Below the pieces are notes generated by a model that did no database searches, was not told the DNA's origin, and worked only from the letters and a program-made list of their open reading frames with translations. From Cyanobacteria bacterium K_Offshore_surface_m2_239 (GTDB lineage: Bacteria; Cyanobacteriota; Cyanobacteriia; PCC-6307; Cyanobiaceae): a stretch of DNA of 37,970 nucleotides. Position numbers and translations under genes: made by a program. The stretch covers positions 1 through 37,970 of the forward strand of contig VGQX01000009.1 in NCBI GenBank assembly GCA_016882305.1, read 5' to 3'. Of the stretch, positions 1 through 37,970 are shown one piece after another; within the stretch, counting starts at the first letter, position 1; every line of letters begins with the position of its first letter.

Positions 1-702
1 GGCCTGCGCACCGTCTCTCCGAACACCCCCATCCTTGTGATGGCCGGTCACGCGGATTCCCAGGGCATCGCCGGGTCGGGCACCAGTGGAGAAGCCGTGG
101 GTCTGCTGGGGGCTGCGCCCATGATGCGGGGCATCACCGACGAGCACTACTGGAATCTCGTGCTGGCTCACGCGGTGGCCACCCTGGGCCGGCAGCGGGG
201 GCTGCGGATCGATTTTTACAAGCCACCGGTGCGCACCATCCTGGATCCAGATCATCCCGGCACCAACTGGAGCGTCGGCCGCGAACACGCGCGAGCCGAT
301 GGCTATGCCTTCGAGATCCATTTCGACGCCTACGGCCCCTCCGGCGTGGGCTCCGGCCTGATTCCACCGTTGCATCGGCCCTTCAGCCGCATCGACGAAA
401 GCCTGGCTCAGGAGTTCGGCGCCTACCCGATGAATTTCCGCGATCGGCTGGGCGCCCCCAAGCGCGGAGTGGCGATCCTGGAGCTGGGCAAATTGGAAGG
501 CCGTCTGGAGGCATCCCTGCGGGATCCAGCCACGCGCCAGCGCACCATTGACCTGCTCGCGGACCGGGTGGTGACCGCCCTGGAGATCGGCCTCGGTCGC
601 CGCACGAGCGGCCCCACCTCCGAGCAGGTCAGTTCACAGCCTGACGCTGGGCGCATCGCTCCTCCAGCGACGCGTCGTCCAGCCAGTTCTGAGGGCGAGT
701 GA
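1..702 (+). CDS. N-acetylmuramoyl-L-alanine amidase-like protein (5' partial)
   Basis: The frame is open from base 1, so the N-terminus lies outside the window; the GTG and ATG at 37 and 40 are internal (MAGHADSQG). The spacing of [15 protein letters not shown] and ILELGKLEG resembles the zinc-binding His/Glu/His/Glu pattern of Amidase_3-type peptidoglycan amidases, which cut the bond between N-acetylmuramic acid and L-alanine in the periplasm. The assignment is by motif only. The last 25 or so residues look unstructured and lie antisense to the 3' end of hemF (74 bp tail-to-tail overlap), so the final part may not be under strong selection. The stop is TGA at 700-702. A related zinc hydrolase of the same fold is the main alternative. 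Confidence 0.7.
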
Positions 703-1672
703 ACACCTCGGTGAGCAGGGCTTCCCTCGACCCCGCTTCGGGGCTGTAGGCATACTCCCAGCGCACAAGAGGTGGCAACGACATCAGGATCGATTCGGTG
801 CGGCCGTTCGTCTGCAGGCCAAAGATTGTCCCCCGGTCGAAAACAAGATTAAACTCCACATACCGCCCGCGACGATAGAGCTGAAATTGCCGTTCTTTCT
901 CTCCCCAGGGAAGCGACGCGCGCCGCTCCACAATCGGCACATAACTGGGCAGGAAGGCTTCGCCGCAAGATTGGGCCAAGGCGAATAATTTCTCCCAATC
1001 CTGCGCGATGGGGCTCACCCCCTGAGAGGCTTCGGCGGCGGCGCCATGCGGATCAGACCCCTTGTAAAGAATCCCGCCAACATCTTGATAGTCGTAGAAG
1101 ATGCCACCAACCCCTCGGGTTTCGCCACGATGCTTGAGGAAGAAGTATTCATCACACCAGGGTTTGAAAACGGTGTAATAGAGCGGATCCACGGCGTCGC
1201 AGGCCCCCTTGAGGGTGCGATGAAAGTGGAGGGCATCCTCTAAAAAAGGGTAGTAGGGAGTCAGATCCGCGCCGCCTCCAAACCACCACACCGGTCCGGC
1301 CTCGAAATAGCGGTAGTTGAGGTGCACGGTCGGCACCCAGGGACTGCGGGGATGCAACACCATGGAGGTACCCACCGCAAACCAGGGATGACCCTTGGCC
1401 TCCGGGCGTTGGTTGAGGATCGAGGGAGGAAGCTCCTCGCCCTGGACCTCCGAGAAATTCACCCCTCCCTGCTCAAAAATCCGGCCGGCTTTCATCACGC
1501 GCGAGCGCCCGCCCCCCCCTTCAGGCCGCTCCCAGGTTTCCTCCAGAAAACGACCCTCCCGATCGAGCGCTTCCAACCCGGCGCAGATCGACTCCTGCAG
1601 GCCCATGAGCAGATCCCTGGCCCGACTTCTGGAGCCGTCCGGGGGAATCGCGTCGGGGAGGGTGGAAGCCAT
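629..1672 (-). CDS. hemF: Oxygen-dependent coproporphyrinogen III oxidase
   Basis: HemF oxidatively decarboxylates two propionates of coproporphyrinogen III to give protoporphyrinogen IX in haem and chlorophyll synthesis, using O2, as a soluble homodimer. The 347 residues match the usual family length. Family signatures are present in order: [34 protein letters not shown], a [19 protein letters not shown] block, the PIVERR segment and the C-terminal [19 protein letters not shown] block followed by [17 protein letters not shown]. The start is an ATG at 1672. It is divergent from mrp across 131 bp, which should hold both promoters. Its 3' end overlaps the tail of the left-edge amidase gene by 74 bp. 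Confidence 0.97.
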
Positions 1673-1803
1673 GCCGTGGACAGGGGCGGGAGTCCTCCCA
1701 ACCTTCCCAGCCAGGCGGGGGTCTCCACAAGCGATCGAGAGGCTCTGTCACCCCGGATGGTTTCTAGGATCCGCCCCAACCAGCGGCGAAGGTTGCTTTC
1801 CCC

Positions 1804-2946
1804 ATGTCCACCTCCAGCAGGGATTCCGGGCCTGGCGTCAGCCCGGGCGATCAAGACCCGCGGCTGATCGAGGCCTTGCGCCCCATCTGTGATTCCGGCA
1901 CCGGAAAAGCCTTGCTGGACCTGGGTTGGGTCACTGATGTGCGGCGGCAGGGAGCGCGCGCTCTCTTTCGCCTGGCCCTGCCGAACTTCGCCGCCAGCCA
2001 ACGCGATCGCCTGGCCAGCGAGTCCAGGGAGGCCCTGCTGCGGCTGGAGGGCATCGAAGATGTGCAGATCGAGTTGGCCAGTCCCCCGTCCAGCGGTCCC
2101 ATCGGTGGCGCGGGCCACGGATCGGCCCCCGGCGGTGGACTTCCCGCCCGCCAGGCCATTCCCGGCGTGCGCCGCGTCATCGCCGTCAGCAGCGGCAAAG
2201 GGGGCGTGGGGAAGAGCACGGTGGCCGTGAATCTGGCCTGCGCCCTCGCCGGCCGCGGCCTGCGGGTGGGCTTGCTGGACGCGGACATCTACGGACCCAA
2301 CGCTCCCACCATGCTGGGTGTGGCCGGCGAGGTGCCGGAGGTGCGCGGGAGCGGCGCTGAACAGGTGCTGCAACCGCTCGAGACCTGTGGCCTGGCCATG
2401 GTGTCCATGGGGCTGCTGATCGGGGATGATCAGCCCGTGATCTGGCGGGGTCCGATGCTCAACGGCATCATTCGCCAGTTTCTCTATCAAGTGGCCTGGG
2501 GGGAAAGAGACGTGCTGGTCGTCGACCTCCCGCCCGGCACCGGTGATGCCCAACTGAGCCTCGCCCAGGCCGTGCCGATCGACGGTGGCCTCGTCGTCAC
2601 CACGCCGCAGCGGGTGTCCCTTCAGGACGCCCGACGAGGTCTGGCGATGTTCGTGCAGATGGGGGTGCCCGTGCTGGGGGTGGTGGAAAACATGAGTTGG
2701 TTCCTGCCTCCGGATCGGCCCGAGCAGCGCTACGCCATCTTCGGCAGCGGCGGCGGAGCCCTGCTGGCTGGAGAAGCCGATGTGCCGCTCCTCGCCCAGC
2801 TCCCGCTCGAACTTCTGGTCCGGGAAGGGGGCGACCAGGGACATCCGGTCGTTCTGGCCCACCCCGACTCCGCCACCGCCGTGGCCTTCCGCGACCTGGC
2901 CGCGACCTTGGCTGAACGCCTCTCCCTCACCGGGGCGGCGGTATGA
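1804..2946 (+). CDS. mrp: Mrp/ApbC-type P-loop ATPase, Fe-S carrier
   Basis: A 380-residue Mrp/NBP35 family protein, expected to bind ATP and to carry or insert Fe-S clusters in the cytoplasm. The N-terminal 90 or so residues form a MIP18/DUF59-like domain. The P-loop with the deviant Walker A is at residues 129-139 (SSGKGGVGKST), followed by DADIYGPNAPTM and the PPGTGDAQL switch. The C-terminal CxxC found in enterobacterial Mrp is absent: the segment after VENMSWF reads PPDRPEQRYAIFGSGGG. This is how I recall cyanobacterial Mrp and plastid HCF101 relatives looking. The ATG at 1804 is well placed, and rodA starts 7 bp after the stop, suggesting cotranscription. Confidence 0.95.
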   Translation: MSTSSRDSGPGVSPGDQDPRLIEALRPICDSGTGKALLDLGWVTDVRRQGARALFRLALPNFAASQRDRLASESREALLRLEGIEDVQIELASPPSSGPIGGAGHGSAPGGGLPARQAIPGVRRVIAVSSGKGGVGKSTVAVNLACALAGRGLRVGLLDADIYGPNAPTMLGVAGEVPEVRGSGAEQVLQPLETCGLAMVSMGLLIGDDQPVIWRGPMLNGIIRQFLYQVAWGERDVLVVDLPPGTGDAQLSLAQAVPIDGGLVVTTPQRVSLQDARRGLAMFVQMGVPVLGVVENMSWFLPPDRPEQRYAIFGSGGGALLAGEADVPLLAQLPLELLVREGGDQGHPVVLAHPDSATAVAFRDLAATLAERLSLTGAAV

Positions 2947-2953
2947 GGCGCCG

Positions 2954-4231
2954 GTGACCGCGGCGGCTCAGCGACGGACACGCGGCCGCACCCCCCGGCG
3001 CGCGCTCCGTCAACACCTGGAGACCGTGGATTGGATCCTCTGGGGCGTCCCCCTGGGGATCACGTTTCTGGCGGGGATTCTGATCGCGAGCACCCAACGC
3101 CAGGCCGACTACGCCGACTGGTATCAGCACTGGATCACGGCGGCGGTGGGGATGGCCCTGGCCCTGGTCAGCGCCCGTCTGCCCGTGGAGCACCTGCGAC
3201 GGATCCAGTGGCCGCTCTATGGCTTCACCATCATCAGCCTTCTGGCCGTCCGATTTGTGGGGATCTCCGCCCTGGGAGCCCAACGCTGGATCAACATCGC
3301 GGGCTTCCATGTGCAGCCCTCGGAATTCGCCAAGCTGACGGCCATTGTTCTGCTGGCGGGCCTGCTGTGCCGCTATCCGGTGGAGCGGCCCGTGGATCTG
3401 CTCCGGCCGGTGGGCCTGATCAGCCTCCCCTGGGCTCTTGTGTTCATCCAGCCGGATCTGGGCACCTCGCTGGTGTTCGGGGCCATCCTGCTGGTGATGC
3501 TCTTCTGGGCGGGCCTGCCCGGGAGCTGGCTGCTTCTTCTGATCTCACCGCTCCTCACGGCCATCCTCACCGGGGTCGCCCCCTGGGCCCTGGCCCTGTG
3601 GATTCCTCTCCTCGCCAGCTTGGCCTGGCAATCCTTGCCCTGGAGACGGCTGGGCCTCGCTGCGGTGACGGGCGTTCAGCTGCTGTTCGCGGCGATCACG
3701 CCCCAGCTCTGGCTGCATGGGCTGAAGGACTACCAGCGGGAACGCCTGGTGCTCTTTCTCGATCCCGCCAAGGATGCGCTGGGGGGCGGCTATCACCTGC
3801 TGCAAAGCAAGGTTGGCATCGGTTCGGGAGGCCTCTGGGGAACGGGCCTGATGCACGGCTTGCTCACCAAGCTGCGGTTCATTCCGGAGCAGCACACCGA
3901 CTTCATCTTCAGTGCGGTGGGAGAGGAGATCGGCTTTGTGGGCTCCACCTTGCTCGTTGGCGCCTATGTGCTGCTGTGCTGGCGCCTTCTCACCATCGCC
4001 ACGCGGGCCCGAACCGATGGGGAATCCCTCGTTGTGGTGGGGATCGCTGCCATGCTGATGTTTCAGGTGGTGGTGAACATCTTCATGACGATTGGCCTGG
4101 GCCCGGTCACCGGCATCCCGCTCCCCTGGTTGAGTTACGGACGTTCCGCGATGCTCGTGAATTTCGTGTCTCTCGGGTTGTGTGCCGCGGTCGGACGTCG
4201 TGGTCGCCGTGCCCCTCAGCGCCGGAGGTGA
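2954..4231 (+). CDS. rodA: RodA, SEDS-family peptidoglycan glycosyltransferase
   Basis: RodA polymerises lipid II glycan chains with a class B PBP in the elongasome at the inner membrane. The protein is highly hydrophobic, with about ten membrane segments. It carries SEDS signatures: GAQRWINIAGFHVQPSEFAK, FIPEQHTDFIFSAVGEEIGF and the C-terminal GIPLPWLSYGRSAMLVN. The frame is open far upstream, but those codons overlap mrp in another frame. I chose GTG at 2954, 7 bp after the mrp stop and preceded by GAGGCG, giving 425 residues. The histidine kinase start overlaps its stop codon (GTGA), which suggests translational coupling. Confidence 0.95.
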   Translation: MTAAAQRRTRGRTPRRALRQHLETVDWILWGVPLGITFLAGILIASTQRQADYADWYQHWITAAVGMALALVSARLPVEHLRRIQWPLYGFTIISLLAVRFVGISALGAQRWINIAGFHVQPSEFAKLTAIVLLAGLLCRYPVERPVDLLRPVGLISLPWALVFIQPDLGTSLVFGAILLVMLFWAGLPGSWLLLLISPLLTAILTGVAPWALALWIPLLASLAWQSLPWRRLGLAAVTGVQLLFAAITPQLWLHGLKDYQRERLVLFLDPAKDALGGGYHLLQSKVGIGSGGLWGTGLMHGLLTKLRFIPEQHTDFIFSAVGEEIGFVGSTLLVGAYVLLCWRLLTIATRARTDGESLVVVGIAAMLMFQVVVNIFMTIGLGPVTGIPLPWLSYGRSAMLVNFVSLGLCAAVGRRGRRAPQRRR

Positions 4232-5643
4232 ACTTCCCGTCCCTGAGAGAGCAGCTCAGCATCGGGGTACCACCGGGACGTCGCGACGAGGATTGCGTGC
4301 GACGCCTCTGGTGGGCCTCCCTGGCCACGCTCCAGGAGGATCTGTTGCTGAGGGAGGCCGGGCCCAGGCAGGGCGTTTGGCTGGCCTCCCCCTTGCCAGC
4401 GCTCTATGAGCCCACCCTGCTGAGCGAGCTGAGTGGGTTTGTCTGGACCCCCGCCGGCCTGGCGGAGGTGCTGCCACCGGTTCAGCCCTTACTCCCCGTG
4501 GTCCAGGGGCGGGGACCGGCGCCCCCGCCCCATGGGGGATTCCAACGGCTGCCCCTGCGGCCGGAGGATGGCAACGACCCCTTGCTGGTGCTTGTCACGC
4601 CGCGCCTGCAGGTGGTCCTGCTTCTCGATGGTCCTCCTGCGGAGCGCCGGCTGGTGGTGCGCTTTGAGGCCGCCATGGTCAGCCAGGCCCTGGAGGGCTT
4701 CTCCCAACGCTTGCGGGAGGACGATCCCGAGGCGGCCAGCAGGCTGCGACAGCGGCTGCAGGCCCTCGGCCCGCTGCACAACGACCCCGCCCTGGGCCTG
4801 CGGTTCTGGCCCCTGCTCGCCGAGCGGCTGGCCGCCATGGCGCCAAGCGTCACGCTGCAGCCGGTGGAGCCGCCAGCGCGCGCCGCCGCGGCGGCGGGCG
4901 CCTCGGAGGAGGTGGCGGCGGAACTGGCTCTGCTGGAGGCGCTCACCCATGAGGTGCGCACGCCGCTGGCGACGATCCGGACTCTGATTCGCTCGCTGTT
5001 GCGACGGACCGATCTCCCCTCCGTGGCGCGTCAACGGCTGGAACAGATCGATGGCGAATGCAGCGAGCAGATCGACCGCTTCGGATTGATCTTCCTGGCG
5101 GCTGAATTGCAGCGTCATCCGGGGCGCGGCCAGCCGCTGGCGGAGAGCCAACTGGCTCGCACGGATCTGAGCGAGCTGCTGCGCCATCTGGAGGGGATCT
5201 GGGAGCGGCAGCTGCGACGCCGGGATCTGAGGCTGACCCTCTCCATCGCCGACGACCTTCCCCCGGTGTTGAGCGACCCCATGCGCCTGGAGACGATGCT
5301 GGGGGGACTGATCGATCGCTTCAGCCGTTCCCTGCCTGCGGGCAGTCACGTGAAACTGCGGCTGCGGCCGGCTGGACAACGGCTCAAGCTGCGGATCAGC
5401 AGCGATGACCCCACCCGCCGCAGCGGGAGCAGCCGCGCGGAGGAAGCCGAGGACAACGCCTGGGTTGGCCCGGTCCTGAGCTGGAATCCCACCACAGGCA
5501 GCCTGAACCTCAGCCGCCAGGCCACCCAGCTGCTCTTTCATCGCCTGGGGGGACGGTTCACAGAGCGGGGAGGGTCGAGCCTCACCGTCTTCTTCCCCCT
5601 GGCGGAACGGAGCGAAGAGGTCCGGTTTGTTGACGGGGTGTGA
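4228..5643 (+). CDS. Histidine kinase-like protein with degenerate ATP-binding domain
   Basis: With the GTG start at 4228 (overlapping the rodA stop) the protein has 471 residues. Residues 1-225 form a poorly recognisable sensory region with no membrane segment. An H-box follows at 240-251 (THEVRTPLATIR), with the likely phospho-acceptor His241. The downstream region has SDPMRLETML where the N-box should start, but the invariant Asn is missing (GGLIDRFSRS), and the G1 DxGxG motif is replaced by SSDDPTRRSG. Only the final GGSSLTVFFPL resembles G2. ATP binding therefore looks impaired. It sits between rodA and psaD. The GGAGG forming part of its start region is almost too close, so a start a few codons later is possible. 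Confidence 0.8.
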   Translation: MNFPSLREQLSIGVPPGRRDEDCVRRLWWASLATLQEDLLLREAGPRQGVWLASPLPALYEPTLLSELSGFVWTPAGLAEVLPPVQPLLPVVQGRGPAPPPHGGFQRLPLRPEDGNDPLLVLVTPRLQVVLLLDGPPAERRLVVRFEAAMVSQALEGFSQRLREDDPEAASRLRQRLQALGPLHNDPALGLRFWPLLAERLAAMAPSVTLQPVEPPARAAAAAGASEEVAAELALLEALTHEVRTPLATIRTLIRSLLRRTDLPSVARQRLEQIDGECSEQIDRFGLIFLAAELQRHPGRGQPLAESQLARTDLSELLRHLEGIWERQLRRRDLRLTLSIADDLPPVLSDPMRLETMLGGLIDRFSRSLPAGSHVKLRLRPAGQRLKLRISSDDPTRRSGSSRAEEAEDNAWVGPVLSWNPTTGSLNLSRQATQLLFHRLGGRFTERGGSSLTVFFPLAERSEEVRFVDGV

Positions 5644-5715
5644 AGAGTTGAGGGCACGGTCCCGAACGGCGCAAAAGCTCGGTGCTAGCTTCCGCATGAA
5701 ACGGTCTGCAGAGCC

Positions 5716-6147
5716 ATGCCCGCAACGGCCCTCAACGGTCAACTTCCGAAGTACATCGGCAGCACAGGTGGCCTGCTGAATGCCGCTGAAACCGAAGAGA
5801 AATACGCCATCACCTGGTCCAGCCCCAGCGCCCAGGTTTTCGAGCTGCCAACGGGCGGCGCGGCGGAAATGAATGCCGGCGAAAACATCATGTATTTCGC
5901 TCGCAAGGAGCAGTGCCTGGCCCTCGGCACCCAACTCCGCACAAAATTCAAGCCCAAAATCGAAGATTACAAAGTTTATCGCATCTATCCCGGCGGCGAT
6001 GTGGAGTTTCTCCACCCCAAAGATGGTGTGTTTCCCGAGAAAGTCAACGAAGGTCGGCCGATGGTTGGCCACAATCCCCGCCGCATCGGTGAAAATCCTG
6101 ATCCTTCCAGCTTGAAGTTCACCGGCAAGGCCACCTACGACGCCTGA
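5716..6147 (+). CDS. psaD: Photosystem I subunit II (PsaD)
   Basis: PsaD is a stromal-side extrinsic subunit of photosystem I that docks ferredoxin and stabilises PsaC. At 143 residues it has normal cyanobacterial length. It is recognised by the core [20 protein letters not shown] stretch, followed by [20 protein letters not shown] and, later, [20 protein letters not shown] and [12 protein letters not shown] near the C-terminus. Codon use is less GC-extreme than its neighbours, as expected for a very highly expressed gene. The 72-bp upstream gap has an extended -10-like TGCTAGCTT at 5683-5691, about 25 bp before the ATG, without a convincing -35. A strong intrinsic terminator follows at 6172-6199, so it is probably transcribed largely on its own. 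Confidence 0.98.
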
Positions 6148-6171
6148 TCGCCACGGCCATCAGCGACTTGC

Positions 6172-6199
6172 GGCGGGGATCGACACCCGCCTTTTTTTT
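6172..6199 (+). terminator. Intrinsic terminator after psaD
   Basis: GGCGGG (6172-6177) pairs with CCCGCC (6186-6191) across an 8-base loop and is followed by eight T residues (6192-6199). It lies 25 bp after the psaD stop and upstream of the trpE start. A frame that appears to start trpE at 6168 would begin inside this hairpin, which argues for a later trpE start. Confidence 0.9.
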
Positions 6200-6212
6200 G
6201 CTTGTTCCCTTG

Positions 6213-7787
6213 ATGCCGCCCCCCATGCCAGCCCTTGATCGGATCGCGGATCACGCCACCTATCGCACCCGGGCCGAGCAGGGTTGCACCTTCATCCCCC
6301 TCTGGAAATGCTGGCCCGCTGATCTGGAAACGCCCCTCACCACCTGGCTCAAGGTGGGCGCGGGGGGTCCACGCGGGGTGTTGCTGGAATCGGTGGAGGG
6401 AGGGGAGCGGCTGGGGCGCTGGAGCTTTGTGGTCAGCGATCCCCTGTGGACCCTCACCTGCCGCGGGGACAAGGCGGAGCGCCAGTGGCGAGACGGCCGC
6501 CGCGATGAACTCGCCGGCAACCCCTTTCTGCTGCTGCGCCAGTGCCTGGCGTCGATTCACCCGGCCCCGGTCCCCCACTTGCCGCCGGTCGGCCAGCTGT
6601 TTGGCTGCTGGGGCTATGAGTTGATCCACTGGATCGAACCGACGGTGCCGGTCCATCCCCCCCATCCGGGAGGACCGCCCGATGGCTGCTGGATGCTTGC
6701 CGACAGCTTGCTGGTGTTTGACCAGGTGAAGCGCCAGATCACCGCCGTGGCTTATGCCGATCTGAGTGAAGGAGCCGATCCCGAACGGGCGTGGGCCCAC
6801 GCGGCCGGAAGGATCGCGCGGCTGGAGGCCCGGATGCATGAGCCCCTGCCTCCCGATGTGGCCCCCCTGGACTGGCGGGAGGTGACCGGTCAGGATCCCA
6901 GTCTGGGGCTGACGATCCGCAGCAACTGGCAACAGGCCGATTTTGAACGCGTGGTGCAACGCGGCAAGGAACACATTGCCGCTGGCGATGTGTTTCAGCT
7001 TGTGCTCAGCCAGCGGCTGGAAACCACGGTGCAGCGCGATCCGTTTGATCTCTACCGCAGCTTGCGGATGGTGAATCCCTCCCCCTACATGGCCTTCTTC
7101 AACTTCGGCGACTGGCATCTCATTGGATCCAGCCCTGAGGTGATGGTGAAGGCCGAGCCCCTGACCGCTGGTGGCATCCGCGCCTCCGTGCGCCCGATCG
7201 CCGGCACCCGGCCGCGGGGGGGAGACGCGCACGAAGATGGGGCCCTGGAAGCGGAGCTCCTGGCCGATCCCAAGGAACGGGCGGAACACGTGATGCTGGT
7301 GGATCTGGGTCGCAATGATCTGGGCCGGGTGTGTCGACCGGGTTCCGTGAAGGTCAGTGAACTGATGGTGATCGAGCGCTACAGCCACGTGATGCACATC
7401 GTCAGCGAGGTGGAAGGCGAGCTGTCGCCGACCCACGATGTCTGGGATCTGCTGATGGCCTGCTTCCCCGCCGGGACGGTGAGCGGAGCACCCAAGATCC
7501 GAGCCATGCAGCTCATCCACGACCTGGAGCCCGACGCCCGTGGTCCCTATGCGGGCGTCTATGGTGCCGTTGATCTCAACGGCGCCCTGAACACGGCGAT
7601 CACCATTCGCACCATGGTTGTGCTTCCCGATCCTGAAGGAGGCTCCCGAGTGCTGGTGCAGGCAGGAGCCGGAATTGTGGCGGATTCTCAGCCCGACCTG
7701 GAATTCGAGGAAACCCTCAACAAAGCCCGTGGCATGCTCAAGGCCTTGGCCTGCCTGCAGCGCCCCCATCCCTTCCTGGATCCATGA
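6213..7787 (+). CDS. trpE: Anthranilate synthase component I
   Basis: TrpE converts chorismate to anthranilate, the first step of tryptophan synthesis, taking ammonia from a TrpG partner not present here. Chorismate-enzyme signatures are clear: DVFQLVLSQRLETTVQRDPF, YRSLRMVNPSPYM, LIGSSPEVMVK, PIAGTRPRGG, ERAEHVMLVDLGRNDLGRVC, YSHVMHIVSEVEGEL and CFPAGTVSGAPKIRAM. ATG 6213 (524 residues) and ATG 6225 are both possible; the open frame above them crosses the psaD terminator. The N-terminus contains ADLETPLTTWL, normal for TrpE. The related PabB is less likely given the length and N-terminal domain. The stop overlaps the gshA start by ATGA. Confidence 0.93.
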   Translation: MPPPMPALDRIADHATYRTRAEQGCTFIPLWKCWPADLETPLTTWLKVGAGGPRGVLLESVEGGERLGRWSFVVSDPLWTLTCRGDKAERQWRDGRRDELAGNPFLLLRQCLASIHPAPVPHLPPVGQLFGCWGYELIHWIEPTVPVHPPHPGGPPDGCWMLADSLLVFDQVKRQITAVAYADLSEGADPERAWAHAAGRIARLEARMHEPLPPDVAPLDWREVTGQDPSLGLTIRSNWQQADFERVVQRGKEHIAAGDVFQLVLSQRLETTVQRDPFDLYRSLRMVNPSPYMAFFNFGDWHLIGSSPEVMVKAEPLTAGGIRASVRPIAGTRPRGGDAHEDGALEAELLADPKERAEHVMLVDLGRNDLGRVCRPGSVKVSELMVIERYSHVMHIVSEVEGELSPTHDVWDLLMACFPAGTVSGAPKIRAMQLIHDLEPDARGPYAGVYGAVDLNGALNTAITIRTMVVLPDPEGGSRVLVQAGAGIVADSQPDLEFEETLNKARGMLKALACLQRPHPFLDP

Positions 7788-8941
7788 GCGGCCCGTTGCT
7801 GACCAAAGGCTTTGAGGTGGAGATGTTCACCGGACGCCGCGATGGCACGGTGGTGGGCTGCGCGGCGGAGGTGTCGCGCACGCTGGAGGGGTTTGTCACC
7901 GAACCGGACAACCGCAACCTGGAGTACATCACCCCCCCGGACGCGGATTACCAGCGGCAGTTGCGCTTTCTTCTCGCTCCCCGACAACAGCTGAGGAGCT
8001 GGCTGGCGGAGCGGGATCTCACCCTGCTTCCCGGGAGCACTTTGAGCCTGGGGGACAGCGACCGCTTCGAGCGGTCGAACCCCGCCAGCGACTACCACGG
8101 AGCCATCGAACGGCTCTACGGAACCCGTGTCGTCACGGCCAGCGTGCACATCAATCTCGGTTTGCGGGCCCTGGAACCGCTCTTCGCCGGCCTGCGGCTG
8201 TTGCGCTGTGAAGGGGCGCTCCTGCTGGCTCTGAGCACGAGTTCACCCTTTTTGGACGGTCAGGTCACCGGAGCCCAATCCCAGCGCTGGCTGCAGTTTC
8301 CGCTCACCCCCCCGCAGGTGCCCCTGTTCCTGAGCCACGCCCACTACGTGACCTGGATGCACGAGCAACTGGCCCTGGGGAGCATGCTCAATGTTCGCCA
8401 TCTCTGGACATCCGTGCGGCCCAATGGGGAGCGTCGCCCGGAGTCCTTGAACCGTCTGGAGATCCGGATCTGTGATCTGATCGCCGACCCTCGGGTCTTG
8501 CTCGCCGTAACGGCCTGGGCCGAGCTGCGGCTGCTGCGGCTGCTGGGAGACCCGGCCCGCTTCGATCCCCTTCAGGCCAGCTCCCTGACCCCGGAGGAAC
8601 TCGCCCGGCTCGCCGACCAGAACGACAAAGCCGTGGCCAAAGACGGGTTGGAGGCCACGGTGCACCATTGGCGCACAGGAGATCCACTGCTGGCCCGGGC
8701 CTGGTTGGAAGAGGAGCTGGAGGCGATGGCCTCCCTGGCCGAGCGACTGGGGCTGCGGACCATTTTGGAGCCGCTCACTGCCGTGCTGGCGAAGGGAAGT
8801 GAGTCGATCCGCTGGCTGAAGCGCCAACGCGCCGGGGAGCCCATCAGCCGCATCCTGGCGACCGAGGCCATGGCCATGGAGGCCAGGGATGCAGCGCTTT
8901 GGGAACAGTTGACGACAGACCACGCCCACACTTTGGGATGA
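7784..8941 (+). CDS. gshA: Glutamate-cysteine ligase, cyanobacterial type
   Basis: GshA joins glutamate and cysteine to make gamma-glutamylcysteine, the committed step of glutathione synthesis. The 385-residue length and the N-terminal [20 protein letters not shown] segment match the cyanobacterial family rather than the E. coli enzyme. Other supporting stretches are [25 protein letters not shown] and [17 protein letters not shown], the last giving acidic residues suited to metal-ATP binding. The ATG at 7784 overlaps the trpE stop (ATGA), and its own stop overlaps an ATG of ppc, so the three genes look translationally coupled. Confidence 0.93.
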
Positions 8942-11900
8942 TCATGGCTGCAGCCTCCGCCAGCCCCCCCATGCGGGAGCCCGCCACGACCCAACGCCCG
9001 GCCCTGGAAGTTCCACCCCAAACCACGCGGCTCCTCGGGGAACGCCTGGAGCTGGTGGAGGAGCTCTGGCTTGCCGTGCTTCACAGCGAATGCCCTCCCA
9101 TCCAGGTGGATCGACTCATCCGCTTGAAGGAGCTCAGCGGCCGCTTTGATCCGGAGGATGAAAACAGCCGGCCGGGTCCGCACAAGCCGAGCGTGGACAG
9201 CAACGCCATTGATCAGGTGATCCGCGAAATGGATCTCTCGGATGGCATCGCCGCCGCAAGGGCATTTTCTCTCTACTTCCAACTCATTAATATTCTTGAG
9301 CAACATATCGAGGAGCACACATATGTCGAAAGCTTGCGCCACGCCGGCACCCATGCGTCCTGGGATCCGTTCCTCCCCCCCTTGGCCAATCAGAGCGAGC
9401 CAGAGACATTTCGACAGCTCTTCCAACGTCTCCGATCGTTGAATGTGCCACCCAGCAGCCTGGAGAATCTACTCGGCGAACTGGATATCAGGCTCGTCTT
9501 CACTGCACACCCAACGGAAATCGTACGCCACACCATCCGTCACAAACAGCGGCGTGTTGCCTCCCTGATCGACAAGCTCGAAGAGGCGACAAATGCCGAT
9601 GATCGCTCCCTTTTGAGACAGCAACTGACCGAGGAAATTCGATTGTGGTGGCGCACCGATGAGTTGCATCAGTTTAAACCTTCCGTGCTGGATGAAGTTG
9701 AATTCGCGTTGCATTACTTCCAGCAGGTTTTATTTGATGCCCTGCCTCTCCTCCAAGTGCGCATGAGGGCGGCACTCAAATCCAGCTATCCCGACGTTCA
9801 GCCTCCCAAAGATTCCTTCTGCACCTTCGGCTCCTGGGTTGGAGCCGATCGTGATGGCAATCCTTCCGTCACACCCGAGATCACCTGGCGCGCGGCCTGC
9901 TACCAACGCCAGCTGATGCTTGATCGCTACGTGAAAGCCGTCACCGAGTTGCGCGACCAACTCAGCATTTCCATGCAGTGGAGCCAGGTGAGCCAAGCCT
10001 TGCTGGAATCTTTGGAAATGGATCGCTTGCGCTTTCCCGAAATCTACGACGAACGGGCAGCGCGTTATCGCTTGGAGCCCTATCGGCTGAAACTCAGCTA
10101 CATGTTGGAACGGTTGCGTCTCTCGGAGCGTCGCAACGCCCTGCTGGCGGAGGCGGGCTGGGAGTCCCCACCCAGCGAGCCGCCAAGCCCGGCGAGTCGC
10201 CTGGGAGGGGGGTTGGTGCAAACGTCGTCGCAACAAGAACTGCACTACGCCTCCGAAGAGGAATTCTGCAATGATCTGGAGTTGATCCGCAGCAGTCTGG
10301 AGGTCTCTGGTCTGCACTGCGAGGGACTGACAGCTCTGCTGAGTCAGGTGCACATCTTTGCGTTCTCCCTCGCCAGCATGGATATTCGTCAGGAAAGCAC
10401 TCGCCACAGCGATGCGATTGACGAACTCACCCGCTACCTGCAGCTCCCCGTCCCCTACGGAGACATGGCGGAAGAGCAGCGGGTGGAATGGTTGTTGACA
10501 GAATTGCAAACCCGACGCCCGCTGCTGCCATCGGTCGCGGCCTGGAGTGCGCCGACGGCGGAAACCTTCGCGGTCTTTCAGATGTTGCACCGACTCCAGC
10601 AGGAGTTTGGTCCACGCATTTGCCGCACCTATGTGATTTCCATGAGTCATACGGTGTCCGACCTGCTTGAGGTTCTGCTTCTGGCCAAGGAAGCCGGCCT
10701 GGTGGATCCCGTGGAGAAGCGATCCCAACTGCTGGTGATCCCGCTGTTTGAAACCGTGGAGGATCTGCAACGGGCTCCCGCTGTGATGGCTCGGCTGTTT
10801 CAAGAACCGTTCTACAGGGAGCTCCTGCGCTCTGAAAGCCAGATCCCTTTGCAGGAGGTGATGCTTGGCTATTCAGACAGCAACAAAGACTCTGGATTCC
10901 TTTCCAGCAATTGGGAAATTCATCGCGCCCAGATTGCCCTGCAAGAGCTGTCCAATCAACACGCCGTCTGCCTGCGCATCTTCCATGGTCGAGGCGGCTC
11001 GGTTGGACGCGGCGGTGGGCCGGCCTATCAGGCCATCCTCGCCCAGCCCAGCGGCACCCTGGGGGGGCGCATCAAAATCACCGAGCAAGGGGAGGTTCTG
11101 GCCTCCAAATATTCCCTTCCTGAGCTTGCGCTTTACAACCTGGAAACGGTCACAACGGCTGTGGTGCAGAGCAGTCTGGTGAGCACCCGCATCGACGACA
11201 CCCCGAGCTGGAACGCTCTGATGGAGCGCTTGGCCGCCCGCTCACGAGAACACTATCGGTCCCTGGTGCATGACAATCCAGATCTGGTTGCCTTCTTCCA
11301 ACAGGTCACGCCAATCGAGGAGATCAGCAAATTGCAAATCTCCAGCCGCCCGGCACGACGCAGGAGTGGCGCCCGTGATCTCTCCGCCCTGCGGGCCATC
11401 CCGTGGGTGTTCGGCTGGACGCAAAGTCGCTTCCTGCTCCCAAGCTGGTATGGCGTTGGCGCGGCTCTTGAGGAGGAATTACGGCAGGACCCTGAACAAT
11501 TGGAACTGCTCCAGCTGCTTTATCAGCGCTGGCCCTTTTTCCGCATGTTGATCTCCAAGGTGGAGATGACCCTGTCCAAAGTGGATCTCGACCTGGCCCG
11601 GCACTACGTGACCCATCTGGGTCGGCAGGAAAATCGCGAGGCCTTTGATCATATCTTTGCTGCCATCGCCGCGGAATTCTCTTTGACCCATGAGCTGATT
11701 CTGCGCATCAGCAACCATCGTCGCTTGCTGGATGGGGATCCAGCCCTCCAATTGTCCGTGGACTTGCGCAATCGCACCATCATCCCGCTCGGTTTTCTCC
11801 AAGTTGCCTTGCTGCGACGCCTGCGCGATCAAAATCGTCAACCCCCCATCAGCGAAACCTCCAGCGATTCCACCGCCGCCGGCAATGGCCACACCTACAG

Positions 11901-11973
11901 CCGCAGTGAACTGCTGCGTGGCGCCCTGCTGACGATCAACGGGATCGCCGCAGGCATGCGCAACACGGGCTGA
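8938..11973 (+). CDS. ppc: Phosphoenolpyruvate carboxylase
   Basis: PEPC carboxylates phosphoenolpyruvate to oxaloacetate, refilling the C4 acids used for amino acid synthesis. With ATG 8938 the protein has 1011 residues, normal for cyanobacteria. Catalytic motifs are intact: the AHPTE histidine is residue 191, then [28 protein letters not shown] with Lys650, the [13 protein letters not shown] loop near 683-695, [20 protein letters not shown] and the C-terminal AGMRNTG. ATG 8944 two codons later is an alternative start; the earlier frame at 8899 overlaps gshA. Codon use is visibly less GC-rich than in gshA, probably reflecting high expression. Confidence 0.97.
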
Positions 11974-11989
11974 CCCGCGGGAGCCTCCT

Positions 11990-12469
11990 TTGCTGCTTCC
12001 TTTCCGAAGTTCCTCCCTTCCCAGCCCCCTGCGGCCCGGTTACGCCTTGCTCGTGCAACCCACCCTGGAGGTGGAGGCCCTCAATCAGTTGCTCACCAGC
12101 TGTGGCGGCAAGCCGCGCAGCGCGGCCGTTTGGCACCGGGTGATCCACCACAGCGCCTGGCATCTCGCCGTTCGGGATCCCGCTGGCGCGTGGGTGGGCT
12201 TCGTTCGCGCCACGAGTGATCGCGCACTCAACGCCAATCTCTGGGACTTGATCAGCGCCCCGACCGATCCCAGCCGAGAGCAGGTCATCCAGGCCTTGGT
12301 GGTGGCGGCGCTGGATCGGCTGCGGCGTGAGTTGAGTGGCTGCAGCATCTCCATCTCGGCGCCATCGGAAGCCCTGACAGCCTTGAAACAAGCGGGTTTT
12401 GTGATCGATCCTGGCGGGATCCGCGCCATGGGCCTGCGGCTGGGAGACCACACCAGAACAGACTCATGA
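11990..12469 (+). CDS. GNAT-like acetyltransferase family protein
   Basis: A 159-residue protein starting at TTG 11990, 16 bp after ppc and preceded by GGGAG. The layout (VQPTLEVEALNQLLTSCGG, WHLAVRDPAGAWVGFVRATSD, ALNANLWDLISAP, then a helical VIQALVVAALDRLRREL) resembles a GNAT fold: substrate helices, beta strands with the WVGFVRATSD motif, and an acetyl-CoA helix. The canonical Q/RxxGxG/A loop is not obvious (SREQVIQAL instead), so acetyltransferase activity is uncertain. I recall similar genes after ppc in related picocyanobacteria. The substrate is unknown. Confidence 0.7.
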   Translation: MLLPFRSSSLPSPLRPGYALLVQPTLEVEALNQLLTSCGGKPRSAAVWHRVIHHSAWHLAVRDPAGAWVGFVRATSDRALNANLWDLISAPTDPSREQVIQALVVAALDRLRRELSGCSISISAPSEALTALKQAGFVIDPGGIRAMGLRLGDHTRTDS

Positions 12470-12533
12470 CTCAATCACGACAACCAGCCGGGTCGGCCTC
12501 TCCGCAGGAATGGACCAAGATCGGGACGGATAT

Positions 12534-12553
12534 CCCCCTGTTCCGGCAGGGGG
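12534..12553 (-). terminator. Terminator-like hairpin beyond tRNA-Arg
   Basis: CCCCCTG and CAGGGGG form a perfect 7-bp stem around a 6-base loop, 13 bp beyond the 3' end of the minus-strand tRNA-Arg. There is no clear T-tract on either strand, so it may be a processing or pausing hairpin rather than a classical terminator. Confidence 0.45.
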
Positions 12554-12565
12554 GAGGTGATGACA

Positions 12566-12639
12566 CGAGCATGGAGGGACTCGAACCCCCGACACTCAGA
12601 ACCGGAATCTGATGCTCTATCCAACTGAGCTACATGCCC
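12566..12639 (-). tRNA. trnR-CCG: tRNA-Arg (anticodon CCG)
   Basis: Read on the minus strand, a 7-bp acceptor stem (GGGCATG with CATGCTC, one G-T pair) encloses a D arm (GCTC...GAGC), an anticodon arm TCAGA-TTCCGGT-TCTGA, a 5-base variable loop and a T arm with TTCGAGT. The anticodon CCG reads the arginine codon CGG, common in this GC-rich sequence. The discriminator is G and CCA is not encoded. A perfect 12-bp palindrome (12643-12654) lies just upstream of the 5' end. Confidence 0.95.
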
Positions 12640-12695
12640 ACTCTCAGGCCTGAGCCTGAACCGATAGCTTACCCCCATGGCCGCCCCGGCTGACC

Positions 12696-13826
12696 ATGCG
12701 GCTGCAGCGCTTGGAACTCCGCCAGTTCCGGAACATGGAAAGCCTCCAGCTGTGGCTGCGGGAATCCCGCCTGATCGTGGTGGGCGCCAACGGGGAGGGG
12801 AAGTCCAATCTGCTGGAGAGCGTGGAACTGCTGACCAGCCTTCGCTCCCATCGCTGCGGCAGCGACAGGGATCTCATCCGGAACGGTCAGCCGGCCAGCC
12901 ACATTCGCGGCACCACCGTGGAGAGCGATGAGCTGGACCTCCACCTCCGGCGCGTCGGTGGGCGCCAGGCCCTGCGCAACGGCAAGCCCCTCGATCGCCA
13001 GGTGGATCTGCTGGGAAGCCTGCGCAGCGTGGGCTTCAGCGCCTTGGATCTGGCCCTGGTGCGAGGGGAGCCGTCCCTGCGACGCCAGTGGCTCGATCGG
13101 GTGGTGATGCAGCTGGAGCCGGTGTATGACACCTTGCTGCGCCACTATGGGAGAGTGCTGCGCCAGCGAGCCCAGCTCGTGCGGCGCCGCTGGACCAACG
13201 GCCCGTTGCTGGACGCCTTCGACGCCCAGCTGGCTGCGCTCGGCACCCGCCTCCATCGCCGCCGGCTGCGGGCCCTGCAACGCTTGGCCCCCCTGGCCTG
13301 CCGCTGGCAGGAACGGCTGGGCGGGGGGGGCGAATCGCTGGCCCTCGGCTACTTGAGTGGCACACCCCTCCCCGTGGCGGTGGGTGCCGCGGGCCTCACC
13401 GACGTCACGGTGGAGGAAACCACCTGGCGGTTGGCCCTGGAGACCCAGCTGCGCGAGCAGCGCGGCGAGGAGGAACGGCTGGGTCACTGCCTGGTGGGCC
13501 CCCATCGCGATGACGTGGCGATGGTGCTGGGCGAGCTGCCTGCCCGCCGCTACGGATCGTCGGGACAGCAGCGAACCCTTGTGCTGGCGCTGAAACTGGC
13601 GGAGGTGGAGCTGGTCACCGCCGTGGTGGGAGCGCCCCCCTTGCTGTTGCTCGACGATGTGCTGGCGGAACTGGATCCAAGGAGGCAGCAGCTCCTGCTG
13701 GAGGCTGTGGGGGAGGGTCATCAGTGCCTGGTGAGCGCGACCCACGTGGAGATGTTCAGTCGCGGCTGGAGTCGGCGCGCCCAAGTGGTGGCCATGCGCG
13801 GCGGAATGCTGGAGGCCACAGCTTGA
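12696..13826 (+). CDS. recF: DNA replication/repair protein RecF
   Basis: RecF is an SMC-like ATPase that, with RecO and RecR, loads RecA at single-strand gaps. It has 376 residues. The N-terminus [13 protein letters not shown] is typical. Walker A is GANGEGKSN at residues 30-38, the ABC-type signature [16 protein letters not shown] comes near the end, and Walker [13 protein letters not shown] starts at about residue 316. The final SATHVEMF corresponds to the D/H-loop region. The gene is not next to dnaA or dnaN here. It starts 57 bp beyond the 5' end of the oppositely oriented tRNA-Arg. Confidence 0.96.
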
Positions 13827-13916
13827 AACGGTGAGAGCCTCGCAACGGCCCCCTCGCGATCTGCCAGACCCGCAGATCAGACCCTATGGTGGGATCTTGT
13901 TGTCCTTCAAACCCTG

Positions 13917-14402
13917 ATGAATCAGAGCCTGTCCTGCCTGCATCCCAATCCGGGATGGGGCGCGGCCTCCTCCCCTCTCCCCGCCTCCGCGCCCCCCGCT
14001 TCACCCAGCAACGATACGGTTGGCAAACATTGCATTCTCGAGCTTTACGACTGCGACAGTTCCAAGCTCGACGACGAGTCTTTTCTCAGGACCACCATCA
14101 CAAACGCAGCGCAGCGTGCTGGTGCCACCCTGTTGCAGCTGATCACTCACCGCTTCGATCCGCAGGGGGTGACTGGTCTTGCCCTGTTGGCTGAATCTCA
14201 TATTTCTATTCACACCTGGCCGGAATCCGGCTACGCCGCTGTGGATGTGTTCACCTGCGGGGACCACACCATGCCGGAGCGGGCTTGCCACGTTCTGCGA
14301 ACAGCCTTGGGAGCGTCCCGTCACAAGCTCACCAGCTTTCGACGGGAGACCCCCTTGGGTGTCGGCCAGGGGGACAGGGAACCGCATCTGGTGACCCTCT
14401 GA
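13917..14402 (+). CDS. speD: S-adenosylmethionine decarboxylase proenzyme
   Basis: SpeD decarboxylates S-adenosylmethionine to supply the aminopropyl group for spermidine. The proenzyme self-cleaves before Ser94 in [13 protein letters not shown], making the pyruvoyl cofactor. The family's catalytic Cys (VFTCGDH, Cys114) is present. The protein has 161 residues; the conserved fold begins at about residue 37 ([11 protein letters not shown]), so the first 35 or so residues are a Pro/Ser/Ala-rich extension. An internal start is not excluded, though the extension begins with a plausible ATG. It follows recF by 90 bp, and an imperfect inverted repeat separates it from convergent larE. Confidence 0.94.
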
Positions 14403-14556
14403 CTCCCTGGTGTCCTCTGGCGCCCGTCCAACTCAGAGCCCATCCCACGCCACAGATATAGGCATCGCCGCGTTGTGTGGCTGGTCGTGGGCTCTGTTGG
14501 CCGCAGGTCTCTTCGCCAGAGAGGTACCAGAGGAGCACCTGAGAGGCACCCGGGGG
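14403..14556. repeat. Imperfect long inverted repeat between speD and larE
   Basis: This convergent intergenic gap holds two perfect 8-bp inverted pairs in nested order. CTCTGGCG (14415-14422) pairs with CGCCAGAG (14514-14521), and AGAGCCCA (14435-14442) pairs with TGGGCTCT (14488-14495), with shorter matches between. The RNA from either strand could fold into one large imperfect hairpin, perhaps acting as a two-way 3' end. There is no T-tract. Confidence 0.45.
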
Positions 14557-15429
14557 TCAGGGTTCCGTCGCGTTGAGATCGCGGTTCAGCTTGCCCCCCA
14601 CCAAACCCTCCAGATCCAGGGCGACTGCATTGAATCCCAAGCCAAGAAACGTCTGAACCAGCTCCTGACGGAGGGTTCCCCGAGCCAGGCGCTCGCACAC
14701 CCCTGCCAGACAGGAGGCGGGCAGCTCCACCCGCGCCGTTTCGCCATGGCTGCGGACCCGAACCTCCACAAATCCCTGCGCTCGCAACCAATCTTCCGCC
14801 GCACCCACCCGTCGCAGCCGCGCCGCTGTGATGCTTTGCCCATAGGGGAACCGAGAGGCCAGGCAGGGCTGGGCAGGCTTTTCCCACCACGGCAGGCCCA
14901 GCGCCCGAGAGAGCTGGCGCACCCCCGTCTTGTCGACACCGGCCTCCGCCAGCAGCGAACGCACATCGTGCTCCCGTGCCGCCCGCAACCCGGGGCGATG
15001 GTCCTGAAGATCGTCCAGGTTGACGCCATCGAGCACCCGGGCGGCCCCGGTTTCCGCCTTGATGCGCGCCAGCAGGCCGTGGAGTTCACGCTTGCAGGCG
15101 TAGCAACGGTCGGGTGGATTGCTGGTGTATGCGGGATCGTCCAGCTCCGCCGTGGGGATTTCCCGATGGCGCAACCCCAGCCAGCGGGCCTGGTCTCGGG
15201 CCTCCCTGAGCAGGTTGGGGGCCAGGGCGGGCGACACCCCCGTCACAGCCAAGGCGCCCTCCCCCAACCGCTCCACGGCCAGAGCCGCCACCAAGGAGGA
15301 GTCCACCCCGCCGGAATAGGCCACCACGACCTGACCGAGATCATCCAACGACCTTCGCAGGGTGGCGAGAGCCTCCGCCAGCGGGTCGGGCAACGCTTCC
15401 AGGAGGGTGAGAGAAGGTTTCGCCGCCAT
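14557..15429 (-). CDS. larE: LarE-type ATP-dependent sacrificial sulfur transferase
   Basis: LarE is a PP-loop enzyme that adenylylates and thiolates the pyridinium carboxylates of the nickel-pincer nucleotide precursor. The protein has 290 residues from ATG 15429; codons further upstream are Pro/Ala-rich and unlike the family. The PP-loop SGGVDSS is at residues 39-45. Cys189 in KPAQPCLASRFPYG matches the sacrificial cysteine position of L. plantarum LarE. There is also a CxxC at residues 109-112 (RCYACKREL), making three cysteines, a pattern I associate with [4Fe-4S]-type LarE. No larA, larB or larC is in the window. It is divergent from the tandem CobA gene across 104 bp. Confidence 0.88.
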   Translation of the reverse strand: MAAKPSLTLLEALPDPLAEALATLRRSLDDLGQVVVAYSGGVDSSLVAALAVERLGEGALAVTGVSPALAPNLLREARDQARWLGLRHREIPTAELDDPAYTSNPPDRCYACKRELHGLLARIKAETGAARVLDGVNLDDLQDHRPGLRAAREHDVRSLLAEAGVDKTGVRQLSRALGLPWWEKPAQPCLASRFPYGQSITAARLRRVGAAEDWLRAQGFVEVRVRSHGETARVELPASCLAGVCERLARGTLRQELVQTFLGLGFNAVALDLEGLVGGKLNRDLNATEP

Positions 15430-15533
15430 CCGTTTCAGAGATCCCCCGGGGCCAGGGGCATCCTGGCAAGGCGTCCTCGCCGCTGGGGCGGGGGCTGGCT
15501 TCCCAGTAGCATCCACACCCCCTGGCCAGGCCG

Positions 15534-16694
15534 ATGACCCCGCCAACCCACAGCCAAACCAGCCAACGGGGCACGGGGAGAGGCATCGGCATCCGCACGG
15601 CGCGCGGCCAGGACGAGCGCGCCCATGGCCAGCTTCACGTCTATGACGGCGAAGGCAAAGGCAAGAGCCAGGCGGCTCTCGGGGTGGTGCTGCGCACCAT
15701 CGGGCTGGGAATCTGCGAACAGAAGCGCACCCGGGTGCTGCTCCTCCGCTTCCTGAAGGGCCCGGGGCGCTCCTACGACGAGGATGCGTCCATTGAGGCG
15801 CTTCAGCAGGGGTTTCCCCATCTGATCGACCAGGTGCGCACGGGGCGGGGCGAATTCTTCACCGCCTGCGAAGCCACGCCCTTCGACCGAATGGAAGCCC
15901 AACGTGGCTGGGACATCGCCAAGGGTGCCCTGGCCAGCGATCTGTATTCGGTGGTCGTGCTGGATGAGCTCAATCCCGTGTTGGATCTCGGCCTCCTGGA
16001 TACCGACGAGGTGGTGCGCACCCTGGCCACCAAGCCGCCGGGAATGGAGGTGATCTGCACCGGACGCGGCGCGCCGGCGGCCCTGGTGCAACTGGCGGAT
16101 CTGCACTCCGAGATGCGCGCCCACACCGTGGAGGATCCCGGCATGCGGGGCATCGAGATCTACACCGGTGAAGGCAAAGGAAAGAGCACCAGCGCCCTCG
16201 GGAAGGCGTTGCAGGCGATCGGCCGAGGAATCAGTCAGGACAAGAGCCACCGGGTATTGATTCTTCAGTGGCTGAAGGGCGGGAATGGCTACACCGAAGA
16301 TGCCGCCATCGCCGCGCTACGAGAGAGCTATCCACACCTTGTTGATCACTTGCGCAGCGGTCGTGATGCGATTGTCTGGCGCGGTCAACAACAGCCCATC
16401 GACTACGTTGAAGCCGAACGAGCCTGGGAGATCGCACGGGCAGCCATCGCCAGTGGTCTCTATAAAACAGTCATTCTTGATGAACTGAATCCCACCGTGG
16501 ATCTGGAACTGCTGCCCGTGGAACCCATCGTCCAAACCCTGTTACGCAAACCTGCGGAAACCGAGGTGATCATCACGGGCCGCTGCAAAAGCCGGCCCGA
16601 CTACTTCAATCTCGCGGGCGTCCATTCCGAGATGGTTTGCCACAAGCACTATGCCGAGCGCGGCGTCGATCTCAAACGCGGCGTGGACTACTGA
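15534..16694 (+). CDS. Tandem-duplicated CobA/CobO-like P-loop protein
   Basis: The 386 residues contain two full copies of a CobA/CobO-type (ATP:corrinoid adenosyltransferase) domain. The first P-loop is GEGKGKS at 39-45 and the second is GEGKGKS at 212-218. Each copy continues in the same order: a 'LKG...Y.EDA.I.AL' segment, PHL(I/V)D, a (W)(D/E)IA(K/R)(G/A)A(I/L)AS.LY segment, VLDELNP, a (V/I)(I)(C/I)TGR loop and a final HSEM. Single-domain CobA acts as a dimer, so this may be a built-in dimer. A cobalamin role is likely by family but not proven. An N-terminal 33-residue tail is low-complexity. Its stop lies 10 bp from the convergent moeB stop. Confidence 0.85.
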   Translation: MTPPTHSQTSQRGTGRGIGIRTARGQDERAHGQLHVYDGEGKGKSQAALGVVLRTIGLGICEQKRTRVLLLRFLKGPGRSYDEDASIEALQQGFPHLIDQVRTGRGEFFTACEATPFDRMEAQRGWDIAKGALASDLYSVVVLDELNPVLDLGLLDTDEVVRTLATKPPGMEVICTGRGAPAALVQLADLHSEMRAHTVEDPGMRGIEIYTGEGKGKSTSALGKALQAIGRGISQDKSHRVLILQWLKGGNGYTEDAAIAALRESYPHLVDHLRSGRDAIVWRGQQQPIDYVEAERAWEIARAAIASGLYKTVILDELNPTVDLELLPVEPIVQTLLRKPAETEVIITGRCKSRPDYFNLAGVHSEMVCHKHYAERGVDLKRGVDY

Positions 16695-16704
16695 GCCTCC
16701 CGCC

Positions 16705-17874
16705 TCAATAGCGGGCGACGTTCGGATCAACCTCCTCACTCCAGGCCTGGATGCCACCCGTCACATTGACTCCCTCGATGCCATGGCGTTGGAGGGCGAT
16801 CAACGCCTTCGCGGAGCGTCCGCCCATCTTGCAGTGCACATAGAGTGTCTTGCCCTGAGCGAGCTGACGCACCTCCTCGATGGCTTCGCCACTCTCGATG
16901 CGATGGAGGGGGATCAGCACGGCACCGGGGATGGTGGCGATCTCCGCCTCCGGAGGGTTGCGCACATCGAGAAGCACCAGCGTCTCCGCGCTCTCTTCCA
17001 GCAGGGTCTTCAGTTGTTGAACGGTGATCGCATCCACGGCGGCAGCCTCCTCCTGGCCGGGGGCGGTGCCAGCCACCCCGCAGAACTCCTGATAGTCAAT
17101 CAGCCGATCGATCGCGGGTCGCGCCGGGTCAGGACGCAGGCGCAGCTCACGGAAGCTCATCTTGAGGGCATCAAACAGCAGCAGGCGACCGCTGAGCGTG
17201 GTGCCGATGCCGGTGAGGATCTTCACGGTCTCCGTGGCCTGGATCACGCCGATGATCCCGGGCAGCACACCCACCACGCCCCCCTCGGCGCAGGACGGCA
17301 CCAGCCCGGGCGGTGGGGGCTCGGGGAAGAGATCGCGGTAGTTGGGCCCGCCCTCGTGATTGAAGACCGTGGCCTGCCCCTCGAAGCGGAAGATGGATCC
17401 GTAGACATTGGGTTTGCCCAACAGCACACAGGCGTCGTTCACCAGGTAGCGCGTGGGGAAATTGTCCGTGCCATCGCAGATCACGTCATAGGAGGCCATG
17501 ATCTCCAGGGCGTTCTCGCTGGTGAGCGCCGTGCTGTGAAGCTCCACCTGGCAATGGGGGTTGATCTCCAGGATGCGATGCCGCGCCGATTCGATCTTGG
17601 GTTGGCCAACCCAGCTGGTGCCGTGGATCACCTGGCGCTGCAGGTTGCTGGCATCCACCACATCGAAATCCACGATCCCCAGCCGACCCACGCCAGCGGC
17701 GGCCAGGTAAAGGAGCAGCGGGGAGCCCAGGCCGCCGGTCCCCACGCAGAGCACGGAAGCGGCCTTGAGACGCTTCTGCCCCTCCAGACCGATCTCCGGC
17801 AGGATCAGATGGCGGGAAAAGCGGGCCACCTCATCGGGGCTCAGCTGAACGCCAGTGGTGTCAGGAGGGAGCAT
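16705..17874 (-). CDS. moeB: MoeB/ThiF-type adenylyltransferase with C-terminal rhodanese domain
   Basis: An E1-like enzyme that adenylylates the C-terminal Gly-Gly of sulfur carriers such as MoaD or ThiS; the rhodanese domain passes on sulfur. It has 389 residues from ATG 17874. The ATP site GTGGLGSP is at 46-52, then DFDVVDASNLQRQ, CDGTDNFPTRY, and the candidate adenylyl-accepting Cys195 in VPSCAEGGV. The zinc CxxC pairs of E. coli MoeB are largely missing, which I recall as normal for cyanobacterial forms. The rhodanese domain (about 283-389) has active-site Cys348 in VHCKMGGRS. The upstream JAMM gene overlaps its start by 14 bp, implying an operon. Confidence 0.94.
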   Translation of the reverse strand: MLPPDTTGVQLSPDEVARFSRHLILPEIGLEGQKRLKAASVLCVGTGGLGSPLLLYLAAAGVGRLGIVDFDVVDASNLQRQVIHGTSWVGQPKIESARHRILEINPHCQVELHSTALTSENALEIMASYDVICDGTDNFPTRYLVNDACVLLGKPNVYGSIFRFEGQATVFNHEGGPNYRDLFPEPPPPGLVPSCAEGGVVGVLPGIIGVIQATETVKILTGIGTTLSGRLLLFDALKMSFRELRLRPDPARPAIDRLIDYQEFCGVAGTAPGQEEAAAVDAITVQQLKTLLEESAETLVLLDVRNPPEAEIATIPGAVLIPLHRIESGEAIEEVRQLAQGKTLYVHCKMGGRSAKALIALQRHGIEGVNVTGGIQAWSEEVDPNVARY

Positions 17875-18319
17875 GGGGACGGGTCCCGCAGGACGCCTGG
17901 GAGTCTTCCATTCTCCATACCAGGCGACGCGGCGGTGCTTCCTCCGGCAACCACCAGCAGGCCATTTCCGCGACTCCCTGGATGACCAGCAGCGCCGGGG
18001 GAACGGCCAGGGCCCGATCCGTGGCGGACGGCACCGGCTCCCCCCCGGGATGGCTGTGCAGCGACCCCAACACCTCCCAGCCGCGCAGCCGCGCCCATTT
18101 CTGCGCCAGCAACTGCTCGCGGGGATCGATGGCGAAACGGCGCGGGCGGTCCTCCGCCGGGAGCCAGATGTTGCGACAGGGCCAAACGAGGTCCACCCGC
18201 CAGCGGGGCCCCAGGAGCAAGCCGCAAGCCTCGTTCGCGCCGGCGGCCGCCACCAGTCGGTCGGCAACGGTCAGCGCCTTCCGACCGAAGACAATGCGCT
18301 CTGGCCAACTCTGTGTCAC
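17861..18319 (-). CDS. JAMM/MPN+ metallopeptidase (Mov34/PAD-1 type)
   Basis: A 152-residue protein with an intact JAMM zinc site: Glu30 in NEACGLLLG and the HxHx7Sx2D motif at 88-101 (HSHPGGEPVPSATD). Family members remove ubiquitin or ubiquitin-like tags in eukaryotes; bacterial ones are linked to sulfur-carrier processing. It overlaps the MoeB-rhodanese gene by 14 bp, matching the known bacterial pairing of JAMM protease with E1-like enzyme. The start is GTG 18319; the last 20 or so residues overlap moeB and may vary. It is divergent from the CURT1 gene with only 44 bp between start codons. Confidence 0.87.
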   Translation of the reverse strand: MTQSWPERIVFGRKALTVADRLVAAAGANEACGLLLGPRWRVDLVWPCRNIWLPAEDRPRRFAIDPREQLLAQKWARLRGWEVLGSLHSHPGGEPVPSATDRALAVPPALLVIQGVAEMACWWLPEEAPPRRLVWRMEDSQASCGTRPHAPS

Positions 18320-18363
18320 GCCTGTATCTTATGAGGGTGTTTCTGTTGCAGGCTTGTTTGGCG

Positions 18364-18738
18364 ATGAGTGACGCCACATCCGAAACTTCTGAGGTGAAAT
18401 CCCCTGAAACGAGCCCGTCTAGCGACGCGGGCTTTGACTTTCAGCAGCGCTACGGCGAGGTCATCGGCAAGGTTAATCAGACACTTTCTCAGGTGGACTG
18501 GAGCCAACTGGGGAAGGCCGGCAAGGTGGCGGGCATCCTTCTCACTGTGATCATTGCCCAACTTCTGATCAAAGGGGTTTTGGACACGATCAATCTTCTT
18601 CCCATCGTTCCTGGACTGCTTGAATTATTAGGTTTGATCGTCGTTGGCTCCTGGGGTTGGAAAAACCTCACTACCAGCGAGAAGCGTTCCGAGCTCATGG
18701 CCAAGGTTGATCATCTCAAGAAAGAATATTTGGGCTGA
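18364..18738 (+). CDS. curT: CURT1/CAAD-domain thylakoid curvature protein
   Basis: A 124-residue protein with an acidic, Ser/Thr-rich N-terminus, an amphipathic segment (about 25-50), two hydrophobic segments (about 54-70 and 78-97) and the CAAD signature VVGSWGWKNLTTSEKRSELM, followed by a charged C-terminal helix. CurT/CURT1 proteins bend thylakoid membranes and in cyanobacteria organise photosystem II assembly zones. I chose ATG 18364; an in-frame extension to 18313 overlaps the divergent JAMM gene start. Codon use is less GC-rich than neighbours, fitting high expression. An intrinsic terminator follows at 18786-18815. Confidence 0.9.
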   Translation: MSDATSETSEVKSPETSPSSDAGFDFQQRYGEVIGKVNQTLSQVDWSQLGKAGKVAGILLTVIIAQLLIKGVLDTINLLPIVPGLLELLGLIVVGSWGWKNLTTSEKRSELMAKVDHLKKEYLG

Positions 18739-18785
18739 ATCGTTGTTCATCGTTAGTGATGAGTTTTAACGACGGCGAACTTTTT

Positions 18786-18815
18786 CCTCCAACCATCATT
18801 GATTGGAGGTTTTTT
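18786..18815 (+). terminator. Intrinsic terminator after the CURT1 gene
   Basis: CCTCCAA (18786-18792) and TTGGAGG (18803-18809) form a 7-bp stem with a 10-base loop, followed by six T residues. The T-tract overlaps the TAA stop of the convergent fructosamine kinase-family gene (18814-18816), so the plus-strand terminator reaches the end of the opposing gene. Confidence 0.9.
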
Positions 18816-19725
18816 ATTGGTCGAGCAGATCATTGATCACTGACTGAGCCTGTTTTTTGTAGGTTCCCCCGAAAAGATTGGCGTGGTTGAGCAGGTGATA
18901 GAGGTTGTAGATCGCCTGCCGCTCCCGCCATCCCTCAGGCAAGGGCCATTCCTCCTGATAACCCTGGAAAAAGGCCTCCGGAACCCCCCCGAACAAACGG
19001 GCCATGGCCAGATCCACCTCCCGATCCCCGCGATGGACAGCGGGATCAAAAAGGCTGCCCCTGCCGTCGGCGAGCAAGGCCGCGTTTCCGCTCCACAGGT
19101 CGCCGTGCACCAGGCAAGGGTCCGGCTTGTGTGGGGCCAACCGTTTCAGCAGGCGCTCCAGCAGGGACGTGCCGCCAGCCAGCGGGCGTCCTCCCTTCTC
19201 CAGCCAGGTCAGCTGGGGGCGCAGGCGACACGCGATGAAGAAGACCGCCCAGTCCTGGCGCCAACCATTCTGTTGCGGTGAAGCGCCAATGAAGTTGTCT
19301 CGCGGCCAGCCGAACCCTTGGGGGCGGGCCCCCTCCCTGCCGGGCGGCAAGCCGCGGCGGTGCAACCGCGCGAGATTGGCGCCGCACTCCGCCCAGGATC
19401 CCGGCCTACCCTCACCGCGCGCCAGGTCGAGCCAGGGCATCACCAGCACGGCCTCCGGCCCGGCCTGTCCCAGGGCCAGGGGTTGCGGCACCACCAGACC
19501 CGGCGGCGCCACCTGGCCCAGGACCTCCAAACCCTCCGCTTCCGCCTCCAGGAGGGGCAACCGATCGGCCGCAGTGGTTTTGGCGAACAGCCGACCGCCT
19601 CCCGCCGTGCGCAAGCACCAGGCGTGGTGGATGCACCCCCCCCCGACTGGGGTGCGGTCCAGCGGCTCGACCCCGAGCTGGTCGCGCAGCCAGGGGGCCA
19701 GAGGGTCAACGGGGTCGGAATCCAT
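18814..19725 (-). CDS. Fructosamine kinase family protein
   Basis: A 303-residue member of the fructosamine-3-kinase/ketosamine kinase family, an aminoglycoside phosphotransferase-like fold that phosphorylates sugar-amine adducts on glycated proteins so they break down. Visible signatures are GGCIHHAW near the N-terminus, GFGWPRDNFIGASPQQN, the catalytic VHGDLWSGN, the metal-binding DPAVHRGDREVDLAMARLFGG and a C-terminal YHLLNHANLFGG. The start is ATG 19725. It is divergent from the carotenoid oxidoreductase gene across 104 bp that contain short tandem repeats. The in vivo substrate is inferred from the family only. Confidence 0.92.
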   Translation of the reverse strand: MDSDPVDPLAPWLRDQLGVEPLDRTPVGGGCIHHAWCLRTAGGGRLFAKTTAADRLPLLEAEAEGLEVLGQVAPPGLVVPQPLALGQAGPEAVLVMPWLDLARGEGRPGSWAECGANLARLHRRGLPPGREGARPQGFGWPRDNFIGASPQQNGWRQDWAVFFIACRLRPQLTWLEKGGRPLAGGTSLLERLLKRLAPHKPDPCLVHGDLWSGNAALLADGRGSLFDPAVHRGDREVDLAMARLFGGVPEAFFQGYQEEWPLPEGWRERQAIYNLYHLLNHANLFGGTYKKQAQSVINDLLDQ

Positions 19726-19734
19726 CGACGCGGC

Positions 19735-19785
19735 GACGACGGTGCGGAGACGACGGTGCGGGGGATGGCGGTGCGGGGGATGGCG
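19735..19785. repeat. Compound short tandem repeat in a divergent promoter region
   Basis: Two 14-bp units (GACGACGGTGCGG plus A or G; 19735-19748 and 19749-19762) run into two exact 15-bp units of GTGCGGGGGATGGCG (19756-19770 and 19771-19785). The array fills half of the gap between two divergent start codons and could change promoter spacing between strains. Confidence 0.8.
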
Positions 19786-19829
19786 GGAGGGGCCTCCGCC
19801 AGGGCCGCGAAAACTTTAAGCTCGCCGCC

Positions 19830-21329
19830 ATGATCGATGTGCTGGTGGTGGGAGCCGGCATTGCCGGTTTGACGACGGCCGCGCTCCTGGCGCGCGAGGG
19901 CTGCGCAGTGACCCTGTTGGAGGCCCACCACCAGACAGGCGGGTGCGCGGGAACGTTCCGGCGTGGGCCTTACGTGTTTGATGTGGGCGCCACCCAGGTG
20001 GCCGGCCTGGAACCGGGTGGCCCGCACGCGCGCCTCTTTGCCCGGCTGGGCGTGCCCGCCCCGGCCGCCACACCCCTGGACCCCGGCTGCGTCGTGGATC
20101 TGGCGGATGGGTCGCCGCCGGTGGCCCTCTGGCGCGACCCCGCGCGTTGGCGCGAGGAACGGGAACGCCAATTCCCGGGCAGCGGGGCCTTCTGGAGCCT
20201 TTGCGACCGGCTTCAAGCGGCCACCTGGGCCTTTGCGGAACGCGATCCGATCCTGCCCCCCCGCTCCTGGTGGGATCTGACCCAACTCCTGCGCGCTCTG
20301 GATCCAGCGTTGTTGGCCACCGGGATCCTCACGACCAGCAGCATGGTCGATCTGCTGCGACTCACCGGAGCCGCCAGGGGCCCGGGGGGAGCGCGACTGC
20401 GACGCTTCCTGGATTTGCAGCTGCGGCTCTATTCCCAGGAGCCGGCGGATCGCACGGCGGCGCTCTACGGCGCCACGGTGCTCTCGATCGTGCAGGAACC
20501 TCGCGGCTTGTGGCATCCCCTGGGCTCCATGCAGACGTTGAGCGCGGCGCTGGAGGAGGCCCTGGCGGCCCATGGGGGCGTGCTGCGGTTGCGCCACCGG
20601 GTGCGGCGACTGCGTCCTCCCTCGACGCCGGACCCCCGCTGGATCGTGGACGGGGAGGGGCCAAAGGGGGAGGCGTTCACCATGCGGGCGCGGGATGTGG
20701 TGGTCAGCCTGCCGCCGCAAACCCTGCCCGACCTTCTGGGCGAGGCCCTGCCAACGGGCTGGCGACGGCGCCTGGAGAGATTGAACGAGCCCAGTGGCGC
20801 CCTGGTGTTCTACGGCGCGGTGGAGCGTCGCCATCTGCACGCGGCGGTGGCCAGCCACCTCCAGCTCGATTGGGCGGATCCCGGCTCACTCTTCGTCTCC
20901 GTGAGCCAGGAGGGGGATGGACGGGCGCCACGGGGGGAGGCCACGGTGATCGCCAGCGTGTTCACCCCCTCCCGCCCCTGGTTCGGGCTGGAGGAAGCGG
21001 CCTATCAGGCCCGCAAACGCCTGGCCATGGCCGGCATCCAGGCCGGCCTCCAGCGGCTCTTGGGCCTGGAGGCCCATCACTGGCGCCATGGCGAGCTGGC
21101 CACACCGCGCGGGTGGCAGGGCTGGACCGGTCGGCCCGGCGGCGGGGTCGGCGGCCTCGGGCAGCATCCCTGGCGCTCCGGCCTCCTGGGCCTGCCCAGC
21201 CGCACTCCCCTGCCAGGCCTCTGGCTCTGCGGCGACTCCATTCACCCCGGAGAGGGCACGGCGGGAGTGAGCGCCTCCGCGGAGATGGTCTGCCGACAGG
21301 TGCTCCAAGCCCGGCGTTCGCGGCCCTGA
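19830..21329 (+). CDS. crtD: FAD-dependent carotenoid desaturase/isomerase family protein, CrtD-like
   Basis: A 499-residue flavoprotein of the phytoene desaturase/CrtISO superfamily. The dinucleotide-binding motif VVGAGIAGLTTAALLAREG is at the N-terminus with a following LLEAHHQTGGCAGTF segment. The C-terminal FAD motif reads LPGLWLCGDSIHPGEGTAGV and SASAEM. Length and end motifs fit cyanobacterial CrtD (C-3',4' desaturase) or CrtH-like isomerases; I favour the CrtD group, but the reaction cannot be told from motifs. It starts at ATG 19830 and heads a plus-strand run with two Nudix genes and a photolyase. Shared expression with photolyase would suit a light-stress theme, which is inference. 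Confidence 0.8.
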   Translation: MIDVLVVGAGIAGLTTAALLAREGCAVTLLEAHHQTGGCAGTFRRGPYVFDVGATQVAGLEPGGPHARLFARLGVPAPAATPLDPGCVVDLADGSPPVALWRDPARWREERERQFPGSGAFWSLCDRLQAATWAFAERDPILPPRSWWDLTQLLRALDPALLATGILTTSSMVDLLRLTGAARGPGGARLRRFLDLQLRLYSQEPADRTAALYGATVLSIVQEPRGLWHPLGSMQTLSAALEEALAAHGGVLRLRHRVRRLRPPSTPDPRWIVDGEGPKGEAFTMRARDVVVSLPPQTLPDLLGEALPTGWRRRLERLNEPSGALVFYGAVERRHLHAAVASHLQLDWADPGSLFVSVSQEGDGRAPRGEATVIASVFTPSRPWFGLEEAAYQARKRLAMAGIQAGLQRLLGLEAHHWRHGELATPRGWQGWTGRPGGGVGGLGQHPWRSGLLGLPSRTPLPGLWLCGDSIHPGEGTAGVSASAEMVCRQVLQARRSRP

Positions 21330-21400
21330 CGACTTGGACGCCGACGCCGACGCCCCACCGGCGTGCGGCAAGCTGGCCTCCACTGTTGACGCTCGCCCCC

Positions 21401-21961
21401 ATGGCGCCCCTGCCCGCACCGGAACCCTCGCGTCAGCTGGAGACGATCGCCGCTCTGGACGCCCGCAAGATCCGCTTCGAGCTCAATCGCTACGCCCTGC
21501 CCAGCGGCCTGGAGGCCACCTTCGGGGTGATCCGCCATCCGGGGGCCTCCCTGGCGGTGCCCCTCCTGGATGATGGCCGCGTGGTGATCCTGCGGCAATA
21601 TCGCTTCGCCGTGGCCTGCCGCCTGCTGGAGTTTCCCGCCGGCACCCTCGACGCGGGGGAGGATCCGCTGAGCACGATGGAGCGGGAGTTGCAGGAGGAA
21701 ACCGGCTATGCGGCCAATCGCTGGGATTCCCTTGGCGCCTTGCTGCCCTGTCCCGGGTATTCCGATGAGGTGATCCATCTCTTCCTGGCCCGGGGCCTCA
21801 CCCCCCTGGAGCATCCGCCCGCCGGGGATGATGACGAGGATCTCGAGGTGCTGCTGATGGAGCCAGCCCGGCTGGACGCGGCCATCGCCAGCGGCGACGA
21901 GGCCCTGGATGCCAAAAGTGTGACGGCCTGGTATCGGGCCCGGCAGCTCCTGGGGCTCTGA
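21401..21961 (+). CDS. Nudix hydrolase, ADP-ribose pyrophosphatase type
   Basis: A 186-residue protein from ATG 21401 with a complete Nudix box at residues 81-103: Gly81, Glu87, Arg95-Glu96, Glu99-Glu100 and Gly102. Upstream, VVILRQYRFAV and LEFPAGTLD are typical of ADP-sugar pyrophosphatases, which hydrolyse ADP-ribose or related nucleotide sugars with Mg2+. The earlier open frame belongs to the shadow of the previous gene. It lies 71 bp after the CrtD-like gene and 14 bp before a second, diverged Nudix copy, so tandem duplication is likely. Confidence 0.92.
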   Translation: MAPLPAPEPSRQLETIAALDARKIRFELNRYALPSGLEATFGVIRHPGASLAVPLLDDGRVVILRQYRFAVACRLLEFPAGTLDAGEDPLSTMERELQEETGYAANRWDSLGALLPCPGYSDEVIHLFLARGLTPLEHPPAGDDDEDLEVLLMEPARLDAAIASGDEALDAKSVTAWYRARQLLGL

Positions 21962-21975
21962 GGCTCTGCCGGACC

Positions 21976-22566
21976 ATGCGACCCTCCCCCACCGCCACCC
22001 ATCAGCCCCTGGCCGTCGAAGCGGAACTCGCCGACGGGCCAGTCCGCTTCGTGCGCGAACGGCTGCGCCTGCCCTTGGGGCGGGAGGCGAGTTTCGGCTG
22101 GCTGCGCCACCCGCCCAGCGTGATGGTCGTGCCGCGACTGGCGGATGGCCGCCTGCTGCTGGCGCGGCGCTGGCGTCCGGCGGTGGGGCGTTGGGTGTTG
22201 GAGTTTCCCGCTGGACCGCTGGCCCCTGAGGAAGCGCCCGCGCGGGGGGCGTCGCGGCTGCTGCGGGATCTGCTCGGGAGGGGGGATGGCCAGTGGCACC
22301 CCCTCGGGGAGCTGCGTCCCAATCCCGGCTATTCCGACGAACGGATGGCCATCGGCTGGCTGGCGCTGGAGCGGGATGCGGCGCTGGAGCTGGACGCCAC
22401 CGCCCCAACGGCGGTGGGAGGACTGACGCCAGCCGAGGAGGCCACGACGCGGCGATGGCTCTGTGCCCCGGCGGCACTGGACGCCGCCTTCTCCAACCTG
22501 GCGGAGCCGGTGGATGGCCGCAGCGTCAGCGCCTGGTTTCTCGCCCGCCGCGGGGGGATCGGCTGA
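21976..22566 (+). CDS. Nudix-fold protein with degenerate catalytic box
   Basis: A 196-residue homologue of the preceding Nudix protein; it shares the FGWLRHP/FGVIRHP, LEFPAG, NPGYSDE/CPGYSDE and (R/K)SV(S/T)AW segments in the same order. The Nudix box (residues 80-101) keeps Gly80, Glu86 and Arg94 but has Leu95 for the expected Glu and Asp98-Leu99 for the Glu-Glu pair. Metal-dependent hydrolysis is therefore doubtful; it may be a binding protein or a partner of the active copy. The frame is open and well conserved in layout, so it is not an obvious pseudogene. Its stop overlaps the photolyase start by one base. Confidence 0.85.
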   Translation: MRPSPTATHQPLAVEAELADGPVRFVRERLRLPLGREASFGWLRHPPSVMVVPRLADGRLLLARRWRPAVGRWVLEFPAGPLAPEEAPARGASRLLRDLLGRGDGQWHPLGELRPNPGYSDERMAIGWLALERDAALELDATAPTAVGGLTPAEEATTRRWLCAPAALDAAFSNLAEPVDGRSVSAWFLARRGGIG

Positions 22567-24116
22567 TGGCGCCGCCCCGCTGGCTGTTCTGGCATCGCCG
22601 CGACCTGCGCCTGACCGACAACCTCGGCCTGGCGGCGGCGGCGGCGGCCACCCCCGCCGTGACCGGGGTGTTTGTGCTCGACCCCGGGATCCTCTCCTCC
22701 CCGGATCTCGCTCCAGCGCGGTTGTGGTTTCTGGGCGAGAGCCTGCGGGAGCTGGCCGGGCGCTGGCGGGAGGCCGGCAGCCGCCTGTTGCTGGCGGAGG
22801 GGGATCCGGTGGAGGTGCTGCCGCGGCTGGCCACGGCCATCGGCGCGGAGGTGGTGGCCTGGAATCGCGATGTGGAGCCCTACGGGAGGGAGCGGGATCG
22901 GCGCGTCGCCGCCGCCTTGCGGGGGCTGGGCTTGAAGGTGTTGGTGGATTGGGACCAGGTGCTGGTGGCGCCGGAGGTGTTGCGGACGGGCGGCGGGGAT
23001 CCGTATCGGGTGTATGGGCCCTTTCTGCGCAGCTGGCGGCGGCAAGTGGAGAGCCGAGCCACCCTGGGATCCGCCGCCGCGGGAGGACTGGAGCCCGTGG
23101 CCGCCCCCAGCGGCCTGGTGGATCTGTCGCCGGAGGGGGCGGGAGACCCCTGGCCGCGGGAACGGCAACAGCTGTGGGACAGCCTGCCGTTGCGCCAAAC
23201 CGTTCCCACCGGCGCCGAGCTCGGAGCCCCGTTCGCTGGCGCGGCGCTCTGCCCCTGCCGGCCCGGTGAGGCCGCGGCCCGGGCGCAATTGGAGGCCTTT
23301 TGCGGCGCTGGCCCCGGAGACGCCCCGTTGCTGACCTATGACGCGGGCCGCAACATCCCCTCCCGGGCGGGCACCTCCGGGCTCAGCGCCGCTCTCAAGT
23401 TCGGCACCCTCAGCCCTCGCCAGGCCTGGGCCGCCGCTCAGGAGGCCCGTCTGCTCGCCCGCGGCACGGAGGCCCTGGAGGCCATCAGCGTCTGGGAGCA
23501 GGAGCTGGCCTGGCGGGAGTTCTACCAGCAGGCCCTGTTCCATTTCCCGGAACTGGCGGAAGGGCCCTATCGCCCGCAATGGCGACATTTCCCGTGGCAA
23601 AACGAGCCGCGCTGGCTGGAGGCCTGGCGGGACGGGCTCACGGGGGTGCCGATCGTGGACGCGGCGATGCGCCAGCTCAACGCCAGCGGCTGGATGCACA
23701 ACCGCTGCCGCATGATCGTGGCCTCTTTTCTGGTGAAAGATCTGATCTGCGACTGGCGCCTGGGGGAATCCGCCTTCATGGCTCGGCTGGTGGATGGCGA
23801 TCTGGCGGCGAACAACGGGGGCTGGCAGTGGAGCGCCAGCAGTGGCATGGATCCCAAGCCGCTGCGCATCTTCAACCCCGCGAGCCAGGCCGCCAAATTC
23901 GACCCGGAAGCCGCCTACATCCGCCACTGGGTGCCGGAACTGGCCCATGTGGACACAGGAGATCTGATCAGTGGCGCCATCCAGCCCATGGAGCGCCGCG
24001 GGTACCCGGCGCCCCTGGTGGATCACAAGCATCAGCAAGCCGAGTTCAAAGCGCTCCATGCCGCTTTGCCCCGGACGGGCCTCACCCCCTCCCCGTCCGG
24101 GGGAAGCAAGCCGTGA
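22566..24116 (+). CDS. phrB: Deoxyribodipyrimidine photolyase
   Basis: A 516-residue cryptochrome/photolyase family protein that uses blue light and FADH- to split cyclobutane pyrimidine dimers. The N-terminal antenna domain starts WLFWHRRDLRLTDN. The FAD domain contains TYDAGRNIPSRAGTSGLSA, the WEQELAWREFYQQALF segment, MRQLNASGWMHNRCRM, VDGDLAANNGGWQWSASSG and GMDPKPLRIFNPASQAAKFD, matching class I CPD photolyases. Whether the second pigment is 8-HDF or MTHF is not decided by eye. ATG 22566 overlaps the stop of the Nudix-like gene (TGATG), so they are probably translated from one mRNA. It converges on the DegT-type gene 38 bp away. Confidence 0.95.
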   Translation: MAPPRWLFWHRRDLRLTDNLGLAAAAAATPAVTGVFVLDPGILSSPDLAPARLWFLGESLRELAGRWREAGSRLLLAEGDPVEVLPRLATAIGAEVVAWNRDVEPYGRERDRRVAAALRGLGLKVLVDWDQVLVAPEVLRTGGGDPYRVYGPFLRSWRRQVESRATLGSAAAGGLEPVAAPSGLVDLSPEGAGDPWPRERQQLWDSLPLRQTVPTGAELGAPFAGAALCPCRPGEAAARAQLEAFCGAGPGDAPLLTYDAGRNIPSRAGTSGLSAALKFGTLSPRQAWAAAQEARLLARGTEALEAISVWEQELAWREFYQQALFHFPELAEGPYRPQWRHFPWQNEPRWLEAWRDGLTGVPIVDAAMRQLNASGWMHNRCRMIVASFLVKDLICDWRLGESAFMARLVDGDLAANNGGWQWSASSGMDPKPLRIFNPASQAAKFDPEAAYIRHWVPELAHVDTGDLISGAIQPMERRGYPAPLVDHKHQQAEFKALHAALPRTGLTPSPSGGSKP

Positions 24117-24154
24117 AGGGGCTCACGCCATGGACGGCTCCGACCCTCCGGGCC

Positions 24155-25387
24155 TCAACCGATGGACAGGGTGGCGTGGCAATCGGCCGGCGTCGCTGAA
24201 ACTCCCCCAAGCAACTGACGCACCACCGCGATCACCCTCGCCTGCTGGTCGGAGGTGAGTTCGGGGAAGATGGGAAGGCTGAGCACCTCGGCGCAAAGGC
24301 GTTCCGTATGGGGCAGGCTGCCGCTTCGATACCCCAGGTCGGCATAGGCCGGCTGACGGTGAATGGGGATGGGGTAGTAAATGATCGTGCTGACGCCAGC
24401 CTCCTGCAGCTGGTGTTTGATCCAGTCGCGGCAGCAGGCCTCTGGCAGTCCGTAGGTGGCACTGTCCGCCGAGGGGGTGCAGCGGCTCTGGCAGGAGGGT
24501 TGCTCCACCGGGCAGGCGGCCAGACGCACCACGAATTGGTTCCAGCTGTGGCCTGCGGGGCCGGCTTCCGGGAGCACCAGGCCTGGCAGATCCCCCAGCT
24601 CACGCAGGTAGGTGGCCGCGATCGCCCTGCGGCGCTCCACCCAGTCGGACAGATGGGGAAGCTTCACCGCCAGCACAGCTGCCTGGAGGGCATCCAGGCG
24701 GCTGTTGTAGCCCAGGGCGGTGTGGAGATAGCGACGGGGCATGCCATGCACGGCCAATTCCCGCACCCGCTGAGCGAGATCGGCATCGCGGCACACCACC
24801 GCACCGCCATCACCGGCAGCGCCGAGGTTCTTGGTGGGGAAAAAGCTGAAGCAGCCCGCATCTCCCCAACTCCCCACGGGACGCCCCGCCCAGGAGGCGC
24901 CAGCGGCCTGGGCGCAGTCTTCGATCACCAGCAGGCCGTGGTCCCCAGCCAGGGTGAGGATCCGCTCCATGTCCACCGGACGACCGAAGAGGTGGACCGG
25001 CAGCAGGGCACGGGTGGCGGGGGTGATCGCCGCCGGAATGCGTTCAGGATCGATCAGGTAGGTCTCGGCCTCGACATCCACAAACACGGGCGTGGCCCCC
25101 ACGGCACTGATGGCTTCGGCGGTCGCGAAGAAGCTGAAGGATGAGGTGATCACCTCATCTCCAGGCCCGATGCCCAGGCCCCGCAGGGCCAGAATCAAGG
25201 CGTCGGTGCCACTGTTGCAGCCGATGGCGTGGGGCACCTCGCAGGCATGGGCGAAGGCCGCTTCAAAGGACGCGATGGTGGAGCCGCCGATGTATTGGCC
25301 GCTGCGCAGAACCTGCGACACCGCCGCATCGAGTCGATCACCAAGCTGCCTCAGTTGTTCGTCGAGGCTGAAGGGGGGGACATGCAT
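24155..25387 (-). CDS. DegT/DnrJ/EryC1/StrS-family PLP aminotransferase
   Basis: A 410-residue sugar aminotransferase family protein. The substrate end MHVPPFSLDEQL, SGQYIGGSTI, CNSGTDALILALRGLGIGPG, SFFATAEAISAVGATPVFVD, VHLFGRPVDM and EDCAQAAGASW are family marks; the PLP-binding lysine is in FFPTKNLGAAGDGG. Such enzymes make 4-amino or 3-amino sugars for LPS or exopolysaccharide, but the sugar is not predictable here. Between the large and small domains is an insertion with five cysteines in about 30 residues, which is unusual for the family. I chose ATG 25387; the frame stays open upstream to 25585, but that part shows no family similarity. Confidence 0.92.
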   Translation of the reverse strand: MHVPPFSLDEQLRQLGDRLDAAVSQVLRSGQYIGGSTIASFEAAFAHACEVPHAIGCNSGTDALILALRGLGIGPGDEVITSSFSFFATAEAISAVGATPVFVDVEAETYLIDPERIPAAITPATRALLPVHLFGRPVDMERILTLAGDHGLLVIEDCAQAAGASWAGRPVGSWGDAGCFSFFPTKNLGAAGDGGAVVCRDADLAQRVRELAVHGMPRRYLHTALGYNSRLDALQAAVLAVKLPHLSDWVERRRAIAATYLRELGDLPGLVLPEAGPAGHSWNQFVVRLAACPVEQPSCQSRCTPSADSATYGLPEACCRDWIKHQLQEAGVSTIIYYPIPIHRQPAYADLGYRSGSLPHTERLCAEVLSLPIFPELTSDQQARVIAVVRQLLGGVSATPADCHATLSIG

Positions 25388-25394
25388 GGGCGCA

Positions 25395-25422
25395 ACCTTA
25401 AGCCCAACGAAAGATTTCTCAA
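25395..25422 (-). promoter_or_regulatory. Possible promoter of the DegT-type gene
   Basis: On the minus strand TTGAGA (25417-25422) and TAAGGT (25395-25400) are 16 bp apart. The -10 ends only 7 bp before the ATG at 25387, so transcription from it would give an almost leaderless mRNA. The rest of the 268-bp gap to 25655 shows no other gene I can support. This is a pattern match only. Confidence 0.25.
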
Positions 25423-25655
25423 GGGGGAGCGTGGCCCCCCGCGCTGTTGGCCCCGAGCCCAGGAGGGGGCCATCCAACAGGTGGAGGTCTGGAGTGCAGG
25501 CCGCCTGAAAGGCGCGCGCCGCAGCCTGGCTGTCATCCGCCAGGTCGGGGAAGCGCCAGCCCTGGCTGGTGGCCTGGCGGGTCATCTCGGCGGGGCCATC
25601 CTGCGGATGGGTGGCGAGATGGACGGATCATGGCGCCAGAACCGCTCTGTTGGCC

Positions 25656-26228
25656 GTGCCCCCGAGGCTCCCCCTTCCCGCGCTCCCCACCCTCCTGGCC
25701 CTGCTGCTCACGGGCTGTGTGCCGGCGACGGAGCGCCCCAGCTGGCGGGTCTACGCCCTGCAGCGCCAGCGGCCCGGCGATGGCCTGGCCGTGGTCAGCC
25801 GTCCCGGCGGGGAGGGCCTGCACCTCTGGCTGGAGGTGAACACCGCCGAGAAGGGGATCTGCACGCCGCTCTGGACCCCCGATGGAGCCCGATTGCGCGG
25901 AGGCGATGGCGACCAGCCCACCAGCTCGGGCCGGGCGCCGCGGGAGGAGTTTTTCCAGTCCATGGCCCATGGCCCCGTGCGGCTGGCGCTCCAGCGGCAG
26001 CTGCGGCGCCTCTGTCGGGAGCGCGCGCCGGAGAGCGCCTTTCGTTGGCAACCGCCCCCGCGGCGTCCGCGGGATCTGGCGCCGGAAACCCACCCGCTGC
26101 TGGAGGCCCGCGATCTGTTGAGCCATCCGCGGGCTGTGCGACGCGCGGAGAAAAGGCTCCTGGGTCTGCCGCTCACTCCGGAGGACTGGGATGATCGCCC
26201 CCTGCCGCCACCGCCGGAGGGTCCATGA
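25656..26228 (+). CDS. Putative lipoprotein of unknown function
   Basis: From GTG 25656 (TTG 25650 is an alternative) a 190-residue protein starts with a hydrophobic leader and a lipobox LLTGC, so Cys21 would be lipidated after export. The mature part has a RPSWRVYALQRQ stretch, a beta-rich middle (VSRPGGEGLHLWLEVN) and an Arg-rich region, with no family I recognise. Its last 56 bp overlap the 3' end of the convergent phosphopantetheinyl transferase gene. The coding frame is supported by the signal peptide rather than by homology, so confidence is moderate. Confidence 0.6.
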   Translation: MPPRLPLPALPTLLALLLTGCVPATERPSWRVYALQRQRPGDGLAVVSRPGGEGLHLWLEVNTAEKGICTPLWTPDGARLRGGDGDQPTSSGRAPREEFFQSMAHGPVRLALQRQLRRLCRERAPESAFRWQPPPRRPRDLAPETHPLLEARDLLSHPRAVRRAEKRLLGLPLTPEDWDDRPLPPPPEGP

Positions 26229-26928
26229 GCGGGGTGGCGAGCACCAGGGCGGCCGCGTAGCCCGGCGGCACCCGGACATCCCAAAGGATCTCCCGCCCGC
26301 TCTCCCGCCCGCCGGGCGGGAGGCCCGCAGCTGCGCCCCCCCTCGCCACGGCCTCGTGCCGCAGCGGCCGCTCCAACCCGGCCAGCCCCTCGCCACGAGC
26401 TTTGAGGCGCGCTTCCAGGCGACACCAGTCCTGCAAAAACGCGGCGGCCCGCTCTCCGGCGGCAAGCTCCTCCAGGGCCGCCACCCGGGCGGGCGGGAAG
26501 ACTCTCCTGGCGATGGATCGCCAGTCCAGGTCGGACCGCAGGCGCTCCACATCCACCCCCACCGCGCCGACGGGATGGAACGCCAGCAGGATCAGATCGC
26601 CGGAATGGCTGAGGTTGAAGGCGGGTCCCTCCGGACATTGGGGCTTGCCGTGGACCCCGATCTCCAGCGGCACCGTCCCGGGGTGGCGCCCCAGCCAATG
26701 GCCCAACACCTGGCGCAGGCCGGCGCGCCCCAGCAGGAAGCGTTCCTGGTCCGCCGAGCGGCGAAAGGCGGCATGGCGTTGACGCTCCTCTGCGGTGAGG
26801 GTGGCGAGCGGATCAGCGCGGGGCGAGGACGGACCGAGAGCGCGGCGATCGATCAGCAGCAGCAGGGGAGGCGCCGCCGTCGGCGGGGGTGAGGGGGGAG
26901 GATCGCCAAGACGCCAGGGGCGAGGCAC
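26173..26928 (-). CDS. 4'-phosphopantetheinyl transferase, Sfp type
   Basis: Transfers the phosphopantetheine arm of CoA to acyl carrier or peptidyl carrier proteins. From GTG 26928 it has 251 residues. Family motifs are GKPQCPEGPAFNLSHSGD (95-111), the magnesium-binding GVDVE (Asp126, Glu128) and WCRLEARLKARGEGL (Glu172, Lys176). The start is uncertain: the frame extends up to 27039 inside glgX, but GTG 26928 lies 21 bp after the glgX stop and fits the family better. The N-terminal 25 or so residues are Pro-rich. No carrier protein or synthase gene is adjacent, so it may be the cell's general PPTase. Confidence 0.87.
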   Translation of the reverse strand: MPRPWRLGDPPPSPPPTAAPPLLLLIDRRALGPSSPRADPLATLTAEERQRHAAFRRSADQERFLLGRAGLRQVLGHWLGRHPGTVPLEIGVHGKPQCPEGPAFNLSHSGDLILLAFHPVGAVGVDVERLRSDLDWRSIARRVFPPARVAALEELAAGERAAAFLQDWCRLEARLKARGEGLAGLERPLRHEAVARGGAAAGLPPGGRESGREILWDVRVPPGYAAALVLATPLMDPPAVAAGGDHPSPPE

Positions 26929-26948
26929 CAGAACGCCAGCCGACGCGT

Positions 26949-29024
26949 TCAAGGCACCCGTGGTGTTCCAGACACCAGGGAGGGATGCAGCATCAGGATC
27001 AGACTGCGGCTCTCCAGGGGAACGCCGGGGGGGGTCCACCGCACCGGCGTGTCCAGGAGATCCTCATCCGGAGGGAGGGCGGTGTCGATCACGCGCATCC
27101 AGCCCTTGACGGAGGGGGGCAGATCAAAGTGCATGGCTTTGTAATAGGCATTCCACCCGCACCACAACAGGGGCCCCTCCCGGGAATCCTGCACGCTCCA
27201 GGCCAAGCTGTGGGACCAGCTGGCCCAATCGGGTTTGTGGAGCTCCACCCCGTGCCACTCCCTCCACAGCGCCGGGCCTTCCGCCAGGCGTCGCGGAGGC
27301 GATTCCGCCAGGGGAATCTCTGGGTTGAACAAAAACGCCAGCCGCTGGCGGAGGCGGATCAGGCGGCAGAGAAACCGCCGCAGCGCCAAATCCCCCGCAT
27401 CCGGACGCCAATGCATCCAGCCCAGAGGGTTGTTCTGGCACCAGGCGTTGTTGTTGCCCCCCTGGCTCCGCCGCACCTCATCCCCCATGGAGAGCATCGG
27501 CACGCCGGGGGTCAACAACAAGCTGCTGAGGAGATTGCGCATCTGGCGGTCGCGCAGGGCGGTGACCGCGCGATCCGTGGTGGGGCCTTCCACCCCATGG
27601 TTCCAACTGTTGTTGTGATTGTCGCCATCCCGGTCGTTCTCGCCGTTGGCCAGGTTGTGTTTGCGGTTGTAACTGACCAGATCCGCCAGGGTGAAGCCGT
27701 CGTGCGCGGTGAGGAAGGTGATGCTGCGCCCCAGGGCGGCGGGCTGCCCCCCGTAGAGATCGGGGTTGCCGGCCAGCCGCTGGCTGACAGGCCAGCAGCA
27801 TTTGTCGTCGCCTTTCCAGAAGCGGCGCATGTCATCCCGGAAGCGCCCATTCCAGGTGGCCACCCGCCTGGCGGGGAAGTCGGCCATCCGGTAGAGGCCG
27901 CCACAATCCCAGGGTTCGCTGACCATCTTCAGGTCGCTCAATTCGGGATGGGCCTCCATCGCCTCAAAGAGCGGGGGATGGTCGAGGGGCATCAGCTCCT
28001 GCCCTCGGCTGAGGGCGATGCCCAGGTCGAAGCGGAAGCCATCGATGCCGAGCTCGATCGCCCAGCAGCGGAGGGATTCGAGAATCAGGCGACGGCTGAG
28101 GGGCTGGTTGGCGGCGATGGAATTGCCGCAACCGCTGACATCCAGGTAATCGCCGCGGCTGTTTTGGTGGTAGTAGGTGGAATCAGCGAAGCCGCGCCAA
28201 CTGAGGGTGGGCCCCGCCTGATTGCCCTCCGTGGTGTGGTTGTAGACCACATCCACCAGCACTTCCAGACCCGCCTGATGGCAGGCGGCAACCAGCTGGC
28301 GCACCTCGTTGCGCGCCTCCAGGGGATCGGAGCTGACGAGATAGCCGGGATGGGGGGCCAGCCAGCTCAGGGGGCTGTAGCCCCAATGGTTGAAACGGCC
28401 GGCGGGAGCGTCTTCGGGGTCGAAGGCCATCACCGGCAGGAGCTCCAGGGCGGTGATTCCGAGGTCTCGCAGATAGGGCAGGGTGTCGATCAACCCCAGC
28501 AGGGTCCCCTGGCGCCGCGGGGCCACCGGGCACCCCTCTCCGCGGGTGAAGCCCCCCACATGCAGCTCATAAATCACGCTTTTCTGCCAGGGGTGGCGGG
28601 GACGCGGCGCCTGGCTGAAATCAAAGGGATCCCGCTCCGTCACCACCCCCTTCAGGCAGCAGGCGGTGTTGGGGATGGCCCCCACGGCCGCGCTGCGCCG
28701 GAAGACACCCCATCCAGCCAGCGCGCGGGCGCAGGGGTCGACGAGCACCTTGGAGGGTTTGAAACCGTGATTCCCCGGCTCCAGGGGACCGAACACCCGA
28801 TAGCCGTAGCAGGCGCCGATGCCGATGCCCTCCACCTCCACATGCCAGTGGTCCCCGGAGCGGTGCGCGCCCTCCAGAGCCAGGATCGCGTCCGGTTCTT
28901 GGGCCTCGCCATGGGCGAACAACAGCAGCTCCACCCGCGTGGCCAGGGGAGCCACCACAGAGAAATTCGCCCCCCGCGGGGTCACGGATGCCCCCAACGG
29001 CCAGGGTTTTCCAATCCTGATCAC
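26949..29024 (-). CDS. glgX: Glycogen debranching enzyme GlgX (isoamylase type)
   Basis: GlgX cleaves alpha-1,6 branches of phosphorylase-trimmed glycogen, the carbon store used at night. GH13 catalytic motifs are present: LVDVVYNHT, GFRFDLG with the nucleophile Asp, SEPWD with the acid Glu and FLTAHDGFTL. The N-terminal GKPWPLGASVTPRGANFSV begins a CBM48-like domain, and the isoamylase QGGNNNAWCQNNPLGWMHW block is also clear. I favour GTG 29024 (691 residues), because the ATG at 29111 would overlap the divergent gene's start; that longer form (720 residues) remains possible. The downstream PPTase gene may be cotranscribed. Confidence 0.93.
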   Translation of the reverse strand: MIRIGKPWPLGASVTPRGANFSVVAPLATRVELLLFAHGEAQEPDAILALEGAHRSGDHWHVEVEGIGIGACYGYRVFGPLEPGNHGFKPSKVLVDPCARALAGWGVFRRSAAVGAIPNTACCLKGVVTERDPFDFSQAPRPRHPWQKSVIYELHVGGFTRGEGCPVAPRRQGTLLGLIDTLPYLRDLGITALELLPVMAFDPEDAPAGRFNHWGYSPLSWLAPHPGYLVSSDPLEARNEVRQLVAACHQAGLEVLVDVVYNHTTEGNQAGPTLSWRGFADSTYYHQNSRGDYLDVSGCGNSIAANQPLSRRLILESLRCWAIELGIDGFRFDLGIALSRGQELMPLDHPPLFEAMEAHPELSDLKMVSEPWDCGGLYRMADFPARRVATWNGRFRDDMRRFWKGDDKCCWPVSQRLAGNPDLYGGQPAALGRSITFLTAHDGFTLADLVSYNRKHNLANGENDRDGDNHNNSWNHGVEGPTTDRAVTALRDRQMRNLLSSLLLTPGVPMLSMGDEVRRSQGGNNNAWCQNNPLGWMHWRPDAGDLALRRFLCRLIRLRQRLAFLFNPEIPLAESPPRRLAEGPALWREWHGVELHKPDWASWSHSLAWSVQDSREGPLLWCGWNAYYKAMHFDLPPSVKGWMRVIDTALPPDEDLLDTPVRWTPPGVPLESRSLILMLHPSLVSGTPRVP

Positions 29025-29086
29025 CGTCCAGGACGACGCGATTGAAGCCAAATTAGGCTCCTTGACGTCTCCTGTCTGTGCAGTCC

Positions 29087-29815
29087 ATGGCGGGATCCTC
29101 GTTCCCCCCATCCCCGGGGCGGGCGGGCCGACCTCCCCGTCAGGTGAGGCCAGGTCTGTGGTTGTTCCCGCCGAACCCCGACACCTGGGGGGGAAGCTCC
29201 TGGTTGCTGGAGACCAGCGCCGGGGATGTGCTCATCGACTGTCCGCCGGACAGTCCGGAGAGTCTGCGCTTCCTCCAGGAGAGGGCCGGCCACAACAGGG
29301 GCTGGATCATCCTGCTGGGACGCGAGGGGCACGGGCATTGCCGGCGGGTGCAGGAGCTCCTCGGCTGGCCGGTGCTGGCGCAGGAGCAGGAGGCCTACCT
29401 CCTGCCGGGTCTGGCCGAGCTGGTGCCCTTCGGCGCCGAGCACCGGCTGTTGGAGGGGCTCCACCTGCTTTGGACCCCGGGGCCCAGCCCTGGAGCCGCT
29501 GTGCTCCATGCGCGGGGCGGGGTGGCCGGGCCGCTGGATGGGCTCTTCTGCGGACGGCTGCTCGTACCGGTAGCGCCCGGGCGCCTGGCCCCCTTGCCCT
29601 CACCCCGGGGCTTTCACCTCCCGCGCCAACAGCGCAGCGTCGTGGCCCTCAGCCGCTGGCTGCCGCCGGGATCACCGCTGTGGATCGCCACCGGTGCCGG
29701 GTTGGGGGCCCTCCGGGGGGAGGCGCTGGTGCCGGACGGAGCCCGTCTGCTGGCGTCCCTGGCCGCCGGGGAGTGGAGTTCCGAGGACGTCAGAACATCC
29801 GATCCCGCCCCCTAG
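29087..29815 (+). CDS. Metallo-beta-lactamase-fold protein lacking metal ligands
   Basis: A 242-residue protein from ATG 29087 with the strand order of MBL-fold hydrolases. Residues 37-51 (SSWLLETSAGDVLID) match the usual beginning, but the zinc motif HxHxDH is replaced by GREGHGH (78-84). The TPGHSPG histidine is Pro in TPGPSPG (130-136), and the TGD aspartate is Arg in LFCGRL (153-158). No zinc site therefore remains, and hydrolase activity is unlikely. The open frame and structured core argue against a recent pseudogene. It is divergent from glgX and ends 202 bp before the HU gene. Confidence 0.7.
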   Translation: MAGSSFPPSPGRAGRPPRQVRPGLWLFPPNPDTWGGSSWLLETSAGDVLIDCPPDSPESLRFLQERAGHNRGWIILLGREGHGHCRRVQELLGWPVLAQEQEAYLLPGLAELVPFGAEHRLLEGLHLLWTPGPSPGAAVLHARGGVAGPLDGLFCGRLLVPVAPGRLAPLPSPRGFHLPRQQRSVVALSRWLPPGSPLWIATGAGLGALRGEALVPDGARLLASLAAGEWSSEDVRTSDPAP

Positions 29816-30017
29816 TCCCCCGGTGATCGCCGCCATGGGCGCGACTCCCGGAAACACGATGGCCAAAAAGCTGTACCCGCTCAGCCTTTTTCAGTTGCCG
29901 CCTCGGACGAATCCCCATACGATTGGGCGGCGTTTGCCCTGTGGCGGTCGGATTTCCGATTCGCCTCCTTTTCCACCTCATTACAAGACCGCCATCTGGA
30001 GGCTCATTCCCTGAATC
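29816..30017. other. Intergenic region before the HU gene
   Basis: This 202-bp stretch should contain the HU promoter and leader. AT content is higher in 29980-30015 than in the surrounding genes. GGAGG at 29998-30002 lies 15 bp before the ATG of HU, a long spacing for a ribosome binding site. I see no further gene. Confidence 0.5.
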
Positions 30018-30293
30018 ATGAACAAAGCTGATCTCGTCAATCTCGTCGCCGCTCGCACAGAGCTCACCAAAACGGACGTTTCCATGGTCGTGGACGCGGC
30101 CATCGAAACCATCATCGATTCCGTTGTGGAGGGCAAAAAGGTTTCCATCCTGGGTTTCGGCTCCTTCGAGCCTCGGGAACGCTCTGAGCGCCAGGGCCTC
30201 AATCCCAAAACTGGCGAAAAGATCAAGATTCCCGCCAAGCGTGTGCCCGCCTTCACAGCTGGAAAGCTGTTCAAGGATCGCGTGCAGGGCTGA
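30018..30293 (+). CDS. hup: DNA-binding protein HU
   Basis: A 91-residue HU/IHF family protein, a dimeric nucleoid protein that bends DNA. It shows MNKADLVNLVAARTELTKTD at the N-terminus, the GFGSFEPRERSERQGLNP arm region and KIPAKRVPAFTAGKLFKD at the C-terminus, as in typical HU. Codons are less GC-rich than neighbours, as expected of a highly expressed gene. It stands alone with a clear terminator downstream. Confidence 0.97.
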   Translation: MNKADLVNLVAARTELTKTDVSMVVDAAIETIIDSVVEGKKVSILGFGSFEPRERSERQGLNPKTGEKIKIPAKRVPAFTAGKLFKDRVQG

Positions 30294-30318
30294 GTCCTGA
30301 ACGCTGGTGACCAGTTGG

Positions 30319-30341
30319 GCGGCCTGAACGGGCCGCTTTTT
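30319..30341 (+). terminator. Intrinsic terminator after HU
   Basis: GCGGCC (30319-30324) and GGCCGC (30331-30336) enclose a 6-base loop and are followed by TTTTT. It lies 26 bp after the HU stop. A reading frame beginning at 30340 would start at its end, supporting the later gluQ start. Confidence 0.9.
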
Positions 30342-30408
30342 GGTTGGTGCTGTTTTTGCCTTGGTGTGGTCCGGCGTGCTTCCCGCTTCTCTGCAAGAAC
30401 GCCTCGCG

Positions 30409-31485
30409 ATGGGGCTTGACCTGCGCCAGCAGGGGGTGAGCGGCCGTTTTGCCCCCTCGCCCAGCGGCGCTCTCCACCTTGGCAACCTGCGCACGGCGCT
30501 GCTGAGCTGGCTGGCTGCCCGGCGGTTCGACGGTCGCTGGCTTCTCCGCGTCGATGATCTCGACCGGCCGCGGGTCCGGCCGGGCTCGGAGGCCTCCATC
30601 GTTGAAGACCTGCGCTGGCTGGGACTCCACTGGGATGGTCCCGTGATCCGCCAGAGCGAGCGCCGGGGCCTCTACGCCTCCGTGCTGTCCTGGCTGCGGC
30701 GCTCGGGCCGGTTATATCCCTGCCATTGCAGCCGCCGGCTTCTCGCAGACATCTCCGCTCCCCACGGGGGCTTCACGCCCTACCCCGGAACCTGCCGGAT
30801 GCTGGAACCGTTCTGGGGACAGCGGCAGGGGCGCTGGCCCAGCTGGCGGCTGCGGCTATCCGAGGGGACAGTGGCCTGGCAAGAGCGCTGGGGGCCACCG
30901 GGGACCCTCGACGGGCCGCGCGAGATCGGTGACGTGGTGCTCCGTCGGGCTGATGGCGTGGTGGCGTATCACCTGGCCACAGCCGTGGATGAGCTCACGT
31001 TGGGGATCAGCGAGGTCATCCGCGGGGCCGATCTGTGGGCGTCCACCGGCGCCCAGGTGGCCATCATCGAGGCCTTGGGCGTTCCGCCGCCCCGCTACGG
31101 CCATGTTCCTGTGCTGTGTGATGACGACGGCCGCCGCCTGAGCAAGCGGACGGCCGCCGAGGGGCTCGTGGCGCTGCGGGAGCAGGGACTGGATGGGCCG
31201 GGGGTGATCGGCTGGCTGGCCGCCAGCGCGGGGTTGGTGCCCGCTGGCAGCCGGCTCAGCGCTGGCGAGTTGCTGGCCGACCTCCGCCGCCGCCCCCGCG
31301 CCTGGGACGAGGCTTTTGGGGCAGACGCCAAAGACGCCGAGACCAACGAAGACAACGAAGTCAGAGAAGGGACCGAAGACGCCGAAGAGACGGAAGACGC
31401 CGAAGGGACCGAAGACACCAAGGCTTCAGAAAGCTTTCGGATTCCACCTCCCGCGGGGAGCGGGGAAGGAGGGCAAAGTGTGTAA
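30409..31485 (+). CDS. gluQ: Glutamyl-Q tRNA(Asp) synthetase with repeat-derived acidic tail
   Basis: GluQ (YadB) is a truncated glutamyl-tRNA synthetase that attaches Glu to queuosine in tRNA(Asp). From ATG 30409 it has 358 residues. It has the HIGH-type motif RFAPSPSGALHLGN (13-26), zinc-binding CHCSRR with a later YPGTC, YHLATAVDELTLGISEVIRGADL, and the KMSKS-like RRLSKRTAA. No anticodon-binding domain is present, as expected. The normal protein should end around RPRAWDEAF; beyond residue 304 comes an Asp/Glu/Thr-rich tail of about 50 residues encoded by a 9-bp minisatellite, which is foreign to the family. It follows the HU terminator. Confidence 0.93.
   Translation: MGLDLRQQGVSGRFAPSPSGALHLGNLRTALLSWLAARRFDGRWLLRVDDLDRPRVRPGSEASIVEDLRWLGLHWDGPVIRQSERRGLYASVLSWLRRSGRLYPCHCSRRLLADISAPHGGFTPYPGTCRMLEPFWGQRQGRWPSWRLRLSEGTVAWQERWGPPGTLDGPREIGDVVLRRADGVVAYHLATAVDELTLGISEVIRGADLWASTGAQVAIIEALGVPPPRYGHVPVLCDDDGRRLSKRTAAEGLVALREQGLDGPGVIGWLAASAGLVPAGSRLSAGELLADLRRRPRAWDEAFGADAKDAETNEDNEVREGTEDAEETEDAEGTEDTKASESFRIPPPAGSGEGGQSV
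31321..31419. repeat. 9-bp minisatellite inside the 3' end of gluQ
   Basis: Eleven 9-bp units with consensus GAAGACGCC run in the gluQ frame, each coding roughly for Glu-Asp-Ala. The central units at 31375, 31393 and 31402 are near-identical. On the other strand the consensus reads GGCGTCTTC. The array changes gluQ into a protein with an acidic tail. Confidence 0.9.
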
Positions 31486-31508
31486 ATCGACATCTTTTGA
31501 GCCCTTTC

Positions 31509-31820
31509 ATGACCGCTCCCTCGTCCCTGCTGGCTCCGCCCGCCAAACCCCGCCTGGTGGCCGCTTGCCGACGATGCGGTGGCAGCGGCATCCTCCGTTT
31601 GGCGGATGGCCGTTTTCGCACTTGCCTGGATTGCCTGGGGCAGGGCATCGCGCCAGCGACGGTCACGGAGCCGCTGCAAGCCTCCGGCGGATCAGCGCAC
31701 TCCCGATCGCTTCGATCGCCAGATGAAGAAGGTTGCCGTGCCCACGACCGCAGCCAAGGGAGCGGCGGTCAGCAACAGGAGAAGGACGGCGGTCCAGTCT
31801 GTGTACATCCCTGCGGTTGA
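31509..31820 (+). CDS. Small DnaJ-type zinc-finger protein
   Basis: From ATG 31509 the frame codes for 103 residues. It contains CRRCGGSGI and, after a 12-residue spacer, CLDCLGQG, the paired CxxCxGxG type of zinc finger found in DnaJ and small cyanobacterial proteins. The part after GQG is low-complexity and lies antisense to a candidate membrane ORF (31692-31808), so the true product may be shorter or the reading of the tail may be neutral. The function is unknown; roles in thiol chemistry or pigment-protein assembly are only guesses from the domain. Confidence 0.6.
   Translation: MTAPSSLLAPPAKPRLVAACRRCGGSGILRLADGRFRTCLDCLGQGIAPATVTEPLQASGGSAHSRSLRSPDEEGCRAHDRSQGSGGQQQEKDGGPVCVHPCG
31692..31808 (-). 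CDS. Candidate 38-residue single-span membrane protein
   Basis: On the minus strand an ATG at 31808 opens a 38-codon frame ending at TGA 31692-31694. The protein has a short polar start (MYTDW), a continuous hydrophobic stretch (TAVLLLLLTAAPLAAVVGTATFFIW) and a basic tail RSKRSGVR, the shape of a small photosynthetic or NDH-1 subunit. I could not match it to psbN, psbM, psbT, petN, petM or psaM from memory. GCAGG touches the start codon, so the ribosome binding site is weak. It lies entirely antisense to the zinc-finger frame; one of the two may not be real. Confidence 0.4.
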   Translation of the reverse strand: MYTDWTAVLLLLLTAAPLAAVVGTATFFIWRSKRSGVR

Positions 31821-31870
31821 AACGCTTTCCCATCATCTCAGCCCCGGGGGGCCAGCGCGTGGCTCGGGCT

Positions 31871-31885
31871 GCAACGAGTCGTTGC
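31871..31885. promoter_or_regulatory. Perfect dyad upstream of two divergent small ORFs
   Basis: GCAACGA-G-TCGTTGC is a perfect inverted repeat with a 1-base centre. It lies between the minus-strand 38-residue membrane ORF (start 31808) and the plus-strand small ORF (start 31946). The symmetry suits a dimeric repressor site, but no regulator is known for it. Confidence 0.35.
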
Positions 31886-31945
31886 ACAAGTCCGCTGGGG
31901 CGGCTGGCTGGGGAGTAGTCCAATAAGAAGCTGCCTCCCCCTCCC

Positions 31946-32146
31946 GTGGCCGACACCATCACCACTCCGGCGGGGTTCACGATCACACCCGAAGCCGATG
32001 GCACCTATCGCATCTGCGATCCCCACCGCCACTGTCTGAAGATCAACACCCTCTGGGAAGCCCAGCAGCGGGTGCAGTGGGCGGAGGTGCACCATCAGGA
32101 CCTGGGGCAGCGGGATCGCGCGCGGGGCGGCGGCCAAGCCCCTTAA
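31946..32146 (+). CDS. Small hypothetical protein
   Basis: A 66-residue frame from GTG 31946. The body (GFTITPEADGTYRICDPHRHCLKINTLWEAQQRVQWAE) has regular beta-helix-like spacing and balanced composition, unlike a chance frame in GC-rich DNA; the last 15 residues are basic and low-complexity. No recognised domain. The GTG start lacks an obvious ribosome binding site. Confidence 0.5.
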   Translation: MADTITTPAGFTITPEADGTYRICDPHRHCLKINTLWEAQQRVQWAEVHHQDLGQRDRARGGGQAP

Positions 32147-32168
32147 AGTCAGGCCTCGTTTTGATTGG

Positions 32169-32185
32169 CCTGGCCTGAGGCCAGG
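32169..32185 (+). promoter_or_regulatory. Hairpin directly before a small gene
   Basis: CCTGGCC and GGCCAGG form a perfect 7-bp stem with a TGA loop, ending 7 bp before the ATG at 32193. It has no T-tract, so it is more likely to affect access of the ribosome than to end transcription. Confidence 0.35.
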
Positions 32186-32192
32186 GGCCTTC

Positions 32193-32465
32193 ATGCCGTT
32201 TTGGACCCCTGCTCTTGATCCCGCCAATCCACTGGTGGGAAGCCACCCCGAGCGTTATGCGCTGCGGCGCCTGGAGAAAGCGGGCGAGACCCTGGAAACG
32301 GAGATCTTCCTCGGTCTTGATGCGACCGATCAGAGCGTTCAGGAGGTGACCCTGGTGTCCGAGGCCCATCAATTCCTCACCCATGAGGCGGCCCTTCGCG
32401 CCGCCGCTGAACTCAATCGCCTGGGGCGCGGTCCTCTGGATGTCGTCAAGGTGGTGGATCCTTGA
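32193..32465 (+). CDS. Conserved-looking hypothetical protein
   Basis: A 90-residue protein from ATG 32193. It begins MPFWTPALDPANPLVGSHPERYALRRLE and continues with alternating strand and helix segments, ending in GPLDVVKVVDP. The composition looks like a real soluble protein, and I recall similar short proteins in related picocyanobacteria, but no function is known. The start is supported by its position after the hairpin at 32169-32185, although no clear ribosome binding site is visible. Confidence 0.65.
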   Translation: MPFWTPALDPANPLVGSHPERYALRRLEKAGETLETEIFLGLDATDQSVQEVTLVSEAHQFLTHEAALRAAAELNRLGRGPLDVVKVVDP

Positions 32466-32534
32466 ACGGCGTTTGTGACTCTCCGGTGCGCTGACCCCTG
32501 GTCTCGATAGGGTCCAAGGAGAGGCAGACCACCC

Positions 32535-33602
32535 ATGAAACCATAGCATCAGATCACGCTGGAGGCACTGTTCAGCCATCCGCTCGTCCATGGCCTGCGC
32601 TGCTCCAGGGTGGAGGCTCTGCTCCACGCCCTTGGCGCTGAGGTCACGCCTCCATGCGATCAGCGTTTGCGCATCCGCCTCCCCGGCGGCCAGGAAACCT
32701 GGCTGCGGGTCGGCGAGGGCAGGCACCATCCCGACCTTGATTCCGACGCTGTGCTGCGCGTGCGCCACCTCCTGGAGGACGCGGGCGTGACTCCGCAGCA
32801 TCCCGAGGCGGACCCCGCCAGCGCGCGAGGCGATCAGAGCCGACGGCTCGTGATCCATCTGGATCATCACCACACGGATGTCTTCCGCCTGGAGGGAGAG
32901 GCCGCGGAGCACGCGGAACTTCGTCCCCACGGCCTGTGGGGCAGTGGAGAGAACCTCAGCCATCGCCACGATCGCGACATCGCCGGGCAGAAGGCGCCTC
33001 GGGATTACGACTACCTGAACCGAATCATGGCAGCGATGGCAGAGGCTGATGCGATTCTTCTCCTCGGCCATGGCACGGGAGAGAGCGACATGCGGCAACT
33101 CCTGTTGGCCCACGTCCGCCGTCACCGACCAGACCTGCTGCAACGGCTTGTGGGCGTGGAGACGCTGTCCAGCGCGAATCTCACGGAAGGGGAACTGTTG
33201 GCCTTGGCCCGGGAGCATTTCGGCAACCTGCCCCATCGTCGGGGTCAAGCGTTGATTCGGCACATCGATGCCTGCCTCGCCATGGACACTGGACGTGCCG
33301 CGCGCCTGGGCCTGGATGATGTGCTGCCCCCCCTTCGGCTCAGCGACCTGGAAGCTCGCAGCCACTATTCACGACGCGGGCTTCAATAGGCCTTTCGCGC
33401 CAAACTCAACCGCTCCCCCACGGAATGGATCCGCGAACAGCGGTTGCTGCTGGCTCTGGAGCAGTTGCGGGATGAGGAGACCTCACCCACGGTGGCGCAG
33501 GTGGCTCGCGCCTGCGGTTATCGAAACCTGAGCCTGTTCCGAAGCGACTTGCAACGGCTTCATGGCCTCACTCCCTCCCGCGCGCGTCGCAACCCGCTCT
33601 GA
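32535..33602 (+). pseudogene. BaeRF-like/AraC HTH fusion gene interrupted by two TAG codons
   Basis: A single frame of 356 codons opens at ATG 32535 behind a good ribosome binding site (AAGGAGAGG at 32516-32524) and closes at TGA 33600-33602. It has TAG at codon 4 (32544-32546) and codon 285 (33387-33389). After the first TAG the reading HQITLEALFSHPLVHGLRCS continues a HicA-like N-terminal module. A BaeRF-type body follows (RLVIHLDHHHTDVFRLEGE, then LTHRHDRDIAGQ-like SHRHDRDIAGQKAP, LLLGHGTGESDMRQLLLAH, NLTEGELLALAREHFG). From about 33255 it changes to an AraC helix-turn-helix: LSDLEARSHYSRRGLQ, the second TAG, then AFRAKLNRSPTEWIREQRL and ARACGYRNLSLFRSDLQRLH. A shorter open frame from GTG 32610 to 33389 (259 residues) could still be translated. 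Most likely an in-frame fusion by deletion, now decaying. Confidence 0.75.
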
Positions 33603-33641
33603 TGGGCTCACCCGCAGGGGGAAGCGTTGCAGGGGTGGGAA

Positions 33642-33713
<72 letters not shown>

Positions 33714-33754
33714 ACGAAAGGGAAACTAGCATTGCGGCCTCTTGGGGCGAAGCC

Positions 33755-34045
33755 TTGGCGGGATCAGCGGACTCCGGGGGCTCCTCCCCCGCCGGCGGGC
33801 CACCGCCCCTGGACCCTCAGATGCGCGCCCGGCTTCTGGCGGAGGCACGCACCCCCTGGCGGGGCTTGCGACGGGGCTTGTGGTTGGCGCTGTTTGCCTC
33901 CGCCGGAGTCGGCCTGGCCACGATGCTGATGCGGGGGGCCAGCGGCGAATCCGTGCCGTCAAGCGACTGGTTGATCCAGGTTGTCGCCGTCGGGGTTTGC
34001 GGCTCCCTGCTCTGGTTTGACCGGCAGAGACTCCCCGTGGAGTGA
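33755..34045 (+). CDS. DUF3493-like two-span membrane protein
   Basis: From TTG 33755 the protein has 96 residues: a Gly/Ser/Pro-rich lead, then LDPQMRARLLAEARTPWRGLRRGLWLALFASAG with a first membrane span, a short loop (MRGASGESVPSSDW) and a second span LIQVVAVGVCGSLLWF ending in DRQRLPVE. This layout matches the DUF3493 family of cyanobacteria and plastids, some of which affect photosystem II accumulation. ATG 33821 is an alternative start. Its last 87 bp overlap the 3' end of the opposing membrane protein gene. Confidence 0.75.
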   Translation: MAGSADSGGSSPAGGPPPLDPQMRARLLAEARTPWRGLRRGLWLALFASAGVGLATMLMRGASGESVPSSDWLIQVVAVGVCGSLLWFDRQRLPVE

Positions 34046-34759
34046 GGACACCGCGTCTGCGGCCACGGAGGCGGCGACAGAGGCCGAGCCCGTCGTCGTC
34101 TTTGCCGCGGCTTGCGGGCCCGTCATCTTGGCCGCAGCTTGTGGGCCCCTCGCCTTGTCCGCCACTCCCGCAAACGTGAGCGGTGGCGGCAACAGCAGGG
34201 GGATCCCCGGACTGAGGCGCTTCTGCCCGAGTTCGGCAAGAGTCAGTGGTTGGACCGTTTCCAGGATCGCCTCGCGCCGACTCAACATCCACACCGCCTG
34301 CACCACCTGCTGCCATTGCCAGAGCATGAGGCCCAGCAGCAGGGCCGCCAACAACAGGGCCACCAGGCGCGGCAGGGGGCCAGATGTCCACAGAGGCGCC
34401 GCGAGAGCGGACCGTTGATCGAGGCGAATCAGCAGGGGCAGCAAGGCGAGAGCGCCCAGGGCCGGACCGAGCAGCTTCAGAGGCGGACTGTCCTGGAGAC
34501 GGCTGAGACGCCGCTGCAGATCACGCCGACCCAAAGCCGGCGTCTGCGCCAGCAGCAGGGACCAGACATCGGCCGGCAGGCGCCAGAGCAGCAGCGCGGG
34601 GGCCAGGCCCCCCAGGGCCCAGCAGAGCACCTCCTCCACCAAGGGGGCCGGGCCGGGATCGCTCCCGGCCAAGACCACCAGGAGCAGCAACGCCTCCAGG
34701 GGAAACACGGCCAGCCCCGAGAGCTGGATCCACAGCAAGGGCTCCGTGCGGGGATTCAA
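33959..34759 (-). CDS. Low-complexity tail membrane protein
   Basis: A 266-residue protein with several hydrophobic spans (WIQLSGLAVFPLEALLLLVV, LGGLAPALLLWRL, LLGPALGALALLPLLI, LVALLLAALLLGLMLW) joined by short loops, then a conserved-looking cytosolic piece (RREAILETVQPLTLAELGQKRLSPGIPLLLPPPLTF). It ends in an Ala/Thr/Lys/Gly-rich tail of about 65 residues with two 9-residue repeats of GPQAAAK(M/T)T type. The layout and place next to infB match the cyanobacterial 'low-complexity tail membrane protein' family. Function unknown. The tail is partly antisense to the second membrane span of the convergent DUF3493-like gene. Confidence 0.8.
   Translation of the reverse strand: MNPRTEPLLWIQLSGLAVFPLEALLLLVVLAGSDPGPAPLVEEVLCWALGGLAPALLLWRLPADVWSLLLAQTPALGRRDLQRRLSRLQDSPPLKLLGPALGALALLPLLIRLDQRSALAAPLWTSGPLPRLVALLLAALLLGLMLWQWQQVVQAVWMLSRREAILETVQPLTLAELGQKRLSPGIPLLLPPPLTFAGVADKARGPQAAAKMTGPQAAAKTTTGSASVAASVAADAVSSLHGESLPVKPEQGAANPDGDNLDQPVA
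34095..34148. repeat. 27-bp direct repeat in the tail of the membrane protein gene
   Basis: Two 27-bp units (34095-34121 and 34122-34148) differ at only a few bases and encode the GPQAAAK repeats of the minus-strand low-complexity tail. Confidence 0.85.
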
Positions 34760-34764
34760 GGGAC

Positions 34765-37700
34765 TCAGGTGGTGAGGGTGCGGCGTTGGGTGACCAGCTT
34801 GTAGGCCTCGATCCGATCCCCCTCCTGCCAGGAGGAGAAGCGATCACAGCCGATGCCGCACTCAAATCCTGTGGCCACCTCCTTGACATCGTCCTTGTTG
34901 CGGCGCAAGGAATCGAGATCGCCCTCGAACACCACCGCCTTGCCGCGATGCACGCGCACCTTGCAGTTGCGTTGCACCTTGCCATTGGTGATGTAGCAGC
35001 CGGCGACGGCGCTCTTGCCGATGGAGAAGACCGCGCGCACCTCGGCTTCGCCGAGGGCTTCCTCCGCCAGCTCGGGCTCCAGCAGACCTTCCATCGCCAG
35101 CTGGATGTCCTCCAGCAGCTTGTAGATCACGTCGTAATCGCGCACATCCACCCCGGTGGCGTCCGCCGCCCGTTTGGCACCGGACGCCATGGAGGTGTTG
35201 AAGCCAACGATCACGGCACCGGAGGCGGCGGCCAGATCGACGTCCGTCTCGGTGATCTCTCCCGGTGCCGCCAGCAGCACCCGCACCTGCACCTCCTCTT
35301 GCGGCAACTGTTCGAGGGAACCCAGGATGGCCTCCACGCTCCCTTGCACATCGGCTTTGAGGATCAGGTTGAGCTCCTTGAGATCGCCTTCGCTGGCCTG
35401 GCCCGACATGGAGGCCAGAGAAACCCGACGGGAGGCCATCTGCTGAGCCAGACGACTGGCTCGGGCCTCTGTGGCCCGATCCCCCACCACCGATCGTGCG
35501 GTCTTCTCGTCAGGGTAGACCTCGAATTCGTCGCCCGCCGTCGGCACCTCGCTGAAGCCCAGAGCCTCCACCGCGCTGGAAGGTCCGGCCACCTTCACCC
35601 GTTTTCCGGTGTCGTCCACCATGGCCCGCACCTTGCCGAGCACAGGACCCGCCGCCAGGACATCGCCATTGCGGAGGGTGCCGTTCTGGATCAACAGGGT
35701 GGCCACCGGGCCCTTCGCCTTGTCGAGGTGGGCTTCGATCACCGTGCCCCGCGCCATGCGGTCGGGGTTGGCCTGGAGATCCTCCACCTCGGACACGAGC
35801 AGGATCATCTCCAGCAGCTGGTCGATGTTCTCCCCCTTGATGGCGCTCACCGGCACCATCACGGTGTTGCCGCCCCAATCCTCAGCCACCAGCTCGTGGC
35901 CGGAGAGCTCCTGCTTCACCCGCTCGGGAGAGGCGCCCTCCTTGTCGATCTTGTTGATGGCGACGACGATCGGCACCTCCGCCGCGCGGGCGTGGCTGAT
36001 GGCTTCCAGGGTCTGGGGGCGCACGCCATCGTCCGCGGCCACCACCAGCACCGCCACGTCGGTCACCTTCGTGCCCCGGGCGCGCATGGCGGTGAAGGCC
36101 TCGTGGCCCGGGGTGTCAAGGAAGGTGATCTTGCGCACGTCGCCAGCGTGGGGCACCTCCACCTGATAGGCGCCGATGTGCTGGGTGATGCCACCCGCTT
36201 CGCCCGCCGCCACCCGGGTTTTGCGGATGGCATCGAGGAGGCTGGTCTTGCCGTGGTCGACGTGCCCCATCACCGTCACCACGGGGGGGCGGCGGATCAG
36301 ATGTTGCAGGTCGCTCTCCTCGATCATCTCGACCGTCTTGGCGGCTGCGGCCTGAACGTCGTCCTCCAAGACGGGGACGCCGAATTCGTCGGACACCGTC
36401 TCGATCGTTGGCAGGTCGAGCGTTTGCGTGACCGTGGCAATGATCCCCTTGAAGAAGAGGCTCTTGATGATTTCCGAGCTCTCCACTCCCAGCCGGTCGG
36501 CCAATTCCTGAACGGTGAGATTGCCGTCAGGCACCACCAGCATCTCGGGGCGCTGGGCCTTGGCCTCCCGAGCGGCACGCAATTCCATGGCCCGGCGCCG
36601 CTGACGCTGGCGCGTGGTTTCCTTCTTGCGCTTGCGCACCGCCACGCTCGGCTTGGGCGCGGCGGCCGCGGCACGGGGCTTGGCGGGACGGGCCAGGCTC
36701 GCCTGAAGCACCAAGGCTTCCTGCTCACCGGCGTACCCCCCGGTTTCCGCCGTGAGCGCGTCGTCGTTCTCGCCAATGATGTGAACCTTCTGGCGCTGCT
36801 TCTGTGGCGTGCGGCTGCGCAGCGCTTCCAGCTTGGCGCTGTCGTCCCAGTCGGGCCTGCGGGCTCGGGTGGGGCCCGCCGGTTGGGGCGGCTTGAAACC
36901 CGGTCGACGGGGCGGCGCTGGCGGCGTCGCCGTGGGGGTGGCGGACGCTTGATCGCCCTCCTGCGCCGGACGCTTCGGACCTTCCGCCAACCGCTCCGGT
37001 CGCCGGGGTGGAGCCGCCATGGGTCGACCGCTTGGCTTCTGCAGCTGCATCAGCTCGCCGGGAGCCATCGGCTTGCGCATGCCTGCGGGCCGGGTGGGAC
37101 GCGCCGGGGCGCCAGGGCGCTGCTGTTCGCCAGGAGCGCCCGGTGGGCCGCCGGCCCCCTCCCGTCGGATGGGCTTGCCAAAGAGTTCGAGCGGGGTGCC
37201 GCCGCGGCTGGGACCGGCGGGACCGCGGCCGGGGGCTCCCGGAGGACGACTGCCCGGGCGGATCGGCGGCGGGGCCCCCGGGCGCTGGGGTCGGGGGGAA
37301 GGGGCCACGGGCCGGCCGGGACCGCTGGCTTGGGGCGCCGGGCTGGCGGGCTGGGGACGACCGACGAGTTGGGGCTTGCTGGCCCCGGCGCTGGGGGGGG
37401 CGGGCTTGATCGGGCGCGGGCCCGCCGGCATCGGCGGGCGGCTGCTCGGAGCCTGGCGGAGAGGGGGAGACGAGGATCCGCCCGCGCGGCTGACCGGCGG
37501 GGCTGCGGGGCGCACGGGCGGAGGGGAGGGACGCTCCGGCGCTCCGACCAGAGGCTTGGTGGGTGGCGCTGGCGGCGACACCGGGGCTGCGGCCGGTGGA
37601 GTTGGCGCCGCCGGACGCCGGCCTTGGGGCGGCGTGCCCGGGGCGGTGGGCGCGGCCGGTCGGCTGCCCGCAGGTGGGGAGCTCACAGGGCCGGGACGCC

Positions 37701-37970
37701 CTGGGGACGCGCTGGGAGCGGATGAGACCGGGGCGCTCGGCCGCGGGCCGGGGACTGGACGGGAGCCGGCCGTTGGACCGGGAACCGCGCGGGCGGCAGG
37801 GGCGACAGGGGCGGCACCACGGGAGGGGGCGAGCACAACCGGGGGCCGAGGCGCCTCCGGGCCGGAAACCGAGCCAGGGGCCACGGGCCGGGCCGGACGC
37901 GGCGCCGCCACGGGCGCCCCTTCAGCCCGCGCGGGGGCGGGAGGCTGGGCGGGCTCAGGCGCGCGCGGAG
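34765..37970 (-). CDS. infB: Translation initiation factor IF-2 (5' partial)
   Basis: IF-2 is the GTPase that brings fMet-tRNA to the 30S subunit and promotes subunit joining. The G domain has [16 protein letters not shown] (G1), [15 protein letters not shown] (G3) and AINKIDK (G4), followed by the usual domains II to IV ending [20 protein letters not shown]. The frame is open to the right edge with no stop, so a GTG at 37911 is internal to the low-complexity N-terminus. That region is a very long Pro/Ala/Arg/Gly-rich stretch, typical of cyanobacterial IF-2 but here highly repetitive. The N-terminal helix-turn domain segment ([22 protein letters not shown]) precedes the G domain. Codons end 5 bp before the membrane protein gene, so they are probably cotranscribed. 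Confidence 0.97.

Follow-up and report, generated by a model that had tools for sequence, protein, structure and literature searches.

GluQRS enzymes generally lack an anticodon-binding domain C-terminal to their catalytic part. The window analysed here, a stretch of 37,970 nucleotides from the Cyanobium-like picocyanobacterium Cyanobacteria bacterium K_Offshore_surface_m2_239, encodes a member of this family, and its GluQ shares the catalytic body, the conserved positions and the fold of GluQRS/YadB (TIGR03838; E. coli 1NZJ and 4A91). Most relatives end at or near the position of the old stop codon, whereas the GluQ of the window continues for 54 extra residues, made up of 33 repeat codons, then the old Lys-Ala end and then 19 codons of read-through. 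The extension is probably the product of slippage expansion in an unconstrained C-terminus combined with the loss of a stop codon, a near-neutral change that would leave a normal GluQ with a disordered acidic tail.

A typical GluQ body precedes the tail

The GluQ frame lies on the forward strand and runs from a likely ATG at 30409 to a TAA at 31483-31485, giving 358 amino acids; the ATG was assigned as the start from the sequence, although the frame extends openly from a TTG further upstream, at 30340. The first 304 codons (30409-31320) form the enzyme body, which contains a PF00749 domain. Three GluQRS models were passed: TIGR03838 at 290.4 bits (cut-off 276.7), NF004314 at 294.2 (cut-off 256) and NF004315 at 267.2 (cut-off 250). 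Two other GluQRS models scored below their cut-offs (NF004313, 243.9 against 380; NF004312, 175.2 against 453), as did the GluRS model TIGR00464 (202.9 against 289.95). Among solved structures, E. coli YadB/GluQRS (1nzj, 4a91) is the closest in sequence. A fold search placed the cyanobacterial GluRS 2cfo at the top and GluQRS 4a91 third, with a TMt of 0.84. Judged by sequence, the gene is gluQ, as an earlier note on this DNA had proposed, encoding a tRNA glutamyl-Q34 synthetase with a typical enzyme body. The genome also possesses tgt, which scored 468.5 bits (cut-off 306.75).

In an alignment of 41 selected rows, H23, G25, K246 and Y125 are invariant, and C105, C107 and C129 are nearly so. 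HLGN and LSKR can be read in the GluQ sequence, and we take H23 and G25 with HLGN to be the class I HIGH-like signature and K246 in LSKR to be the KMSKS-like lysine. Residues C105, C107, Y125 and C129 correspond to the zinc site, Cys-x-Cys followed by Tyr-x3-Cys.

An AlphaFold2 model built from 41 sequences has a pLDDT of at least 90 at 240 of 358 residues and of less than 50 at residues 117-120, 307-348 and 350-358. The last modelled helix ends at residue 303, apart from a four-residue turn of low confidence at 307-310, and everything beyond is predicted to be disordered, in keeping with a GluQRS that has no anticodon-binding domain. Since the predicted disorder of the tail begins behind the last well-modelled helix, tRNA binding need not be disturbed by it.

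An imperfect in-frame array of 9-nt units forms the first part of the tail

The body is followed directly by a tandem array at 31321-31419 on the forward strand, which consists of exactly eleven 9-nt units in the gluQ frame and so comprises 33 codons. The units are, in order, GCAGACGCC AAAGACGCC GAGACCAAC GAAGACAAC GAAGTCAGA GAAGGGACC GAAGACGCC GAAGAGACG GAAGACGCC GAAGGGACC GAAGACACC. They are imperfect: an exact GAAGACGCC occurs in only two of the eleven, and the majority consensus is GAAGACACC. Tandem Repeats Finder (TRF) reported 10.8 copies at period 9 (68% matches, score 66) and, within the array, a higher unit of period 18 with 2.8 copies (87% matches, score 88). The period-9 self-match of the array is 0.64, compared with an average of 0.30 (sd 0.057) across every 99-nt window of the stretch; this value is reached only by the array itself, in five registers, and marks the strongest period-9 region in the window. 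The eleven in-frame units described by the earlier note at the end of gluQ are therefore borne out by TRF and by self-match.

The array is translated as ADAKDAETNEDNEVREGTEDAEETEDAEGTEDT, in which 16 of 33 residues are Asp or Glu and two are Lys or Arg, and Glu is the first residue in nine of the eleven units. Five of the six reading frames are open across the array, so openness alone is no evidence of coding. Differences among the units, counted against the consensus GAAGACACC, comprise 17 nonsynonymous and three synonymous changes. The synonymous share of 15%, against 19% expected at random, gives no sign that the amino acids of the unit have been kept by purifying selection, although 20 differences are not enough to rule out that acidity is weakly selected.

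The tail is absent from other GluQ ends

A survey of GluQ ends was drawn from a family search of 400 genomes, in which 166 others matched at E values up to 1e-90; 107 of these were taken and 106 were readable (L134 gave no hit), so that the remaining 60 matched genomes and 233 genomes without such a match lie outside the survey. The 106 genomes, which include all 41 other genomes of the genus, were joined by 20 named loci (L140-L159). After a second copy of the G013 locus (L077) had been dropped and identical sites merged, 113 other distinct sites remained, mostly from Cyanobiaceae. None of the 113 carries an array-type tail. Measured from the SAGEL position, the relatives have about 8 to 57 further residues (median 21; genus median 23) and the window has 70, these lengths being approximate as they are based on the end of the tblastn alignment. 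The most acidic end among the 113 relatives has a net charge of -5, compared with -13 in the window, and the longest (L088, 57 residues) has a net charge of +2. The nearest GluQ among the genus genomes is 70% identical, and the nearest relative (L061) lacks the array. An acidic tail that the family lacks, as claimed previously, is thus what was found, with 16 Asp/Glu in 33 residues and nothing like it at the 113 other ends.

More distant sequences were covered by a further 60 loci (L160-L219), mostly from other bacterial phyla, of which 59 were usable; L185 has no stop in its stretch. Short GluQ-like ends are present in 24 of the 59, and the other 35, which run on for at least 149 residues, are probably GluRS. 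The observation that would have contradicted the earlier note, a conserved acidic tail in distant GluQ, did not appear: within the last 90 residues, none of the 59 loci exceeds nine Asp/Glu in any 33 residues, compared with 16 in the array. A literature search of titles and abstract openings gave no account of this case, which is not to claim that such tails are unpublished, and the passages of PMC3542578 that were consulted mention no natural tail.

A conserved element at the gluQ end has lost its stop codon

The end of gluQ in relatives overlaps a conserved element with the consensus GGCTTAAGGAAGGTTTCGGGATC. Allowing up to six mismatches, the element lies near the stop at 91 of the 113 sites, compared with none of 113 for the reversed consensus. 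Its TAA is kept in all 91, where it is the gluQ stop in 75; the stop lies upstream in 15 and downstream in one. Allowing up to two mismatches, a 20-nt core of the element occurs exactly once in each of 28 genomes out of the 42 of the genus, always at a distance of no more than about 180 nt behind gluQ, and the reversed control had no match.

The window possesses an altered copy of GGCTTAAGGAAGGTTTCGGGATC at 31422-31444 on the forward strand, which differs at five of 23 bases and was located with a matrix built from relatives alone (score 21.4; next best place -3.4). A search with a 22-nt consensus allowing up to three mismatches found no match in the window because this copy carries five. Two relatives, L002 and L005, also have five mismatches to the consensus, so only the change in the TAA and a longer spacer set the window element apart; with a mismatch count that is not exceptional, the element is altered rather than decayed. 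The spacer concerns a second box, CACASTG-like in relatives, whose counterpart in the window is CAAAGTG at 31474-31480 on the forward strand. The distance from element to box is 18 nt at 82 of the 91 sites, with four box forms allowed, and 29 nt in the window, as counted by eye. Rfam searches had no match up to an E value of 1 in the window between 30800 and 32200 and none at the gathering score in five relative loci. The bipartite element of Cyanobiaceae, GGCTTAAGGAAGGTTTCGGGATC followed after 18 nt by the CACASTG-like box, possibly serves as promoter or leader for the CxxCGGSG gene that lies downstream, and it may merit more attention than the tail itself.

Immediately behind the array, AAG GCT (31420-31425, forward strand) encodes Lys-Ala and corresponds to the final two codons ahead of the stop in relatives. 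The sequence around it matches that in relatives such as L006 (CCAAGGCTTAA), which shares the CCAAGGCTT context, and the array therefore directly adjoins the old Lys-Ala end. The next codon, at 31426-31428, is TCA where the 91 element-bearing sites have TAA, and the window element is the only copy seen with this change, which is in frame. As a result, the frame continues through 19 codons that include the lost stop (SESFRIPPPAGSGEGGQSV; 31426-31482, forward strand) to the TAA now used at 31483-31485. The earlier view that the repeat makes the GluQ tail thus holds for the array but accounts for only part of the extension, as the stop changed to TCA and 19 non-repeat residues lie behind it.

A single base separates this read-through from a normal stop, and the assembly is in 343 contigs with 3.33% contamination, so that part of the tail could be an assembly error: the stop codon could contain a miscalled base (TCA for TAA), or the number of units in the array could be incorrect. 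This appears quite unlikely, given that the element differs at five of 23 bases rather than at one, that the spacer is 29 nt instead of 18, and that imperfect units are unlike the expected result of a collapsed or duplicated read.

Selection for the tail itself is a further alternative, in which the acidic chain would compete with RNA at the surface that binds tRNA, adjust the affinity, or help GluQ to stay in solution or attached to a partner. An open and strongly acidic frame is also expected under selection for charge, and the strong charge and intact frame of the array, the typical enzyme body and the presence of the tgt gene are all consistent with it. Against these stand the absence of the tail from the 113 other sites, the lack of any excess of synonymous change among the units, and the final third of the tail, which is plain read-through; selection of the tail is accordingly regarded as unlikely. 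A more specific form is extremely unlikely: here the tail would be an electrostatic tuner of recent origin, an acidic chain of slippage-dependent length competing with tRNA-Asp for the enzyme, so that the length of the array would set the level of glutamyl-queuosine between strains.

Searches of the genome gave no further copy of the array

Alternatively, the array could have come from a dispersed minisatellite or mobile repeat, one copy of which inserted into gluQ. Within its own genome, of which an estimated 95.6% is present, a BLAST search with the array found, besides the array, five matches 14-42 nt long whose E values were 2.39 or worse. A degenerate pattern allowing up to three mismatches matched the window only, and a pair of exact GAAGACGCC units had no match, which is explained by the imperfection of the array. 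The check for the array elsewhere in the genome that the earlier note had suggested therefore revealed no second copy by BLAST or by degenerate pattern. The same pattern with up to three mismatches matched in 17 of 60 genomes (its own, included in the 17, and 59 relatives), compared with 20 for the reversed control, and with up to two mismatches in 13 of 386 genomes of the phylum, its own included, compared with 24 for the control, both control totals being counted by hand. As the pattern is no commoner than its reversed control, no dispersed family of the array unit was found.

Another Cyanobiaceae genome does possess a similar array, at positions 630-732 of locus L233, with 11.4 copies of the 9-nt unit GAAGGCACC on the minus strand. 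It lies within an open frame of 726 codons that includes an rve integrase-core domain, a setting that speaks for a dispersed repeat. It is not read there as Glu-Gly-Thr, and it is taken as an independent case. The want of a second copy in the own genome, the excess of the reversed control over the pattern across the phylum, and the position of the array, which adjoins the old Lys-Ala codons with no other foreign sequence behind it, make a landed repeat very unlikely.

Features downstream of gluQ

The downstream frame with the motif CxxCGGSG...CLDCLGQG (31509-31817) has 57 residues behind the motif, compared with a median of 25 (19-53) at 75 other loci with copies unmerged. Its alignment suggests a frame change near its end, and no Pfam family scored over its cut-off. 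A 38-residue membrane-like protein beginning MYTDWTAVLLLLLTAAPLAAVVGTATFFIW is encoded on the minus strand at 31716-31829, convergent and overlapping with the long CxxCGGSG frame; close versions are present in the four relatives checked, and it has no Pfam match. Further along, TRF reported a 27-nt tandem repeat with 2.6 copies and 80% matches at 34094-34162.

Discussion

Slippage followed or preceded by stop loss is the reading preferred here, and it starts from features that are seen directly: an in-frame array that the examined relatives lack, a homologous element with a changed stop, and a typical enzyme body. A 9-nt unit, in part an 18-nt unit, would have been duplicated by slipped strands, adding roughly 28 codons before the old Lys-Ala-stop to a C-terminus of GluQ that is variable in this lineage. 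The substitution of TAA by TCA would also have altered the conserved element where gluQ meets the next gene and given the frame 19 codons, and the two events may have occurred in either order. The resulting protein would be a normal GluQ whose 54-residue tail, disordered and acidic, has little or no effect. We infer that slippage was the cause, that the change was near neutral and that the tail is translated. The case is judged to be ordinary; the acidic tail may have a function, but none is supported by the evidence. Its interest lies in being a small, clear example of how the end of a protein can grow, with a repeat expansion and a lost stop superimposed where relatives keep a conserved element.

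Two general classes offer comparison. Bacterial coding minisatellites (VNTRs) resemble this locus in that a short tandem unit, divisible by three in length, is repeated in imperfect copies within a variable protein end; the gluQ units differ in being strongly degenerate, which suggests that the array is perhaps no longer active. Stop-loss C-terminal extensions share the substitution of an ancestral stop and a short run to the next in-frame stop, to which the gluQ case adds a repeat expansion directly before the stop that was lost.
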